Source: Desulforapulum autotrophicum
GTDB lineage: Bacteria > Desulfobacterota > Desulfobacteria > Desulfobacterales > Desulfolunaceae
NCBI GenBank assembly: GCA_020723285.1
Contig: DYJE01000011.1
Coordinates: 1 to 64,000, forward strand
Length of the DNA: 64,000 nucleotides
Reading direction: 5' to 3'
Position numbers and translations under genes: made by a program. Under the pieces are notes generated by a model, which saw only the letters and a list, made by a program, of their open reading frames with translations, did not search any database and had not been told where the DNA came from. Below, one piece after another: positions 1 through 64,000 of the stretch. Positions within the stretch are counted from its first letter, which is position 1. Every line of letters begins with the position of its first letter.

Positions 1-120
1 TTCTATGTGTTTGATTTAATAATGTATCCGAAATTTAACTGTTAAACTTCAGTATGTCATTTTTGCCCTCCATTTGATTTGTTATTCCAAGAAATAATCA
101 GGTAATGGGTAGGTTATAGA

Positions 121-181
121 GGGAAAAAAAGAAGTTTGTCGTGACGTCAGCGACGCGCGTCACTGACGTTTTTCACGTCAC
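121..181 (-). terminator. Terminator-like palindrome downstream of the integrase operon
   Basis: A near-perfect 26-base palindrome lies at 144-169 (arms ACGTCAGCGACG and CGTCACTGACGT, one G-T mismatch). An outer pair of 7-base arms (141-147 and 175-181) could form an alternative stem. Read on the minus strand it follows the stop codon of the orphan gene at once, and a run of seven T residues comes about 13 bases later (130-124). The late T-run makes it an imperfect intrinsic terminator. A protein-binding site of the element is the alternative. Confidence 0.45.
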
Positions 182-939
182 TAAATTTTTGAATTGATAA
201 TTTCGCCGTGGAGAGAGTGAAGACTATCTATAGTGGTGCTAATGGATTTGAACGTATTGGGGGGAAACGTTTTTAAGTGACGCTGTAATATTGAACCGAC
301 AATTCCTCGTTTCCTTCTTCGTATGTTCCGATAAATGTCTTTGTCGGTGATAATATCGGCTGTTAGCTCTTGATAGTCATTGGATGATCGTGAAAAATAA
401 TCAATAGCAATTTTATAAAGATCATTCTGGTTGATATTGTCAATTGATTCATAATTTTTCACAACTTTGACTTCCTGAACAAGTCCATTGTAAAAAATCT
501 CTATGTCCTGGCAAATGTTTTTTAGTATCTGCTTGACATTATCCATTGAAATTTGTTCATTCTCTTTCCTTTGGCTTATAAGCAATTTATCATCCAATAA
601 ATCAGGATGTTTTTTTTCAAAGTCTTCAATATCGTTTTTATGAAAGCAGAATGTTTTGATTTTCTCTATATTGTCAGGCATTAACTGTGCATTGAACTTT
701 TCGTACCAAATATCCGTTCTGGACGGAATTGGTTCAAACAGATTTTCTTCATGAACGTTTATAACAGGCATTTTTACTTCATATCGGCCCCATGCCATGC
801 CATAGGTAGTCCTGTTTTCAGTATAGGAAGGAAGAAGTCCGCTGTAGATTATTTTCTCCAATTTATTGATGCTGATCTTCCATTTGGCGATTAACTCTTC
901 TCCAGTGATTAGGTCTAATGGACTGAATTTTAATTTCAT
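181..939 (-). CDS. Unknown island protein coupled to the integrase
   Basis: A 252-residue protein that I do not recognise. The first 35 residues read like a short helix-turn-helix (GEELIAKWKIS, then KLEKIIYSGLLPSY), of the kind seen in excisionase-like or MerR-type DNA-binding segments. The middle is rich in charged residues and the C-terminal third carries a basic patch (RNIRRRKRG). There is no signal peptide or membrane segment. Its ATG overlaps the stop of the integrase gene (ATGA at 939-936), so the two are translationally coupled. Base composition is AT-rich compared with the chromosome to the right, which fits horizontal acquisition. A role in excision or element control is only a guess from position. 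Confidence 0.75.
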   Translation of the reverse strand: MKLKFSPLDLITGEELIAKWKISINKLEKIIYSGLLPSYTENRTTYGMAWGRYEVKMPVINVHEENLFEPIPSRTDIWYEKFNAQLMPDNIEKIKTFCFHKNDIEDFEKKHPDLLDDKLLISQRKENEQISMDNVKQILKNICQDIEIFYNGLVQEVKVVKNYESIDNINQNDLYKIAIDYFSRSSNDYQELTADIITDKDIYRNIRRRKRGIVGSILQRHLKTFPPNTFKSISTTIDSLHSLHGEIINSKI

Positions 940-2075
940 TTGTTAGTCTCAGCTGTGTGTATATTGTCGTTTTTTACTTTTAGAGCCCTTTCAATGGCAT
1001 CTCCAGCCGCATCGCCACCTTGTTTGATTCTTTTGTCCGCCAGGTGGGCATACCTTTGCAGCATGGCAAAGGTTTTGTGGGTCGTCAAGCGCTGCAATGT
1101 GTATAGATCAATTTCCCCTGAGCTTACGGCCAAACTGGCGAAGGTGTGTCTCATGGAGTGCAGGGGGCGTGTTTCGTTTGGCAGTCCTGCCGCCTCTTTA
1201 ATTTTGTTGATGGATTTTTGGGCGTTGGTCCGCTTTTTACCATCACGCCCCGGGAATACATAATCGCTTTTTGTCCTGATGTGGTTTTCGAGGACAGTCC
1301 GGGCCTGAGTGTTGAGGGGGATCACATCATCTTTGCCGGATTTAGGGTCTCTGAGGGTTATGAATCCACGTTCGAAATCAATATCCGCCCATTTCAGATT
1401 GAATATGGAGCCTCGGCGAATTCCCGTGAATAAAGCTATGAGTATCATATCACCGGCATGGGGATGGTCGTCCTCTTCAATAGCCTTGAGAAGTGCCCCC
1501 AATTGGCCTTCGGATAAAGCGTCATCTTTGACATTATCCACCCTGGGCATCTCAATGGCGAAGGGAAGGGGGGGGCATAGAGACTTTTTGACCCCGAAGT
1601 TTATCAATCGCTTGAGAAGGGCCAGGATGTGCTTAGTTGTTTGGGGGCTATGAGTTTTCAGGTATTTTAATCTTACACGATCAACACTGAGTGGATCAAT
1701 ATCATGGACTTCTTTTTTTCCGAAATGCGGTTGTACATATTTTTCATATCGGTTTTTGTCCTTATTATAATTCGCGTTTTGGGCGCGTTGTTTGGTGTAT
1801 TCTTCCCATAGTCGGTCAATAGTGTAACGGGACTTCTCCTGAAGTTTTTTTTTATTTGCAGTGATTCTTCGTCCTTCAATAAAATCGGATCGTAAAACAG
1901 CAGCACGCGCCGGAGTCATCTGGTCCGCGTATTGCCGTCCAACTTTTTCTTCATACATCTTTCCATCTTTTTTGAAGACCACGTAATAGATTTTTTCAGT
2001 ACCGGTTCCCCCGATTCTTTTTCCGATACGGTAGAACACCCCCGGTTTGTCTGTTCTTTGTCTTTTCATACACAT
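936..2075 (-). CDS. Tyrosine recombinase (phage-type integrase)
   Basis: A 379-residue site-specific recombinase that would catalyse integration and excision of the element. It has an Arm-binding-type N-terminus (about 10-75), a core-binding SAM-like domain (about 83-170) and a catalytic domain (about 185-345). The visible catalytic residues are Arg near 220 in TGIRRG, Lys near 245-248 in DPKSGK, His306 and Arg309 in HSMRH, His near 333 in THK, and the nucleophile Tyr near 342 in RYAHL. I start at the ATG at 2075 because AGGAT lies five to six bases upstream; an upstream TTG at 2099 has no ribosome-binding site. It is transcribed away from the tRNA fragment and overlaps the downstream orphan gene by four bases. 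Confidence 0.93.
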   Translation of the reverse strand: MCMKRQRTDKPGVFYRIGKRIGGTGTEKIYYVVFKKDGKMYEEKVGRQYADQMTPARAAVLRSDFIEGRRITANKKKLQEKSRYTIDRLWEEYTKQRAQNANYNKDKNRYEKYVQPHFGKKEVHDIDPLSVDRVRLKYLKTHSPQTTKHILALLKRLINFGVKKSLCPPLPFAIEMPRVDNVKDDALSEGQLGALLKAIEEDDHPHAGDMILIALFTGIRRGSIFNLKWADIDFERGFITLRDPKSGKDDVIPLNTQARTVLENHIRTKSDYVFPGRDGKKRTNAQKSINKIKEAAGLPNETRPLHSMRHTFASLAVSSGEIDLYTLQRLTTHKTFAMLQRYAHLADKRIKQGGDAAGDAIERALKVKNDNIHTAETNK

Positions 2076-2281
2076 AATATCCTGTTTGATATTAATCAAA
2101 AGCTTATATGATTAAAAAATGTTATGGCAAATTATTTCCAACCCTATTTCCAACCTATGAGTTAAATATACAGGTATTTTCCGGTAAGTCAAGAGGGTAT
2201 GATTATAATATAATATCTTGATAAAATAATATAAAAGATGCTTTATGGTATCTTTGGATAAATTGAGGTAAATAACATAAA

Positions 2282-2331
2282 ACGGCCTGCAAAGCCGTTA
2301 TTCTCCAGTTCAAATCTGGAAGCCGCCTCCA
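2282..2331 (+). pseudogene. tRNA-Cys 3' fragment (attachment-site scar)
   Basis: Bases 2282-2298 form a five-pair anticodon stem (ACGGC/GCCGT) with loop CTGCAAA and anticodon GCA (2289-2291), which is cysteine. A T-arm follows (TCCAG, TTCAAAT, CTGGA; 2304-2320). The 3' acceptor strand AGCCGCC (2321-2327), discriminator T and encoded CCA (2329-2331) complete the 3' half. The 5' acceptor strand and D-arm are missing: upstream DNA has no good match to the expected GGCGGCT at the right distance. This is the usual remnant left when an integrase recombines in the anticodon-to-3' end of a tRNA gene. Confidence 0.85.
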
Positions 2332-2340
2332 AAAGGCAAT

Positions 2341-2371
2341 AAAGGTCTGGGTGAAAATCCAGGCCTTTTTT
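2341..2371 (+). terminator. Former tRNA-Cys terminator
   Basis: A ten-pair stem (2341-2350 with 2359-2368, one G-U pair) around the loop GTGAAAAT runs into a stretch of T residues. It sits ten bases past the CCA end of the tRNA fragment. It looks like the intrinsic terminator of the original tRNA-Cys gene, left on the host side of the insertion. Confidence 0.75.
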
Positions 2372-2403
2372 ATTTGATGAATGATCAAAGTGTCCATATG
2401 TGG

Positions 2404-2427
2404 GCCTGGCCGAATATCAGGCCAGGC
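2404..2427 (-). terminator. Hairpin downstream of the MaoC gene
   Basis: A perfect eight-pair stem, GCCTGGCC (2404-2411) with GGCCAGGC (2420-2427), lies about 50 bases beyond the stop codon of the minus-strand MaoC-like gene. There is no T-run on either strand, so this is a stem-loop at an operon end rather than a clear intrinsic terminator. The rest of 2076-2479 holds only the tRNA fragment and its terminator. Confidence 0.35.
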
Positions 2428-2479
2428 ATTCAACCACTGAATCTAACTCCATGCCGTTAATCTACCGTTGAAATAAGTA

Positions 2480-2923
2480 TCAAAGATCAGGCCGCCTCGG
2501 CATCAGGATGGTATCCATGTAACTGACCAGCAAAACGCCGTCCTGGTTTCTGAGCTCAAGCCGGTTTATCACGATTCCCCGGTCGGGTTTGGATTCAGAG
2601 GGCCGCTTTTCGATACATTCACGAACAAGGGTCAATGTGTCTCCTGGACGTCCTGGTGCCAGAAATCGGACCTCGTCCCATCCAAGCCCCGCGAGAATTT
2701 TCATCTGTGCCGGGCAGGTGACCATGAGCCGGACTGTGATGGCGATCAGATGGATTCCGGCGGCTGTCAGTCCCTGAAAGACTGAATGACGAGCAGCCAC
2801 GGGGTCGATGTGGGATTCGTGGGGGTCCCACTGTCTGGAATAGGCGATGATCTCGTCCTGGGTGAGCGTGTATTGGCCTATCTTCTCCCGATCTCGTTCT
2901 ATGATGTCTTCAAAATATCTCAT
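2480..2923 (-). CDS. MaoC-like hot-dog dehydratase
   Basis: A 147-residue single-domain hot-dog protein of the MaoC / (R)-specific enoyl-CoA hydratase family, which hydrates or dehydrates acyl-CoA thioesters in the cytoplasm. The signature stretch is WDPHESHIDPVAA (about 33-45) followed by FQGLTAAGIH, which matches the family's active-site segment with Asp and His. It lacks a second hot-dog repeat. Its ATG overlaps the stop of the upstream ankyrin gene (ATGA, 2923-2920), so the two are made together. The substrate cannot be told from sequence; related proteins act in fatty-acid or polyester metabolism. Confidence 0.85.
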   Translation of the reverse strand: MRYFEDIIERDREKIGQYTLTQDEIIAYSRQWDPHESHIDPVAARHSVFQGLTAAGIHLIAITVRLMVTCPAQMKILAGLGWDEVRFLAPGRPGDTLTLVRECIEKRPSESKPDRGIVINRLELRNQDGVLLVSYMDTILMPRRPDL

Positions 2924-3693
2924 GCCTGGGCACCGTATGAGGCCAGGAGTTCAATGAGTTCCTCCTGTTTATCGATTTTTGCCATTTTGAGGGGTGTCAT
3001 GTTGTGCTGGTCACGCACATTGGGGTCGGCTCCGTGACTCAGAAGGCAATCCACCATGTCATAATTTCCTGAATGAATGGCGTAGATCATGGCAGCATGG
3101 AGGGCATAGGCGCGCCGGTCCTTGTCCTGGACATTGGGATTCATGCCAGCATCGAGAAGAAGAGTCGCCGCCTTCGTGTCGTTTGAAAAGATGCACATGA
3201 AAAGTAAGCTGTTGCCCTGAGCGTTGGTGGCCTGAAGGTCAGCGCCTTGGGACACTAGCACATCTACCGTTTCTTTGTGGCCGTATCTCGCCGCCGTCAG
3301 CAGGGGCGTTTCCCCGTTGGCTGCATGGGCCGTCATATCCGCTCCATGTCTGATCAAAAGATCCGCCATGTCAGGATTCCCGATCATTGCAGCCAGGTGC
3401 AGCGATGTGACGCACGTTTCGTCACATGTTTCAAGGTTTACGGACGCGTTGAGGCTTATGAGCATTTCAGCAGATTCGAGCTTGTTTTTGATTACGGCCA
3501 CATGAAGGGCGGTCATATTGTCGTACAAGGCATCCACTGAAAAACCTGAATCGACGAGTTTGTCGATTGTTTCTATGTTGCCGGCCGCAGCTGCATCATG
3601 AAGGGCATGGGATTTACTGCTTTTTTTCCACCAGAGAAACGTGAGAGCGATGAGAGCAAAGACCGAAAAAGCCATGATCATGTGAGAGGACAT
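2920..3693 (-). CDS. Membrane-anchored ankyrin-repeat protein
   Basis: A 257-residue protein with an N-terminal hydrophobic helix (about residues 5-22, followed by WWKKSSK) and then about seven ankyrin repeats filling the rest. Repeat signatures include TALHVAVIKNKLE, TSLHLAAMIGNPDMADLLI, TPLLTAARYGHKE and TPLKMAKIDKQ. Ankyrin repeats bind partner proteins. With the single N-terminal helix the repeats would face the periplasm if the helix is an uncleaved signal, or the cytoplasm if reversed; WWKK after the helix favours a cytoplasmic C-terminus. The start is well set by AAAGGAG about nine bases upstream. It is the first gene of a two-gene operon with the MaoC-like protein. The partner is unknown. 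Confidence 0.88.
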   Translation of the reverse strand: MSSHMIMAFSVFALIALTFLWWKKSSKSHALHDAAAAGNIETIDKLVDSGFSVDALYDNMTALHVAVIKNKLESAEMLISLNASVNLETCDETCVTSLHLAAMIGNPDMADLLIRHGADMTAHAANGETPLLTAARYGHKETVDVLVSQGADLQATNAQGNSLLFMCIFSNDTKAATLLLDAGMNPNVQDKDRRAYALHAAMIYAIHSGNYDMVDCLLSHGADPNVRDQHNMTPLKMAKIDKQEELIELLASYGAQA

Positions 3694-3815
3694 CTGTTTG
3701 ACTCCTTTAAAGCACTACATTGAAAGAAGGGATGGGCATTTGATTTCATAGCACACTGGGATGATGGACCGGATGGATTTTAAAGCGGCCTGACCTTTAT
3801 ATTCAAGCATGATTA

Positions 3816-3850
3816 TCCGGCCCGGCCCTGATATTGAGGGCCGGGCCGGA
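3816..3850 (-). terminator. Strong GC-rich hairpin after the M48 protease gene
   Basis: A perfect 14-pair stem (3816-3829 with 3837-3850, rich in GGCCCGG) with a seven-base loop starts nine bases past the stop codon of the protease gene at 3859. No clear T-run follows on the minus strand. Stability and position suggest a transcript 3' end. Confidence 0.55.
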
Positions 3851-3858
3851 CAAAGGTT

Positions 3859-5076
3859 TTATTTGATATAGAGTCTGTATCGCACCTGAAGATCCACATA
3901 ATGGGAATCCGGAGCAAATGATTCCGAGGTATATACCGTGAGTTTGTTGATCCGTTTGTCCAGTGCGTTGGGCAGCCAGTGGCTGGCTTCAGCGGGGTTC
4001 CGGCTTCCGGGAATCCTTGTTTTCAAACGCTGAAGCAGAGCCGTCATGCCACGGGGATCGTAACCGGCCCTTCTGGCGTAGAGCATGCCGCGCTGATCCG
4101 CCTCGTATTCGTATTCCGCCTTACGGCCCTTGATGGCTTTCTCGTAAAGTTCGTTGCACAGGTCATCCAGTTCTTTTTCGTCCTCGTCCACGCCCAGTTC
4201 TTCGCCCATTTCGTCAAAAGCGTCTTCCGCCCTGATTTTCGGCTGTCTGATGGTCATTTCCTTGGCACCGTGGTGAAGGGTTACATGGGCGATTTCGTGC
4301 CCGAGAAGGCAGGCCAGTTCACTTTCATTTTTTACGGTTTTCAGCATGCCTTCAGAGATCATGATGACGCCGATGGGGGTGGCGTTGGCGAAGATTTCAT
4401 CGGTTTTTACCACATGGACGCAGACGGGAAGATCATAAAATTCCGTGCCTTCCATGACAAGCTGAGCCACCTGATTCACGTAAACAGTGAGAGCCTCGTT
4501 TGTGGTGAGGCCCGGAGCGGCGAGCCGGCCGCAAATATAGCTGGACAGGGCGATAAGGTCTTCGTCGATTTTAAAAGACCCTTTCATGCGAACCGATGTT
4601 TTCATAAGAAATCTGGAACGGCTCCAACGGTTTTTGTATGTCTCTTCAACAAAGAGGGTGTACTCTTCTGGACGGACGTAGGATACAAAGGGATTGTCGA
4701 TGAGATTCCGGTTGACGTTGGAATCATTCATGGCGTTTTCGTAAAAACCTTTGACAGCGGCTGTCACCATGATTTTGGACATGCCTTTCTGGGTTCCGGC
4801 CTTGGCCATGGCCCCGTAATCCACAGAACTTGACACGGAATTAAAGGCGTTGGCTGAAATCCAGCCCACGGTCCCTTTGGATGTTTTGACTTTTTTCCAG
4901 GGATCCTTGCTTTCAAGGATTTTCACGTTTTCACCTTTGTTGATGATGGTTACCACAGGGTAAAACGCTCCGGGGTTGGCCCGTACCGATACGTTGTTGT
5001 TCAGGATTTTTTCAGCATAAACGGATGATGCAGATAAAATCAGCGCAAGAGCTGCAAATGTCACGGTTCGTTTCAT
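3859..5076 (-). CDS. Secreted SH3b-M48 family metalloprotease
   Basis: A 405-residue zinc metalloprotease predicted to act in the periplasm. A cleavable signal peptide (about 1-21, ending VYA) is followed by a bacterial SH3 domain (about 25-85, with VRANPGAFYPVV and GWI). The peptidase M48 domain follows, with the zinc motif HEIAH (in GHEIAHVTLHHG) and the third ligand in EYEADQRG. Family members include the BepA/LoiP type that handles outer-membrane proteins; the SH3b domain suggests cell-wall or protein binding. A GGGGA-type ribosome site precedes the ATG. It lies 27 bases behind the adenylate cyclase gene in the same direction and is probably co-transcribed. Confidence 0.92.
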   Translation of the reverse strand: MKRTVTFAALALILSASSVYAEKILNNNVSVRANPGAFYPVVTIINKGENVKILESKDPWKKVKTSKGTVGWISANAFNSVSSSVDYGAMAKAGTQKGMSKIMVTAAVKGFYENAMNDSNVNRNLIDNPFVSYVRPEEYTLFVEETYKNRWSRSRFLMKTSVRMKGSFKIDEDLIALSSYICGRLAAPGLTTNEALTVYVNQVAQLVMEGTEFYDLPVCVHVVKTDEIFANATPIGVIMISEGMLKTVKNESELACLLGHEIAHVTLHHGAKEMTIRQPKIRAEDAFDEMGEELGVDEDEKELDDLCNELYEKAIKGRKAEYEYEADQRGMLYARRAGYDPRGMTALLQRLKTRIPGSRNPAEASHWLPNALDKRINKLTVYTSESFAPDSHYVDLQVRYRLYIK

Positions 5077-5103
5077 GGTCTTTTTCCCCTTTTTGAATAA
5101 GGT

Positions 5104-7266
5104 CTATTTGGTTTTAAAGGTGAAAACACCTTGTTCGTCCACAAGATCGTCATGTGTTTTAAGGAGTTCACACCGTTCGATATAGGCTTCCGACGGTGGA
5201 TCTCCGGGATTCAATTCAAGAACTTTTCCGAACAGTGCGGCAGCTTCATCCCATTTACGCTCCCTGTAAGCCATCATGGCCAACTGGAAGCGCTGTTCGA
5301 TTTCAAGTGCCGCACCGGTCATGGATTCTAACCGGTCAATAAGGGTGAAGACCCGGATGGGTTTGTTCTTCCCTTTGACCCTGATGAAATCCAGTTCTCT
5401 GAAATAATAGTCGTCTTTGACAAATTCCCAGGTATACTCGCTCATGATGTTCGTGGTTCCGTAGGCCTTGTTCACACCTTCAAGACGGGCCGAAAGATTG
5501 ACGGTGTCGCCGATGGCGGTAAAATCCATATTGCGGCTGCTGCCCAGATTGCCCACCACGATGGGGCCGCTGCTGATACCAATGCGGGTGAGGATTTTCA
5601 CCCCTTCGGTGGAGATCAGATCATTGACGCCTTTGTCACGGAAAGCCAGTATGGCTTCGCAGGCCGCTCTGGCATGCCCTTCCTTGGGTAGCGGGGCTCC
5701 GAAAATGGCCATGATTCCGTCACCGGTGTATTTGTCCAGCATGCCTCCGAGATCTAAGACAATGCCTGTGACGGTTTCGAAATAGCGATTGAGAACGGCG
5801 ATAAGGGTTTTGGGCGATTTGTCTTCCGCAAAGGTAGTGAAGCCTTGGAGGTCGGTGAAAAGAACCGTGGCCACGAGTTCCGTGCCTTCAAGATCTACCC
5901 GCTCGGGGTCCTGCATTAAAAGATCAATGACATCTTCGTGCAGATAACGTGAGAAAATGGCTTTGATCTGCCTTTTTTTCTGCCCTTCGGTGAGGGTTTT
6001 GTAAACAGCGGACACCATGCTGGTGAAAAACACGGCAAGAACGGGAAAGATGTAATTCATTTGAACCATGTGGTTCCGGAGAAGGTAAAAGCTGCAAACC
6101 ACAGGCGCTACGATAAGAACGACGGAAAGCCCAACCGCCGAAGCAAGGGACCGTGATATGTACACATAGGCGAGGAGAACCATCAGGGTCAAAGCGACGG
6201 CCCGAATCCAGTAATCGGAAACGTGTTTGACGGCTCGTCCGTTTTTCAGGTTATCAAACAGCGTGGCGTGAATTTCACCGCCGGGATAGGGTGCGTCGGT
6301 GGTGGAAAAGGGGGTGGCCTTGAGATCCATGAGACCGCTTGCCGTGGCGCAGATCACCACGTTTTTGCCTTTGAATTCGCTGAACGGGATAGAGGGATTT
6401 TCACCGCTCATGGTCTGGGTTGCAGAAACGAACACGTTGTAGAAAGCGTCGTATCGATAGACTCCGCCTGGACCGCCCTTCCCGTACCAGTGGACCGTGT
6501 AATAACCGTCCCGGTCCAGTGGAAATCTTTTGTTCCGGGTGACCAGTTCGTGTTTTTTTATATCATAGCGGACAATGCTGTCATTTTCCGAGACAAGATA
6601 GGCCGCAAAGGAAAGCTGTGGCTTTAATGTGCCGTTGACATTGAAGACAAGGGGAAGACGTCTGCATACACCATCTTCGTCGGCATGAAAATTGACCACG
6701 CCGGTTCGTGCTGCGGCGTCAGCAATAAGGTCTATGGGTTCTTCAACAGATCTGAATTTTTTTCCGGGGATTTTTTCAGAGTTTTCAAAGATCAGTCCCT
6801 GGGTCTCCTGAACGCTTGATTTTGCCTGGGAAATTTCGTCGCTCAGGTTTTCCCCAACAATGACGAATCCCGACTTTTTCATGGCTTCCGCAAAAGACTG
6901 TTCCGATGTGGCTCCATCCACATCCATACGGCCCACTTCACTCTGGGTGAACAGCATATCCAGAGTGACGGAAGACGCCCCGGCTTTTTTCAGATAGTCG
7001 ATGACAATTCCGTAGAACTGTCTGGGCCATGGCCAGTTGAAATTGAATTTTTCCGAGAAATTTTTTATAGAGTAATCATCGATGGAAATAATGACGGTGT
7101 CTTTGTCCGCCAGATCGGGCCGGGCGCAGTAATTCCACCTGAAATCATCGGAAGCATGATCGAAACGTTTGTAAAGCGTGGTGTGAGAAAAGATGAACAG
7201 TGCGAGGACTACAGTGACAGCCAGAGTCAAAGCGACGGTGATCGGAGGTGTTTTTTCCTGTGCCAT
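5104..7266 (-). CDS. CHASE2-domain class III adenylate cyclase with TPR tail
   Basis: A 720-residue membrane sensor that would make cAMP. It has an N-terminal membrane helix (about 11-30) and a periplasmic CHASE2 domain (about 38-330, beginning DDFRWNYCARPD). Two or three membrane helices follow (about 345-420), then a class III nucleotidyl cyclase domain (about 460-640). Metal-binding Asp residues are in FTDLQGFT and YTGDGIMAIFG. The Lys of DKYTGDG and the DFTAIGDTVN segment fit ATP rather than GTP specificity. The C-terminal 70 residues look like a TPR-type helical pair (QLAMMAYRERKWDEAAALF). The M48 protease gene follows 27 bases downstream. The CHASE2 ligand is unknown. Confidence 0.93.
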   Translation of the reverse strand: MAQEKTPPITVALTLAVTVVLALFIFSHTTLYKRFDHASDDFRWNYCARPDLADKDTVIISIDDYSIKNFSEKFNFNWPWPRQFYGIVIDYLKKAGASSVTLDMLFTQSEVGRMDVDGATSEQSFAEAMKKSGFVIVGENLSDEISQAKSSVQETQGLIFENSEKIPGKKFRSVEEPIDLIADAAARTGVVNFHADEDGVCRRLPLVFNVNGTLKPQLSFAAYLVSENDSIVRYDIKKHELVTRNKRFPLDRDGYYTVHWYGKGGPGGVYRYDAFYNVFVSATQTMSGENPSIPFSEFKGKNVVICATASGLMDLKATPFSTTDAPYPGGEIHATLFDNLKNGRAVKHVSDYWIRAVALTLMVLLAYVYISRSLASAVGLSVVLIVAPVVCSFYLLRNHMVQMNYIFPVLAVFFTSMVSAVYKTLTEGQKKRQIKAIFSRYLHEDVIDLLMQDPERVDLEGTELVATVLFTDLQGFTTFAEDKSPKTLIAVLNRYFETVTGIVLDLGGMLDKYTGDGIMAIFGAPLPKEGHARAACEAILAFRDKGVNDLISTEGVKILTRIGISSGPIVVGNLGSSRNMDFTAIGDTVNLSARLEGVNKAYGTTNIMSEYTWEFVKDDYYFRELDFIRVKGKNKPIRVFTLIDRLESMTGAALEIEQRFQLAMMAYRERKWDEAAALFGKVLELNPGDPPSEAYIERCELLKTHDDLVDEQGVFTFKTK

Positions 7267-7378
7267 GCATATGCCTTATATATGGATAAAAATCGGAATT
7301 TCTGGTGACCTTATCATAAAAAGATAAAGGGTGTAAATCCCAATGAAAATCATAAAGGCTTTGCTGTGGGGTTGGTAA

Positions 7379-7417
7379 GGGGTGTTTTTTTACCGTAATG
7401 CCATCTGAAAACACCCC
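7379..7417 (-). terminator. Hairpin downstream of the SlyD-like gene
   Basis: GGGGTGTTTT (7379-7388) pairs perfectly with AAAACACCCC (7408-7417) around a 19-base loop. It begins 17 bases past the stop codon of the minus-strand isomerase gene and lies before the cyclase gene. The stem carries A/T pairs at its tip but no T-run follows, so termination is likely only by position. Confidence 0.4.
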
Positions 7418-7434
7418 TGTCCAATAGTGTCCGT

Positions 7435-7950
7435 TTAACAACACCCCGAGGAACAATCTCCCGTGTCACAACCGGCATCGCTGCATCCGCAACGGCAGCC
7501 CTGCGGTTCCTGTGTTGCGGTTTTGCTGATGCCAACGATTTCAATTTCAAAAGTCAGGGATTCTCCGGCAAGAGGATGGTTCAAATCCACAACAATCCGC
7601 TCGTCACCGGCTTCAACGATATGGGCTGGAATCTGCTGGCCGTCCGGGGTACTGAGTAAAATAGACTCACCTTCCTTAGGGTTCATTTCCGGGGGGACTT
7701 CACTGCGTAAGAACGTGTGCATCAGATCTTCGTCACGAAGGCCATAGGCCGCATCCGGTTCGAGAGTGAATGTCTTTTTTTCGTTCAGTTTCATACCCAA
7801 CATGGCAGACTCAAACCCTATAATAACCTGGCCTTTGCCCATCTGGACTTCCAGAGGCCCATGGTCTTCACTGGAATCGAAAACGTCTCCATTCCCAAAG
7901 GTTCCTTTATAGTTTACACACACAAACAAGCCGTTTTGAACCGTTTCCAT
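7435..7950 (-). CDS. SlyD-like FKBP peptidyl-prolyl isomerase
   Basis: A 171-residue cytoplasmic FKBP-type prolyl isomerase with an inserted chaperone flap, as in SlyD. The FKBP fold starts VNYKGTFGNGDVFDSS and continues through GFESAMLGMKLNEKKTFTLEPDAAYG; the family's core aromatic and Asp positions are kept. The last 20 residues form a metal-binding tail with eight cysteines (CRCGCSDAGCDTGDCSSGCC), in place of the His-rich tail of E. coli SlyD. That tail is known there for nickel handling, for example in hydrogenase assembly. I use the ATG at 7950 because AAGGAG lies five bases upstream; a GTG two codons earlier would overlap that site. It appears monocistronic. Confidence 0.93.
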   Translation of the reverse strand: METVQNGLFVCVNYKGTFGNGDVFDSSEDHGPLEVQMGKGQVIIGFESAMLGMKLNEKKTFTLEPDAAYGLRDEDLMHTFLRSEVPPEMNPKEGESILLSTPDGQQIPAHIVEAGDERIVVDLNHPLAGESLTFEIEIVGISKTATQEPQGCRCGCSDAGCDTGDCSSGCC

Positions 7951-7997
7951 ATTCACTCCTTCGGGGTGGGTAAATGATAATTTGCTGGTTTAATGAT

Positions 7998-8546
7998 CTA
8001 TTGAAATGATCTTGAAAAAAGATCTTCGATAGCTTTTTTCCCTTCATCGGAAAGATCCCTTGTGCCTGTTCCGCAAAAGGTGTCGTGACAGATTACAGGA
8101 AGGTCTTCTTTCCATTCGTTGCCGATCCAGCTGTACCATGTGTTGGTGGTCTGGTCAAACACACTGACCGGTCTGTTGAAAAATTTGGCGAGCTCAACGC
8201 CCCAGCCTGTACCACCTTTGACGGTCTTGTCTTCCTGAATCCAGCCCACTGCAAAGACCTGCAAGCCCTTGTTTACCATATGGAAAATGATCTGGAAGAC
8301 TTTTCGGATTTTATCTGTCTGAGCGTAGCGGCGTCCCATGCGTTTGGATACGATTTCCATGCTGATATCGCCCAGTTTGAGTTCCGTGTCGGAAAGGAGC
8401 AGAACATTCTTGTCGCGGTCCAGTTCGTGGCCCTGAAATGAAAGGGTTGTTTCATTGACGCCGTATTTTTCGGCATTTTCACCGAATGTTTTTTCAGCTC
8501 CTTTTAATCCGCCACTGAAGAAGCTGAAATCTGATGCTTTTTTCAT
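7998..8546 (-). CDS. SLOG/YpsA-like Rossmann protein of unknown role
   Basis: A 182-residue cytoplasmic protein. It carries FSGGLKGAEKTFGENAEKYG near the N-terminus, FAVGWI in the middle, then GGTGWGVELAK, VSVFDQ and CGTGTRDLSDEGKKAIEDL near the end. These glycine-rich turns match the layout of SLOG-superfamily (DprA/LOG/YpsA-like) Rossmann folds that bind nucleotides or their derivatives. In the first motif the usual acid after GG..G is partly kept as Ala-Glu. No enzymatic activity can be assigned. GGAGG five bases before the ATG sets the start. It is transcribed divergently from the sigma-54 activator and stands alone. Confidence 0.8.
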   Translation of the reverse strand: MKKASDFSFFSGGLKGAEKTFGENAEKYGVNETTLSFQGHELDRDKNVLLLSDTELKLGDISMEIVSKRMGRRYAQTDKIRKVFQIIFHMVNKGLQVFAVGWIQEDKTVKGGTGWGVELAKFFNRPVSVFDQTTNTWYSWIGNEWKEDLPVICHDTFCGTGTRDLSDEGKKAIEDLFSRSFQ

Positions 8547-8753
8547 AATACCTCCAAAAAAAATGTTTTAAAATTTTGAGAACGAGCGAAGGCTTTTATA
8601 TGAAACCGGAAGAATACGCAAACAAAAAAACGTTCGATGAAATAATAAATAAACACAATCAATCGAAATTTTAAATTGATTTGTTTGGCCATGGCTGTTA
8701 TCTTCAAAAAAAAATGATCAAATATCATCACCATAGCCTCTCAAAGTGCAAAC

Positions 8754-10319
8754 ATGACCATGACAACACGAGACAACACACTGAAACTGTTTAAATCCTT
8801 TTCGGACGAACTGGATCTGGAAAAGCTTCAGTTCAAATTCCTGAGCGCTCTTTTAGGTCTTCAGAACGTGGAAAGAGGTTCGATCTGGATCAAGGCGGAA
8901 GAAGGATATTACTGCGTGGAGGCTGTGGGACCCCAGAGCGAGGAGATCAAAGGGGTCACGGTGGCCAGGGATCAGCCGAGTCTCGTGGGCTGGGTCATTG
9001 AAAACGGCAAGATGGCCATTGCCGATCCGGAAAAGGACAACCGTCATTTCAAACAGATCGAAGAGAATCTCGAAGTCAAAAGCCGCCTGATTCTCACCTT
9101 TCCTCTTCTTCTTAAAGACAACAAAGTGTACGGGGCGGTTCAGCTTATCGACACCACCCCGGAAAAATACAGAATCAACCTTGATAAAAGCTATCTGGAA
9201 TACATCCAGGATCTGGTGGACACCGGGGCCAATGCTCTGGGTAACGCCATCGCCTTCACCCAGCAGAGAAATGAAGCCCAACTTCTGCGCCAGACCCTTC
9301 TTCGGACAGAAGGGGCCATCGTGGGGCATGAACCGTGCTTCATGCAGGCCATGGATCTGATCAAAAGTTACGCCAATTCCGATTTTCCTGTACTGATCAC
9401 AGGAGAAAGCGGAACGGGAAAAGAACTGATGGCCGACCGCATCCACAAACTCAGCAGTCGGCGGGATAAACCCTTTCTTGTTCAGAATTGCAGCACCATT
9501 CCGGAAACCCTTCTTGAAAGCGAGCTGTTCGGGTACAAGAAAGGCGCGTTTTCCGGGGCTTTAAAAGACAAGGTGGGGTTGTTTGAGGCTGCGGACGGAG
9601 GAACGGTTTTTCTGGATGAAATCGGTGACATGCCCATCAATCTCCAGGCCAGCATATTGCGGGTGGTCCAGAACAACGAAATCAAACCTCTGGGATCCAC
9701 CAGCGTGAAGAAAGTGGACATCCGGGTCGTTTCGGCGACGAACATCGACATCAAAAAAGCCATTGAAAAAGAGCAGTTCAGGGCTGATCTGTTTTACAGG
9801 CTTTCAGTTCTTCCGGTCCAGCTCCCTCCGCTAAGGGAGAGACGAAACGATATTCCTCTTCTTTTAAACCATTTCATCAAAGTGGAATCCCTCAAGCTGG
9901 AGGTTCCCTACAAGGCGTTCAGCGATCAGGCCATGCAGGTTCTTGTGAACCACAACTGGCCCGGGAACATCAGGGAACTTGAAAACCTTGTGAGATACCT
10001 CCTTGTTTCAACCAACGAAACCATCATCTCCGTGGACAAACTCCCGAAAAACTTCACCGAAGCAGCCTCGGCACCGGTGCCCCAGGTTCGGACAGCACCG
10101 CCTCTGAGGCTGGTCAGCGACTCCATGATGAATCTTTCAACACCTGTGGAGTCGGTGGATCCCTTTTTAAACATGACCTGGGAAGATGTGGAACGAAAGT
10201 ACGCCAACTACGTTCTGAGCAAAAACGGATGGAATGTCAGCAAAGCCTCGAAAACAGCTGGCGTGAACCGTTCGACCTTTGCATCAAGGCTGAGAAAGCT
10301 CAACATTACACGGGACTGA
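8754..10319 (+). CDS. GAF-domain sigma-54-dependent transcriptional activator
   Basis: A 521-residue enhancer-binding protein. It has a GAF sensor domain (about 15-165) and an AAA+ domain (about 185-415) with Walker A GESGTGKE and Walker B GGTVFLDEIGD, arginine-finger region FRADLFYRL and PLRERR. A C-terminal Fis-type helix-turn-helix (about 475-519, SKASKTAGVNRSTFASRL) would bind DNA. The sigma-54 contact loop reads GAFSGA rather than the usual GAFTGA, a conservative change. No receiver domain is present, so a small ligand bound by GAF is the likely signal. The start lacks a strong ribosome site; an in-frame ATG at 8760 is an alternative. It converges end to end on hldE. Confidence 0.92.
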   Translation: MTMTTRDNTLKLFKSFSDELDLEKLQFKFLSALLGLQNVERGSIWIKAEEGYYCVEAVGPQSEEIKGVTVARDQPSLVGWVIENGKMAIADPEKDNRHFKQIEENLEVKSRLILTFPLLLKDNKVYGAVQLIDTTPEKYRINLDKSYLEYIQDLVDTGANALGNAIAFTQQRNEAQLLRQTLLRTEGAIVGHEPCFMQAMDLIKSYANSDFPVLITGESGTGKELMADRIHKLSSRRDKPFLVQNCSTIPETLLESELFGYKKGAFSGALKDKVGLFEAADGGTVFLDEIGDMPINLQASILRVVQNNEIKPLGSTSVKKVDIRVVSATNIDIKKAIEKEQFRADLFYRLSVLPVQLPPLRERRNDIPLLLNHFIKVESLKLEVPYKAFSDQAMQVLVNHNWPGNIRELENLVRYLLVSTNETIISVDKLPKNFTEAASAPVPQVRTAPPLRLVSDSMMNLSTPVESVDPFLNMTWEDVERKYANYVLSKNGWNVSKASKTAGVNRSTFASRLRKLNITRD

Positions 10320-11789
10320 TCAGGATCGTTCGATGATCCTTTTTTCGATATTGGATGTGCTGTACCCTTCCACCAGAGGAATAAGGACGATTTTCCCCCC
10401 ATAGGATTCCACCAGGTCTTTTCCCACCACGTCTTCGGGTTTGTAGTCCGATCCCTTTACAAGAATATCAGGTTTCAGGGCCGTGAGAAGCTCAAGCGGA
10501 GTGTCTTCATGAAAAATCACCACAAGGTCCACGCAGGACAGGGCACTGAGCATGGCGGCCCGGTCAGACTGGGATAAGATGGGCCGTGTGGGGCCTTTGA
10601 GCCGGGTCACAGAATCGTCGCTGTTCAGACCCACCACAAGCCGTTTGCCAAGGGCTTTGGATTTTCGCAGAAGATCCACATGACCCGGATGAAGCAGATC
10701 AAAACATCCGTTGGTGAACACCACGGTTTCATCCTGGGATTTCCAGGCGTCTATACGGTTTTTGGCCGACTGAACCGCATCCAGTTTGGTTTCGTGGGTG
10801 AAAGATCCCTGCGGGTTCTGGAAACGGAGATTGATTCCAAGTTCAAGCTCGGTCATGGAAATGGGCTGGGTTCCCACTTTCCCCACCACAATGCCCGCTG
10901 CGAGATTAGCAAGGTCCGCAGCTTTGATGAAGGTGAGACCACCGGCGATACCGGCGGCAAGGGTGGCGATCACCGTATCTCCGGCACCTGAAACATCGTA
11001 AACTTCTCTGGCCTGGGTTGGAAGAAATTCCGGTGGTATATCGGAATCCACCACACACATGCCTTTGGGTCCCCGGGTCATCACCAGGCATTTGACGGCG
11101 TAACGTTTTTTTATGCGGGCCACGGTCTCGGCCAGAAGGTTTTCATCGTGGTCCACATCTGTTTCCGCGATGGTTTCAAGCTCAGACGTGTTGGGGGTGA
11201 TGCAGGTTGCACCTTTGTAACGCTCCCATTCTTTACCTTTGGGGTCCACCAGGGATGGGATTCTGAATTTTTTGCACAGGGCGATGACGTCCTGACAAAC
11301 CCCGGGAGTCTGAAGAATACCCTTGCCGTAATCGGAAAGGATGACGGCATCGGCATCCGGTATAAGGCTTTCGAAAATGGACAGCAGCTGTTTTTTCGAA
11401 TGATCGGAAAGAATGGCGGTATCTTCGCTGTCCAGCCTGAACAGCTGCTGCTTGCGGGCCATGATTCTGGTTTTTGTTGTGGTGGCGCGTTGCTTGTCCA
11501 CAAAAAAAGCCGTTTCGATCCGGCTTAAACGGCACAGGTGTTCAAGGCTTTCACCTTCTTCGTCATGGCCTCTGATTCCCACGGATACCACAGAACAGCC
11601 CAGTCCTGCCAGATTGGCCGCCACATTGCCCGCACCACCGATGGCTTCCGTTTTTCTATCCACTCTGACCACAGGAACCGGGGCTTCGGGAGAAATCCGG
11701 CTGACATTGCCCCAGATATAACGGTCGAGCATGACATCGCCGATGACGATGATCCGATGGCCTGTCAAGAGTTCGAGAACATTGGACAT
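10320..11789 (-). CDS. hldE: Bifunctional heptose-7-phosphate kinase / heptose-1-phosphate adenylyltransferase
   Basis: A 489-residue two-domain enzyme making ADP-heptose precursors for the LPS inner core. The PfkB-type kinase domain (about 1-315) phosphorylates D-glycero-D-manno-heptose 7-phosphate and has the motif GAGDTVIATLAAG. The nucleotidyltransferase domain (about 345-489) carries FTNGCFDLLHPGH with the HxGH-type signature. The length matches the usual fused enzyme. It lies 15 bases behind the gene for an unknown protein (11805-12770), so the two are probably co-transcribed. Its stop codon directly abuts the stop of the convergent activator gene (TGATCA, 10317-10322). Confidence 0.96.
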   Translation of the reverse strand: MSNVLELLTGHRIIVIGDVMLDRYIWGNVSRISPEAPVPVVRVDRKTEAIGGAGNVAANLAGLGCSVVSVGIRGHDEEGESLEHLCRLSRIETAFFVDKQRATTTKTRIMARKQQLFRLDSEDTAILSDHSKKQLLSIFESLIPDADAVILSDYGKGILQTPGVCQDVIALCKKFRIPSLVDPKGKEWERYKGATCITPNTSELETIAETDVDHDENLLAETVARIKKRYAVKCLVMTRGPKGMCVVDSDIPPEFLPTQAREVYDVSGAGDTVIATLAAGIAGGLTFIKAADLANLAAGIVVGKVGTQPISMTELELGINLRFQNPQGSFTHETKLDAVQSAKNRIDAWKSQDETVVFTNGCFDLLHPGHVDLLRKSKALGKRLVVGLNSDDSVTRLKGPTRPILSQSDRAAMLSALSCVDLVVIFHEDTPLELLTALKPDILVKGSDYKPEDVVGKDLVESYGGKIVLIPLVEGYSTSNIEKRIIERS

Positions 11790-11804
11790 GGAAGACTCCT
11801 TGTT

Positions 11805-12770
11805 TTAGAGGTTTAGGGTTTCGGCGGCCTCTTCTTCGTATATGGCGGCAGCGAACAGGGGGATCATGATTTCATGGTGACCGGTGATGGAAAATCCTTT
11901 TCCTCCGGATAACGTGGGGCGTTGAACCACATTGACACCGGGACGGTAGTGCTGGATCATGTCGAAATTGGCGGTGGTGAAATTCCGGACACAATGGCCC
12001 AGGTTCCGGGCAAGGGACAGCGCTTTTAAAAACACTTCGGGCATGACCACCGCGCTTCCCAGGTTGAGGACCACACCGCCGTCACCCAGGCGTGATACAG
12101 TGGAGGCGAAAATCCTGAAATCCCTCATGGATGCGCGTCCTATGGCGGCACCGTCGGCATCGGGATGCTGGTGGACGATATCGGTTCCGATGGCCACATG
12201 GAGGGTGTAAGGGATTTCCAGTTGATGACATCGGGCCAGGAGCGCTCTTCCGGTGAACGGCGCATTTTCCTCAATGAGCATGGCACCCGCCGCCTGGCCG
12301 AAACCTTCGTCACCTGACGCGGCCCTTAACGCAGCTCCGTTCACCAGGGACGCCGTGTCCCTGGCCATGCCGAAGGAGCCGTCTTCCAGCTGGCTTGCCA
12401 CATCTTCCGACGTATGCCCGAACCGGGCCAGTTCCGTATCATGGATACAGGCCGATCCGTTGGATGCGAAATGGGTGATGAACCCGTTTTCTGCAAGACC
12501 CGCGAGAACCGGACTGCATCCTGTTTTAATGACATGGCCGCCCAGCATGGCGATCACCGGTTTTTTAAGGTGCTTCGCCCGGACAACGGCACGGGCGGCC
12601 ATTTTGAGGTCTTCGGCTTTCAGAATCGCCGGAAGTGAATGAAAAAATTCATCCATTCGCATGCCCGCACGTATCGGACGTGCTTCAAGACCCGTGGTGA
12701 CTTTGGATGCACGGTCTTTGGCTGAATATGTCTTGACGGCGGTCACATCGATTTCTTCGTACCTGGGCAT
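11805..12770 (-). CDS. Conserved protein, possibly deoxyhypusine-synthase-like fold
   Basis: A 321-residue cytoplasmic protein upstream of hldE. Visible conserved-looking stretches are VIAMLGGHVIKTGCSPVL, FASNGSACIHDTELARFG, IGTDIVHQHPDADGAAIG and LNLGSAVVMPEVFLKAL. The order (a Gly-rich turn followed by a HD-containing segment) is reminiscent of deoxyhypusine synthase, an NAD-binding enzyme. However, bacteria have no eIF5A substrate, so the reaction must differ if the resemblance is real. It may instead be a sugar- or nucleotide-processing enzyme linked to heptose supply, judging only by its place in the operon. Identification is weak; the gene itself is secure. Confidence 0.8.
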   Translation of the reverse strand: MPRYEEIDVTAVKTYSAKDRASKVTTGLEARPIRAGMRMDEFFHSLPAILKAEDLKMAARAVVRAKHLKKPVIAMLGGHVIKTGCSPVLAGLAENGFITHFASNGSACIHDTELARFGHTSEDVASQLEDGSFGMARDTASLVNGAALRAASGDEGFGQAAGAMLIEENAPFTGRALLARCHQLEIPYTLHVAIGTDIVHQHPDADGAAIGRASMRDFRIFASTVSRLGDGGVVLNLGSAVVMPEVFLKALSLARNLGHCVRNFTTANFDMIQHYRPGVNVVQRPTLSGGKGFSITGHHEIMIPLFAAAIYEEEAAETLNL

Positions 12771-12876
12771 GCACGACGTCCTTTCTTTGATGACTGGGAA
12801 AAACCATTGATCATACAGCCCCTTTCTTTATGTGAAATTCATGAAAAACTGAAGGGGAAATTCAGGTTTCATGGGT

Positions 12877-13791
12877 TCATGACAGAAGGCGGATGATTTT
12901 TTCAACGGATTCAAGAGAGTCATGGTTTCCGAGATGGTTGTGAAAAATCGGCTCCGGTTCCTGGCCTATGGAACCGAAAACGCAAGCAAGGATGCGGTTC
13001 AGCATGGCGATCTCTTTTTCAGTCGTGTCCCTGGAAGCCGGAGGGATTCTGAAGCCCTGAAGCATCAGCGCCTCCATGGAATTTTTTTTCATCATGTCCT
13101 GGGATTCAATGATCTGTGCAAGGGTTTTTTTCTGGGTTCCTAAACGGGAAACCAGTGCGTCCCTGACAGTCATTCCTGAACCGGAGCCGTTCAGAACAGG
13201 CACTGCCAAATCCAGGTAAGTAAGGAATTCGTCGCCAAAACAATGGGCTTCGTTGATAAAACGGATCAAAAAATCTTCCGTATCATCATTTACAAAGCGA
13301 ATCCTTTCACGCCTCAGGCTGAGGCATACCCCGGTTTTCAGGTTCATGGATAGGTTATGATCCATGGCGTTCAGAAGGGAAGGGGGGATAAGGTAGTCCA
13401 AGTGAAGTTTTTGTATGTAACTGATTATTTTTTCAGTTGAAAGTTTGAATAAAACAGGTTCCTGCGATTCCGGCATCCCAAACGAGAGGTGTGAAACGGT
13501 CTTTGAAACGGCATCCGCCAGCAACCGTTGAAATTTATCTGAAATCATCTCGTTCCAGAGAAGGGGCTCCATGCGTTCCATGACATCCGCTGAAGGTGCG
13601 ACGGCAAGATCGAGGAACAGATCGAGATCGTCTTCACGCCCCTTGGATTTTAGATCTTCGAGATCCGAAGCGCAGTTCACCGAAAATGTGGAGGTGAGGA
13701 AATGGAGAAGCCCTGGTTCAGGGTCCATCTCCTGAGTCAGGGCGTTTGCAATGATATCTACCATGGGTTTCAGTTTTGACAGGTTCGTCAT
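12877..13791 (-). CDS. Unknown cytoplasmic protein
   Basis: A protein of 304 residues from the ATG at 13791, preferred because AGAGGA lies seven bases upstream. An in-frame ATG at 13812 would add seven residues but has a weak site. It is mostly helical and acidic, with no signal peptide, membrane helix or motif I recognise. The central part (about 115-220) carries IISYIQKLHLDYLIPPSLL and FLIRFINEAHCFGDEFLTYLD separated by basic residues. It lies about 100 bases upstream of the unknown-hldE pair on the same strand, with no clear terminator between, so loose co-transcription is possible. Confidence 0.7.
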   Translation of the reverse strand: MTNLSKLKPMVDIIANALTQEMDPEPGLLHFLTSTFSVNCASDLEDLKSKGREDDLDLFLDLAVAPSADVMERMEPLLWNEMISDKFQRLLADAVSKTVSHLSFGMPESQEPVLFKLSTEKIISYIQKLHLDYLIPPSLLNAMDHNLSMNLKTGVCLSLRRERIRFVNDDTEDFLIRFINEAHCFGDEFLTYLDLAVPVLNGSGSGMTVRDALVSRLGTQKKTLAQIIESQDMMKKNSMEALMLQGFRIPPASRDTTEKEIAMLNRILACVFGSIGQEPEPIFHNHLGNHDSLESVEKIIRLLS

Positions 13792-13851
13792 GGCGATCCT
13801 CTGATCAGACATAAAAAGTTCATGATTTTGAAAGGATCACCGTATCAGCTT

Positions 13852-14178
13852 TTAACCTTTGAGCATAGACAGTTTCAAGGTGGTGTGGGTCTTGTCTTTC
13901 CAGGGCCAGATCATGGCGATGATTTTGCATTCTTCGAATTCTTTGTAATAAAGAGTCTGTCCCACACGGATTCCGCCGAAATTCCGCGTGATCACCGAAA
14001 GATTTTCGTCGGGTTTTTTCCATTTGGATTTCATGGGGGGGCCAAGAATTCCAGTCAGTGCGCGATCCCATTTTTTCAAGTCCTTGTTGAAAAAAACCAG
14101 TTCGCTGTAGGTGTCGGTCCGTTTCCGTTGCTTCGACACGGTGAGTTCGTTAAGCTTTTTTTCGATCCGATCCAGCAT
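13852..14178 (-). CDS. Small unknown cytoplasmic protein
   Basis: A 108-residue basic protein that I do not recognise. The start at 14178 is chosen because AAAGGAGG lies five bases upstream; the longer reading frame to 14235 has no ribosome site. Residues 1-25 look like a charged helix (MLDRIEKKLNELTVSKQ), followed by a likely beta-rich part with aromatic residues (LYYKEFEECKIIAMIWPWKD). It lies 60 bases upstream of the unknown gene at 12877-13791, in the same direction. Confidence 0.7.
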   Translation of the reverse strand: MLDRIEKKLNELTVSKQRKRTDTYSELVFFNKDLKKWDRALTGILGPPMKSKWKKPDENLSVITRNFGGIRVGQTLYYKEFEECKIIAMIWPWKDKTHTTLKLSMLKG

Positions 14179-14433
14179 GAGTCCTCCTTTGGCCATGGGT
14201 TTCATACAAACTGCTGATGGATAGCCGGGGTTCATCCATATTTTTTTAAAAAACGTGGTTCAATGCAAAGGCTGAGAATAGGGTGTCCGGTCAGGAGAGA
14301 GGATCGCCATCGACAGAAGGGGTGGGCGATCACATGATATTGAGAACAAAGCCAGTGTTTAAAAACTTTTGGTTATTCTAACACAAGGGCAAAGATATGA
14401 TCAAGACACATAACATAGTGAACGGAATCATTT

Positions 14434-15279
14434 TTATTCCAGGGCGAAGATTTTTTCCGAACTTGATTTCATGAGGCCCTTCTGTCGGGCGAGTTCGAAA
14501 AAATGCCGGACAGCTTTTTCTCCATCATCGTCGAGACGCAGGGTGAAATCGTTGACATAGAGATCGATGTGCTTGCAGATGACGTCGTCGTCAAGTTCTT
14601 TGGCGTGTTCCCTGATGTAGGCTTTGGACGCATCAGGATGCGTAAAGCCGTATCTTACGCTTTTTTCGATGGTTTTTTCGATCACGGCCATCGTGTCACG
14701 GGGAAGATCTCTGCGCACGGCTATTCCACCCAGGGGGATGGGGAGCCCTGTTTCATCTTCCCACCACTGCCCCAGATCCGCCACCAGATCAAGTCCGTAA
14801 GACCCGAAGGTGAAACGGCCTTCATGAATGATCACGCCGAAGTCGTAGTCTCCTTTTGAAACAGCAGGCATGATCTGATCAAAAACCATGGGAACGCTGC
14901 GGGGTTGAGTGCCGAGAAAAAGACCCAGAAGGAGGCTGGCTGTGGTCTGAAGGCCTGGAACAGCGATGGCGGATGAATGTATCTTTTTTAAGTCGGTACC
15001 TTTTCTGGCCACGATCAGCGGACCGCAGCCCCTTCCGAGAGCCGCACCGCTTTTCAGAAGGGCGTAGCTGTTCTGAAGATTTCCGATGGCTGCGAATGAA
15101 AGCTTGGAGATCTGATAAAAACCATCGACCGCTTTTCGGTTGAGGCTTTCAACATCGTCAAGAAATACTGTGTAGTCAAGGCCTTCACGGGGAACAAGGC
15201 CGTGGACCATGGCATGAAACAGGAACGTATCGTTGGGGCATGTGGAATAAGCAAGGGTCAGTGGGGTCTGATTCATCAT
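14434..15279 (-). CDS. mqnD: 1,4-dihydroxy-6-naphthoate synthase (menaquinone, futalosine pathway)
   Basis: A 281-residue enzyme of the futalosine route to menaquinone, converting cyclic dehypoxanthinylfutalosine to 1,4-dihydroxy-6-naphthoate. The family opening LAYSTCPNDTFLFHAM is present at the N-terminus, followed by the solute-binding-protein-like fold (SALGAAGRGCGPL-like region, FGVIIHEGRFTF, and the WWEDETGLPIPLGGIAV segment). The start at 15279 sits five bases after the mqnB stop, with AGGA inside the mqnB end as ribosome site; the frame extends further upstream but those residues belong to mqnB DNA. It is the last gene of the PASTA-rpe-aroQ-tetR-mqnB-mqnD run. Confidence 0.94.
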   Translation of the reverse strand: MMNQTPLTLAYSTCPNDTFLFHAMVHGLVPREGLDYTVFLDDVESLNRKAVDGFYQISKLSFAAIGNLQNSYALLKSGAALGRGCGPLIVARKGTDLKKIHSSAIAVPGLQTTASLLLGLFLGTQPRSVPMVFDQIMPAVSKGDYDFGVIIHEGRFTFGSYGLDLVADLGQWWEDETGLPIPLGGIAVRRDLPRDTMAVIEKTIEKSVRYGFTHPDASKAYIREHAKELDDDVICKHIDLYVNDFTLRLDDDGEKAVRHFFELARQKGLMKSSSEKIFALE

Positions 15280-15283
15280 GATG

Positions 15284-16048
15284 TCAATCCTGTATGCTGA
15301 GATGTTCGATGATACACAGCGCAGCCATGGCACTGTTCCTGAACGCCAGGGGAAGGTTCCATTCGTCTTTGTTCCGCTTTCCCACACGGTTGCTGGCTGC
15401 ACGGACTTGGAGAAATGGAATGCCGGCGTGAGCCGCAACCTGGGCCGATGCCGCGCCTTCCATGGATTCCATCAGGGGAGAGAAGGCCGAATAAAGTCTT
15501 GCAGCGCGTTCATCCGTCGCGGTGATGGTGGAGACGGTGATGAACGGACCTTTGAGAATGCTGAAAGTCCCACCTTGAATGTTTTCGGTCAGCACGGACT
15601 GTGCCATGGCGACAAGACCGCCGTTGAGATTGAACGTGTTCGGGGAAGGGCCATGTTCGGCGTCTATCAGTTGAAATGGAAGCGGAATAGTGATGACATC
15701 CAGAGGCTCCGGTGGCTCGATGCCCATATGGACGTCGGTTTCGCTTTCGGCGATTCCCACGTCACCGATTTTTCCGGCTGATTGGGCGAAGATACCGGCG
15801 CAACCGCATTGAAGGATCAGGCCGGGTCGGACATGCTCCAGTGCCGCTCCCAGAGCATGGGCCGTGTTGACCGTTCCAGGTCCTGTCGTTAAAATGAATG
15901 CTTCCTTATTGAACAAGCGACCGTGAAAACCGGGGCGTTTGCCCGGATTCCAGGTTTTCTTCCGTTCCATGAAACCTGCAATCGGTTCGCTCTCGCCGGT
16001 CACGGCTGAAATCACAAGAACCGGGCCTTTGATGTTCTGTTCAATCAT
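15284..16048 (-). CDS. mqnB: Futalosine hydrolase
   Basis: A 254-residue nucleoside hydrolase of the purine nucleoside phosphorylase / MTA nucleosidase fold. It would release hypoxanthine from futalosine in menaquinone synthesis. Visible family features are the Gly-rich TTGPGTVNTAHALG (about 55-68), LQCGCAGIF, and the ESMEGAASAQVA segment with the purine-ribose-binding Glu residues. The adjacent mqnD supports the assignment over MTA/SAH nucleosidase. Its start overlaps the tetR stop by eight bases, indicating translational coupling. Confidence 0.93.
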   Translation of the reverse strand: MIEQNIKGPVLVISAVTGESEPIAGFMERKKTWNPGKRPGFHGRLFNKEAFILTTGPGTVNTAHALGAALEHVRPGLILQCGCAGIFAQSAGKIGDVGIAESETDVHMGIEPPEPLDVITIPLPFQLIDAEHGPSPNTFNLNGGLVAMAQSVLTENIQGGTFSILKGPFITVSTITATDERAARLYSAFSPLMESMEGAASAQVAAHAGIPFLQVRAASNRVGKRNKDEWNLPLAFRNSAMAALCIIEHLSIQD

Positions 16049-16694
16049 GAACGAATCCTTTGCAGAGTATCAGCACGGTTTGTCTGATGTATTCAGAGAC
16101 GGCTGCTTTGTCCGCGCTGCAAATACCCGTGACCGATCCGGCTCGTCTTTCCGATCTGGCAAGAAGAAAACGATCCATGACCGCATCGATGATAAAACCC
16201 GCTTTGTCCAGATCGATGTTTTGTTTCAATTCACCCCGTGACCTTGCCGTATCGAGAAGCGAGATGATGAATTCAATGCTTTGTCGCCGTATGACAGAAA
16301 GAAGATCACTCCGCAGTGGCATGGATTCATCATGGAGAAACGTCACGTAAAGTCTGTAAACACTGGGATGTTCTTCAATGAATCTGACACCGGCTTCAAG
16401 TGTTTTTTCAAGCCTGACCTGAACGGGCTGATCTTCTGTTTGTGATCTCACGTTTTTCAGGTACTGCTTCACCTTGTCCATGGAATCGGAAAAAACGTAC
16501 AGAAACAGGTTCTCTTTATCCTCAAAGTAACGGTAAATGGACCCCTTGGCGATTCCTATCTCCCTGACCATGGCATTGATGCTGGCTCCATGGTAGCCCT
16601 TTTCACTGAATTCCCTGATGGCGGAGCTGGTTATTTTCTCCTGTTTGGACAGGGGAAGGTTGGTGAAGGTTTTTAAAGGGCTTGAGGCATTCAT
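16041..16694 (-). CDS. TetR-family transcriptional regulator
   Basis: A 217-residue TetR-type repressor. The N-terminal helix-turn-helix domain (about 17-65) shows AIREFSEKGYHGASINAMV and GIAKGSIYRYFEDKENLF, the family's classic recognition helix. The C-terminal domain is helical and would bind an effector. It is embedded between aroQ (10 bases upstream) and mqnB (8-base overlap), so it is transcribed with menaquinone genes and may control this operon or fatty-acid-type genes elsewhere. The effector cannot be told. Confidence 0.93.
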   Translation of the reverse strand: MNASSPLKTFTNLPLSKQEKITSSAIREFSEKGYHGASINAMVREIGIAKGSIYRYFEDKENLFLYVFSDSMDKVKQYLKNVRSQTEDQPVQVRLEKTLEAGVRFIEEHPSVYRLYVTFLHDESMPLRSDLLSVIRRQSIEFIISLLDTARSRGELKQNIDLDKAGFIIDAVMDRFLLARSERRAGSVTGICSADKAAVSEYIRQTVLILCKGFVHD

Positions 16695-16704
16695 GAATCT
16701 TTTA

Positions 16705-17154
16705 TCAGTTCATGTTACGGATGGCGGTTAGAGCCAGGCTGTAGCCTTGGGCTCCCAGTCCCGCGATCTGGCCGGTGGCGACGGCGGACACCATGGAATG
16801 ATGGCGAAATTCCTCACGTTTGTAGATGTTGGAAAGATGGACTTCCACGATGGGTACGGAATGAAGCGACAGGGCATCCCTTATGGCCACGCTGGTATGC
16901 GTGTAGGCGGCGGGATTGATGATGATTCCCTGGACGTTGCCCATGGATTCCTGGATTTTTTCCACAATGGCCCCTTCGTAATTGGATTGAAAACAATCCA
17001 GTTCGATGGAAAGGTTTTGTGCTTGTTCGTTCAATCGTGAAAGAATGTCGTCCAGAGTGTCACGCCCGTAAATTTCCGGCTCGCGTTTACCAAGCATGTT
17101 GAGGTTGGGGCCGTTGACCACAAGAACTTTGATGGGGTTTGATAAAGTAGCCAT
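16705..17154 (-). CDS. aroQ: Type II 3-dehydroquinate dehydratase
   Basis: A 149-residue shikimate-pathway enzyme converting 3-dehydroquinate to 3-dehydroshikimate. The type II signatures are [17 protein letters not shown] (flexible lid with catalytic Arg and Tyr), [11 protein letters not shown], the [17 protein letters not shown] segment, and [18 protein letters not shown] with the catalytic His and Arg. Length equals the family norm. GGAGA precedes the ATG. It lies between rpe (17 bases) and tetR (10 bases). Its product leads to chorismate, the entry point of the futalosine pathway encoded just downstream. Confidence 0.97.
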
Positions 17155-17171
17155 GAAACGTCTCCGCTGAT

Positions 17172-17828
17172 TTACTCTGTCATTTTAATCCGGAAGTCCC
17201 GGATGGTGGCCGCGTAATCTTCGCTGTTGAATATAGCCGACCCGGCCACAAAAGAATCCACGCCGGCGTTTGAAATTTCCCCGATGGTTTTTCCGTTCAC
17301 TCCGCCGTCAATCTGGATCAGGGTTGAAAGTCCTCTGTCCTTGATCATCTGTTTGAGGATTCTGATTTTGTCGAGGCTGTTTCTGATGAAGCTCTGTCCC
17401 CCGAAACCAGGATTCACGCTCATGATCAGCACGAAATCCAGATCTTCGAGCACCCACTCCACAGCTGAAACCGGTGTGGCCGGATTCAGGGCCACTCCGG
17501 CTTTTACATTTGACTCTTTGATCAGGTTGATGGTTCTGTTGAGATGGGTGCAGGCTTCGGCATGAACGGAAATGAGATCAGCCCCAGCCTTGATGAATTC
17601 AGGGATCATCAGGTCGGGTTTCTCGATCATCAGATGGACATCAAGGGCCAGATTACAGGATTTTTTGGCGGCCGAAACGATGATGGGGCCGTAAGTGATG
17701 TTGGGGACAAAATGACCGTCCATCACATCAATGTGAATCCAGTCTGCGCCTGCTTTTTCCACAGCGCTTATCTCGTCACCCAGTCGGGTGAAATCAGCTG
17801 AAAGTATGGAAGGGGCGATAATTTTCAT
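17172..17828 (-). CDS. rpe: Ribulose-phosphate 3-epimerase
   Basis: A 218-residue TIM-barrel enzyme interconverting ribulose 5-phosphate and xylulose 5-phosphate. The family opening [17 protein letters not shown], the metal-site segment [17 protein letters not shown], the [11 protein letters not shown] phosphate loop and QIDGGVN are all present. It follows the PASTA gene by nine bases and precedes aroQ by 17 bases on the minus strand, so it is in the same transcript. Confidence 0.97.
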
Positions 17829-17837
17829 GGCTATTCC

Positions 17838-18797
17838 TTAATCGTAAATCTGGGTTTTAACAAGGGAGCCGTCCACGTAAAGGGACAGAGTGGCTTTGGT
17901 GTTCACGGGGACCATGAGCCAGATTTCATCACCCGGTTTGACATATTCGTTGTAGATATCCTGGGTTTTTCCGCTGGCGGTCATTTTGACCTGGACATGT
18001 TTGTTCATGAAGCCGTAATCCACCTGATATGAAAAAATTCTAGGTCCGGCATCCGAAGGATAATTGCCCTCGGAACCGTCGGCTCTGTTGACGGTCAGGT
18101 CAATGGTCGCGCCCTCCCTGATCATCATACCCGGAGGCGGGAACTGGTGGGTGACAGCTTCAGGCTGGGCCGAATCCGTCAACACGTTTTTCAGCTCCCC
18201 AAGTTTCATCCTGTTCTGCTCGATAAAGACTATGGCGTCGTTGACAGCCATGTTTTTTAAGTTGGACATGCAATAGGCAATAGGGGCTCTTCCAAGGCTG
18301 ATGAGGACGTCAATGCCTGCTCCCTGCTGAATCTCCGAACCGGGTTCCGGGTTCTGGGATATCACGGTCTGGGCCGGTATGTCATCGCAGTGCATGTAGG
18401 ATTTTGATTTTAGGGACAGGCCGTTTTCCGACAGAAGCATGTCCACATCCTGTAAGGTCATGCGGGTGAGAGATGGGGTGATGATGGATTGAATGCCTTT
18501 GGAAAAAACGATCTGAACGTCTCTGCCTTTTTTAATGACAGTGCCTGGATCGGGGTCCTGGTATATGACATGGTTTCTCGCGATCTGGGATGAAAATTCA
18601 GATCCGCTGACTTTGGTGTTTAGCCCCAGCCCGCTCAGTATTTCAAGGGACTGCACCACTTCCTTGCCGACCAGGTCAGGCACCACCACGCTGTCTTCGC
18701 TTCGGATGAAAAAACTCAGAGCGAAATAGGCTGATATGCCGGTGACGACAAGAAAGACAATGAAGAAAAAGCCGATTTTTATGAGTCGTGTTATCAT
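17838..18797 (-). CDS. PASTA-domain membrane protein
   Basis: From the ATG at 18797 this is a 319-residue protein with a short basic N-terminus and one membrane helix (about 6-30), then at least three PASTA repeats (about 36-240; VVVPDLVGKEV, SIITPSLTRMTLQDV, APIAYCMSNLKNMAV). A beta-rich C-terminal part (about 255-319) follows. PASTA domains bind peptidoglycan fragments, here on the periplasmic side; there is no kinase domain, unlike Firmicutes PASTA kinases. An in-frame TTG at 18851 would add 18 residues, but neither start has a strong ribosome site. It is the first gene of the operon leading to mqnD. Confidence 0.88.
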   Translation of the reverse strand: MITRLIKIGFFFIVFLVVTGISAYFALSFFIRSEDSVVVPDLVGKEVVQSLEILSGLGLNTKVSGSEFSSQIARNHVIYQDPDPGTVIKKGRDVQIVFSKGIQSIITPSLTRMTLQDVDMLLSENGLSLKSKSYMHCDDIPAQTVISQNPEPGSEIQQGAGIDVLISLGRAPIAYCMSNLKNMAVNDAIVFIEQNRMKLGELKNVLTDSAQPEAVTHQFPPPGMMIREGATIDLTVNRADGSEGNYPSDAGPRIFSYQVDYGFMNKHVQVKMTASGKTQDIYNEYVKPGDEIWLMVPVNTKATLSLYVDGSLVKTQIYD

Positions 18798-19017
18798 GGC
18801 ACCCAGATTACATGAGCCAAAATCATTGTTTGGCAAAGTTGTTTTTTGCAAACATTCAAATATATCAAAAGGCTTATGATTGCAAATTTCTTTTCTCTTT
18901 GTTCATGCTTATGACGGATATCGTTTCAGATGTTCTGTGTGTCGACCGATAATTTGAAAAGGTACCTGCTGTCAGGTTTGAACGGGTTTTCACGATATTT
19001 CAGCGGAGGACCATCAC

Positions 19018-19038
19018 ATGGATAAGGGAACGTCATGA
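19018..19038 (+). CDS. Possible leader mini-ORF overlapping cheX
   Basis: A six-codon frame (MDKGTS) has a strong GGAGG eight bases upstream. Its TGA overlaps the ATG of the chemotaxis gene (19035-19038), so ribosomes finishing it could restart there. It may be only a strong ribosome site followed by a chance ATG. Confidence 0.3.
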   Translation: MDKGTS

Positions 19039-19499
19039 AAGCCGATCTGATCAATCCATTTATCGAAGCGACACTGAATACTCTTGAAACATCGGCGTCA
19101 ACACGCGCCGAGCGGGAAAAACCCTATGTCAGGCGGTCACTTTCTTCAACAGGGCCTGTGACCGGTGTTCTTAAAATGAGCGGTGATCTTAACGCCATCG
19201 TTACGATCACTTTTTCAAAACAGGGTATTCTTTCCATTGTATCCAGGCTGTTCGGTGAAACCATGTCCGAACTCAACGATGAAATCAAAGACGCCGTAGG
19301 TGAAATATCAAACATGATTTCCGGTCAGGCAGCCAATACGCTGGTTCAAGGGGGAGGAAAATACAAAGTCGGCCTTGACGGTGTGATCATGGGTGAGGAG
19401 CACAGGATTCCCCACATCGGACCGTTTCCACCGGTGGCCATGCCGTTCAAGACCGAAGACGGCGAGTTTACACTGGAAATCAGTTTTGAACAGCCTTGA
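19035..19499 (+). CDS. CheX-like chemotaxis phosphatase
   Basis: A 154-residue CheX/CheC-type protein that would dephosphorylate a receiver domain such as CheY. The catalytic helix reads DAVGEISNMISGQA, with the ExxN active-site pair (Glu and Asn) in EISN. Surrounding strands match the CheX fold (GVLKMSG, FPPVAMPF). It is a stand-alone plus-strand gene, far from the chemosensory operon at 53.9 kb, whose receivers may be its targets. It converges on pilD with a 12-base gap. Confidence 0.88.
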   Translation: MKADLINPFIEATLNTLETSASTRAEREKPYVRRSLSSTGPVTGVLKMSGDLNAIVTITFSKQGILSIVSRLFGETMSELNDEIKDAVGEISNMISGQAANTLVQGGGKYKVGLDGVIMGEEHRIPHIGPFPPVAMPFKTEDGEFTLEISFEQP

Positions 19500-19511
19500 A
19501 AGCAAAGAACA

Positions 19512-20294
19512 TCATCCGGCCATTCCCGAGATTCCGAAATACCACTGGATCACGTCCTCACCGAAAAACACGTAAAGGCAGGCTCCAAGTGAAAGAAAGG
19601 GGCCGAAAGGAACGGCCAGCTTCATGTTGTTTCGGGTGATGATCATCACAGCGAGGCCAATCACCGTACCCACGGCAGACGAAGCGAATATGGTAAAAAA
19701 AACGCCTTTCCAGCCAATCATGGCTCCAATCATGGCCAGAAGTTTGATATCACCGCCACCCATGCCCTCCTGCTTTGTGATCATTCTGTAAGATTCTGCC
19801 ACGAGAAGAAGGGAACCACCGCCCAAAAGGATTCCGAACAGGGAGTTGAGAAAGCCCACGTCGGGAATGAACATGGCGGCTATGAAAAAAACGGGAATGC
19901 CGGGCAGGGAGATCTTGTCCGGTATGATGCGGTGATCGATGTCGATCCATGTAACCACAAGCAGGGTGCAGAGAAACAGGATGTGGATGAAGCAGGACAG
20001 GCTGATATCGTATTTCAGGTAGCAGAGCAGCCACAGAATGCCCGTGATCAGTTCGATGAGCGGGTATCTGAATGAAATGGGATGTTTGCAGTTTCTGCAC
20101 CTGCCAAGAAGCAGAAGGAAACTCAAAACGGGTATGTTGTCGTAAAACCGTATGGGGGTGTTGCAGCTTGGGCATGAAGAACCCGGCTTGACCAGGGACA
20201 TGGACAGTGGGAGCCGATAGATGCAGACATTGAGAAAACTTCCCACACAAAGTCCGTAAATAAAAAAAGAAACGCGGATGAATGATTCAGGCAT
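19512..20294 (-). CDS. pilD: Type IV prepilin peptidase / N-methyltransferase
   Basis: A 260-residue polytopic membrane enzyme that cleaves and N-methylates type IV pilins and type II secretion pseudopilins. The N-terminal part has the GSFLNVCIYRLP signature and the two zinc-binding CxxC pairs (CPSC and CRNC, about 41-69). The aspartyl protease residues are in WIDIDHRIIPD and GMGGGDIKLLA. About seven to eight membrane helices are visible. No pilin or secretion genes are nearby. Confidence 0.95.
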   Translation of the reverse strand: MPESFIRVSFFIYGLCVGSFLNVCIYRLPLSMSLVKPGSSCPSCNTPIRFYDNIPVLSFLLLLGRCRNCKHPISFRYPLIELITGILWLLCYLKYDISLSCFIHILFLCTLLVVTWIDIDHRIIPDKISLPGIPVFFIAAMFIPDVGFLNSLFGILLGGGSLLLVAESYRMITKQEGMGGGDIKLLAMIGAMIGWKGVFFTIFASSAVGTVIGLAVMIITRNNMKLAVPFGPFLSLGACLYVFFGEDVIQWYFGISGMAG

Positions 20295-20410
20295 GGACGT
20301 CTTCTTTTCGTGTGATGAAACACGGTTTACAGGTTTTGGTCACGTGAGCCACAATGAGAAATATCAGGCGTTCAGATTAGTTTCAGTCGAACAAAAAATC
20401 AAGACAGATG

Positions 20411-20438
20411 TTGTAAATCAACGAAACTGATTTATAAT
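20411..20438 (+). promoter_or_regulatory. Sigma-70 promoter of lon
   Basis: TTGTAA (20411-20416) and TATAAT (20433-20438) are separated by 16 bases. The -10 box is a perfect consensus. Transcription would start near 20445, leaving about 75 bases of leader before the lon ATG. The -35 does not look like a heat-shock sigma-32 element. Confidence 0.7.
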
Positions 20439-20520
20439 AGCTGGTGCAATTGTGCCGAATGACCGTCATGACAGCGTTTTCCGATCATGACTTGTTCATC
20501 ATCAGCTTTCAGGAGAAATA

Positions 20521-22995
20521 ATGGCTCAGAGTGATAACGATGATCTTATCAATGTGATTGAGGATGACAATCACGACCTGGATATTCCGGATACCATGCC
20601 CATGATGCCGGTCAGGGATATTGTCATTTTCAACGATATGCTTCTTCCTCTTTTTGTCGGAAGAGAAAAATCGGTAAACGCCGTATCCGAGGCCATTGAC
20701 AAAGGAAAGTACCTGTTTCTTGCGGCCCAGAAGGATTCTTCCGTCGAAGATCCGGATATCGACGAAATCTACGAGGTGGGAACCATATCCAAAATACTCC
20801 GGATACTCCGTCTGCCCGACGGCCGTCTGAAAGCCCTTGTTCAGGGCATTGGAAAGGGAAAAATTGTAAAATATCTCAGGAAAAAATCGTTTTACAGGGT
20901 CAGGATCGAGCGTATTCCGGAAGACGGCACGGTTGAACTGGATCTTGAAACAGAAGCGCTGATGCGGAATGTCAGGGAGCAGAGTGAAAAGATCCTTTCA
21001 CTTCGGGGTGAACTGACCGGAGAGATTTCCTCGATTCTTGAAAGCATCGATTCTCCCGGTAAGCTGGCGGATCTTGTGGCTTCCAATCTGCGTCTGAAAG
21101 TGGAAGACGCCCAGATGCTTCTTGAGAACATCGATCCGCTCAAACGGTTGAGCAAAATCAATGAATTTCTGACACGCGAGGTGGAGTTATCCACGGTCCA
21201 GGCAAGAATTCAGACCGACGTTCGGGATGAGATATCCAAAAGCCAGAGGGATTATTATCTGAGGGAACAGGTCCGGGCCATTCATAAGGAACTGGGTGAG
21301 CTGGACGAAAAAACCGTTGAAATTGAAGAGTACAAAAAGAACATCAGCAAATGCAAGATGCCTGAAGAGGCCAACGCTGAAGCCCTTAAACAGCTGAAGC
21401 GCCTTGAAACCATGCATCCCGACTCGTCAGAGGCTTCCGTCATACGAACGTATCTGGACTGGATGGTGGAACTGCCCTGGAGTAAATCCACCAAAGATCA
21501 TCTGGATATACAGGACGCCAAGACGTATCTGGAAAAAGAGCATTACGGACTCGATAAAATCAAGGACAGGATCCTCGAATACCTGAGCGTCAGAAAACTT
21601 AATCCCAACATGAAAGGACCGATTCTGTGTTTTGTGGGGCCGCCGGGTGTTGGAAAAACATCGTTGGGCCAGGCCATCGCCAAGGCCATGAAAAGGGAAT
21701 TTGTCCGTATGTCACTTGGAGGTATCCGGGATGAGGCCGAGATTCGCGGGCATCGGCGCACGTATATCGGCGCACTGCCCGGACGCATCATCCAGGGGCT
21801 GAAGCAATGCGGTACAAACAATCCTGTGTTCATGATGGACGAAGTGGACAAGGTGGGGTCGGATTACCGGGGCGATCCTTCATCGGCTCTGCTTGAAGCT
21901 CTGGACCCTGAACAGAACGCCCAGTTCAGCGATCATTACCTGAACCTGTCGTTCGATCTGTCCAAGGTGATGTTCATCCTGACCGCCAACCAGACGGATA
22001 CCATACCCACACCTCTGCTCGACCGGATGGAAATCATCAATCTTTCGGGTTACACCATCGAAGAAAAGAAGGTGATTTCAGAAAAGTACCTCATTCCGAG
22101 ACAGGTGAAAGAGAACGGGCTGAAACGGAAAAATATCGAATTCAGTTCAGGCGCTCTGGAAAAAATTATCGAAGAATACACAGCCGAAGCCGGAGTCAGG
22201 AATCTCGAGCGGGCTCTTGGAAAGATCTGCCGGAAAATCGCCAGGAACGTGGCTGAAGATGTGGCGAAAAACAGTAAGGTCAAACACAAGATCAGCAAGC
22301 AGACGTTGCAGAAATATCTGGGACCGCCACAGTTTTTGCCGGAAATGGACAAGGAGGAAAGTCAGCCGGGTTTGTCCACTGGCCTTGCATGGACCCAGAT
22401 CGGTGGTGAAGTGCTGTACATTGAGACGACCCTCGTACAGGGAAAGGGAGAGCTTCTTATCACAGGACAGCTTGGTGAAGTGATGCAGGAATCCGTCCGT
22501 GCTGCCGTGAGCTACGTGCGGACGAAACTCCGTTCCATGAACGTGAAGGATGTGTTTGAAAACAGCGATGTCCACATTCATGTCCCGGCCGGGGCGACAC
22601 CCAAGGACGGCCCATCCGCAGGAATCGCCATTGCCACGTCCATTCTTTCCGCCATTCTTGAAAAGAACGTCAACCGTGATGTGGCCATGACCGGTGAGAT
22701 TACGTTGAGAGGGCGTGTCCTGCCCATCGGCGGACTAAAGGAAAAGGCTCTTGGGGCTATTCGCGGCGGGATTAAAACCATCATATTTCCTGAAAAGAAT
22801 AAAAACGATCTTGTGGAGATTCCGGCCAATATCAAGCGGAAAATCAAGTTTATCCCTGTCAGACATATCGAGGATATTCTCGATATCGTCATCAGCGACT
22901 TTTCGAACGTCGATAAAAAATTATTGATCAGCAAAAGTAAAAAAAGCGCAGGGGGAGGCAAGGCCGATGAGAATAAAGGAAAAAAGGAACCATGA
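20521..22995 (+). CDS. lon: ATP-dependent protease La
   Basis: An 824-residue cytoplasmic AAA+ serine protease for misfolded and regulatory proteins. It has a Lon N-terminal substrate-binding domain (about 20-220), a coiled segment, an AAA+ domain (about 330-590, Walker A GPPGVGKTS, Walker B VFMMDEVDK) and a C-terminal protease domain. The catalytic dyad is Ser near 699 in DGPSAG and Lys near 742 in GGLKEKA. AGGAG lies eight bases before the ATG. Its stop overlaps the tsaB start (ATGA), so the two are coupled. The C-terminus is a charged tail (KSKKSAGGGKADENKGKK). Confidence 0.97.
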   Translation: MAQSDNDDLINVIEDDNHDLDIPDTMPMMPVRDIVIFNDMLLPLFVGREKSVNAVSEAIDKGKYLFLAAQKDSSVEDPDIDEIYEVGTISKILRILRLPDGRLKALVQGIGKGKIVKYLRKKSFYRVRIERIPEDGTVELDLETEALMRNVREQSEKILSLRGELTGEISSILESIDSPGKLADLVASNLRLKVEDAQMLLENIDPLKRLSKINEFLTREVELSTVQARIQTDVRDEISKSQRDYYLREQVRAIHKELGELDEKTVEIEEYKKNISKCKMPEEANAEALKQLKRLETMHPDSSEASVIRTYLDWMVELPWSKSTKDHLDIQDAKTYLEKEHYGLDKIKDRILEYLSVRKLNPNMKGPILCFVGPPGVGKTSLGQAIAKAMKREFVRMSLGGIRDEAEIRGHRRTYIGALPGRIIQGLKQCGTNNPVFMMDEVDKVGSDYRGDPSSALLEALDPEQNAQFSDHYLNLSFDLSKVMFILTANQTDTIPTPLLDRMEIINLSGYTIEEKKVISEKYLIPRQVKENGLKRKNIEFSSGALEKIIEEYTAEAGVRNLERALGKICRKIARNVAEDVAKNSKVKHKISKQTLQKYLGPPQFLPEMDKEESQPGLSTGLAWTQIGGEVLYIETTLVQGKGELLITGQLGEVMQESVRAAVSYVRTKLRSMNVKDVFENSDVHIHVPAGATPKDGPSAGIAIATSILSAILEKNVNRDVAMTGEITLRGRVLPIGGLKEKALGAIRGGIKTIIFPEKNKNDLVEIPANIKRKIKFIPVRHIEDILDIVISDFSNVDKKLLISKSKKSAGGGKADENKGKKEP

Positions 22996-23702
22996 TCATC
23001 CTGGCCCTTGACACGTCCGGGACCGGATGCAGTGTCGCTGTCACAGACGGTGATGCCCTTGTGTCTGAAGTGAATTTGCTGAAAAACCAGACCCATTCGA
23101 AGCATGTCATGGTCATGATCGACGACATCCTGAGACTTTCCGGTATGATACTGGCCGATGTGGATGCTTTTGCTGTATGTCGTGGTCCGGGTAGTTTTAC
23201 CGGGCTTCGTATTGGAATCAGCACCATCCAGGGTCTTGTAACGGCGACCGGGAAAAGGGCGGTTTCGGTATCCAGTCTGGACGCACTGGCCTATGGGGCG
23301 GGGGCCTTGCCAGGATCGTATCTGTGTCCCATGATCGATGCCAGAAAAGATGAAATTTTTTCAGCACAATACACACGGAAATGCGGCACCGTTATAAGAA
23401 CAAGTGGAGAACGGCTTGTGGGACGGGGGGATCTGTGCATGAATCTCGAAGACGGCAGTCTTTTGATTGGAAGCGGGGCTTTTCGTTACAGGGATGAAAT
23501 TCTTAATCGCATGGGTGATAAGGTGACGTTTGCTCCGGAATCGTTTCACCATGTTTCGGCAGCGACTGTCGCACAGCTGGCCCGTGACGCATTTAGTGAA
23601 AACCAGCACGAAATATTTACGGATATCTTTCCATCTTATATCAGAAAATCGGACGCCGAGATCAACCAGGCGAAACACGGTCGACAAACACCTATGGTTT
23701 GA
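22992..23702 (+). CDS. tsaB: tRNA threonylcarbamoyladenosine factor TsaB
   Basis: A 236-residue partner of TsaD in making the N6-threonylcarbamoyl modification of adenosine 37 in ANN-decoding tRNAs. It shows the ASKHA-fold opening ILALDTSGTGCSVAV, and the CRGPGSFTGLRIGISTIQG motif that is the hallmark of TsaB. No catalytic metal site is expected. It overlaps lon by four bases. A 69-base gap separates it from psd. Confidence 0.95.
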   Translation: MIILALDTSGTGCSVAVTDGDALVSEVNLLKNQTHSKHVMVMIDDILRLSGMILADVDAFAVCRGPGSFTGLRIGISTIQGLVTATGKRAVSVSSLDALAYGAGALPGSYLCPMIDARKDEIFSAQYTRKCGTVIRTSGERLVGRGDLCMNLEDGSLLIGSGAFRYRDEILNRMGDKVTFAPESFHHVSAATVAQLARDAFSENQHEIFTDIFPSYIRKSDAEINQAKHGRQTPMV

Positions 23703-23771
23703 CTTTTTGATCATCATCTGATAGGTCAACCCCGAACACCTGATGAAAACCAACTTTGTGAGATATTTTAA

Positions 23772-24458
23772 ATGAATCAATTTTCCTGGCCTGAGAGACC
23801 CGGTACCTCAGCTTTTCCCATTGCCAAACCGGGAATGCCCTTCATCGCAGCCGCCGGTGCAACCACACTGGTTCTTGCGCTGATCGGTTATTCGTTTCTC
23901 GCTTTTCTTTGTCTGGGTCTGACCTTGTTCATCTGCTTTTTTTTCAGAGACCCTGACCGGGTCATTCAGGCTGATGAGGCTTCAAGAGGGGTTGTATCTT
24001 CACCCGCTGACGGAAAAATCGTATACGCTGAACGTGTCGAGGACAATCCCTATATTAATGGTCCGTGCAACAAGATCAGTATTTTCATGTCTGTTTTCAA
24101 TGTCCACGTCAACCGGGTTCCTGTCTGTGGTGTTGTTTCAGGCATTCACTATTTTCCGGGGAAATTTTTCAACGCCAGTTTTGACAAGGCGTCAATTCAT
24201 AACGAGCGGAATGCAGTGATCATTGATTCGGATAAGGGCTTCACTTATGCAACAGTCCAGATCGCCGGTCTTATTGCGCGCCGGATCATTTGCGGAGTCC
24301 AGAAAGGGGACAGACTGGAACGTGGCGTAAGGTATGGACTGATCTGTTTCGGTTCGCGTCTGGATGTTTATCTTCCCCCTGACACGGACATTGCCGTTGC
24401 CGTGGGAGACAGGGTTCAGGCCGGAACTTCTATCATCGGGTATTATAAGCATGGATGA
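23772..24458 (+). CDS. psd: Phosphatidylserine decarboxylase (short form)
   Basis: A 228-residue membrane-linked enzyme that makes phosphatidylethanolamine from phosphatidylserine. The N-terminus has two hydrophobic helices (about 20-58) followed by FFFRDPDR. The metal/active segment SPADGKIVYAE and the self-cleavage site FGSRLD near the C-terminus, where Ser becomes the pyruvoyl group, mark the short proenzyme type. Its end overlaps the start of pssA by eight bases, forming a phospholipid operon. Confidence 0.94.
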   Translation: MNQFSWPERPGTSAFPIAKPGMPFIAAAGATTLVLALIGYSFLAFLCLGLTLFICFFFRDPDRVIQADEASRGVVSSPADGKIVYAERVEDNPYINGPCNKISIFMSVFNVHVNRVPVCGVVSGIHYFPGKFFNASFDKASIHNERNAVIIDSDKGFTYATVQIAGLIARRIICGVQKGDRLERGVRYGLICFGSRLDVYLPPDTDIAVAVGDRVQAGTSIIGYYKHG

Positions 24459-25218
24459 GCATAAACAGAGTCGTAAAGACAAACTGAGACGGGGAATATA
24501 CATTCTTCCCAATGCGTTCACCTCTCTCAATATATTCTGTGGATTTTTCGCTATCATTGCGGCCATCGGAGACAGATTCGAATCCGCGGCCATTGCCATT
24601 CTCGTTGCAGTGATTTTTGATTCACTGGACGGAAAAATCGCACGGGTGACACACACCACCAGTCAGTTTGGTATCGAGTATGATTCCCTGTCGGATCTTG
24701 TATCATTTGGCTTGGCCCCATCGCTTCTGATGTACATGTGGGTGTTGAAACCCATGGGGCGTATCGGCTGGCTTGCGGCTTTTCTTTTCACCACCTGCGG
24801 TGCTTTGCGTCTGGCACGGTTCAACGCCATGGCTGATGAAACGCCCAGTGCTCATTTTACAGGGCTTCCCATTCCTGCGGCAGCGGCCATGAACGCCACC
24901 ACGGTCTTGTTTTGCACCAAGTATTCCATCACTTTTTTCGAGATGCCGGTTGTTTTCCTTGTGGGGCTCTATGCACTTTCCTTTTTAATGGTGAGCACCA
25001 TCAAATACGAGAGCTTCAAAAAAGCCGAACTCTTTCAGAAGATGAGTTTCAACAACCTTGTCAAATTTATCCTGGTGTTCATTGTCATAGCTCAGAAACC
25101 CCAGCTTCTGCTTTTTTGCATAATTTTGTTGTACATCGCTTCGGGACCAGTTATGTCCGTCTTTGCCATGGTCAAGGCCTGGCATGAAAAAAAAACGATT
25201 AAAACCCATAAATTATAG
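24451..25218 (+). CDS. pssA: CDP-diacylglycerol-serine O-phosphatidyltransferase
   Basis: A 255-residue integral membrane enzyme that makes phosphatidylserine from CDP-diacylglycerol and serine, the substrate of the overlapping psd gene. The CDP-alcohol phosphotransferase motif is present as DSLDGKIARVTHTTSQFG followed by EYDSLSDLVSFG, with all Asp positions. About seven membrane helices follow. The start is the ATG at 24451, inside the end of psd; the longer frame upstream lies within psd. Confidence 0.95.
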   Translation: MDEHKQSRKDKLRRGIYILPNAFTSLNIFCGFFAIIAAIGDRFESAAIAILVAVIFDSLDGKIARVTHTTSQFGIEYDSLSDLVSFGLAPSLLMYMWVLKPMGRIGWLAAFLFTTCGALRLARFNAMADETPSAHFTGLPIPAAAAMNATTVLFCTKYSITFFEMPVVFLVGLYALSFLMVSTIKYESFKKAELFQKMSFNNLVKFILVFIVIAQKPQLLLFCIILLYIASGPVMSVFAMVKAWHEKKTIKTHKL

Positions 25219-25253
25219 ATTTTTTTTTATATCCGTTGTATATTTCACGACCC

Positions 25254-25306
25254 CTTTCAGGATTCGCTTGACAACAGAGTAATCCTGAAAGAGGTTTTGT
25301 TTTTTT
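25254..25306 (+). terminator. Intrinsic terminator between pssA and greA
   Basis: CTTTCAGGATT (25254-25264) pairs perfectly with AATCCTGAAAG (25281-25291) around a 16-base loop. TTTTG and a run of seven T residues (25300-25306) follow. It ends 24 bases before the greA start codon. It either ends the psd-pssA transcript or acts as an attenuator in a greA leader. Confidence 0.75.
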
Positions 25307-25329
25307 ATCTGTCTAATCAGGAGAGTGCT

Positions 25330-25797
25330 TTGGAAAGACTGCCAATAACAAAAGAAGGTTACGCAAACTTGAAAAATGAGCTGATAAAGCTCAAAACCAT
25401 TGACAGACCTGAAACGATCAAAGCAATTGAAGTGGCGCGAGCCCACGGGGACCTGTCCGAGAATGCGGAATACAGTGCGGCCAAAGAACGCCAGTCGTTC
25501 ATTGAAGGCCGTATCAACGAACTTGAATACAAAGTAGGGAATGCCGATATCATCGATCCTTCGGATCTCCCCAGGGATAAAGTCGTGTTTGCAAGTACGT
25601 TCATCCTTGAAAATATCGACACGGGAGAAGAGGTCAAGTACCAGCTTGTTGGAGAAGACGAATCGGATATTGAAAAAGGCAAAATTTCCATTTCATCCCC
25701 TCTTGGAAGGGCCATTCTCGGTAAGGCTCCCGGCGACGAAATCACTTTACAGGCTCCCGGCGGAAAACGGTCGTATGAGCTTGTTGAAATTATTTGA
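25330..25797 (+). CDS. greA: Transcription elongation factor GreA
   Basis: A 155-residue factor that helps backtracked RNA polymerase cleave its transcript. The N-terminal coiled coil (about 5-75) contains the tip acidic residues in ARAHGDLSENAEYSAAKERQ, and the C-terminal FKBP-like domain ends APGGKRSYELVEI. The start is the TTG at 25330, set by AGGAG about seven bases upstream and by alignment with the family's usual N-terminus; no ATG is near. An intrinsic terminator hairpin lies just upstream. rpoZ follows 28 bases downstream. Confidence 0.94.
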   Translation: MERLPITKEGYANLKNELIKLKTIDRPETIKAIEVARAHGDLSENAEYSAAKERQSFIEGRINELEYKVGNADIIDPSDLPRDKVVFASTFILENIDTGEEVKYQLVGEDESDIEKGKISISSPLGRAILGKAPGDEITLQAPGGKRSYELVEII

Positions 25798-25825
25798 TTT
25801 AACAACTAACGGATGGAGGTCAACT

Positions 25826-26026
25826 TTGGCTCGAGTCACCATTGAAGATTGTCTTGATAAAATTCCGAATCGTTTCATGCTCGTTCATATGGCTGCGAAA
25901 CGTGTCAGGCAGATCCGCGAGGGAGCTGAATTTTTGGTAAAATCTTCCGATAATGAAGATATCGTCACGGCATTGAGAGAAATTGCGGCAGGAAAAGTCT
26001 ACGTCAAGCTTCCTGAAAACGATTGA
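25826..26026 (+). CDS. rpoZ: RNA polymerase omega subunit
   Basis: A 66-residue subunit that stabilises the beta-prime subunit and contributes to ppGpp binding in some bacteria. The conserved opening MARVTIEDCLDKIPNRF and the AAKRVRQIREG segment are present. The start is the TTG at 25826, six bases after GGAGG. It lies between greA and ttcA in the same direction, so all three are probably co-transcribed. Confidence 0.93.
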   Translation: MARVTIEDCLDKIPNRFMLVHMAAKRVRQIREGAEFLVKSSDNEDIVTALREIAAGKVYVKLPEND

Positions 26027-26029
26027 TCC

Positions 26030-26761
26030 TTGCCCGCATTCAGTAAAACATACGGTCTGATCAACAGGCTGGCTGGAAAGGCTATTCATCAATACATGAT
26101 GATCGAAGACGGCGATGTTCTCGTCGTCGGCCTTTCCGGCGGCAAAGACAGTATGACTCTTCTCTATGTCCTTGGCGAACGTCAGAAACGAATTCCTGTC
26201 CATTACAGCATTCATCCTGTCTATATTGATCCGGGATTTGAGCCGGGTTTCTCTGAAGACCTTCGGGTTTACTGCTCGTCCCTTGGATACCGTCTGATTG
26301 TTGAAAAAACGGATCATGGACCTCTGGCCCACAGTTCGTTCAACCGCCACAACCCTTGTTTTCTCTGCTCGCGGCTGAGACGAAAGAGGTTGTTCGAAAT
26401 TGCCAGGGATTTAGGGTCAACAAAACTGGCCCTCGGGCATACCAAAGATGATATTATCGAAACGCTGTTCATTAACATGCTTTTCGCTGGCCATATCAGC
26501 ACCATGACACCCAAACAGGCTTTTTTTAATGAACAGTTTCACATTGTACGACCCCTTTCCTTCGTTGACGAAAGCACCGTGTCCCTCTTTGCGGATAAAA
26601 TGAAATTTCCTGTTTTTACGAATAGTTGTCCTTCATCAAAGCTCTCAAAACGTGCGGAGATCAAATCCCTGCTGAGCCAGATTTATTCAATGAGTCCTCA
26701 CGTCAAGGGGAATATTTTCCGATCCATGTCCCAGGTCAGGGCGGAGTATTTATTGACATAA
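26030..26761 (+). CDS. ttcA: TtcA-like tRNA 2-thiocytidine synthetase
   Basis: A 243-residue PP-loop ATPase likely to thiolate cytidine 32 of tRNA. The PP-loop is GLSGGKDSMTLL (about 29-40), followed by the iron-sulfur CxxC in PCFLCSRLRRK and a later Cys in NSCPSSKLSKR. The GHTKDDIIETLF segment also fits the family. It is shorter than E. coli TtcA (311 residues). The start is a TTG three bases after the rpoZ stop with no clear ribosome site of its own, so it probably depends on coupling to rpoZ. A related TtuA-like function is possible. Confidence 0.88.
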   Translation: MPAFSKTYGLINRLAGKAIHQYMMIEDGDVLVVGLSGGKDSMTLLYVLGERQKRIPVHYSIHPVYIDPGFEPGFSEDLRVYCSSLGYRLIVEKTDHGPLAHSSFNRHNPCFLCSRLRRKRLFEIARDLGSTKLALGHTKDDIIETLFINMLFAGHISTMTPKQAFFNEQFHIVRPLSFVDESTVSLFADKMKFPVFTNSCPSSKLSKRAEIKSLLSQIYSMSPHVKGNIFRSMSQVRAEYLLT

Positions 26762-26809
26762 ATGGAAAACTCTGCTTTTTTACTTTTTACACGCTAACCT
26801 TGACGATAA

Positions 26810-27616
26810 ATGGCCGCGAAAATGATTGATATTCAAAAACTAAAAGATTATCGAAATATACCCATCGACCAGGTCGGTATCAAGAACCTGAAATACCCGA
26901 TCAAAGTGCTTGATCGTAAAAACGGATTTCAGCATACCGTTGCCACGATCAACATGTATGTCGATCTTCCCCATCATTCCAAGGGGACACACATGAGCCG
27001 GTTCGTCGAACTTCTTCACACGTTCCAGCTGGAAGTGTCCCTGAAATCTTTCGGGATTATTCTTGAAGAAATGAAGACCATTCTTGACGCAGCGTCATCC
27101 CATGTGGAAATGGCTTTTCCATATTTTATCGAGAAAAAGGCACCGGTGAGCCAGTCGCCCGGCCTTGTCAATTACACCTGCACCTTTGCCGGAACCAATG
27201 ATCGTTACGGTAATCTCGATCTTGTTTCGGAAGTGGTTGTTCCCATTACGTCACTCTGCCCTTGTTCCAAAGAAATCAGCGATGCCGGTGCACACAACCA
27301 GAGAGGGGAGGTTCGTCTTTCCACCCGTTTCAACAAATTCATCTGGATCGAAGACATGATCGATCTGGTGGAACGTGCTGCATCCTGTGAACTTTATTCG
27401 GTCCTCAAACGTGTGGATGAAAAGTATGTCACGGAAAAAGCGTACAACAACCCCAAATTCGTCGAAGACGTTGTTCGCGATATCGCTCAGGAATTGAATT
27501 CCGACGATAACATCATCTGGTTTTCTGTAAGCGCGGAAAACTTTGAATCCATTCATAACCACAGCGCCTACGCCTCCATCACCAGTGGAGACAAACCCGA
27601 GGCGAAACAGCGCTGA
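26810..27616 (+). CDS. folE2: GTP cyclohydrolase FolE2 (type IB)
   Basis: A 268-residue enzyme making 7,8-dihydroneopterin triphosphate from GTP, for folate and queuosine-type compounds. The type IB hallmark is the SLCPCSKEISDAGAHNQRG segment containing the catalytic Cys and the Gln/His region. The type IB enzyme is less zinc-dependent than FolE. The ribosome site is weak and an ATG at 26822 is an alternative start. It follows ttcA by 48 bases and converges on dacB with a 14-base gap. Confidence 0.93.
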   Translation: MAAKMIDIQKLKDYRNIPIDQVGIKNLKYPIKVLDRKNGFQHTVATINMYVDLPHHSKGTHMSRFVELLHTFQLEVSLKSFGIILEEMKTILDAASSHVEMAFPYFIEKKAPVSQSPGLVNYTCTFAGTNDRYGNLDLVSEVVVPITSLCPCSKEISDAGAHNQRGEVRLSTRFNKFIWIEDMIDLVERAASCELYSVLKRVDEKYVTEKAYNNPKFVEDVVRDIAQELNSDDNIIWFSVSAENFESIHNHSAYASITSGDKPEAKQR

Positions 27617-27630
27617 GTCCTTCATGTACA

Positions 27631-28863
27631 CTATTTCAAGGCAGACAGACTGCTTCGTGATAAAACAGCACCCAGCATGTTTTCAATTTTTCCTGCTGAT
27701 TTTCCGGATGTGTTGCAAAATATGACATAGGAATAGGCAGCTTCACCTTTGATGGATACAAAACCCACGCGAGTAGAAATTCCGGTCAAAGTCCCTGTCT
27801 TGAAAAGAAGGTTGTTTCTGGATTTCATCAGTGATCTGTATGGTTTGAATTCAGAGACAACAAGCCACATGTCTTCCGCTGAAATCCGGTTGCGTCGTGA
27901 CAGGCCGGAACCTTCGACCACCATATAATCCGTGATGCCAAGCTGATGTTCCGTAAAATGCCGGATCGCCTGCAATCCTTTGCTGAGACTGCCTGGAGTC
28001 CCGTGAACTCTGGCACCGACGGAAACGATTAACTGGTTGGCGATATAGTTGTTGGAGTATTCAAGGAGTTTTCTGACGACATCCTGGATAGTGAAGGGAG
28101 ATTCAAACGTGTGTATTCTTTTTCCGGTCCATTTTTTCATGTCACTGGAAACGATATTACCCTTGACTGTAATTCCTTGTTTTTCAAGAAAGAACTTGAA
28201 AAGAGACCCCACGTAAAGATCCTGCTGATTCTCATTGAGAATGATCCTCCCCTGGCTGAGTCCCGAACGGCGGATCTGGTTGTGAAGAAATGGGAATATG
28301 GGAGTCTGTTCTTCCGCGCTCACAAAGGCACCTGTGCTGTCACGAAAAAAGTTGACGGTGTTGAAATTGGCTGAAAGAGCTCCTATCGGCGCATTGTAAG
28401 GTTCATAGGAACCGTCGCTGCGCCCGGGGATATCCACCGATTCAAAATAGGACTGGTCGATGAGGATATCATTGATTCCGGTACCATGCGCGATGATCAC
28501 GGGTTTGAGTTCGGTGACTGCCTTCGAGATCACTTCAGAAACAAGAAGGGGGTCGCCAAAACCTTTGATGATCAGATTGTATTCGCCATCGATATAAAAT
28601 TCTGTTCTGAAGCGAAAAGTATCCCCGAGATAATGAAGTGCGGCAAGCGATGTCAGAACTTTGAGCGTCGAGGCAGGAATCAGTTTCGTATCGGCATTTT
28701 TGGATAGGACAACACGGCCATCCTTGTCTTTCACAAGAATGGCGTCGTGTTTTCCAATCATCTGACCGATGGATGATAAATCTTCGTATGCACCTGCTGT
28801 GGTGATCCATGAAAAAAATATGAATACCGCAGCTTGAACGATGTATGTGGATCGTTTTTTCAT
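27631..28863 (-). CDS. dacB: D-alanyl-D-alanine carboxypeptidase/endopeptidase (PBP4)
   Basis: A 410-residue class C penicillin-binding protein that trims or cuts peptidoglycan peptides in the periplasm. A signal peptide (about 1-26, ending TTAGA) is followed by the serine motif SxxK in PASTLKVL, the SxN motif in YSNNYIANQ, and KTG in LFKTGTLTGIS. Insert domains typical of PBP4 lie between the first and second motif. The frame extends upstream but the start at 28863 gives a clean signal peptide and overlaps the M18 peptidase stop by four bases (ATGA). Confidence 0.94.
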   Translation of the reverse strand: MKKRSTYIVQAAVFIFFSWITTAGAYEDLSSIGQMIGKHDAILVKDKDGRVVLSKNADTKLIPASTLKVLTSLAALHYLGDTFRFRTEFYIDGEYNLIIKGFGDPLLVSEVISKAVTELKPVIIAHGTGINDILIDQSYFESVDIPGRSDGSYEPYNAPIGALSANFNTVNFFRDSTGAFVSAEEQTPIFPFLHNQIRRSGLSQGRIILNENQQDLYVGSLFKFFLEKQGITVKGNIVSSDMKKWTGKRIHTFESPFTIQDVVRKLLEYSNNYIANQLIVSVGARVHGTPGSLSKGLQAIRHFTEHQLGITDYMVVEGSGLSRRNRISAEDMWLVVSEFKPYRSLMKSRNNLLFKTGTLTGISTRVGFVSIKGEAAYSYVIFCNTSGKSAGKIENMLGAVLSRSSLSALK

Positions 28864-30275
28864 GCCAGGTAAAACGCCTTGTATGCTTTGTAAGTCATGT
28901 AAATATCGGCCTTGCTCGAAATTTCGAACGGGGAATGCATGGACAAAAGGGCAGGCCCGCAATCGATAATATCCATACCGTATACGGCGAGGAATTTGGC
29001 AATGGTTCCCCCTCCGCCCTGGTCGATTTTTCCCAGTTCTCCGGTCTGCCACTGGATGTTGTTATCATTGAAGATCGATCGGATCATTCCCATGAATTCC
29101 GCACTGGCATCGCTTGATCCGGATTTTCCGCCCGTCCCCGTGAACTTGGTCACACAAATTCCATAGCCCAGTTTTGCGGCGTTCCGTTTTTCGTGAACGT
29201 CCTGGTAGTCGGGTTCTATGCCTGCGTTGACATCCCCTGAAAGCATGGATGAGTTGAGGAGCGATTTCCGAAGCATCCGTTCACTTGATGGAGTCCCCTG
29301 GGCTTCCATGACGTCGGAAATGAAATCTTCAAAAAATTTCGATTTGGCCCCGGTGTTTCCTTCACTGCCGATTTCTTCCTTGTCGAAGAAAAGGCACAAT
29401 GAATCACGTACCGGGTTTTTCGTTTCAAGAATCGCCTTGAGGGATGTGAACACGCAGGCTCTGTCATCCTGGCCGTATCCTCCGATAAGACTCCGGTCAA
29501 ATCCCAGATCCCGGGCCGGTCCGGAAGGGACAAGTTCGAATTCCGAGCTGACCAGATCCTCTTCTGTCATGTCGTACTGGTCGTGTAAGTGTTTGAGAAT
29601 CGCAAGTTTGAACCGTTCCTTGATTTTGCTGTCGCCCAGGGGGATGCTGCCCACCAGAATGTTCAGCTTTTCACCGTCAAAGGCTTCGGACAGTTTTTTC
29701 CCGGCTTGTGATTTGGCAAGGTGGGGCAGAAGATCCGAAATGCAGAACACAGGGTCGGTATCTTTTTCACCGATCACCAAAGGAAGTCTGAGACCGTTTT
29801 TCAGGATGACTACCCCATGCAAAGCAAGAGGCCTCGCCAGCCAGTGGTATTTTTTTATTCCGCCGTAATAATGGGTTTTCATCAGAGACAGATCCACCTC
29901 TTCATAAAGAGGATTCTGTTTGAGATCAAGCCTCGGAGAATCCATGTGGGAGCCAATGATTCGCATGCCCTTGTCCGAAGGTTCCGAACCTTTAACCCAA
30001 AGAGCCACGGATTTGTTTTTATAAATTTTATAGTATCTTTCCGATGGTATTGAACTGTCAATGTTTACAAACCCATGCTGTTCAGCTTGCATGATAATGT
30101 AATCCACGGCTTCACGTTCAGTTTTGACTTCTGACAGAAACGACCTGTATTCTTCGCAGAATTCAAACACCTGTTTTTTTTCTTTGCTGTCAATAACATC
30201 CCAGATCAGGGGCTGTTTTTTTTCCACGATCGCTTTCAGTTTATCAATGTCTTTGCTGGAAGGCTGATTTTTCAT
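28860..30275 (-). CDS. M18 family zinc aminopeptidase
   Basis: A 471-residue cytoplasmic metallo-aminopeptidase of the aspartyl-aminopeptidase (M18) family, which forms large tetrahedral assemblies. The first metal motif is IIGSHMDSPRLDLKQ (about 87-101). The acidic pair is in LFFDKEEIGSEGNTG, and a further metal ligand lies in ISMHSPFEI near the end (here LLSMHSPFEI). It is the first gene of a pair with dacB (four-base overlap) and follows dtd by about 40 bases on the same strand. It has no signal peptide. Confidence 0.94.
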   Translation of the reverse strand: MKNQPSSKDIDKLKAIVEKKQPLIWDVIDSKEKKQVFEFCEEYRSFLSEVKTEREAVDYIIMQAEQHGFVNIDSSIPSERYYKIYKNKSVALWVKGSEPSDKGMRIIGSHMDSPRLDLKQNPLYEEVDLSLMKTHYYGGIKKYHWLARPLALHGVVILKNGLRLPLVIGEKDTDPVFCISDLLPHLAKSQAGKKLSEAFDGEKLNILVGSIPLGDSKIKERFKLAILKHLHDQYDMTEEDLVSSEFELVPSGPARDLGFDRSLIGGYGQDDRACVFTSLKAILETKNPVRDSLCLFFDKEEIGSEGNTGAKSKFFEDFISDVMEAQGTPSSERMLRKSLLNSSMLSGDVNAGIEPDYQDVHEKRNAAKLGYGICVTKFTGTGGKSGSSDASAEFMGMIRSIFNDNNIQWQTGELGKIDQGGGGTIAKFLAVYGMDIIDCGPALLSMHSPFEISSKADIYMTYKAYKAFYLA

Positions 30276-30314
30276 GATTCTGTCTCCTATAGGGCACCTG
30301 GCTTTTCGTGAGGG

Positions 30315-30758
30315 TCAGGTGCTGCTGTCAACAATCAGTGTGACCGGTCCGTCATTGACAAGATGAACTTCCATATGTGCCTGAAAAGTTCCGGTCTGTG
30401 TTTTTATCCCTTGTTCGTTCAATCGGTCGATCAGCGCCAGGTAAAGTTCATTGGCTTTTTCTGGGCGCGCTGCATCGATGTATGACGGGCGTCGTCCTTT
30501 CCGGCAGTCTCCATACAGAGTAAACTGGGAAACCACAAGGATTTCAGCCTGAATATCCTTTGCCGAAAGATTCATCTTTCCGTATTCATCGTCAAAAATT
30601 CGTAAATCCGGTATTTTTCTGGCCATGAATTCCACGTCTTTATGATCGTCCGAATCCTTGACGCCAAGAAGAACGAGGAGACCGTGGCCGATGCTGCCCA
30701 CGTGTTCCCCGTTGACCGATACATGGCTTTGTTTGACACGCTGAACCACTGCTTTCAT
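30315..30758 (-). CDS. dtd: D-aminoacyl-tRNA deacylase
   Basis: A 147-residue editing enzyme that hydrolyses D-aminoacyl-tRNA and Gly-tRNA(Ala). The family's SQFTLYGDCRKGRRPSY segment with its catalytic-loop Ser-Gln is present, and the C-terminal cross-dimer motif reads NDGPVTLIVDS, with Gly-Pro in the usual place. Length is the family norm. It sits upstream of the M18 peptidase gene in the same direction. Confidence 0.96.
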   Translation of the reverse strand: MKAVVQRVKQSHVSVNGEHVGSIGHGLLVLLGVKDSDDHKDVEFMARKIPDLRIFDDEYGKMNLSAKDIQAEILVVSQFTLYGDCRKGRRPSYIDAARPEKANELYLALIDRLNEQGIKTQTGTFQAHMEVHLVNDGPVTLIVDSST

Positions 30759-30846
30759 TTATCGTTCCATTTCCAAAATAATCATCCGGTTTTCGAAATC
30801 CAAGTGCTCATGGGTCATATCGGATCAGAGGGAAAAAGAAAAGTAT

Positions 30847-32742
30847 TCACCTATCATCGTTTGTCGATTCATCAAATTCATCGATCATGGATGATACGTC
30901 CCAGCCCAGATCCTTGTTTTTGCCGATATCTTCGAACTCCCGTACAAGAATCTGCTCCAGTGTCTTGATCCTCAGTTTTGCTTCCCTAATAAAAAGATCC
31001 CGGTCATGACGGTGGTCTGAAAGTTCTCTCAGATATTGTTCATCGTGTTTTCTGAACGTCCTTGCCGCGTTACGGACCTGGTAGCTTCTGTAACCCATTT
31101 TGACCAGCACGTCTGAAGCCATGCGGAGCGAAGAATCCAGGGTCTCAAGGTAAACATCGTGAATGCCCATGTCCATGAGTTCGTGACTGTCGTTCCAGCC
31201 GCTGGTTCGGGCAAGAATGCTGAGATGAGGGAAATGCTTGCGGGCGGTTTCGGCGATTTCAAGTGTATTGTCCGGATTGTCCACTGCGATGACGAGTATT
31301 TTTGCCGTTTCCGCACCAGCGGCCTTAAGGAGGTCTGCACGTGAGGCGTCACCGTAAAAAACTTTCAGACCCATTTTTCTTAATAGTTCGACATTGTCCG
31401 GATCGATGTCCAGATAAGTCGCCTTTTGGCCGTTGGCCCTTAAAAAACGTCCGATGATGCTTCCCACTTTACCGAAACCCGCAATGATCACAGGATGGGA
31501 TGTGTCGATGCCCTCCGAAGGTGTGTCGGCGATTTCAAGGGTCCCGCAGTTGGGCCGGATCAATCGTTCATTGATGAGCATGAGAACAGGCGTTGCGGTC
31601 ATGGACAAGGCGACCACCGCATTCAGAAGATTGGCATACTCGGCAGACAGAATCCGGCCATGGGCAGCAAAGGACGTCAGGACAAACGCGAATTCTCCTC
31701 CCTGTGAAAGAACGAAGGCAAACAACAGGGTGTTGTCAAGACACATCCGTGAAAAACGTCCGATGGCAAAAAGAACGATAAATTTGATCAGGATATACGC
31801 AGGAACAGCTGAAACGATCATTCGGGAATGTTCCGATACAAGACGAAAATCGATGGAAACGCCGACGGCGATAAAAAAAAGACCCAGGAGAAGCCCTTTG
31901 AACGGCTCTATTTCTGATTCAAGCTCATGACGGTATTCGTTCTGGGCGAGAACCACACCGGCCAGGAACGTTCCAAGAGCGGGGCTTAATCCCACCCAGG
32001 TCATGACAAGAGTGATCCCCACCACAAGAAGAAGGGACACGGCTGTGAAAAGTTCACGTAACCTTGTGCGGGCGATCAGTCTGAACACGGGTGTCATGGC
32101 ATATCGGCCGCACAGGACGATGATGATAACGGCCGAAAGAACTACGAAGGTCTGGCCCCAGAAGGGAAGGGCGTCAATCAGGCTGGCGACGCCGGAGGAA
32201 GCAGGCGTCTCATGTTCCGTAACCGGAGATAAGAGTGGAAGGAACGCCAGAATGGGTATGACGGCGATATCCTGAAATAAAAGGACACTGAAGGAATTCT
32301 GGCCACCATCGGATTGAAGGCGGTTTTTTTCTTTGAGCATCTGAAGGGCGATGGCTGTGGATGAAAGTGAAAGGATAAGACCCGATGCCATGGCCTGGGT
32401 CGATGTCTGGCCTGTCATCAGCAGGAAAAATGAGATCATGACGGTGGTGATGCCAAGCTGAAGTCCGCCCATACCCACAATGGCTTTTCTAAGACGCCAG
32501 ATCATGGCGGGCCGTAATTCCAGACCCACCAGAAAAAGCATCATGACCACACCGAATTCCCCAACATGAAGCGCGTTTTTTTCAGCATCGCCCACGAGTT
32601 TCAATGCGCTTGGACCTATCAGGATACCCGCCATCAGGTAGCCGAGAACGGAACCGAGACCCAGTTTTTTTGCTAAGGGGACGGACAGGACTGCCGCTGT
32701 AAGATAAACAAAAATCTGAAATATGAAGGTGTGACCGGTCAT
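30847..32742 (-). CDS. Kef-type potassium/proton antiporter with RCK domain
   Basis: A 631-residue inner-membrane protein. Twelve to thirteen membrane helices (about 5-385) form a monovalent cation/proton antiporter (CPA2) domain. A cytoplasmic RCK N-terminal domain follows (about 408-530) with the Rossmann motif IAGFGKVGSIIGRFL and the YLDIDPDN acidic end. It matches KefB/KefC-type glutathione-gated efflux systems. Its start overlaps the flavoprotein gene (32739-33353) by four bases, which is the usual ancillary partner arrangement. The extreme C-terminus is charged and acidic (DEFDESTNDD). Confidence 0.93.
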   Translation of the reverse strand: MTGHTFIFQIFVYLTAAVLSVPLAKKLGLGSVLGYLMAGILIGPSALKLVGDAEKNALHVGEFGVVMMLFLVGLELRPAMIWRLRKAIVGMGGLQLGITTVMISFFLLMTGQTSTQAMASGLILSLSSTAIALQMLKEKNRLQSDGGQNSFSVLLFQDIAVIPILAFLPLLSPVTEHETPASSGVASLIDALPFWGQTFVVLSAVIIIVLCGRYAMTPVFRLIARTRLRELFTAVSLLLVVGITLVMTWVGLSPALGTFLAGVVLAQNEYRHELESEIEPFKGLLLGLFFIAVGVSIDFRLVSEHSRMIVSAVPAYILIKFIVLFAIGRFSRMCLDNTLLFAFVLSQGGEFAFVLTSFAAHGRILSAEYANLLNAVVALSMTATPVLMLINERLIRPNCGTLEIADTPSEGIDTSHPVIIAGFGKVGSIIGRFLRANGQKATYLDIDPDNVELLRKMGLKVFYGDASRADLLKAAGAETAKILVIAVDNPDNTLEIAETARKHFPHLSILARTSGWNDSHELMDMGIHDVYLETLDSSLRMASDVLVKMGYRSYQVRNAARTFRKHDEQYLRELSDHRHDRDLFIREAKLRIKTLEQILVREFEDIGKNKDLGWDVSSMIDEFDESTNDDR

Positions 32743-33353
32743 GGCTTGCCTTTACCCATCGATGGCGGCGGATAGTCGTTGAGGTAATCCAGGCCCATTA
32801 ACTCGCTGAAGTCTATGGTTTCATCCCTGAGTATTGAAAGGTATCTGTAATATGAATCCCTGATCGTTACAATGTCCTGTGTGGTGAGGACTTGAGCCCC
32901 ATGAACGACGAACGGGGGAAGATAGGTCATCTTGCACATGGAGGCTGTCTGCTCGAAGGGGGCGAGTAGCTGCCGTATGGTGAAACGACCGGCCTGTCCC
33001 TTGACATGATAAAATTCCTTTTGACCGCCTGTGGTCAGAACGTTTAAAAAGTATTTCCCTCTCAGCGCAGTTCCTTGTCTGCCATAGGCCCATCCATGGC
33101 TTAGAACAAGTTCCTGCCACTGTTTGAGTATGGCCGGACCGCTGTACCAAAAGAAGGGATGGTGAAAAATGATGATGTCATGGCTGGATAACAGGCGTTG
33201 TTCACGGGCTCTGTCTATGTCGAGCTCGGGGTATTCCTGGTACAGATCGTGAAAAGTGACTCCGGACATTTCTGAAAGCCCCTGGACAAGAAGGGCGTTG
33301 ACCCGTGATTTTTCAAATGCGGGATGGGCAAACAGGATAAGGATATTTTTCAC
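32739..33353 (-). CDS. KefG/KefF-like NAD(P)H oxidoreductase
   Basis: A 204-residue flavodoxin-fold quinone-reductase-like protein (NQO1 family) that activates Kef efflux systems. Visible features are LILFAHPAFEKSRVN at the N-terminus, FHHPFFWYSGPAILKQW, and the FVVHGAQVL segment. It precedes and overlaps the antiporter gene (ATGA), so the two are co-expressed, as for KefG-KefB. No signal peptide is present. Confidence 0.93.
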   Translation of the reverse strand: MKNILILFAHPAFEKSRVNALLVQGLSEMSGVTFHDLYQEYPELDIDRAREQRLLSSHDIIIFHHPFFWYSGPAILKQWQELVLSHGWAYGRQGTALRGKYFLNVLTTGGQKEFYHVKGQAGRFTIRQLLAPFEQTASMCKMTYLPPFVVHGAQVLTTQDIVTIRDSYYRYLSILRDETIDFSELMGLDYLNDYPPPSMGKGKP

Positions 33354-33443
33354 GGATCTCCTCTCATCAGGCCCTGAAACCAGGTGTTTTTATAACATTC
33401 AAAAAAAACTCAAACTTACTGAAGTGCCAGAATTTTAGGCGGT

Positions 33444-34571
33444 TTAAAACATGGGGCCGGACAGAGGCAGCACAGAGCCCTGGTGCCCGTTTTCCACAGC
33501 TTTGTTCAGGATCAGGCTTTGGCCGACGTCTTTTCCGTCGCTGATCACGTTTGCGTCGGACACTCTTCCGTTATGATGAATATTCCTGATTTTCGGGTAT
33601 TTGTATGAAATATAGTCCGTGAGTTTGGGATCGATTTTCACCAGATTCCAACGGCTGTTACGGGTGCCGGTCTCATTGGAGGGCATCAGTGTCCGTTCAC
33701 GGGTCAGTTTTTCGATAAAACCCTGAACAAGACCGGATGAAAAATCCGTTTTATGGCCGCGTCCCAGATTTTTTCCTTTATTGTAAACGGCCCAGGCTGA
33801 TTCCATATGATGCCGGATAAAACCATGGACATACACGGCGATTTTGATGTTTTCAGATGTTCCGGTGATTTCGAACACGCGCCCCATTTTACATTTGCTT
33901 GTGACATACGCAGGTATCCAGATGCCGAAAACATAGTAATGCTCGATCAGAAGATGGGCAAGCCAATAGTCCTCCCGTGAGAAACGCAAGGCGGGTTCTC
34001 CGATATAAACGCTTACAAAGCCAGGGGTTTCGTTTTTTTCGAAAAGATCGACGTTATACTTACGTATCAGGGCATGGGCCTTGGCCATGGCCGCTTCAGC
34101 CTCGTGGTGGTTCATGCTGTTTCCAAGGGCCAGAAGTTTTTTCACTTTCAGCATGATCCTGTCCTGATCCGAAAGGTCATGGTCGGAAAGCCGGTCGGAA
34201 AGGGGTCTGTACGAGCCCGAAGCTTCAGGGTTGGCTTTGAAAATCCCGCAGGCCTTTTGAAAGGATGGTCCATGAGGCGGTTCATGTTCGGCTTTCAGGA
34301 CTTCCGCGGTGTACTGATGGGCTATTTCATGAACAAGGACTTCTTTGACCGAATCCCAGGGGTAGTTTAAAACAAACGAACGGCTGAATGAAATTTCACG
34401 TTTGACCGTGTCCCAGTGCGCAAGGCTTTTGTCTGAATTTTTCAGAGAAAACAGGGGCACGGTCAACTTTGACCGGACTGAATCCTTGATAAAGGACATG
34501 ACACTGTCCCATTCAAGCCGAAGGCCATGGAGAATGATACGTTCAAGCTCTGTATAGGTATCCATGGACAT
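33444..34571 (-). CDS. SprT-like / DUF2786 two-domain protein
   Basis: A 375-residue protein. The N-terminal part (about 1-120) resembles SprT-like zinc proteases with the HEIAHQ motif (in KEVLVHEIAHQYTAE) and a downstream HGPSFQKAC. The second part (about 140-180) matches DUF2786: IMLKVKKLLALGNSMNHHEAEAAMAKAHALIRKYNVD. The C-terminal 180 residues are the region usually seen behind DUF2786. Function is unknown; SprT-like proteases act on DNA-protein complexes. It is the last gene of a minus-strand run, five bases behind the ACT gene. ATG at 34565 is an alternative start. Confidence 0.85.
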   Translation of the reverse strand: MSMDTYTELERIILHGLRLEWDSVMSFIKDSVRSKLTVPLFSLKNSDKSLAHWDTVKREISFSRSFVLNYPWDSVKEVLVHEIAHQYTAEVLKAEHEPPHGPSFQKACGIFKANPEASGSYRPLSDRLSDHDLSDQDRIMLKVKKLLALGNSMNHHEAEAAMAKAHALIRKYNVDLFEKNETPGFVSVYIGEPALRFSREDYWLAHLLIEHYYVFGIWIPAYVTSKCKMGRVFEITGTSENIKIAVYVHGFIRHHMESAWAVYNKGKNLGRGHKTDFSSGLVQGFIEKLTRERTLMPSNETGTRNSRWNLVKIDPKLTDYISYKYPKIRNIHHNGRVSDANVISDGKDVGQSLILNKAVENGHQGSVLPLSGPMF

Positions 34572-34576
34572 GATGA

Positions 34577-35005
34577 TTAAAAGGAATAAACGTCCTCGCC
34601 TTTGAAAATCTTGATGTTGTTCGCTTCAAGGACTTTCAGGGCATTGTCCGTGTTGTCGAACCTGAAAATCATCACGGCGTTGTGGCCTTCTTTCAAAAGG
34701 GCGTAGATGTATTCCACGTTGATGTCAGCCTGGGCAAGGATTTGGAGAATGGCGTTGAGACCTCCGGGTTTGTCTTCCACCTGGACGGCCACCACGTTTG
34801 TTTTTCCAACCGTGAAACCCTGGGCTTTCAGCGCTGTTTCAGCCTTGTCCACATCACTCACGATAAGACGAAGTACGCCAAAGTCCGTGGTGTCGGCCAG
34901 GGACATGGCCCTGATGTTGATGTCGGCTTTGGCAAGAATGGACGTGGCTTCGGCGATACGTCCCCCGGTGTTTTCGAGAAAAATGGAAATCTGGGTCACT
35001 TTCAT
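34577..35005 (-). CDS. Tandem ACT-domain protein
   Basis: A 142-residue protein made of two ACT domains (about 1-68 and 70-142), which usually bind amino acids and control enzymes by allostery. The first reads [27 protein letters not shown]-like (Gly-containing turn after the first strand); the second starts [19 protein letters not shown]. Strong AAGGAG precedes the ATG. It follows the phenylacetate-CoA ligase gene by 26 bases. Such ligase-ACT pairs are common in anaerobic bacteria, so it probably senses an aromatic or branched amino acid to tune the ligase step. Confidence 0.9.
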
Positions 35006-35031
35006 TTGGGATCTCCTTGTATTGCCGTTTG

Positions 35032-36333
35032 TCAGATTTTTCTGTTGTCAATCACCCGGACGGCCTTGCCTTCACTGCGGGCGATGGATTTGGGTTCCAC
35101 AAGTTTCACTTTGGCTGAGACACCCAGGTATTCCTTGATGTCATGGGACAGTTTTGCTTCGAGACCCTGGAGAATCTTGATTTCGTCAGAAAACAGGGAT
35201 TCGCTGACCTCCACTTTGACGGTGAGTGTGTCTAAGTTGTCCACACGGTCCACCACCAGCTGGTAATGGGGTTCCACTTCTTCTGTTTTCATGAGGACAC
35301 TTTCGATCTGCGACGGGAAAACGTTCACACCCCGGATGATCAGCATGTCGTCGGATCTTCCGCTCACCCGTTTCATCCGGACGTGGGTTCTTCCGCAAAT
35401 GCAGGGTTCGGTGGAAAGAGACGTGATGTCACGGGTTCTGTACCGGATCACCGGGAAAGCTTCCTTGGTGATGGAGGTGAAGACGAGTTCACCGGTTTCA
35501 CCGTATGGAAGGGCCTTGCCGGTTACTGGATCGATGATTTCAGGAATGAAATGGTCTTCGAAAATATGGAGTCCGTTCTGGGCTTCGTAGCACTCGATGG
35601 CAACCCCCGGCCCCATGACTTCGCTTAAACCGTAGATATCCACAGCCTTGATGTTCAGGGCTTCTTCAAGCTCGCCACGCATGTTCTCAGACCAGGGTTC
35701 GGCTCCGAAAATGCCGAATTTGAAGCTCAGGTCCTTGAAAGAAACACCCATTTCTTTAGCCACTTCCGCCAGATGAAGTGTGTACGACGGAGTGGCTGTG
35801 AGGATGGTGGGACCGAAATCTTTCATGATGACGATCTGGCGTTTGGTGTTGCCGCCCGATACAGGAATCACGGAAGCCCCAAGTTTTTCAGCACCGTAAT
35901 GAACCCCCAAACCACCGGTGAAAAGCCCGTAGCCGTAAGCGTTGTGAATGATGTCACGGCGTCCGGCTCCGCCGGCTGAAAGGGCGCGAGCCATCAGCTC
36001 GGCCCATGTTTCGATGTCTCTGGCTGTGTAACCCACCACCGTGGGGCTTCCGGTCGTTCCAGAGGACGCGTGGATTCGGACCACGTTGGCCATCGGAACC
36101 GCGAACATGCCGTAAGGGTAGTTGTCCCTTAAATCCTGTTTGGTGGTGAAGGGTACACGTTCAAGATCAGCTAAGGTTTTCAGACCCGAAGGTGAGAAAC
36201 CGGCTTCATCGAATTTGTTTTTATAAAAAGGCACGGTGGCATAGACTTTTTCAAGGGTCGCTTTCAGACGTTTGAGCTGTATGGCCGCCAGAGCCTCCCT
36301 TGGCAGGGTTTCAAAATCGATATTGAAAATCAT
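35032..36333 (-). CDS. paaK: Phenylacetate-CoA ligase
   Basis: A 433-residue AMP-forming acyl-CoA synthetase that activates phenylacetate or related aryl acids. The ATP-binding P-loop-like motif is [17 protein letters not shown] (about 89-105). The adenylation motif [11 protein letters not shown] is present, followed by the ligase C-terminal region ([15 protein letters not shown]). Length fits the family (about 430). AAGGAG stands before the ATG. It is sandwiched between the crotonase gene (11 bases upstream) and the ACT gene, suggesting aromatic amino acid degradation or indolepyruvate/phenylpyruvate oxidation products as substrate. Confidence 0.94.
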
Positions 36334-36344
36334 GGGGCAACTCC

Positions 36345-37136
36345 TTAACGGGTGTAAGTTCCGTTGAATTCCGCTTTGCGTTTTTCAAGGAAAGCCTTGG
36401 TACCTTCTTTGGAGTCCTCACTGGCAAGGCACAGCGCAAAGGCTTCGATTTCGATGGCGCAACCGGTGGTGATGTCCACGTCCTGAGCTGCGTTGACGGC
36501 GTATTTTGCGGCTCTTAAGGAAACGCGGCCTTTGGCGGCAATGGATTTGGCTGTTTTCATGACATCGTCCATCAGGGCTTCAGGAGTCGTGACTTTGTTG
36601 ACCATGCCGATGGCCTGGGCTTCTGCGGCGGAAAGCATTTTTCCGGTGAAGATCATTTCCTTGGCGATGTTTTTACCCACGAGTTTGGTGAGACGCTGGG
36701 TTCCACCGAAACCGGGAATGATGCCCAGGGTGATTTCGGGAAGACCGAACTTGGCGTTTTCCGAGGCGTAGATAAAATCGCAGGCCAGTGCCATTTCACT
36801 GCCGCCGCCCAGAGCGAAGCCGTTGACCGCACCGATGACGGGAATGGAAAGAGCCTGGAGTTTTCCGATGACATCGTGGCCTTTTTTTGCGAAAATCCGT
36901 CCCTGAAGTGCGTTGAAGGTGGCCAGTTCCGAAATGTCCGCACCGGCTATGAATGCCTTGTCACCGGACCCTGTGAGAACGAGCACGCGGATATCTTCCC
37001 GTGAGCCGATAATGTCAAGGGCCTGGGAAAGCTCGGTGAGAAGCGCGTCATTCAGAGCGTTCAACGCTTTGGGGCGGTTGAAGGTCAGTAAGGCGATTCC
37101 GTCGTTCACGTCAAGGATGATGTTTTCGTAGTTCAT
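36345..37136 (-). CDS. Enoyl-CoA hydratase (crotonase family)
   Basis: A 263-residue crotonase-fold enzyme, likely hydrating crotonyl-CoA or a similar short enoyl-CoA. The oxyanion-hole region is [13 protein letters not shown] (about 62-74) and [19 protein letters not shown]. The two catalytic Glu positions are visible in GGGSEMAL and in [21 protein letters not shown] strong GGAGG precedes the ATG. It is the first gene of the minus-strand run with paaK, the ACT gene and the SprT/DUF2786 gene. Confidence 0.94.
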
Positions 37137-37245
37137 GTAACCCTCCGTTGTTTATATGTAAAATAATAATCGTATTCTTAAGGTTTTTCGTTTAAAATAT
37201 CTATATAGAGGAATACGGAAATAATTGAAAGAGAGAAAAAAACCC

Positions 37246-37950
37246 ATGATCGATATTCACAGCCACATCATTCCAGGGGTTGACGACGGTTCGCAGGACA
37301 TGCGGACCACCATGGATATGGCCGTCATTGCAGCGGGTGACGGAATAAGAACCATTGCCGCCACGCCGCACATCCAGTCTGACGTGCTGACTCCGACCAT
37401 GATCATGGAAAAGGTCACGGCTTTGAATGAACGACTGGCCGAAACCGGTATCCCCCTGACCGTGGTGACCGGTGGAGAAGTGGCGTCATTCCTGCCTGTC
37501 TCGCTGATGAAACAATTCAGTATCAACGGAAACGGTTACATCCTACTTGAATTTCCACACACCCATCTTCCCATTTCCGCAAAAGACACCGTATCTCAGT
37601 TGATTGCCACGGGTTTGAAAGTGATTATCGCCCATCCTGAACGAAACCCCACGGTGATCCGGAAGCCTGAAACCCTTATTGATCTGATCGAAAATACAGG
37701 GGCGTACATTCAGTTGACGGCCAACAGCATCACCGGAGGGTTCGGTCCGGCCGTCAAAGCCTGCGCCAAACATCTGCTCAAGATAAGGATCCGTGGTGTC
37801 ATTGCATCGGACGCCCACTCCGCAGGATTCAGAAAGCCTCAGTTGTCGGATGGGTTTGAGGCGGCTTCAAAAATTGTGGGAAGGGAACTGGCGGAAAAAA
37901 TGGTCAATGAAAATCCTTTGGCAGTGATTCTGGGACTGCCCATCATTTAA
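37246..37950 (+). CDS. PHP-family tyrosine-protein phosphatase (CpsB/YwqE type)
   Basis: A 234-residue metal-dependent phosphatase. The opening MIDIHSHIIPGVDDGSQD, the EFPH segment, IIAHPERN and the late SDAH motif are the four metal-binding motifs of the PHP CpsB family, which dephosphorylates BY-kinases controlling polysaccharide export. The ATG at 37246 is chosen because the family normally begins at this residue; a TTG at 37225 lies upstream with no ribosome site. No polysaccharide or BY-kinase gene is next to it. It converges on the gene at 37964. Confidence 0.92.
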   Translation: MIDIHSHIIPGVDDGSQDMRTTMDMAVIAAGDGIRTIAATPHIQSDVLTPTMIMEKVTALNERLAETGIPLTVVTGGEVASFLPVSLMKQFSINGNGYILLEFPHTHLPISAKDTVSQLIATGLKVIIAHPERNPTVIRKPETLIDLIENTGAYIQLTANSITGGFGPAVKACAKHLLKIRIRGVIASDAHSAGFRKPQLSDGFEAASKIVGRELAEKMVNENPLAVILGLPII

Positions 37951-37963
37951 ACTATCGTCAATT

Positions 37964-38500
37964 TCAGTCGGTGATGTGTTTTTCCACGAACTGAGATAGA
38001 AGTTCGTGGATTTTCATCGGCGGGCGGATTTTGAAATATTTGTCCACCACCACATGGCCGATTTCATGAGCGACTACCTGTATCCGGGCGTGGCGTGCTG
38101 ACACGTAGACCGTGTCGGTTGAAGGGGCGTAAAAACCAGGTCGTTTCAAGTCTGATGAGTTTATCCTTACAAAATGATTGTTAACCTGCTCCATGCTTTC
38201 ACAGATTGAAAAGGTGTATTGAAGGTGGGGGGGGAACATGTCCAGTATCTCCTGAACTTTCAAGGTGATGAGGTCGATTTTTCCTGTCACCTCATCTTCA
38301 ATCGTCATTGGACGCTTTTCAGTTGACATAAATCTGAAACGGCTTACGAACAACCGATTGTTCAGCATCTGAAGCGTGTCGTCGTCCGGGCAGATCAGTC
38401 GTGCATACTTGCTTTGAAGTTCAAGTGAGGCCGAGGGGAGTGAGGTTGAAATGATAATATAGATGATCAGTGCGAGGCTTTTTGTCAATCTTCGTGTCAT
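37964..38500 (-). CDS. Secreted putative zinc metallopeptidase (HEIGH)
   Basis: A 178-residue small protein. It has a signal peptide (about 1-26, MTRRLTKSLALIIYIIIS) and a C-terminal HEXXH-type zinc motif HEIGH within IQVVAHEIGHVVVDKYF (about 145). Before it lies a beta-strand typical of gluzincins (DTVYVSARHARI). No third ligand is recognised. The ATG at 38500 is preferred because it begins the signal peptide; a GTG at 38527 adds nine residues. It lies on the minus strand behind the HAMP-protein gene, 80 bases apart. Confidence 0.75.
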   Translation of the reverse strand: MTRRLTKSLALIIYIIISTSLPSASLELQSKYARLICPDDDTLQMLNNRLFVSRFRFMSTEKRPMTIEDEVTGKIDLITLKVQEILDMFPPHLQYTFSICESMEQVNNHFVRINSSDLKRPGFYAPSTDTVYVSARHARIQVVAHEIGHVVVDKYFKIRPPMKIHELLSQFVEKHITD

Positions 38501-38580
38501 GATGATAAATTCCGGTTGATGATGCACGTTTTTTAAATGAGTGTTTCAGCATTACACCCTTATCATCGGACGATTGGACG

Positions 38581-39216
38581 CTATTCTTCAGGAAGATCTC
38601 TGCTGAGGTTGAAAAAATCAAGCCATTGGACAAGACGGTTATGGATGTCCTGGAGTGATTCGCGCTGATCGTCCCGGATAACAGCGTGATCATCCTGAAC
38701 GAGACTGTCCGTTGTTTGCCGGAGGCTTTCGGATAGCATTCTAATTTCATGAATTTTATGATTCATCACGCCGTTGAGATGATTGATTCTGTCTGCGAGG
38801 TCCTTGCACTCATCCTGCTTGCGAAGAACGATCCTGGTGCTCAGGTTTCCTTTGGCCATGAGTTCAATGGTTCGACCGATTTTAAATAGAGGTCCCACAG
38901 TTTTGTGGGTGAAGCGGGTCACGTAATAGAGAATGGCAAATCCTGAAAAAATGATAAGAATGCCATGAATGCTTAAAATGCTGTCAAAAAGGATCTCCGG
39001 TGTTTTTCCCATTTTAAGCTGATTGTTTTCATACGTGATGGAAAGGCTGTCCGTTGAAAAATAAACAAAAAGAAGGGTGAACAGAATCATGACAAGACAG
39101 GCCAGAATAAAGTAACTGAACAGATATTTCCCCTGAAAGCTTTCTTCGAAAAAGTATTTCGACCGTCGGTAACCTTTATGTCCTGTTTTGCTGATATCCT
39201 TTTTGCTATCCATCAT
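38581..39216 (-). CDS. Two-helix membrane protein with HAMP domain and no output domain
   Basis: A 211-residue protein. Two membrane helices (about 31-55 and 86-105) flank a small periplasmic loop (about 30 residues). A HAMP domain follows (about 106-160, ending IELMAKGNLSTRIVLRKQDE) and then a coiled-coil segment (LADRINHLNGVMNHKIHEIRMLSESLRQTTD). No kinase, cyclase or methyl-accepting domain follows. It overlaps nothing but starts 13 bases past the stop of the PpiC-like gene; AAGGACGAA before the ATG at 39216 sets the start. It may relay a signal through protein partners. Confidence 0.8.
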   Translation of the reverse strand: MMDSKKDISKTGHKGYRRSKYFFEESFQGKYLFSYFILACLVMILFTLLFVYFSTDSLSITYENNQLKMGKTPEILFDSILSIHGILIIFSGFAILYYVTRFTHKTVGPLFKIGRTIELMAKGNLSTRIVLRKQDECKDLADRINHLNGVMNHKIHEIRMLSESLRQTTDSLVQDDHAVIRDDQRESLQDIHNRLVQWLDFFNLSRDLPEE

Positions 39217-39229
39217 TTCGTCCTTGTTT

Positions 39230-40006
39230 TCATGGTTCTGTTTTATTTTGAACGTCATTTTTCGAATGATTCTGCAATGAAATGAAGGCCTGGCTTTTCA
39301 GTTTTTCAAGCCACTCGGCCATCAGCCGCTCTTTCTTTTGCTCTGCGATAATGCGGCGGATCGCATCCCTGTCCGTTAGATTTTTTTTGGTAAGGGGTGC
39401 CGGCTGAATGCTGTCCAGGCGGAAAACGGAACAGCCATCAGACTGGGAGCAGGAGGGTGAGGAACACTGGCCTTTAACGATGTTCAATAGTTCGAATTTT
39501 ACATCCTGGGAAAGTTTGTCGAACGGAAGGCTCATTTTTTCTTCTGAATCGTGAAGTCCCTGTTTGACGGCCTCAAGGTCTTTATAATTCAAGACGGTGA
39601 GATGAAGAATCTTGTTATCCAGTTCAATATAACGGTCGATTTTTTCGTCTTCAACGTTCACTTCGATGGCTCTGTATTTCTGGTCAACCATGGCCTGGGC
39701 CAGGGCTTGCTCGAAATGTTCTTTGACGCCCTTGATGAAATCTTTACGATTCTGGATTCCGTGATTCAGAGCTTCCTGGACAAGGAGCTCCTTTAAAACC
39801 ATGGAATGGATCAGGTCGTTTTTATCATTTGGGTACGAAGTGTTTTTAAAACGGTCATTGAACTCCTCAAGGGATACGGTTTTCTTGTTGACGATGATCA
39901 CAGCATTATGTGAAGAGGGGTAACGGATAAAACGGACGACACCAATCAAAATTGTAACTCCAAAAATGATGAAAAGAATGATATGTCTGTAGTCGGGTTG
40001 TTTCAT
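39230..40006 (-). CDS. Membrane-anchored SurA/PpiC-like chaperone
   Basis: A 258-residue protein with an N-terminal membrane anchor (about 8-28) and a periplasmic SurA-N-like helical region (about 38-150, including EEFNDRF and VLKELLVQEALNHGI). A C-terminal parvulin-type segment is poorly conserved (no clear active-site signature). Cys residues (CSSPSCSQSDGCSV) lie near 187-200. It resembles the peptidylprolyl isomerase-like proteins of exopolysaccharide (EpsD) clusters. GAGG six bases upstream sets the ATG at 40006. It begins the minus-strand run with the HAMP and HEIGH genes. Confidence 0.75.
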   Translation of the reverse strand: MKQPDYRHIILFIIFGVTILIGVVRFIRYPSSHNAVIIVNKKTVSLEEFNDRFKNTSYPNDKNDLIHSMVLKELLVQEALNHGIQNRKDFIKGVKEHFEQALAQAMVDQKYRAIEVNVEDEKIDRYIELDNKILHLTVLNYKDLEAVKQGLHDSEEKMSLPFDKLSQDVKFELLNIVKGQCSSPSCSQSDGCSVFRLDSIQPAPLTKKNLTDRDAIRRIIAEQKKERLMAEWLEKLKSQAFISLQNHSKNDVQNKTEP

Positions 40007-40160
40007 CCACACCTCGATTTTTCGATAATCGTTCAATAAAATGAAATCATAAGACCTGGTTGGACGATGTCTGCCCGGCCTGTGGTGGAAAGTTTACCAT
40101 TATAGGAGAGCCGCTGACAGGCTGTCAAGCTGCATCCTGAAATGATGGCAACCGATAATC

Positions 40161-42962
40161 ATGAGAAAAAAGGACAACCGGATGATGACGGTGATATTCT
40201 GGGTGGGTTTACTTGTTTCATTGGGCATCGGTTTTGACATGGAGGGTGAAGACGGCATGCTTTTGGCGGCCGCCCTTTATATTCTCGGTTTTCATGTTTA
40301 TCGGTTGAACAGAAAGGTGGCATACCTTGAAAAAAAGATCTTCCAGTTTGAAATCCCGTTTAAAAAAAATAAAACAGTTGAACAGGCAGCGGCCCATTCC
40401 AGTGACGTAAACTGCGAAAAAGAACATTCCCGCGATGGTTTCTTGAGTGATCCCCGTGGGCGATCAGCGTCTTCTCCGGATCATTCGGACGGACCGCCTC
40501 CGCTTCCGGAAGACTGGCCGGAGGAGACGGAGATTTTTTCCGCCAAATCCAATGTGTATATTGGCGAGAAAGGTCAGAAAACCGTTGAAGCAGCTGAACC
40601 CTTGAGACGGGTTCGCGCGGCTTCGAGTCTTGAACAAAGAATCATGAGATTTATGACCACCGGCAACGTGGTTGTGAAAATCGGCTGGGTGATCCTGTTC
40701 TTTGGTGTGGGTTTTCTTTTAAAATTCGCCTCTGACAGAAACATGTTTCCCGTCGAAGTCCGTTATATCGCTGTGGCGGCCGCTGCTTCAGCATTATTAT
40801 GGTTCGGTTGGGTGCTGAGGGGCAAAAACAAGGCATACGCCTTGCTTCTTCAGGGAGGAGCCATCGGTCTTCTCTATATGACTGCGTTTTCAGCGGCAAA
40901 ATTACACCGGTTGATTCCGTTGGAATTCGCTTTCGTGGTGCTTGTCTGTCTCGTCGTTTTTTCAGGGATGCTTTCCGTTGTACAAGACGCTAGGTTTACA
41001 GCCTTTTTTGGAGCTGCAGGAGGTTTTCTGGCTCCTGTGCTCACGTCAACGGGTGAGGGCAGCCATGTGATGCTGTTTTCATATTACGCTCTTTTAAATT
41101 GCGGGATTCTGGGAATCGCATGGTTTAAATCCTGGCGAGAACTGAATCTCATGGGTTTTGTATTCACGTTTGGAATCGGTGGCCTGTGGGGGCTGAAAGC
41201 CTACCGTCCTGAACATTTCATGACAACGGAACCTTTTCTTATTCTGTTTTTTTTCTTTTTTTCCATCATATCCGTATTGTTTGCCGTTAAACAGCCTGAA
41301 GATCGCAAAGGGTATGTGGACGGCAGCCTCGTGTTCGGACTGCCGGTGATAAGTTTCACGCTTCAGAGCTATCTGGTGAAAAACATGGGTTACGGTCTTG
41401 CTGTGAGCGCTGTGACCCTCAGTTTTTATTATCTGATTCTGGCCCGTTTGTTGTGGGGACAAAAAAATGAGGGTTTACGAACGCTCATCGAATCGTTCCT
41501 CGCTCTGGGTGTGGTCTTTGCGAGCCTCGCACTGCCACTGTCTCTTGACGGAAGATGGACCGCCGCAGCATGGGCCATGGAAGGCGGCGCTCTTGTTTGG
41601 GTCGGTGTCCGTCAAAACCGTTTGAAAGCCAGACTTTTCGGTTATCTTCTTCAAATCGGCGCCGGAATATCTTTTGTGATGGTTATGGGCTCTCCGGCCC
41701 GTCATATTCCTGTGCTCAACGGTTTTTATCTGGGGTGTCTGTCTGTGTCTCTTTCGGGTTTTTTTTCTTCATACGTTTTACATATGAATCCCGGGCGTCT
41801 GAGATCATGGGAACGGAATTTTCACGGGATGCTTCTGGTCTGGGGTTTGTTGTGGTGGTGCGGGGCAGCCGTCAGTGAAATACAGCGGCATGTGATTCCG
41901 CCATATCAGATGTCCGCTTATATTTTTTTCTCAGGCTTTACCGTCGGGATTCTGATGTATCTTTACGGTAAACTGAAATGGCTGACGCTGAAATACCCGC
42001 TTTTCTGTCTGTCCACGGTTCTGGCGTGGATTCTGGTCAATGAATACGCATGGCGGAGCATGGTGCAGGTTCATCCCTTCAAATATTTCGGTTGGGCTGC
42101 ATGGCTATACGCTCTTGGTGTTTTTTATCGCTCGTTGTACCTTTATGAATCAGATCTTGAGGGGCTCTGGTGCGATCTGCAACATCTTTCGGGCTATCTT
42201 CTTGTTTTATGCCTCCTGTGTATGGAGTCAGCACACCTCATGACGCTTGTTAAAGGAATCGGCGGTGTATGGTCGGTTACGGTCTGGGGTATTGTACCCT
42301 TGGTTGTCATTATGCTGATTCTGTTTAAAGGAAAGACTCTGGCCTGGCCGCTTACGAAACATGAATCAAAATACAAGGGAGACTATCAACTCCCTGTCAT
42401 GGCCTGTCTTTTGTTATGGTTCCTGATCACAGGATTCACTGAAGCCGGAACACCCATACCGCTACCATATATCCCTGTGATCAATCCACTTGAGAGTACG
42501 CAACTTCTTTATATATTGACTGCCATGCACTGGTTGAGGATCAGGGGAAACCAGGATCCGGGCGTTTCTCCAGTTTACATATATTATGGCCGGGTTTTCG
42601 CGGCCCTTGCAGGATTTTTGTGGATGAACACGGTGATCGGACGTTCAGTGCATGTTTTTACGGCTATTCCTTTTGATTGGGCTATAATCTGGCGTTCAAC
42701 CGTGTTTCAGGCCTCAGTCAGTGTTATATGGACATGCCTTGCACTTATGTGCATGGTTTTTGCCCGGAATAATTTCAGTCGTGTTCTGTGGTTTACCGGG
42801 GCCTCACTTCTGGGCATGGTCGTTCTAAAATTATTTGCAGTGGACCTGTCGAATTCACGGGCCATAGCCCGGATCGTTTCGTTTCTTGCCACAGGCGTCC
42901 TGATGCTTGTGATCGGCTTTTTTTCGCCTTTGCCGCCTCGAAAAGAAAAGGATCAATCATGA
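40161..42962 (+). CDS. DUF2339 polytopic membrane protein
   Basis: A 933-residue inner-membrane protein with more than twenty predicted membrane helices. A cytoplasmic proline- and charge-rich region lies between the first helices and the bulk (about 70-150, with SSPDHSDGPPPLPEDWPEE). The DUF2339 core begins near FMTTGNVVVKIGWVILFFGVG. The function is unknown; the family commonly occurs beside DUF3999 genes. It overlaps the DUF3999 start by four bases (ATGA). A short hydrophobic N-terminal segment precedes the linker. Confidence 0.88.
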   Translation: MRKKDNRMMTVIFWVGLLVSLGIGFDMEGEDGMLLAAALYILGFHVYRLNRKVAYLEKKIFQFEIPFKKNKTVEQAAAHSSDVNCEKEHSRDGFLSDPRGRSASSPDHSDGPPPLPEDWPEETEIFSAKSNVYIGEKGQKTVEAAEPLRRVRAASSLEQRIMRFMTTGNVVVKIGWVILFFGVGFLLKFASDRNMFPVEVRYIAVAAAASALLWFGWVLRGKNKAYALLLQGGAIGLLYMTAFSAAKLHRLIPLEFAFVVLVCLVVFSGMLSVVQDARFTAFFGAAGGFLAPVLTSTGEGSHVMLFSYYALLNCGILGIAWFKSWRELNLMGFVFTFGIGGLWGLKAYRPEHFMTTEPFLILFFFFFSIISVLFAVKQPEDRKGYVDGSLVFGLPVISFTLQSYLVKNMGYGLAVSAVTLSFYYLILARLLWGQKNEGLRTLIESFLALGVVFASLALPLSLDGRWTAAAWAMEGGALVWVGVRQNRLKARLFGYLLQIGAGISFVMVMGSPARHIPVLNGFYLGCLSVSLSGFFSSYVLHMNPGRLRSWERNFHGMLLVWGLLWWCGAAVSEIQRHVIPPYQMSAYIFFSGFTVGILMYLYGKLKWLTLKYPLFCLSTVLAWILVNEYAWRSMVQVHPFKYFGWAAWLYALGVFYRSLYLYESDLEGLWCDLQHLSGYLLVLCLLCMESAHLMTLVKGIGGVWSVTVWGIVPLVVIMLILFKGKTLAWPLTKHESKYKGDYQLPVMACLLLWFLITGFTEAGTPIPLPYIPVINPLESTQLLYILTAMHWLRIRGNQDPGVSPVYIYYGRVFAALAGFLWMNTVIGRSVHVFTAIPFDWAIIWRSTVFQASVSVIWTCLALMCMVFARNNFSRVLWFTGASLLGMVVLKLFAVDLSNSRAIARIVSFLATGVLMLVIGFFSPLPPRKEKDQS

Positions 42963-44392
42963 GATACTTTGGGACAGTCGTAGTACTGGTTTTTATTCAT
43001 GCCTGTCTTTGCAATGCTTCTGAGAAACAGGCCCTGGATTTTGCCGAAGGAATTGTTCTTGAATGCCCTGAAGGTGCCACGGCCTGCCGTTACAATCTTC
43101 CGGACTATGTCTATGACATGCTGGTTTATCCGAATTATGCAGATATCGGCATGTTCAACAGCGATGGTCGCAGTGTACCTTTTACTTTGCAGCATAAGGA
43201 AAGTGACATGGTGTCCAGTAAGGAACGTCAGACTCCATCGGAGCTGGCATTTTTCCCAATTTTTCATGAAAAGCCCAAGGACCAGTCCGTCGGAAGTTCC
43301 TGGTCCATTGTAGCGGACAGTAAGGGTGCTTTGATCAACCTGGGACTGGAAAGCCGGAAATCCGTTGTTGATTCAAATGAAAAGAAGACGCCATTGTTTT
43401 ATATTGCCGACTGCTCCGCTCTTGAACACATGCCCAGCCGGTTGTCATTCTTATGGAATGGTCCTGAAAACCATGTGTTTCATGTGGGTATAGACGGAAG
43501 CGACGATCTTGAAACCTGGAACACTGTTGTTCTATCGTCAGTGCTTGCTGAAATTCGGAGAGATGGTCATATGTTGCTGAAAAGAGACATCCCGCTTCCG
43601 GTCGTACGCTACAAGTACCTCAGGATCAAACGAAAGAATGAAACAGACCGGATTCTGTTCAAAGGGATAACGGCTTATTTCGAAGAAGATTATGTAAAGG
43701 AAGCCCCGAGGCACTGGACGCGGCTGAACGCCCGGAAAGGTTCGGATTCTGGATCTGGCACGGTGTATCGTCTGGAAGGCCATCGGCCTGTGGACAGGCT
43801 TCGAATCAATTTCCCAGATAAAAACACGCTGGTAAACGCTGAAATTTCTTCGCGGGTCAGTCATGAAAAAACATGGCAGCCTTTATTCAAGGGGGTGCTT
43901 TACTTTCTTGATGTTGACGGTTCAGCGCTTGAGAATTGCATCGTATCGTTTTCTGTCGTGTCCCACACGGAGTTCAGATTGAAGATCGATGACGGCATGG
44001 GAGAGTATTGGGAAAAGACTCGTCTGGACCTGACGGCCGGATACCTTCCGCACGAGGTCATTTTCATGGCCCAGGGTAACGGCCCTTATACCCTGGCGTA
44101 TGGGAGTGGGAAAGCATGGAACGGTGAGGATGAAAAACGAACCATGAACGTTTTTTTGAGGTCGATGGATGATGATACGAAAAAAAAGATGGTCAAAGAA
44201 TCACGATTTGTGACAAAAAAAACGCTGGGCGGTCCTGAACAACTGAAAAATAATATGGACAGACTGACTTTGAACAGGATGTTCTTGTGGATTGTTCTTG
44301 CGACAGCCGTCGTTTTGTGCGGTTATATGGCCTTGACACTTCAACGTCAGATGATACGGGAAAAAAAAGATTCCGGAGAGAGACCATCTTGA
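42959..44392 (+). CDS. DUF3999 exported membrane-anchored protein
   Basis: A 477-residue protein translationally coupled to the DUF2339 gene (ATGA, 42959-42962). A signal peptide (about 1-18) precedes a large periplasmic beta-rich region (about 25-445), and one membrane helix lies near the C-terminus (about 450-466, FLWIVLATAVVLCGYMAL). The DUF2339-DUF3999 pair is found together in many Gram-negative genomes, so the two probably form a complex; no activity is known. Its stop codon abuts the stop of the convergent zinc-ribbon gene. Confidence 0.88.
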   Translation: MRYFGTVVVLVFIHACLCNASEKQALDFAEGIVLECPEGATACRYNLPDYVYDMLVYPNYADIGMFNSDGRSVPFTLQHKESDMVSSKERQTPSELAFFPIFHEKPKDQSVGSSWSIVADSKGALINLGLESRKSVVDSNEKKTPLFYIADCSALEHMPSRLSFLWNGPENHVFHVGIDGSDDLETWNTVVLSSVLAEIRRDGHMLLKRDIPLPVVRYKYLRIKRKNETDRILFKGITAYFEEDYVKEAPRHWTRLNARKGSDSGSGTVYRLEGHRPVDRLRINFPDKNTLVNAEISSRVSHEKTWQPLFKGVLYFLDVDGSALENCIVSFSVVSHTEFRLKIDDGMGEYWEKTRLDLTAGYLPHEVIFMAQGNGPYTLAYGSGKAWNGEDEKRTMNVFLRSMDDDTKKKMVKESRFVTKKTLGGPEQLKNNMDRLTLNRMFLWIVLATAVVLCGYMALTLQRQMIREKKDSGERPS

Positions 44393-44593
44393 TTATTTGT
44401 CCATTTTGATGACTTCCCTGTAATGCTTGGGAGGCAAGGGCTTTTTTTCAATTTTTTTCATCTGCATGATTTTGTCAGTCTGGGTGTTGAGTTTCTTGAT
44501 GACCTTATTGAGCCATTTCGAAAAATCAACGCCGCATGTGGGACATTTTAAGAATTCAGGTTTGCGGTCTGAGCCGCAAATGGGACATTGCAT
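44393..44593 (-). CDS. Small zinc-ribbon protein
   Basis: A 66-residue cytoplasmic protein. An N-terminal zinc ribbon with two CxxC pairs (MQCPICGSDRKPEFLKC, then CPTC) is followed by a basic, lysine-rich tail (KKIEKKPLPPK). Such small ribbons are conserved in many sulfate reducers, usually without known function. GGAGG about seven bases upstream supports the ATG. It converges on the DUF3999 gene with zero spacing, so both stop codons touch. Confidence 0.8.
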   Translation of the reverse strand: MQCPICGSDRKPEFLKCPTCGVDFSKWLNKVIKKLNTQTDKIMQMKKIEKKPLPPKHYREVIKMDK

Positions 44594-44700
44594 GGCTTCG
44601 CCTCCTTTTTTATCCGGTTCATGCTTTGTATTTTAAATGATAAGACAAGTAATTTCAATTGCTGAGTCAATTCTTGTTAAAACAAATTGGAGAATGTGGA

Positions 44701-45738
44701 ATGAATATTCTTGTAACAGGCGGTGCTGGATATATTGGCAGCCATACATGTCTTGAACTTCTTAAAATAGGGTATCGTATCGTTGTTGTGGACAACCTTT
44801 CCAACAGCAGTCGTGAATCCCTTCGAAGGGTTGAGAATCTGACCGGGATGAATCTTGAGTTCTGCCATGTGGATCTCCTCGATAAAGAATCCCTTGAAAG
44901 CGTGTTCAAAAAATTCAAATTTCATTCCGTCATTCATTTTGCCGGGTTGAAAGCGGTGGGTGAGTCTGTGGCCATCCCCTTGAAGTATTATCAGAACAAC
45001 ATAACTGGGACTCTGGTGTTGTTAGAACTGATGGAGAAGTACGATGTGCGCAATATTGTTTTCAGTTCGTCCGCAACAGTCTATGGTGACCCGCATACCG
45101 TACCCATTACCGAGGATTTCCCTCTAAGCGCCACGAATCCTTACGGTCGGACCAAATTGATGATCGAGGAGATCCTCAATGATGTGCATGCTGCGGATAA
45201 ACGATGGAATGTCATTCTGCTTCGGTATTTCAACCCTGTAGGTGCTCATGAAAGCGGAGAAATCGGTGAAGATCCTCAGGGGATTCCAAACAACCTGATG
45301 CCTTATATCAGCCAGGTTCATGTGGGGAAACTGAAAGAGCTGTCCGTTTTTGGAAACGATTACCCGACACATGACGGGACCGGAGTGAGGGATTACATCC
45401 ATGTTGTGGATCTGGCTCTCGGTCATGTTAAGGCCGTTGAAAGGATATCTGAAAATTCAGGTTTGTCTGTATACAATCTGGGCACCGGACAGGGGTACAG
45501 TGTTTTGGACATGGTCAAAGCGTATGAAAAAGCGGCAGGATCCCGCGTTCCTTTTAAATTTGCGGCCCGGAGACCCGGAGATGTGGCGGCCTGCTATGCG
45601 GACCCTGGAAAAGCAAACCGTGAGCTTGGCTGGAAAGCAGAGCGTGATGTGGACACCATGTGCCGAGACACGCTGAAATGGCAGACTCAAAATCCACAGG
45701 GATTCAGAACTCATGAAATATCTGATGGTGAAAAATGA
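44701..45738 (+). CDS. galE: UDP-glucose 4-epimerase
   Basis: A 345-residue NAD-dependent SDR enzyme interconverting UDP-glucose and UDP-galactose for envelope polysaccharides. The Rossmann motif is [11 protein letters not shown] (about 7-17). The catalytic Ser-Tyr-Lys triad appears as FSSSATVYG and [11 protein letters not shown]. The ATG at 44701 is preceded by GGAGAATGTGG; an upstream in-frame start has no site. It is a single gene, with 27 bases to the next convergent stop. Confidence 0.95.
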
Positions 45739-45765
45739 TGTTCCATACACCATCGGATTTGAAAC

Positions 45766-46254
45766 TCAGTTGCCCATGAGCTTGAGTTTGAATTTGTGGT
45801 ATTCATCAAGGGTGATGAGGTTCTTATTTAATAGATCAACCAGTTCTGAAAGTTCTCGCAGCTGGTGAGCGTCAGAATCGATCAGGCGTCCACCTATATC
45901 GGGAAGACTTTGTTGAATGACATGGTCCGCTGGATTGGGACTTTCAAGTCTGAGAGAGGCCATGCCTCCGAACAGACTGACTTCTATGGTTCTTCCGCTG
46001 AATTCCGGTAGGGCGAGCATGTCACGTAACTGTTTACCTTCACTGACCATTTTTCTCTGGAGAAGATAAGCGGCCAGAAAGATAAGCAAAGAACCGATAA
46101 CAAGAATCCAGACCATGTACTGGACAATGGCACTGAAAAAAAGAATCAGGCAACCTACACCGGCAATCAGTGCTACATGAAGCACGAGAATCAGGTGTGC
46201 TGCAAAGATGCTTTTCAAGAGGCCGCTGGATTCTTTCTGGGAGTTTGATTTCAT
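45766..46254 (-). CDS. Small membrane protein with SHOCT-like C-terminus
   Basis: A 162-residue protein. Two membrane helices (about 18-48 and 52-68) are followed by a soluble domain that ends in a SHOCT-like helix pair (LRELSELVDLLNKNLITLDEYHKFKLKLM), a short motif found at the ends of many bacterial membrane proteins. No enzymatic motif is visible. The ATG at 46254 is used, with AAGG ten bases upstream; a TTG at 46263 lies just before it. It converges on galE. Confidence 0.75.
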   Translation of the reverse strand: MKSNSQKESSGLLKSIFAAHLILVLHVALIAGVGCLILFFSAIVQYMVWILVIGSLLIFLAAYLLQRKMVSEGKQLRDMLALPEFSGRTIEVSLFGGMASLRLESPNPADHVIQQSLPDIGGRLIDSDAHQLRELSELVDLLNKNLITLDEYHKFKLKLMGN

Positions 46255-46467
46255 GTCTGTCAAACCTTGATGATGATATAGGGTGATGCAAATTCTATTC
46301 TTAAACCGTCAATGAAACTATGAACATCCGGTTTTATGATACCTGAGTGTTTAAAAGATAAACATTAAAAAGTCAAGCACGTGAGCTTTTCATCCATAAA
46401 AGTGAGGTTCGTATCTGGGTCGTCTGATCATGAATCCGCTTTTTTTTATAGGCAAGCATCAAAGTTA

Positions 46468-46497
46468 TTGACCCGGACATCAGAGTTCATTTAAAAT
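46468..46497 (+). promoter_or_regulatory. Sigma-70 promoter of the small-RNA candidate
   Basis: TTGACC (46468-46473) and TAAAAT (46492-46497) are separated by 18 bases. The predicted start is near 46504, just before the first hairpin of the RNA candidate. Confidence 0.6.
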
Positions 46498-46503
46498 AAA
46501 AGC

Positions 46504-46600
46504 ATGGTGTGACCGATGATGGCAGTCATCCGTGTCCCCAACAAGCCGTTCAGCGAGGGTCTACTGCCATAGTTCGCCTCCGAACGGCTTGATTTTTCTT
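46504..46600 (+). ncRNA. Candidate structured small RNA with loop-loop contact
   Basis: About 97 bases between a good promoter and an intrinsic terminator, with no reading frame. Hairpin 1: GATGA (46515-46519) pairs with TCATC (46526-46530) around the loop TGGCAG. Hairpin 2: AAGCCGTTC (46543-46551) pairs with GAACGGCTT (46582-46590), extended by GCGA/TCGC, and TTTTT follows at 46593-46597. The hairpin 1 loop TGGCAG is the exact complement of CTGCCA (46564-46569) inside the hairpin 2 loop, so a kissing contact or pseudoknot is possible. CCTCC (46577-46581) near the stem could pair with ribosome-binding sites. I do not recognise a known RNA family. Confidence 0.6.
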
Positions 46601-46770
46601 ATAGGCACCTCCTGATACCTCTCGATTTAATCAAATCATAGATTGAAACAAACCAGCCTCGAATTTATTTTATTTTTTATTTTTTTTCAGACTCAAATGT
46701 AATAAGGTAGGTCCCGTTATTTTTTAATCGTTGTCAACTCATGAATCATTAGCATTTACAGATTTCTTTG

Positions 46771-49146
46771 ATGAATTTCACATATAAAAAAATGAAGCCT
46801 TTTTTAAAAAAAGCGGCGATTGTATCCGGTTGTTTATTCTCAGCCGTAATTATTCTCATACTTGCATACTGCTGGCATTTGTCCTACGGCATCGAAAAAA
46901 GATTTTCAGGCAGAAAATGGAAGCTGCCTTCATCGGTATATTCCGACACAACCCTGCTTTTCCCCGAGAAAAAAATTAGCTCCGATGATCTTGAAAACAA
47001 GCTGATCCGTCTCGGGTACACCCTTAAAATAAGTCGACCTGAAAAAAAAGGGGAATATTACCGGGACAGAGGGGATTTCGAGATTTATTTCAACGATATG
47101 AACCTGCCCGGCAATGCACGAGAGGGATTCCTGGCACAGATCGATATCAGGAACAAGACGGTCAGAAAAATCAAACGGATCGATACGGATGAAACGCTTG
47201 ATCTTGTTGAGATTGAACCTGAGCTTGTGATGCAGTATTTCGGCAATGAAAGAGAACTCCGTAAAATCATTTCCATACAGCATGTTCCGAAACATTTGAT
47301 ATATGCTGTTCTGGCAGCGGAAGACGGAAGATTCTATTCCCATCTTGGCGTTGACCCTCTCGGCATTTTGAGAGCGCTATTCGCCAATCTTAGGGCCGGA
47401 TACATACAGCAGGGAGGTTCAACCCTGACCCAGCAGTTGGCCAAAAACTATTTCTTATCACCTGAACGAACCATCAAAAGAAAAATTAACGAATTGCTTA
47501 TATCAATGGCCATAGAATTGAAATACAGCAAAAATGATATTCTTGAAATATATCTGAATGAAATTTATTTTGGTCAGAAAGCCTCCGTTTCCATCAATGG
47601 TGTTGGTGAAGCTGCGAATTTTTATTTTGGAAAGGAAGTGGAAAATCTTACCGTTTCGGAATCAGCCGTTATTGCAGGTTTGATCAAGGCTCCCAACAAA
47701 TTTTCCCCCCATTCGCATATTGAACGTTGCAAGACACGGAGAAATCAGGTCCTCTATGCCATGCATAAAAAAGAATGGCTGAGCGACACTGAACTCAAAA
47801 GGTCTCTGAATGAACCGATTGTCACGGCGACCATTGAAAAAAAAGAGCAGGTGGCTCCATACTTCATGGATTACGTCACATCCCAGTTGAACGAACTTTA
47901 CCCGGAAACCGCGCTTTCCAGTCTTGGTTTTTCGATATACACCACCCTTGATCTGGAAGTTCAGTCCGCTGCGGAAAAAGCCCTGGAAAAGGGGCTGAAA
48001 CGCATGGAGGACAGCAATCCTGACCTCAAACGTTTCACTGAATCGGATAAGCTTCAAGGGGCCATAATCGTTATGCAGCCCAGAACCGGGAACGTTCTTG
48101 CCCTTGTCGGTGGAAGGGATTACAAACAAAGTCAGTTCAACCGGGTTACACAGGCCAAGCGCCAGGCAGGGAGCTGCTTCAAGCCCTTTGTCGTGGCCAC
48201 TCTTCTTGATATGTACAAGCCGACGGATCTTCTATCCAATATCGAAATGAGTTATATGATCAATGGCGCGGCCTGGACTCCAAACAATTACGGAGTACAT
48301 CCTGAGAAAAGCATGACGGTGAGGGACATGCTGCGCCTTTCCTGCAACAGAGCGGCTGTTGACATGGTTGTGACCGGAGGCCCAGGGAACGTGGCAGAAG
48401 GAGTAAAAGCCTTTGATTTTTCAACCTACGTTTACCCTTATGCGTCCATAGCGCTGGGTGCATTTGAAGTTAAACCCCTTGAACTGGCAAGAGCTTTCTG
48501 CTCTTTTGCCGCCGACGGTGTCGTTCCCCACGCGGTTTCAGTCAGGGATGTGGTCGATGAAAACAGTCATGTTCTGGTTAGAAAATTTATGGATATCCGG
48601 TCGATTATTTCACCAGCCAAAGCTTATCTGATAACATCCATGCTTGAATCCGTGGTCAAGTCCGGCACGGCCAAAACTTTGAGACGTTATGATGTGAATT
48701 ATCCCCTTGCCGGGAAAACAGGCAGTACCAACGGATACAAAGACGCCTGGTTTTGTGGTTACACTCCTGATCTTCTGGCCCTTGTCTGGGTCGGGTTCGA
48801 TAATGGAGATTCACTTGATGCAACCGGATCCAGTGCGGCCATACCCATTTTCGGCGATCTGATCAAAAACATTCCCGATTATATCTCGAAAGAGCCTTTC
48901 GCCGTTCCCCAGGGCGTTGTAAAACTGAATATCTGCAGACAGAGCAGGAAAATCGCCACATCCCATTGCCCGGATACGTATACCGAATATTTTCTTGAAG
49001 AAAACAAGCCCGAGGATACATGCAACATCCACACATCCAGTCGTCTTAAAAAAGTGCTTGAAGAAATCCAGGAGGATACAGAAGAAAATATCGACGAAAA
49101 CGTTCAGGATTTCGATATGGAAGATATTGAAGGATTGTTCCAGTAG
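46771..49146 (+). CDS. mrcB: Bifunctional penicillin-binding protein (PBP1b-like)
   Basis: A 791-residue class A penicillin-binding protein that polymerises and cross-links peptidoglycan. A cytoplasmic basic tail and membrane helix (about 12-35) precede a UB2H-like region (about 60-145), as in PBP1b. The GT51 glycosyltransferase has EDGRFYSHLGVDPLGILRA and GGSTLTQQLAKN. The transpeptidase has the serine motif GSCFKPFV, the SCNRAA motif, and KTGSTNGYKDAWF. The C-terminus ends in an acidic tail. A TTG precedes the ATG directly; neither start has a clear ribosome site, so ATG at 46771 is only likely. It is preceded by the small-RNA region. Confidence 0.94.
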   Translation: MNFTYKKMKPFLKKAAIVSGCLFSAVIILILAYCWHLSYGIEKRFSGRKWKLPSSVYSDTTLLFPEKKISSDDLENKLIRLGYTLKISRPEKKGEYYRDRGDFEIYFNDMNLPGNAREGFLAQIDIRNKTVRKIKRIDTDETLDLVEIEPELVMQYFGNERELRKIISIQHVPKHLIYAVLAAEDGRFYSHLGVDPLGILRALFANLRAGYIQQGGSTLTQQLAKNYFLSPERTIKRKINELLISMAIELKYSKNDILEIYLNEIYFGQKASVSINGVGEAANFYFGKEVENLTVSESAVIAGLIKAPNKFSPHSHIERCKTRRNQVLYAMHKKEWLSDTELKRSLNEPIVTATIEKKEQVAPYFMDYVTSQLNELYPETALSSLGFSIYTTLDLEVQSAAEKALEKGLKRMEDSNPDLKRFTESDKLQGAIIVMQPRTGNVLALVGGRDYKQSQFNRVTQAKRQAGSCFKPFVVATLLDMYKPTDLLSNIEMSYMINGAAWTPNNYGVHPEKSMTVRDMLRLSCNRAAVDMVVTGGPGNVAEGVKAFDFSTYVYPYASIALGAFEVKPLELARAFCSFAADGVVPHAVSVRDVVDENSHVLVRKFMDIRSIISPAKAYLITSMLESVVKSGTAKTLRRYDVNYPLAGKTGSTNGYKDAWFCGYTPDLLALVWVGFDNGDSLDATGSSAAIPIFGDLIKNIPDYISKEPFAVPQGVVKLNICRQSRKIATSHCPDTYTEYFLEENKPEDTCNIHTSSRLKKVLEEIQEDTEENIDENVQDFDMEDIEGLFQ

Positions 49147-49223
49147 ATTGATGAAATCACATATGATTTGAGCAGTTCAGCATCATAAAAAGGCAGCATT
49201 CTATTCCACCCGGAGGGCCCGCA

Positions 49224-50837
49224 ATGGATGACTTTACGTTCAGGGATATGTTTCCTTTATCTCAAGATACAACTGAATACAGATTATTATCGGATAATTA
49301 CATTTCTATAGTCCCGTGGGAAGGGGCGACTATGGTGAAAGTTGAACCCGAGGCTCTTTCTTTGCTCGCCCAGGAAGCTTTCAAAGACGTTTCCCACCTG
49401 CTTCGTTCATCTCATTTAAAGCTTGTATCCGATATCCTCAAAGACAGCGAGGCCTCATTCAATGACCGTTTTGTGGCCCTTGAAATGCTAAAAAATGCCG
49501 TCATCGCATCAGAAGGCGAGTTCCCCATGTGTCAGGACACGGGAACAGCCATTATCATGGGAAAAAAAGGCCATAGAATATGGACCGGTTATTCGGACGA
49601 AGCAGCCTTGTCTAAAGGAGTGTTCAACGCTTACAGAAAATATAATTTGAGATATTCACAGAATACACCGCTTACCATGTACAAAGAAAAAAACACCGGC
49701 GACAACCTTCCTGCCCAGATCGATATTCAGTCCGTTCAAGGTGATGAATACAGTTTTCTATTTGTTGCAAAAGGCGGTGGGTCTGCAAACAAGTCCTTTC
49801 TCTTTCAAGAAACAAAGGCTCTTTTAAATCATGACAGTTTGATTTGTTTCATGAAAGAGAAGATGATTGCCATTGGAACCGCGGCGTGTCCACCATACCA
49901 TCTTGCCTTTGTCATCGGGGGAACTTCTGCGGAAATGACCATGAAAACAGTAAAACTTGCTACGGCCGGATACCTTGACGGTTTACCGGATCACAGCGGA
50001 GACGGCGTGACTGCGTTCAGGGATAGGGAGCTCGAAGAAGAGGTGATGACCATATCCCGAAATCTTGGGATTGGAGCGCAGTTCGGTGGACGTTATTTTT
50101 GTCTTGACGCACGGGTGATCAGGTTGCCAAGACACGGAGCGTCGTGTCCTGTGGGCATGGGGGTCAGTTGCAGTGCGGACAGAAACATCAAGGGAAAAAT
50201 TAATGGCAAAGGGATATTTCTTGAACAACTCGAAACAGATCCTGCCCGGTTTCTCCCTGAGCTGGATATCCCTTTGGACAAAGCGATTCGTCTTGACCTG
50301 AACCGGCCCATGGATCAGATAAGAGCCGATCTTTCAAAATATCCCTTAGAAACGCCGCTACTTCTCAGCGGCGATATCGTCGTGGCAAGGGACATTGCTC
50401 ACGCAAAGCTGAAAGAGGACATGGATAACGGGATTCCTTTGCCGGAATACATGAAAAACCACATTGTATACTATGCGGGGCCAGCCAAGACACCTCAGGG
50501 TTATCCTTCCGGTTCATTCGGACCGACAACGGCGGCCCGGATGGATGTTTATGTGCCGTTGTTCCAGAAGGAAGGGGCCTCTCTGGTTATGCTTGCAAAG
50601 GGTAACCGGTCTGATCACGTTACCGAATCCTGTAAAAGATACGGGGGATTCTATCTGGGATCCATCGGAGGTCCGGGAGCCATACTCGGTAAGGAATGCA
50701 TCCAGCGAGTGGAGGTTATCGCATTCCCGGAGTTGGGCATGGAAGCTGTTTTCAAGATTACGGTGAAAGATTTTCCAGCCTTTGTTCTGGTGGATGACAA
50801 AGGGCATAATTTTTTCAATAAATATTCAAAACTATAA
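49224..50837 (+). CDS. fumA: Class I fumarate hydratase (iron-sulfur, one-piece)
   Basis: A 537-residue oxygen-sensitive fumarase that reversibly hydrates fumarate to malate. The alpha and beta parts are fused in one chain as in E. coli FumA/FumB. Three Cys likely to hold the 4Fe-4S cluster are in FPMCQDTGT (about 108), TAACPPYH (about 222) and GASCPVGMG (about 311). The C-terminal part has the YYAGPAKTP and [12 protein letters not shown] motifs of the beta part. GGAGG stands seven bases before the ATG. It is alone on its strand and converges on the hydrolase gene. Confidence 0.95.
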
Positions 50838-50855
50838 TTATTTTAACTGATTTCG

Positions 50856-51578
50856 TTAAAGTCCGAAACAGTTTTTGAACCAATGAGATGCTTCCCGGAT
50901 GAATTGGGCCTGGTGACGTGGGTCGCTGATACGGTGATCTCCGTCGCTGAGGACAATCAATCTCTTGGGCTCACCGGCAAGCCTGTAGCATGTTTCGCTG
51001 TTTGGAAGCGGGACGGTCTCGTCTTTGTCACCATGAAACAACAGGACGTTTCTGATTCCGGGTATTTGAGATGTCATGTTGAAATCAAGAAGACGCTCAT
51101 AGAATTCAAGCCCGAGACCCGGCTCGTTCTGCAGTCGTTCCGGGGCCCGTGTCAGTGTTTTGCCAAAAACAGGTGCCGCCACGAGTACAAAACCCTTTAC
51201 CTGGAGATACTCAGCTGCGGCCAGACAAGTTGTCCCCCCCATGCTGCTTCCGAAAAGTGCGAGTTCGTCTCCTGTGTCCGATCGGTTCATGACGGCGTTG
51301 ACCGCTGACAACAGGTCTTTCTTTCTGTTTTCAAGGGTCGTGACTTCCGGGAAATACCCTTCGCTACTTCCACATCCTCTGTGATGAAATCTGAAATATG
51401 CCATTCCGAACGCTGCACAGGCATTGGCCAGATCAATCTGTTTTGGAGAATTACCGTCACTGGCAAGGCCATGAGAGCCAACAATCACCGGAGGGTTTTG
51501 GACTGAAGGAAGATGCAGCACGCCGTTGAGCCGCAGATTGTCTGATTTAAAAGATATTTCGATCAAAGATGAGTTCAT
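50856..51578 (-). CDS. Alpha/beta hydrolase
   Basis: A 240-residue cytoplasmic alpha/beta-hydrolase-fold enzyme. The nucleophile elbow is LFGSSMGGTTCLAAA (Ser in GSSMGG), the HG-type oxyanion region is GSHGLASDGNSPKQ, and the catalytic Asp and His lie in HGDKDETVP and DGDHRI. It resembles dienelactone-hydrolase-like or acyl-peptide-type serine hydrolases; the substrate is unknown. It is a single minus-strand gene between the fumarase and RlmD genes. Confidence 0.9.
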   Translation of the reverse strand: MNSSLIEISFKSDNLRLNGVLHLPSVQNPPVIVGSHGLASDGNSPKQIDLANACAAFGMAYFRFHHRGCGSSEGYFPEVTTLENRKKDLLSAVNAVMNRSDTGDELALFGSSMGGTTCLAAAEYLQVKGFVLVAAPVFGKTLTRAPERLQNEPGLGLEFYERLLDFNMTSQIPGIRNVLLFHGDKDETVPLPNSETCYRLAGEPKRLIVLSDGDHRISDPRHQAQFIREASHWFKNCFGL

Positions 51579-51706
51579 TTATCTTTCCTTGTTAAACCTT
51601 GTATTGACAGAAGATACAAGGTATATACAAAAGCTTTTCGTTTGTCATGGATTTTATGAAAAGGGCTGTTATTTTAGGAAGATGGATATTATTTACATGA
51701 GGTGGC

Positions 51707-53104
51707 ATGATGGATTTAACAAAAGGGCAGGTTCTTGATCTTACGATTTCCGATGTGGCTTTCGGTGGAAAAGGGATCGCCAAGGTAGACGGTTTTGCTG
51801 TGTTCGTTGATAAAACCGTAACTCATGACACTGTGAAGGTTATGATCACTCGAAGGAAAAAAAATTTCGCAGAGGCCAAAGTTCTTGAAATGATAAGCCC
51901 TTCACCCTTTCGGGTCACACCGAGATGTATGTACAGCGGATACTGCGGAGGCTGCACGTGGCAGTATCTCTCATACGATAAGCAGCTGGAATTCAAGACT
52001 GATCACGTCAAGGAATCTCTTGAACATATCGCCCTGATACAAGGAGTTCCAGTCCATTTTGCATTGCCATCCGAAGAAGCGTTCGGTTATCGAAACAAAA
52101 TGGAATTCACCTGTTCGGACAAACGCTGGCTCATGCCACATGAATTCCAGGGTGAAGATGATTCACACGGGTTCGGTATCGGTCTCCATGCTCCAGGCAT
52201 TTATAACAAAGTCATCGACATTGACGCATGTCATCTCCAGGCTGAACCAGGGAATGGAATTCTGGCATATGTCCGGGATTTCATTGGAAGGTCAGGTCTT
52301 CCTGTTTACGGACCCAAAAGCCACCAGGGATTCTGGCGTTTTCTCATGTTGAGACGATCGGTTGCTGAAGACCAATGGATGGTTAACATCGTTACAAGTT
52401 CTGAGAAGAAGGATGTGATTTCAAAGCTCGCCGAAGAGATTCGTCTTCGTTACCCTCAGGTCGTTTCCGTTATGAATAATATCACGGCGAAGCGTGCATC
52501 GATTTCCATGGGTGAATCTGAGCTTCTGATATCCGGCGAGCCTTACATCTCAGACAAGCTCGGTCCGTTCCGGTTTAAAATATCTGCAAATTCTTTTTTC
52601 CAGACAAACACCCGTGGAGCAGAAACTCTCTATAAAACAGTGGAAAAGTATGCCGCACTCACCGGAAATGAAACTGTAATCGATCTGTACAGCGGAACCG
52701 GGACCATCCCCATATGGCTTTCATCATCGGCCAAAACGGTGACGGGCATTGAGATTGTTGAAAGCGCTGTTTCAGATGCGGAAAAAAATTGTAGATTAAA
52801 TGGGGTTGAGAATTGCCGTTTTATTCTGGGTGATATCAAGGATACACTCCCGACCCTTGAACAAAAGCCCGACGTGATGATCATTGACCCACCGAGATCC
52901 GGCATGCATAAAGAAGTGGTCGGGTCCGTTCTCCAGCTTATGCCGGAAAGAATCGTTTATGTTTCCTGCAATCCGGCGACGCTTGCCAGGGATCTGGGTA
53001 TGCTCAAGGAACGTTACAAGATTGTCGAAGTCCAGCCTGTCGATATGTTTCCTCACACATATCATGTTGAATCCGTGGCCAGACTCGAACGTTTACCGTG
53101 GTGA
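51707..53104 (+). CDS. rlmD: 23S rRNA (uracil-5-)-methyltransferase, RlmD-like
   Basis: A 465-residue SAM-dependent methyltransferase of the TrmA/RumA family. A TRAM RNA-binding domain lies at about 1-60. The 4Fe-4S cluster Cys are seen in CMYSGYCGGCTWQYL (about 70-84), with a further Cys expected. The C-terminal Rossmann domain has IDLYSGTGTIPIW, the IIDPPRSGMHKEV motif, and the catalytic Cys in VSCNPATLARDL. E. coli RlmD acts at U1939 of 23S rRNA; other members modify tRNA, so the exact target is inferred. GAGG seven bases before the ATG sets the start. Confidence 0.93.
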   Translation: MMDLTKGQVLDLTISDVAFGGKGIAKVDGFAVFVDKTVTHDTVKVMITRRKKNFAEAKVLEMISPSPFRVTPRCMYSGYCGGCTWQYLSYDKQLEFKTDHVKESLEHIALIQGVPVHFALPSEEAFGYRNKMEFTCSDKRWLMPHEFQGEDDSHGFGIGLHAPGIYNKVIDIDACHLQAEPGNGILAYVRDFIGRSGLPVYGPKSHQGFWRFLMLRRSVAEDQWMVNIVTSSEKKDVISKLAEEIRLRYPQVVSVMNNITAKRASISMGESELLISGEPYISDKLGPFRFKISANSFFQTNTRGAETLYKTVEKYAALTGNETVIDLYSGTGTIPIWLSSSAKTVTGIEIVESAVSDAEKNCRLNGVENCRFILGDIKDTLPTLEQKPDVMIIDPPRSGMHKEVVGSVLQLMPERIVYVSCNPATLARDLGMLKERYKIVEVQPVDMFPHTYHVESVARLERLPW

Positions 53105-53133
53105 AAAACATAAAAAAAAAGAGTGTTGTTAAA

Positions 53134-53556
53134 CTAATCCTGCATGAATTTCATGGTCTGTTTGTTGATGCAGTGATAGACTTCTTCATCCGAACCGTAG
53201 ATATCCACCACATCCTTGTGGTTTATAAGGCTTTCAAGCACAAACGCCGTAAGGTAGAGGCTAACGAGGTTGGGATTGGGTATCAGGTTTCTGTATGGAG
53301 CGATCTGGTAGTCAATTTCAAAATCATCTGATTTCCCAAGCTCACCGAGTTTATTCGAAATCTGTTCTTCCAGAGAGTTTTTGCTCTTCGTCTCGATAAT
53401 CTTGTTTTCCACAAGTTTCATGGCGATAGAGTTGCTCAGCTCATCACCATGCTCCCTCACCATATTGATGGAGAGCCGCCTGTCCCTTTCCTTGGAAGAT
53501 TCGATCTTTGATAACAAAAGGGATTCTTTGTTGTTGGGACGAAAAATTTTCGGCAT
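53134..53556 (-). CDS. Unknown acidic protein
   Basis: A 140-residue cytoplasmic protein that I do not recognise. It is largely helical and acidic (ISNKLGELGKSDDFEID, DVVDIYGSDEEVYHCINKQ), with no membrane segment and no Cys or His pairs. A ribosome site CAGGAG stands close to the start codon. It converges on rlmD and lies upstream of, and divergent from, the chemosensory operon, but a functional link is only positional. Confidence 0.7.
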   Translation of the reverse strand: MPKIFRPNNKESLLLSKIESSKERDRRLSINMVREHGDELSNSIAMKLVENKIIETKSKNSLEEQISNKLGELGKSDDFEIDYQIAPYRNLIPNPNLVSLYLTAFVLESLINHKDVVDIYGSDEEVYHCINKQTMKFMQD

Positions 53557-53895
53557 TTATAACTCCTGTTGCGATGAAGAGGCGGTTACTTATTTAGGTC
53601 ACTTTACACGATGAGCATGCCGTGTCAAGGATAGCAAAGCATACAAAATTCATGTCTAGCTTTAATAATATGGAATAATACCCTCTGAACTATAGGAAAT
53701 CAAGTTGTTTTTCGGTGATTATAGGGAGAGATAGCGATCAATCTCCGGTTATTCAGTTAAGCGTGAATGTGGCATTCCGATTTGAAGTTGGTTGACCCTT
53801 CAGTGCAAATACGTTATATTCATACGAAAATAACCGCCGACAGAGAATATCACTTCCATTCATAAAAAACGTTCATACACATCGGAAATTGTGCC
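53557..53895. other. 339-base intergenic region upstream of the MCP gene
   Basis: Apart from the MCP promoter at 53792-53820 I see no gene, terminator or known RNA. It separates the divergent genes at 53134 and 53896. Confidence 0.55.
53792..53820 (+). promoter_or_regulatory. Sigma-70 promoter of the chemosensory operon
   Basis: TTGACC (53792-53797) and TATATT (53815-53820) are separated by the ideal 17 bases. Transcription would start near 53827, about 70 bases before the GTG start of the MCP gene. It is not a flagellar sigma-28 box, which argues against co-regulation with flagella. Confidence 0.7.
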
Positions 53896-55596
53896 GTGAA
53901 TCTGACCATTATTCGAAAAATCTGGCTGTGTTTTTTTATTCTTGTTTCAGGATATGCCGTAATTTTATTGACGAATTTCATGAATGACAAACATCTGGAG
54001 ATGTATCATGAGACGGTTTTCGGTCATATGTCCCCCGGTGCCGGAATAAGCCATGAGATTGTTCTGAGATTTAACAATCAGCTAAAATATTATCAGGACA
54101 GCGTGGTTTTCGGCGAAAAAAAGATGCTCGCGTTTGCGAGAGATAATGAAAAGGCGATATCGGCCCAACTGATCGAGTTGAATGAACTGCCTCGAAAATA
54201 TGGCCATGGTCATCGGGATTATACCAAAACCATCGAGGAATTCAGGATTTATTCAGAAAATGCCATGAGAACCTATGGCAGAATCGTTTCCGAAATGGCC
54301 TATGACAAGAGTTTGAATCAGAAAGATCTGAAAACCGTTTACAATGAAGGCGAACGGCTAAAAAAGGAATTTTATGATATTTCTTCATATTATTCAGATT
54401 ATCTGAAAAACGAGCCTCCTTTAATCAGGGCGTCCATGAAAAAAAACCGACTACTCAATGTGTTCATTTCTCTATGCATTGTTGGAGTCGCTTATGGTTT
54501 CGTTTTTTTTGTCGTCAATCGATCCATAAAATATCCCGTGATGACGACCATCTTGAAAATCAGTGAGATATCCAAAGGAGATCTTGGCGTTCGTTTCCGG
54601 GAGGATGACAGTGATGAGATTGGAAAAGTTGGGTCAGCCCTGAACGCGATGATGGAGAATATGGAATTCAGGGCAACGATCGCTCAGGCCATATCCCACG
54701 GGGACTTGACATGCGATGTGGTTCCGGATTCGGATAGAGACAGGTTCGGATTGGTCATGCAGGATATGATCGAAAGCCTCAACCATGTCATCGGAGAACT
54801 TAACGAGGCGGCAGGGCTGGTGGAATCAGGGGCCATAGAAATTTCATCCTCCAGTTTGGCCTTGTCCGATGGAGCCTTTCAACAGTCCATGGCCATCAAG
54901 GATATCGCGAGGGCAATGTCCATGATCGGCGAAATGACAGGGACAAACGCGGAAAACGCTGCAAAGGCCACGGAACTGGCCATGGAAACGACCGGTATGG
55001 TTAAAACCGGAGTCAGGAGTATGGAGGAACTGACCGAATCCATGAACAGCATCAGAGAATCCGGAGATATCGTTTCCAAAATTATCGGCACCATTGACAG
55101 CATAGCGTTTCAAACAAATCTGCTCGCTTTGAACGCTGCAATTGAAGCGGCCAGGGCCGGAAAACACGGCAAGGGATTTGCTGTTGTTGCCCAGGAAGTC
55201 CGGAGCTTGGCATCCAGATGCACCCGGGCGGCCAGTGAAAGTTCTGAGCTTCTTGCAGGGTCTGATGAAAAAGTGCAGCGATGCAACATGATGTCTGAAA
55301 AAACGACTCAGGTATTGAAAGAAATTGAAAAAGGAATGATTCATCTTTCCGGTTTTATTGGTGAGATCGCTTCATCATCTTACGAACAGGCCCACAGTAT
55401 TTCAAAGGTCACTATCAATCTTGATAAAATCAAGTCGGTGACAGAACAGAACACCTCGAATTCAGAGGAAACTTCAGCTGCATCTGAGCAGTTGTCCGTT
55501 CAGGCCAGTCATTTAAAAAGTATCGTCGGACAGTTCAAAATCAAGAAGTATTCTGACAGGTCTCCGACATGTGACGATACGCAGAATGACCTTTAG
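53896..55596 (+). CDS. Methyl-accepting chemotaxis protein
   Basis: A 566-residue chemoreceptor. It has two membrane helices (about 9-27 and 193-212) flanking a periplasmic helical sensor (about 28-190). A HAMP domain follows (about 213-265) and then a cytoplasmic methylation/signalling hairpin (about 300-545). The highly conserved tip reads [20 protein letters not shown] followed by [15 protein letters not shown]. The start is GTG with the promoter at 53792-53820. It begins an operon with cheA, cheW, cheR, cheB and a hybrid kinase; the ligand is unknown. Confidence 0.95.
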
Positions 55597-55630
55597 AACG
55601 AACTCCTTCAAATGTGAATCAGGTTGACCT

Positions 55631-58390
55631 ATGGAAAGAAAGAGCAGGATTGATGAGGATCTGTCATCGTTCATAGCTGAAAGTAATGAAATTGTTGAGG
55701 AAATAGAACCTCATCTTATAAAGCTTGGTGAAGGTCTTGAAAAAAACGAACTCCCGGACGATGAAACGGTCAACCTGATATTCCGGGGTTTTCATACAAT
55801 TAAAGGGACTGCGGCATTTTATCAACTCGACAGTGTGGTTGCGCTTGCTCATAAAGCTGAAACCCTTCTCGAATTTTTTCGGAGTGGTCATGAAACCCTC
55901 AATGCCTCCTGTACGGATGTATTATGTCAAACCCTTGATGTCATGGGACATCTTTTTACATTAATCGAATCGGGGAAAGGGGATGATGAAGCCCAGGACC
56001 GAATCCGTTCCGTGATTCACCGGTTGAACGGTCGAATTGATTCTCTAAGAAAGAAATCAGAAAGTCAAAGTTGCCTGACATTGGATGATGAGGCATCGGA
56101 TGAAAATTCGGATGCGGGACCCGAACAATTTTTCAGCTCTCAATCACGTGTCGGGAAATACATGATGATATTTGTTTCCGAATCGCGTGCGATGATCAGA
56201 CAAATCATGGAAATGAAATTCCTTTCAATGCCTGATGATTCGGCTTCATTCCGTCAGGACGAACTTGATTTTTGCAGCACCCGGCTCGGGATCATGGCGG
56301 ACAGTTCCGGATTTCTTGGTCTTGATGCTCTTGCGGATTTGATCAATAAAGCTCTTGAATGGATCGGTTCAAAGGACAAAGATACGGATGTGGCCCATCA
56401 TGATGTCGGGATGTTCAGTGGCATGTGCATCCAAATCATGTCTTTTCTTGATCGTATTGAGCAATGGGGAACAGACCGGGAAGGTATCCACATTGATTTC
56501 AGCGACAGTTCGGAAGACGGTGTCAAACCATGTATTCCGGAGCCTGTGGGCTCATTCCAGGATTTAAACGTCGTTTTTATGTCCGAAACCATCGAAAACC
56601 TGAACAATCTTGAAAAAAAACTTATATGGCTCAGAGAGGAGAGACTCAACAGAGCTGTTCAGGGTGATGTCGCGAGTCTGTTTCATCAAATGAAAGGGAG
56701 TTCAGGATTGATGGGGTATGTCAAGCTTGAAACCCTTTGCGGAAAGGCTGAGGCCATTCTTGAAGATGTTTTTGATGAGCTGATATTTCTCGATATGTGG
56801 GATATAAAAGCCCTGTGGGAAGTCTCACGGGTGGTCCGACTTTTTGTTAAAAATCTGGAGCATGGTACATTGGATTTCTCTGCTTTCGATTCCACGTTGC
56901 ATATTCTTGACCAGATATCATCGGGAATACCCGAAGAGGAGAAAGAACAGAATTTCATTCTTCCTGAAATGAACAGAGAGACAGCGGAATCGAATGACAA
57001 GCTGACGGACAAAACAGTCAGGATGCCGGCTGACGTCGATTGCATGGATACCGTGCAGCCAGACACGCATCAGCCTCATGACATACAGCCTTCAGTAAAC
57101 CCTGCGCAAATCCAGGAAATGTCGGTGGAAGATTCCATACCTGGCGGGATTGAGAGAAGAAAAACCGACAGGCGTGACATACGGGTCAGTATTGAGAAAC
57201 TGGACGAATTGATAAATCTGGTGGGTGAGCTGGTCATCGCTGAAAACATGGTCGTGAAAAATCCCGATGTCCGAGGCCTTGAGCTGGAAAATTTTGATAG
57301 AGCCACGGCCCATCTGAGAAAAATTGTCAGGGATCTTCAGGATGTGGCCCTTGCTGTCCGGATGATTCCCGTATCCGGTGTTTTTCGTAAAATGATCAGG
57401 CTTGTTCATGATCAATCGTCCAAAACAGGTAAGAAGGTGAACCTGAAGATTATTGGTGATGACACTGAAATTGACAAAACGGTGGCTGAATTGATTTCCG
57501 ACCCCCTGGTCCACCTGATACGAAACGCCATCGACCATGGCATTCAGAAAAAAACATCCCGGAACATGAATGAGCCTGATGGGTGGATTGTCCTTGAAGC
57601 CCGCCACGAAGGAGGAGAGGTTCTTGTTATTGTCAAAGACACAGGAAAAGGTCTTGATACCGAAAAAATTCTCGAAAAAGCCATGGCGTCCGGCATCGTG
57701 AAACGTGAAGACCTTCCTCTTTCAGACAGGGATGCCTACGATCTGATTTTTCATCCGGGTTTTTCCACCTGTGACACGGTGTCTGACTTTTCAGGTCGGG
57801 GGGTGGGACTGGATGTGGTCAGGCGGAATCTTGACAAGATCAAGGGGCGGATCGATGTGTTTAGCCGGAAGGGACGGGGGTGTTCGTTTGTGATGAGGAT
57901 TCCTTTGACCCTTGCCATCATCGACGGCATGCTGGTGCGTGTGGGTGAATCGTCGTACACCATTCCTCTTTTGTCCATTCGGGAAACTCTGCAAATCAAA
58001 GAAAAACAGGTGACAACCACCATGGATGGTCAGGAAATGGTGAGGGTGAGGGATGAAATGATTCCGGTGATCCGTCTTCACGATGTCTATGGAATGGGAA
58101 AAGATGATACCGAAATCGAAAATGGTCTGATTGTGGTCGTTGAACACCAGGAAGATGTGGCCGGTCTTCTGATTCATGATATTTTGGGTGAGCAACAGGC
58201 CGTGATCAAGGGGATGAGTGGCTACATGGATCAGGTCGCAGGTATTTCAGGATGTACCATTCTCGGTGATGGAGAGGTGAGTCTTATTCTGGATGTGGGA
58301 GGGCTGATCAGGAGATCACAAAGCCGGGAGGGAGGGGCTGTTTTGAAGAACACAGCAAAGGTTTACGATACACTGTCTCCCGCCCCATAA
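55631..58390 (+). CDS. cheA: Chemotaxis histidine kinase CheA with two Hpt domains
   Basis: A 919-residue CheA. The first Hpt domain (about 1-110) has the phosphorylated His55 in RGFHTIKGTAAFY. A second Hpt-like domain (about 310-430) has His352 in SLFHQMKGSSGLMG, an unusual duplication. A linker, dimerisation region (about 500-570) and HATPase domain (about 570-760; N-box LIRNAIDHG, G-box region SGRGVGLDVV) follow. A CheW-like regulatory domain (about 760-905) ends the protein. It autophosphorylates in response to the MCP and passes phosphate to receivers. It lies 34 bases after the MCP gene. Confidence 0.95.
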   Translation: MERKSRIDEDLSSFIAESNEIVEEIEPHLIKLGEGLEKNELPDDETVNLIFRGFHTIKGTAAFYQLDSVVALAHKAETLLEFFRSGHETLNASCTDVLCQTLDVMGHLFTLIESGKGDDEAQDRIRSVIHRLNGRIDSLRKKSESQSCLTLDDEASDENSDAGPEQFFSSQSRVGKYMMIFVSESRAMIRQIMEMKFLSMPDDSASFRQDELDFCSTRLGIMADSSGFLGLDALADLINKALEWIGSKDKDTDVAHHDVGMFSGMCIQIMSFLDRIEQWGTDREGIHIDFSDSSEDGVKPCIPEPVGSFQDLNVVFMSETIENLNNLEKKLIWLREERLNRAVQGDVASLFHQMKGSSGLMGYVKLETLCGKAEAILEDVFDELIFLDMWDIKALWEVSRVVRLFVKNLEHGTLDFSAFDSTLHILDQISSGIPEEEKEQNFILPEMNRETAESNDKLTDKTVRMPADVDCMDTVQPDTHQPHDIQPSVNPAQIQEMSVEDSIPGGIERRKTDRRDIRVSIEKLDELINLVGELVIAENMVVKNPDVRGLELENFDRATAHLRKIVRDLQDVALAVRMIPVSGVFRKMIRLVHDQSSKTGKKVNLKIIGDDTEIDKTVAELISDPLVHLIRNAIDHGIQKKTSRNMNEPDGWIVLEARHEGGEVLVIVKDTGKGLDTEKILEKAMASGIVKREDLPLSDRDAYDLIFHPGFSTCDTVSDFSGRGVGLDVVRRNLDKIKGRIDVFSRKGRGCSFVMRIPLTLAIIDGMLVRVGESSYTIPLLSIRETLQIKEKQVTTTMDGQEMVRVRDEMIPVIRLHDVYGMGKDDTEIENGLIVVVEHQEDVAGLLIHDILGEQQAVIKGMSGYMDQVAGISGCTILGDGEVSLILDVGGLIRRSQSREGGAVLKNTAKVYDTLSPAP

Positions 58391-58447
58391 TCGCTGTCAC
58401 AATCTATGGATACGTTGACGGTGAACAGAGTGAAAGGATATGTCTAT

Positions 58448-58930
58448 ATGCTGGATGAGCATGATTTTTTCAGCACCGAGTTCGAAGATGAAGACGACGA
58501 GGACACCCAGAAAGACAAATATCTGTCTTTTTTTGTCGGCAGTGAAGAATACGCCGTGGCTATCAGGCATGTGATCGAAGTGATCGGAATGCAAAAAATT
58601 ACACCCGTTCCCGAAATGCCTGACCATGTCAAAGGAGTGATCAATCTGAGGGGACAGGTCATACCTGTAACCGATGTCAGGACACGATTCGGTCTTGAGG
58701 TGAAAGTCTATACGGAAAGGACATGCATTGTGGTTGTCATGGTCCGTGACAGTCTTGTGGGACTTGTGGTGGATTCGGTGAGCGATGTCCTCGATATTCC
58801 CCAGGAACGTATCGATCCGGTGCCCAGAGTCAACCAGAGAGAAGGTAACAGATACATAGAGGGAATGGGAAAAGTGGCGGATGATGTCAAAATCATATTG
58901 GATGTTCAGAGGCTGCTGTTCGATGAATGA
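58448..58930 (+). CDS. cheW: CheW coupling protein
   Basis: A 160-residue adaptor that links the MCP to CheA. The CheW fold is clear: YLSFFVGSEEYAVAIRHV, GVINLRGQVIPVTDVRTRFG and VDSVSDVLDIP. An acidic N-terminal stretch (FEDEDDEDTQKD) precedes it. I choose the ATG at 58448 because AAAGGA lies nine bases upstream; an upstream ATG at 58406 adds 14 residues but has no ribosome site. It overlaps the cheR start by eight bases. Confidence 0.92.
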   Translation: MLDEHDFFSTEFEDEDDEDTQKDKYLSFFVGSEEYAVAIRHVIEVIGMQKITPVPEMPDHVKGVINLRGQVIPVTDVRTRFGLEVKVYTERTCIVVVMVRDSLVGLVVDSVSDVLDIPQERIDPVPRVNQREGNRYIEGMGKVADDVKIILDVQRLLFDE

Positions 58931-59801
58931 TGAACAATCATTCGATGGCATTCTTGACCATCACTATTTTATGAAGATGACTTCGGCAGAGTTCGAACGT
59001 GTACGATATCTTGTCTCGGGATATTTTGGGATAAGGCTTCCCATTGAAAAAAAATCCCTTGTCATCAGCAGATTGCAGGGCTGGTTGATTAAAAATGGTT
59101 TCAAGACATTTACCGAATATCTCGATCAAGTAGAGTCTGACAGAAGTGGAAAGGAACTGGGGTGTCTCATTGATCGCGTGGCAACGAATCATACTTTTTT
59201 TTTCAGAGAACCGGCGCATTTCAACTTTTTTACTGAAACAGTGTTGCCGGGCATCGTATGTGATTTAAGAAAAAAAGGGTCTAACGATTTGAGGCTTTGG
59301 AGTGCGGGCTGCTCTGGTGGTGATGAAGCTTATTCTTTTATGATCTGTCTGATGGAGTATTTTGCAGAAAAGTACAGGGATTGGAACGCTGGAATCTTAG
59401 CGACGGATATATCTGAAAAAATGCTGAAAGAGGCCAGACTCGGCCAGTATAACGACAAGAGAACATCTGAAGTGCCAAAGCGTTATATGGCGCGATATTT
59501 CAGAAGGATTGATCATGAAACCCATGAGATTCTGGAAGAAGTGAAGCAGGAGGTGACATTCCGAAGGTTGAATCTGAAAAATTCGGACGTGGAGTTCAAG
59601 AAACCATTTGATGTCATTTCATGTCGTAACGTCATGATCTATTTTGATCAGACCATCAAAGACCAGGTGGTTCGGTTTTTTTATTCCCAGACAAAACCGG
59701 GGGGGTATCTTTTCGTTGGACATTCAGAATCCCTCAACCGTCAGTTATGTCCTTACGAATACGTTCAACCTGGCATATACAGGAAAGCGGTACGGTTATG
59801 A
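58923..59801 (+). CDS. cheR: Chemotaxis methyltransferase CheR
   Basis: A 292-residue SAM-dependent methyltransferase that methylates glutamates of the chemoreceptor. The N-terminal helical domain (about 18-90) is followed by the Rossmann domain. SAM-site motifs are LWSAGCSGGDEAYSFMI and ATDISEKMLKEAR, and the CRNVMIYFD segment marks the active region. The start at 58923 lies inside the end of cheW (eight-base overlap). Its stop overlaps the cheB start (ATGA). Confidence 0.95.
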   Translation: MNDEQSFDGILDHHYFMKMTSAEFERVRYLVSGYFGIRLPIEKKSLVISRLQGWLIKNGFKTFTEYLDQVESDRSGKELGCLIDRVATNHTFFFREPAHFNFFTETVLPGIVCDLRKKGSNDLRLWSAGCSGGDEAYSFMICLMEYFAEKYRDWNAGILATDISEKMLKEARLGQYNDKRTSEVPKRYMARYFRRIDHETHEILEEVKQEVTFRRLNLKNSDVEFKKPFDVISCRNVMIYFDQTIKDQVVRFFYSQTKPGGYLFVGHSESLNRQLCPYEYVQPGIYRKAVRL

Positions 59802-60859
59802 TTCAAAAAACAAGGGTTCTGGTCATCGATGATTCTGAGCTTGCACGAAAAGCCCTTAAATACGGTTTGATGAATGATCCCTATATCGAAGTGGTGGGTT
59901 GCGCCGGAGATCCATATACGGCAAGGGATCAGATTGTGCTTTTACGGCCTGATGTTTTGACGCTGGACGTGGACATGCCGCGAATGGACGGCCTTGCGTT
60001 TCTGAAAAAACTGATGCCGCAATTTCCCGTTCCAACGGTCATGGTCAGTGCTTTTACGGAGCGTGGCGCAAAAATAACACTTGATGCTTTGGAGGCCGGA
60101 GCTGTTGATTTTGTTACTAAACCCACGGCAGGCATGGGTATCACGCTTGACGCCATGCTGCTGGAGCTTAGAACCAAAGTTAAAATCGCTGGAACAGTCA
60201 ATGTTTCACATTGGAAAAACAAAAAAAAACAGATGTTCGAATCTGTGATCCCCAAAAGAACCGAACGTTTTTTTCAAGAAACCCTGATCGCCATTGGCGC
60301 GTCCACCGGCGGTACCGAGGCGATACGGAGTGTACTCTGTGAATTCCCCATGGATTGCCCAGGAGTTGTGGTGGTTCAGCATATGCCTGAAAAATTTACC
60401 CGAACGTTTGCCCAGAGGTTGAACGGTGTGTGTGATATGGCGGTTCGTGAAGCCGAACATGGTGACCGGGTTGAAGCAGGGCTGGCACTTGTGGCCCCGG
60501 GGGGCAGGCATATGGAAGTGATCCGGACAATGGGGGGCTATGAGATTCATCTCAAAGACGGTGTAACGGTGTCAGGCCACAGGCCTTCAGTGGATGTGAT
60601 GATGCATTCGGTGGCGACATGCGCAGGAACATCGGGGAGAGGAGTTCTTTTGACGGGCATGGGTTCAGATGGGGCTGCCGGGATGCTTGAAATGAAAAAA
60701 GCCGGTGCTATGACATTCGCCCAGGATGAAAAGAGTTCCGTCGTGTTTGGCATGCCGAAAAAAGCATGGGAGTGCGGGGCTGTAGACAAGCTGCTTCCGC
60801 TTTCATGCATTGCGGGACATGTGATGGATTCATGTACCTTGAAAGCAGGACCACGGTGA
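59798..60859 (+). CDS. cheB: Chemotaxis methylesterase CheB
   Basis: A 353-residue response regulator-esterase. The receiver domain (about 1-125) has the acidic pair IDDSE and the phospho-acceptor Asp57 in TLDVDMPRMDG. The esterase domain (about 165-345) has the catalytic triad Ser169 in GASTGGTEA, His195 in VVQHMPEKF and Asp291 in GMGSDGAAGM. It would demethylate or deamidate the receptor when phosphorylated by CheA. It overlaps cheR by four bases and the hybrid kinase gene follows three bases later. Confidence 0.95.
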   Translation: MIQKTRVLVIDDSELARKALKYGLMNDPYIEVVGCAGDPYTARDQIVLLRPDVLTLDVDMPRMDGLAFLKKLMPQFPVPTVMVSAFTERGAKITLDALEAGAVDFVTKPTAGMGITLDAMLLELRTKVKIAGTVNVSHWKNKKKQMFESVIPKRTERFFQETLIAIGASTGGTEAIRSVLCEFPMDCPGVVVVQHMPEKFTRTFAQRLNGVCDMAVREAEHGDRVEAGLALVAPGGRHMEVIRTMGGYEIHLKDGVTVSGHRPSVDVMMHSVATCAGTSGRGVLLTGMGSDGAAGMLEMKKAGAMTFAQDEKSSVVFGMPKKAWECGAVDKLLPLSCIAGHVMDSCTLKAGPR

Positions 60860-60862
60860 CAG

Positions 60863-63292
60863 ATGAAAGTGCTCGTAATCTGCGACAACCCGATCATTGA
60901 ACGAATACTTCTCAAAGAATTCGAAGCGTCGTATTACGACGTTTTGTCTATGCGTTCAGGACCGTCGGCTCTGGATCATGTGAATGACCATGATGTGAGC
61001 GCGGTTATTCTTGCGGCTGTTCCGGTGGTCTGGCATACCCATGAGATCAGGAAACGTGGGATATTGAGGTTCGGAACAAACGACCCTATCCCAATCATCG
61101 GCGGTATGAACAGGCAGGACAGGGATTCGCAGAATTCGGCCAGGAAAGCCGGAATAACACGGATCGTCGAAGCTCCTTTCGAGGAAGGTTCCATGCTGTC
61201 CGCGGTGGATCAGCTTCTAAGACCCCGGATGAGTTTCAAGAATTTAAGGGTCCTTGTGGTGGATGATTCGCGGGCCATCGTGAAAATCATATCCGATGTA
61301 CTTTACGAACTTGAAATCCATGTCACGTCTGCCAGCAACGGAAAAGATGCGTGGGAGCTGATCATGGATGATCCGCTGTCATTTGACATGGTCATCACGG
61401 ATCTCAATATGCCGCTGATGAGCGGTGAGGAGCTGTGTAAGCGGGTAAGGAGCAGTGAACGTCTGAAAATGATCCCTGTGATCATTCTTACCTCACAATC
61501 GGATCGAGCCACTGAAATCCGGATATTCAGGGCAGGAGCATCGGACTTTGTTGTAAAACCTTTTATCAAGGAGGTATTTATCGCGCGTATCGGCGTTCAT
61601 CTTGAAAGCTACCTGTTAAATAAGCATTTGAACGACATGGTCACCGAGCGGACCGTGGATCTTGTACAGGCCAGAGAGGCAGCGGAAGCCGCAAAAGAGA
61701 CGGCTGAGGCAGCCAACGAGGCGAAGAGTGAGTTTCTGGCCAACATGAGCCATGAAATCCGGACACCCATGAACGGTGTTATTGGCATGGTCGACCTTCT
61801 GTTTGACACCACGCTGTCTGAGGAACAGCGTGAATACGCCGGTATCATCAAATACAGCGCTGAGTCGCTTCTTTCCATCATCAACGACATCCTCGATTTT
61901 TCTAAAATCACTGCGGGGAAAATGGAAATCGACGCCATAGATTTTGATTTGAGGTCGCTTGTTCAGGAAACGGGCGATCTCATGCAGGTCAAAATCAGGG
62001 AAAAGGGGCTTTCATTCATTTCTGAAATCGATCCGGGAATTCCTGCGAAGCTCAAGGGCGATCCGGGCCGGTTACGACAGATTCTCGTGAATTTTATGGG
62101 CAATGCCATCAAATTTACTGAAAAAGGTCAGGTCGCCGTCCATGTTTCGCTTTACCGGAAAACGGATAAGGAAGTGACTCTGCGGTTTTCTGTGAAAGAC
62201 ACCGGTATCGGAATCCATGAAGAACTCAAGGGACGCCTGTTTCAGTCTTTTACACAAGGTGACGGTTCCATAACGAGGCGATACGGCGGAACAGGGTTGG
62301 GGCTTGCCATATCAAAACAGCTCGCGGAACTGATGGGCGGGGAGGTTGGGGTTGAAAGTGTCGAAGGGCAGGGGGCCATTTTCTGGTTTACATCGGTCCT
62401 TGAAATTCAGGAAAATCAGGACTCGTTTGCAGGAGACAAAACAGAAGGTCTTCGATCGAAAAGGATACTTGCCGTTGACGACAGCGTAACCAATCTTCAG
62501 ATCATCGGGGCCTATCTTGAATCATGGGGCTGCCGATACATCACCTGCGCATCAGCCAAGGAAGCCCTTGATATCATGAGATCCGCAGCCCGTGATCAAG
62601 ATCCTTTTCATATGGTTCTTTCAGACCATATGATGCCGGATATGGATGGCGAGTCCTTTGGGGCTGCCATCAAGAAAGACCCTCATATCGCCGATGCCAT
62701 TCTTGTGATGCTGAGTTCAAGGGGCCAGCGAGGTGATGCGGGACGACTTCAGAAAATCGGATTTTCAGCTTATCTCACAAAACCTCTTAGACGGACACAG
62801 CTTTATGACTGTCTTGGTCTGGTGCTTAATGAAGCGGTAAAAACCAGCCATGACAAAACCAAGTCCCCACGCATGGTTACGCGGCACACTCTTGCAGAAG
62901 AAAAAAACAGGGAACAGGCAAGGTTTCGTGTGCTCGTGGCCGAGGATAATCCTGTGAACCAGAAGCTTACCGTGAGGCTGCTTGAAAAAAGAGGGTACGA
63001 AACCGGGCTTGCCGAAAACGGACAGCAAGTGCTTCAGGAACTGGGAAAAATGAAATACGATCTCATTCTCATGGACATGCAGATGCCCGTGATGGATGGC
63101 ATCGAAGCCACGCGGATGATCAGATCCCAGAAAAAAGATGTGGCTTACAGGAATATTCCAATCATCGGGCTGACTGCGAACGCCATGAAAGGGGACAGGG
63201 AACTTTGCCTTGACGCCGGCATGGACGATTATGTGACAAAGCCCATCAAATCTCAAAAGCTCTTCGAAGCCATCGAAAAAATAATCTGTTGA
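60863..63292 (+). CDS. Multi-receiver hybrid histidine kinase
   Basis: An 809-residue soluble protein with six domains and no membrane helices. A receiver-like domain at the N-terminus (about 1-125) lacks the phospho-acceptor Asp ([10 protein letters not shown]) and the acidic pair. A true receiver follows (about 128-250, Asp180 in [12 protein letters not shown]). Then come a HisKA domain with His297 in MSHEIRTP, an HATPase domain (about 400-530, [10 protein letters not shown]), and two more receivers with Asp588 in [11 protein letters not shown] and Asp738 in [11 protein letters not shown]. It ends the operon three bases after cheB and may be the output of the system. The gene is intact. Confidence 0.95.
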
Positions 63293-63440
63293 AAATCACT
63301 TTGGCATCTGTTACATAACGTTGGATTTATTCATGCTCAAAGATCACACGTCTTCCGGACTCGGAACCCGGTGCTTTTTGCAAAGTCGGTTTCGGGAAAG
63401 ATGGAGACGGTGGAAAAACCAAATCATTAAGGAGAAAAAA

Positions 63441-64000
63441 ATGGCATACGTAACCATGAGAGAGCTGCTCGAAGCAGGTGTCCACTTCGGTCATCAGACC
63501 AAACGGTGGAACCCCAAAATGAAACCCTTCATATTCGGCGCACGCAACGGGATCTACATCATCGATCTCCAGCAGACCGTTCATATGTTCCGGGACGCCT
63601 ATGACTTCATCCGTGAAACAGCGGCAAGCGGTAAATCCATACTGTTTGTGGGAACGAAGAAACAGGCCCGTGAAACCATTTACGAAGAAGCGAACCGTGC
63701 GGAAATGTACTACGTGCACAACCGCTGGCTGGGCGGCATGCTCACCAACTTCGAAACCATCAAACAGAGCATTGCGCGTCTCAATCATTTAAAAAACATC
63801 GAAAACGACGGGACCATCAACAACTATCCCAAGAAAGAACGCACTCAGCTCGCGAAAGAACGTGAAAAACTTGACTCGGTCATCGGGGGTATCAGTACCA
63901 TGAACGGTCTTCCCGGAGCGATTTTTGTCGTCGATCCCAAAAAGGAAGCCATTGCCGTTCGCGAAGGAAAACGTCTGGGTATTCCCATCGTGGCTGTCGT
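63441..64000 (+). CDS. rpsB: 30S ribosomal protein S2 (cut off by window end)
   Basis: The first 186 residues of ribosomal protein S2 are present; the gene continues beyond the window. The opening [19 protein letters not shown] and the [11 protein letters not shown] segment are family hallmarks. AAGGAG seven bases before the ATG is a strong ribosome site. The 148-base leader (63293-63440) shows no convincing promoter or known leader motif by eye. In many bacteria tsf follows, and may lie outside. Confidence 0.95.

Follow-up and report, generated by a model that had tools for sequence, protein, structure and literature searches.

A candidate small RNA family with two invariant complementary loops, narrowly distributed in the Desulfolunaceae

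Upstream of a PBP1b-like gene of Desulforapulum autotrophicum, a structured RNA is predicted, which appears to represent a new and narrowly distributed small RNA family without a match in Rfam 15. The distinctive prediction for this family is a kissing contact between the loops of its two hairpins. By comparison of the loci, this view is based on a two-hairpin fold, similarly placed promoter-like hexamers, changing neighbours and two invariant complementary 6-base loops. Taken together, these suggest, with a probability of roughly 0.55, that the Desulfolunaceae possess a small RNA gene that stands by itself, the product of which would form a compact kissing-loop body and act in trans, probably bound by a protein. 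Here, "the window" is the whole stretch of 64,000 nucleotides that was analyzed (contig DYJE01000011.1, positions 1 to 64,000). The earlier note on this window had described the promoter, the hairpins and the loops, and this observation as a whole is confirmed; coordinates and letters were right.

The candidate locus

The candidate RNA has a length of about 95 bases and lies in the gap between a 165-aa reading frame on the reverse strand and the PBP1b-like gene (Table 1). The latter contains the Pfam domains Transgly, Transpeptidase, and UB2H. The 165-aa frame adjoining the gap (45766-46263, reverse strand) is without a Pfam family; we take its product to be membrane-bound, with an end that presumably resembles a SHOCT motif.

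Table 1. Features of the candidate small RNA locus in window coordinates.
Feature	Position	Strand	Basis
Sigma-70-type promoter-like site, TTGACC-18-TAAAAT	46468..46497	+	Promoter scan; hexamers compared with relatives
Candidate small RNA	46504..46598	+	DNA search, alignment, covariation; both ends deduced from the promoter-like site and the putative terminator
Hairpin 1 (P1), bulged stem	46506..46539	+	5/12 pairs changed on both sides
Loop 1, TGGCAG	46520..46525	+	Invariant 7/7
Hairpin 2	46543..46590	+	Made of P2, P3, P4; covariation and RNAalifold
P2	46543-46551/46582-46590	+	8/9 pairs never vary; one broken in L014 (G020)
P3	46555-46559/46575-46580	+	Part of hairpin 2
P4	46561-46563/46570-46572	+	Part of hairpin 2; three pairs in the window
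Loop 2, CTGCCA	46564..46569	+	Invariant 7/7; reverse complement of loop 1
3' arm of P2 and U-rich tail, putative intrinsic terminator	46582..46599	+	Sequence, partly by eye

Relatives and distribution

A DNA search of 58 genomes, the window's own included, revealed strong matches (E 1.3e-4 or better) in six of the 57 others; if E values of up to 10 are allowed, every one of the 58 genomes shows some match, by chance. Five of the six belong to the same family (f1), namely MAG mb.113 (G001), Desulfoluna butyratoxydans (G003), D. limicola (G004), D. spongiiphila (G005) and the Desulfobacteraceae MAG GLD-1 (G006). Here, Desulfoluna is a member of the Desulfolunaceae within the Desulfobacterales. 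The RNA is present in five of the seven other genomes of the window's family, three of them being Desulfoluna species, and the one further member outside, MAG mb.70 (G020; E = 1.3e-4), represents another family of the same order (f14). Within f14 one of two genomes carries the RNA, and the other genome is 65% complete. The genome of the window itself contains a single copy (E 3.4e-75), with no other match below 0.38.

Over an 86-base core, 60-77 of the 86 bases are identical to the window (70-90%). In the flanks, 18-24 downstream bases out of 64 agree with the window, and upstream the figure is 0-16 out of 37, where 0 stands for a contig end. The core seems to have been kept while the flanks drifted apart, the promoter-like hexamers excepted.

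A covariance model of 88 positions (R1) was built from the window and the six relatives. Within the family, R1 scores above 100 bits in six of the eight genomes. By this model the RNA is absent from G002 (a 17.5-bit match only) and G007 (no match), though both are grouped in one genus with Desulfoluna, and using a Desulfoluna locus as query only tRNA-like stretches were found in these two genomes. Searched against a draw of genomes from the order, R1 detects the RNA in 7 of 389, the window's own counted; a draw from the class yields the same 7 of 389, with the matches listed all from the window's own order, and a draw from the phylum yields the window's own genome as the only one of 395. Among the matches listed, these wider searches scored 11 candidates per genome, so that distant members may be missed.

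A pattern made from the two arms of P2 (AAGCCGTTN{22,40}AACGGCTT) served to look for members with other loops. It matches 46 of the 389 genomes of the order, seven of which are the known members. The 30 loci that were read comprise 15 with a different hairpin of f35 genomes, three known members and 12 others. R1 with filters off identified no members with other loops in 27 sources (the 12 others, L147 and 14 further stretches); MAG mb.70, included as a control, scored 77 bits and all others at most 18.9 bits. Among 51 pattern matches on genome contigs, six are members by R1 with at least 77 bits, and for the rest R1 gave opposite-strand echoes on those six and four matches below 20 bits. An RNA of a mobile element was rejected as an identity, since the phage and plasmid collections contain no match to the RNA and 19 pattern matches on viral contigs gave no R1 match.

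The different hairpin of the f35 genomes, AAGCCGTTACC.GCCCC..GGGGCTGGTAACGGCTT and variants thereof, recurs at the loci L147-L149, L152-L162, and L166, at about position 1501. It is preceded by a short reading frame and followed by an apparent gene start, and has the outer stem letters in common with the small RNA, the rest being different. This hairpin is probably a terminator or an attenuator.

Fold of the RNA and covariation

The 99-nt stretch has a folding energy of -36.4 kcal/mol (z = -3.28), and none of 200 shuffles is equally good. The opposite strand folds well too, with -33.7 (z = -2.59) and two of 200 shuffles as good.

For the test of the fold, an alignment (A2) of seven sequences was used, six of them distinct and five of the distinct ones from one family. 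The structure was drawn by hand, loop contact included, and fitted to this alignment. On A2, 97.6% of the cells are paired, nine pairs are changed on both sides and the covariation score amounts to 0.211, values that were each reached by none of 500 shuffles. One of the five measures, the number of further pair types, is ordinary (14 compared to 12.2; 55 of 500 shuffles reach it). Sliding the structure along A2 lowers the pairing to 37-47%, and RNAalifold recovers the same stems without a supplied structure. Furthermore, the + strand displays six G-U cells and one A-C cell, which favors it as the RNA strand.

Both predicted hairpins are supported by covariation. In P3-P4, four of eight pairs are changed on both sides; many of the both-side changes in the RNA depend on the lineage of MAG mb.70 alone. 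The P2 stem shows no covariation, with eight of nine pairs constant. As the P2 pairs hardly vary and the loops do not vary at all, covariation speaks neither for nor against P2 and the loop contact. The earlier note had proposed a comparison with relatives as a check on conserved pairing; with six other genomes this gave nine both-side changes, and conservation and covariation argue for the compact, two-hairpin non-coding RNA that the note had put at about 97 bases.

Promoter-like site and 3' end

The promoter proposed earlier is present, and its -35 hexamer is the same in four of the six relatives. The corresponding hexamer of MAG mb.70 (L014) has four of six bases matching, and that of GLD-1 (L013) lies beyond the contig end. 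On its own the site is weak, because five promoter-like sites were observed in the 1.4-kb region in comparison to 2.5 (sd 1.8) in shuffled sequences. The -10 hexamer TAAAAT is found again in MAG mb.113 (L009) only; the hexamers TAGTGT of the Desulfoluna loci (L010-L012) and CATTAT of MAG mb.70 were picked by eye and are weak.

At the 3' end, the two-hairpin fold leads into a T-rich tract (46593-46599). The intrinsic terminator claimed earlier stands insofar as hairpin 2 contains the 9-bp stem P2 (AAGCCGTTC/GAACGGCTT), followed by TGATTTTTCTT. The terminator scanner, which detected three terminator-like sites where 1.2 are expected, reports just the inner 5-pair stem at this RNA (46572-46585), so the terminator made of P2 and the T tract is our own reading and is regarded as putative. 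The same form is present also in MAG mb.70 and weak in MAG mb.113. The three Desulfoluna loci and GLD-1 (L010-L013) have instead a separate GC-rich hairpin with a T run after the RNA.

Gene neighborhood

As a general account, the cis-regulatory function in front of the PBP1b-like gene that the earlier note had suggested was rejected. This gene is located downstream in two of the seven loci only, the window (G000; by Pfam) and MAG mb.113 (by similarity), and the five other relatives are without it and have other or convergent neighbors. At L082, L093, and L085 the gene toward which the RNA points is convergent, presumably Wzc-like, and turns its 3' end to the RNA. A tRNA-Leu is found divergently upstream in four of the six loci of relatives (L067, L082, L093, L097); at L078 and in the window no tRNA was found at the locus, and the upstream flank at L085 is cut off by the contig end after 23 bases. 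The changing neighbors suggest that the RNA resembles a gene of its own and not a leader.

The arrangement differs between Desulfoluna species: at L067 the tRNA-Leu and the small RNA, taken together, have the opposite orientation to the Wzc-like gene from that seen at L082 and L093.

A cis-acting attenuator or riboswitch, in which hairpin 2 would be the terminator and a contact with loop 1 would set the read-through into the next gene, is quite unlikely. It would be in line with the window, MAG mb.113 and MAG mb.70, where the next sizeable frame after the RNA shares its strand and resembles an envelope gene (in MAG mb.70 we take it to be LptF-like), and with the P2 stem running into the T tract in the window and MAG mb.70. 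However, members do not share the same downstream gene, the RNA points toward a convergent gene at three loci, and four loci possess a separate terminator-like hairpin after it. At L067 the next same-strand frame (261 aa), which overlaps a reverse-strand frame, is taken as probably spurious.

The guanidine-IV riboswitch offers a precedent for coupling loop-loop contact and termination, since a kissing loop has been proposed within its roughly 100 bases, which include a terminator (PMC11611296). There, the proposed contact interferes with the terminator stem, whereas the loop contact predicted here would be compatible with the P2 stem and leave it unbroken. Moreover, in contrast to guanidine-IV, no downstream gene is conserved across the loci of this RNA.

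The complementary loops

In the window RNA, TGGCAG and CTGCCA are exact reverse complements, as had been noticed before, and both hexamers are unchanged in all seven sequences (six distinct), even in MAG mb.70, the core of which differs at 26 of 86 positions. Variation of the loops among the seven sequences is zero, so there are no compensating loop changes. A loop-loop contact would fit these invariant complementary loops, but covariation lends it no support.

The earlier view that such loops are an unlikely coincidence depends on the definition. In chance tests devised after the feature had been seen, two fully complementary 6-base loops occurred in 7 of 5000 dinucleotide shuffles of 99 nt, but loops of 6-9 bases with complementary 6-mers occurred in 162 of 2000. 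If stems of at least four pairs are required, shuffling the RNA gives a complementary-loop pair in 52 of 5000 cases and shuffling the gap in 288 of 2000. Across the whole window, the + strand contains 87 such pairs, compared to a mean of 55.8 for 20 shuffles, and the - strand contains 42. The pair TGGCAG/CTGCCA is not among the 87, because the upper stem P4 has three pairs in the window. The single sequence alone is suggestive; the case is made by conservation in relatives, not by the coincidence of the loops. A chance fold, or a mere terminator without further function, is very improbable: complementary-loop hairpin pairs are indeed common under loose definitions, but conservation of the core, with covariation, reaches over different genera and to one further family, and does not extend to the flanks.

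The pairs closing the loops are A-U or G-C for 16-23 (broken in MAG mb.70) and A-U or C-G for 62-69. A long-range helix through the loops, which would replace the hairpins, was mostly rejected, since the pairs 15-70, 24-61, and 25-60 form in none of the seven sequences and 23-62 in two; the possible helix-extending pairs 16-69 and 14-71 do form in six of seven. The local closing pairs and the mostly unkept longer helix would fit two hairpins kissing through six bases.

Parts of the loops are paired in the best structure of single-sequence folding, and freeing both loops would cost 2.1-4.4 kcal/mol relative to the best fold. The hexamer duplex is worth -8.4 kcal/mol, a figure that leaves out the penalty for kissing closure. 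Since the hairpin arms are unequal (12 and 17 pairs) and the linker has 3-5 bases, a contact inside one molecule would need a bend. The 6-bp kissing contact could form in one molecule or in a head-to-tail dimer and would turn the RNA into a compact body.

A further idea is a conformational switch. Here, the invariant loops would allow a stand-alone RNA to switch between a monomer kissed internally and a dimer joined head to tail, or the contact would be locked by a ligand or protein. Such an RNA, from bacteria in which no Hfq was detected, would be the trans-acting equivalent of riboswitches with kissing loops. We regard this version as unlikely.

Known RNA families and systems

The earlier remark that no known family was recognized agrees with the covariance-model search, in which the window has no match to Rfam 15 at the gathering cut-off. 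At the six loci of relatives, tRNA alone passes gathering. Permissive searches returned seven matches for the window locus, three for MAG mb.70 and 21 for D. limicola, all below gathering and with no shared family; the best of the sub-gathering matches is a miRNA family (E 0.001, 27 of 90 bits), located at the terminator hairpin that follows the RNA. Any Rfam 15 family was rejected as the identity, since none is found at gathering and no family is common to the members. The 6S RNA (RF00013) is likewise a conserved free-standing small RNA, but its model has 187 positions in contrast to 88 for this RNA, and it is a separate gene. It was rejected because all nine of nine genomes carry one 6S RNA elsewhere and none at this RNA. 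In searches of open-access papers for small RNAs of this group of bacteria, none of the titles and abstract openings listed gives a pointer to this RNA.

Plasmid antisense RNAs that kiss, such as RNA I/RNA II and CopA/CopT, are similar in that their loops are short, complementary and fit for a loop-loop contact. In those systems two RNAs made from opposite strands meet, whereas the RNA described here contains both loops itself, and the phage and plasmid collections are without a match.

Guanidine-II (mini-ykkC) RNAs are included in Rfam and have short loops with an ACGR motif. They are cis-acting riboswitches, whereas this RNA would be free-standing and has 6-base loops. The likeness consists of two adjacent hairpins with a kissing contact, which is predicted in this RNA and described for guanidine-II, together with homo- and heterodimers in solution (PMC7544219).

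Mode of action

Among 10 genomes, Hfq (PF17209) and ProQ (PF04352) were each detected in none, with 5 and 1 of 14 control genomes positive, respectively; only four of these genomes combine a completeness of 90% or more with a contamination of 5% or less. None of the 10 was found to encode either chaperone on which a small RNA of the Hfq- or ProQ-dependent type would rely.

The motif CCTCC (46577-46581), suggested earlier to be free for pairing with ribosome-binding sites, forms the 3' side of stem P3 and is altered in two relatives, to CCTTC in GLD-1 and CTTCC in MAG mb.70. It was rejected as an anti-ribosome-site motif: paired and not conserved, it makes a conserved antisense action on ribosome sites unlikely. 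A second CACCTCC is present at 46606-46612, past the T tract.

The chief rival is a trans-acting antisense RNA, in which loop 1 or loop 2 would be the seed kissing a target mRNA and the other loop would mask the seed until the target is met. Recognition through loop-loop contacts is established for antisense RNAs controlling plasmid copy number, the RNA apparently has its own promoter, and its longest conserved unpaired stretches are the two invariant loops. The lack of detected Hfq and ProQ is no argument against this, because kissing antisense RNAs need not use them. However, two mutually complementary invariant loops exceed what a masked seed requires, and we consider the antisense reading possible, if doubtful.

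The most economical and most likely reading is a compact RNA recognized by a protein. Besides the loops there is little conserved unpaired sequence for ordinary antisense pairing, which makes protein binding the most likely mode. The RNA would act in trans without Hfq or ProQ, and the shape set by the loops together with the nearly invariant P2 stem may be recognized by a protein, so that a regulator would be sequestered or guided. Both steps are less certain than the loop contact itself.

Taken as a whole, this RNA would add a structured small RNA family from a group of bacteria in which neither Hfq nor ProQ was detected (10 genomes). Invariant complementary loops in what appears to be a free-standing RNA lead to a precise and cheap prediction, namely that the two loops would pair with each other.
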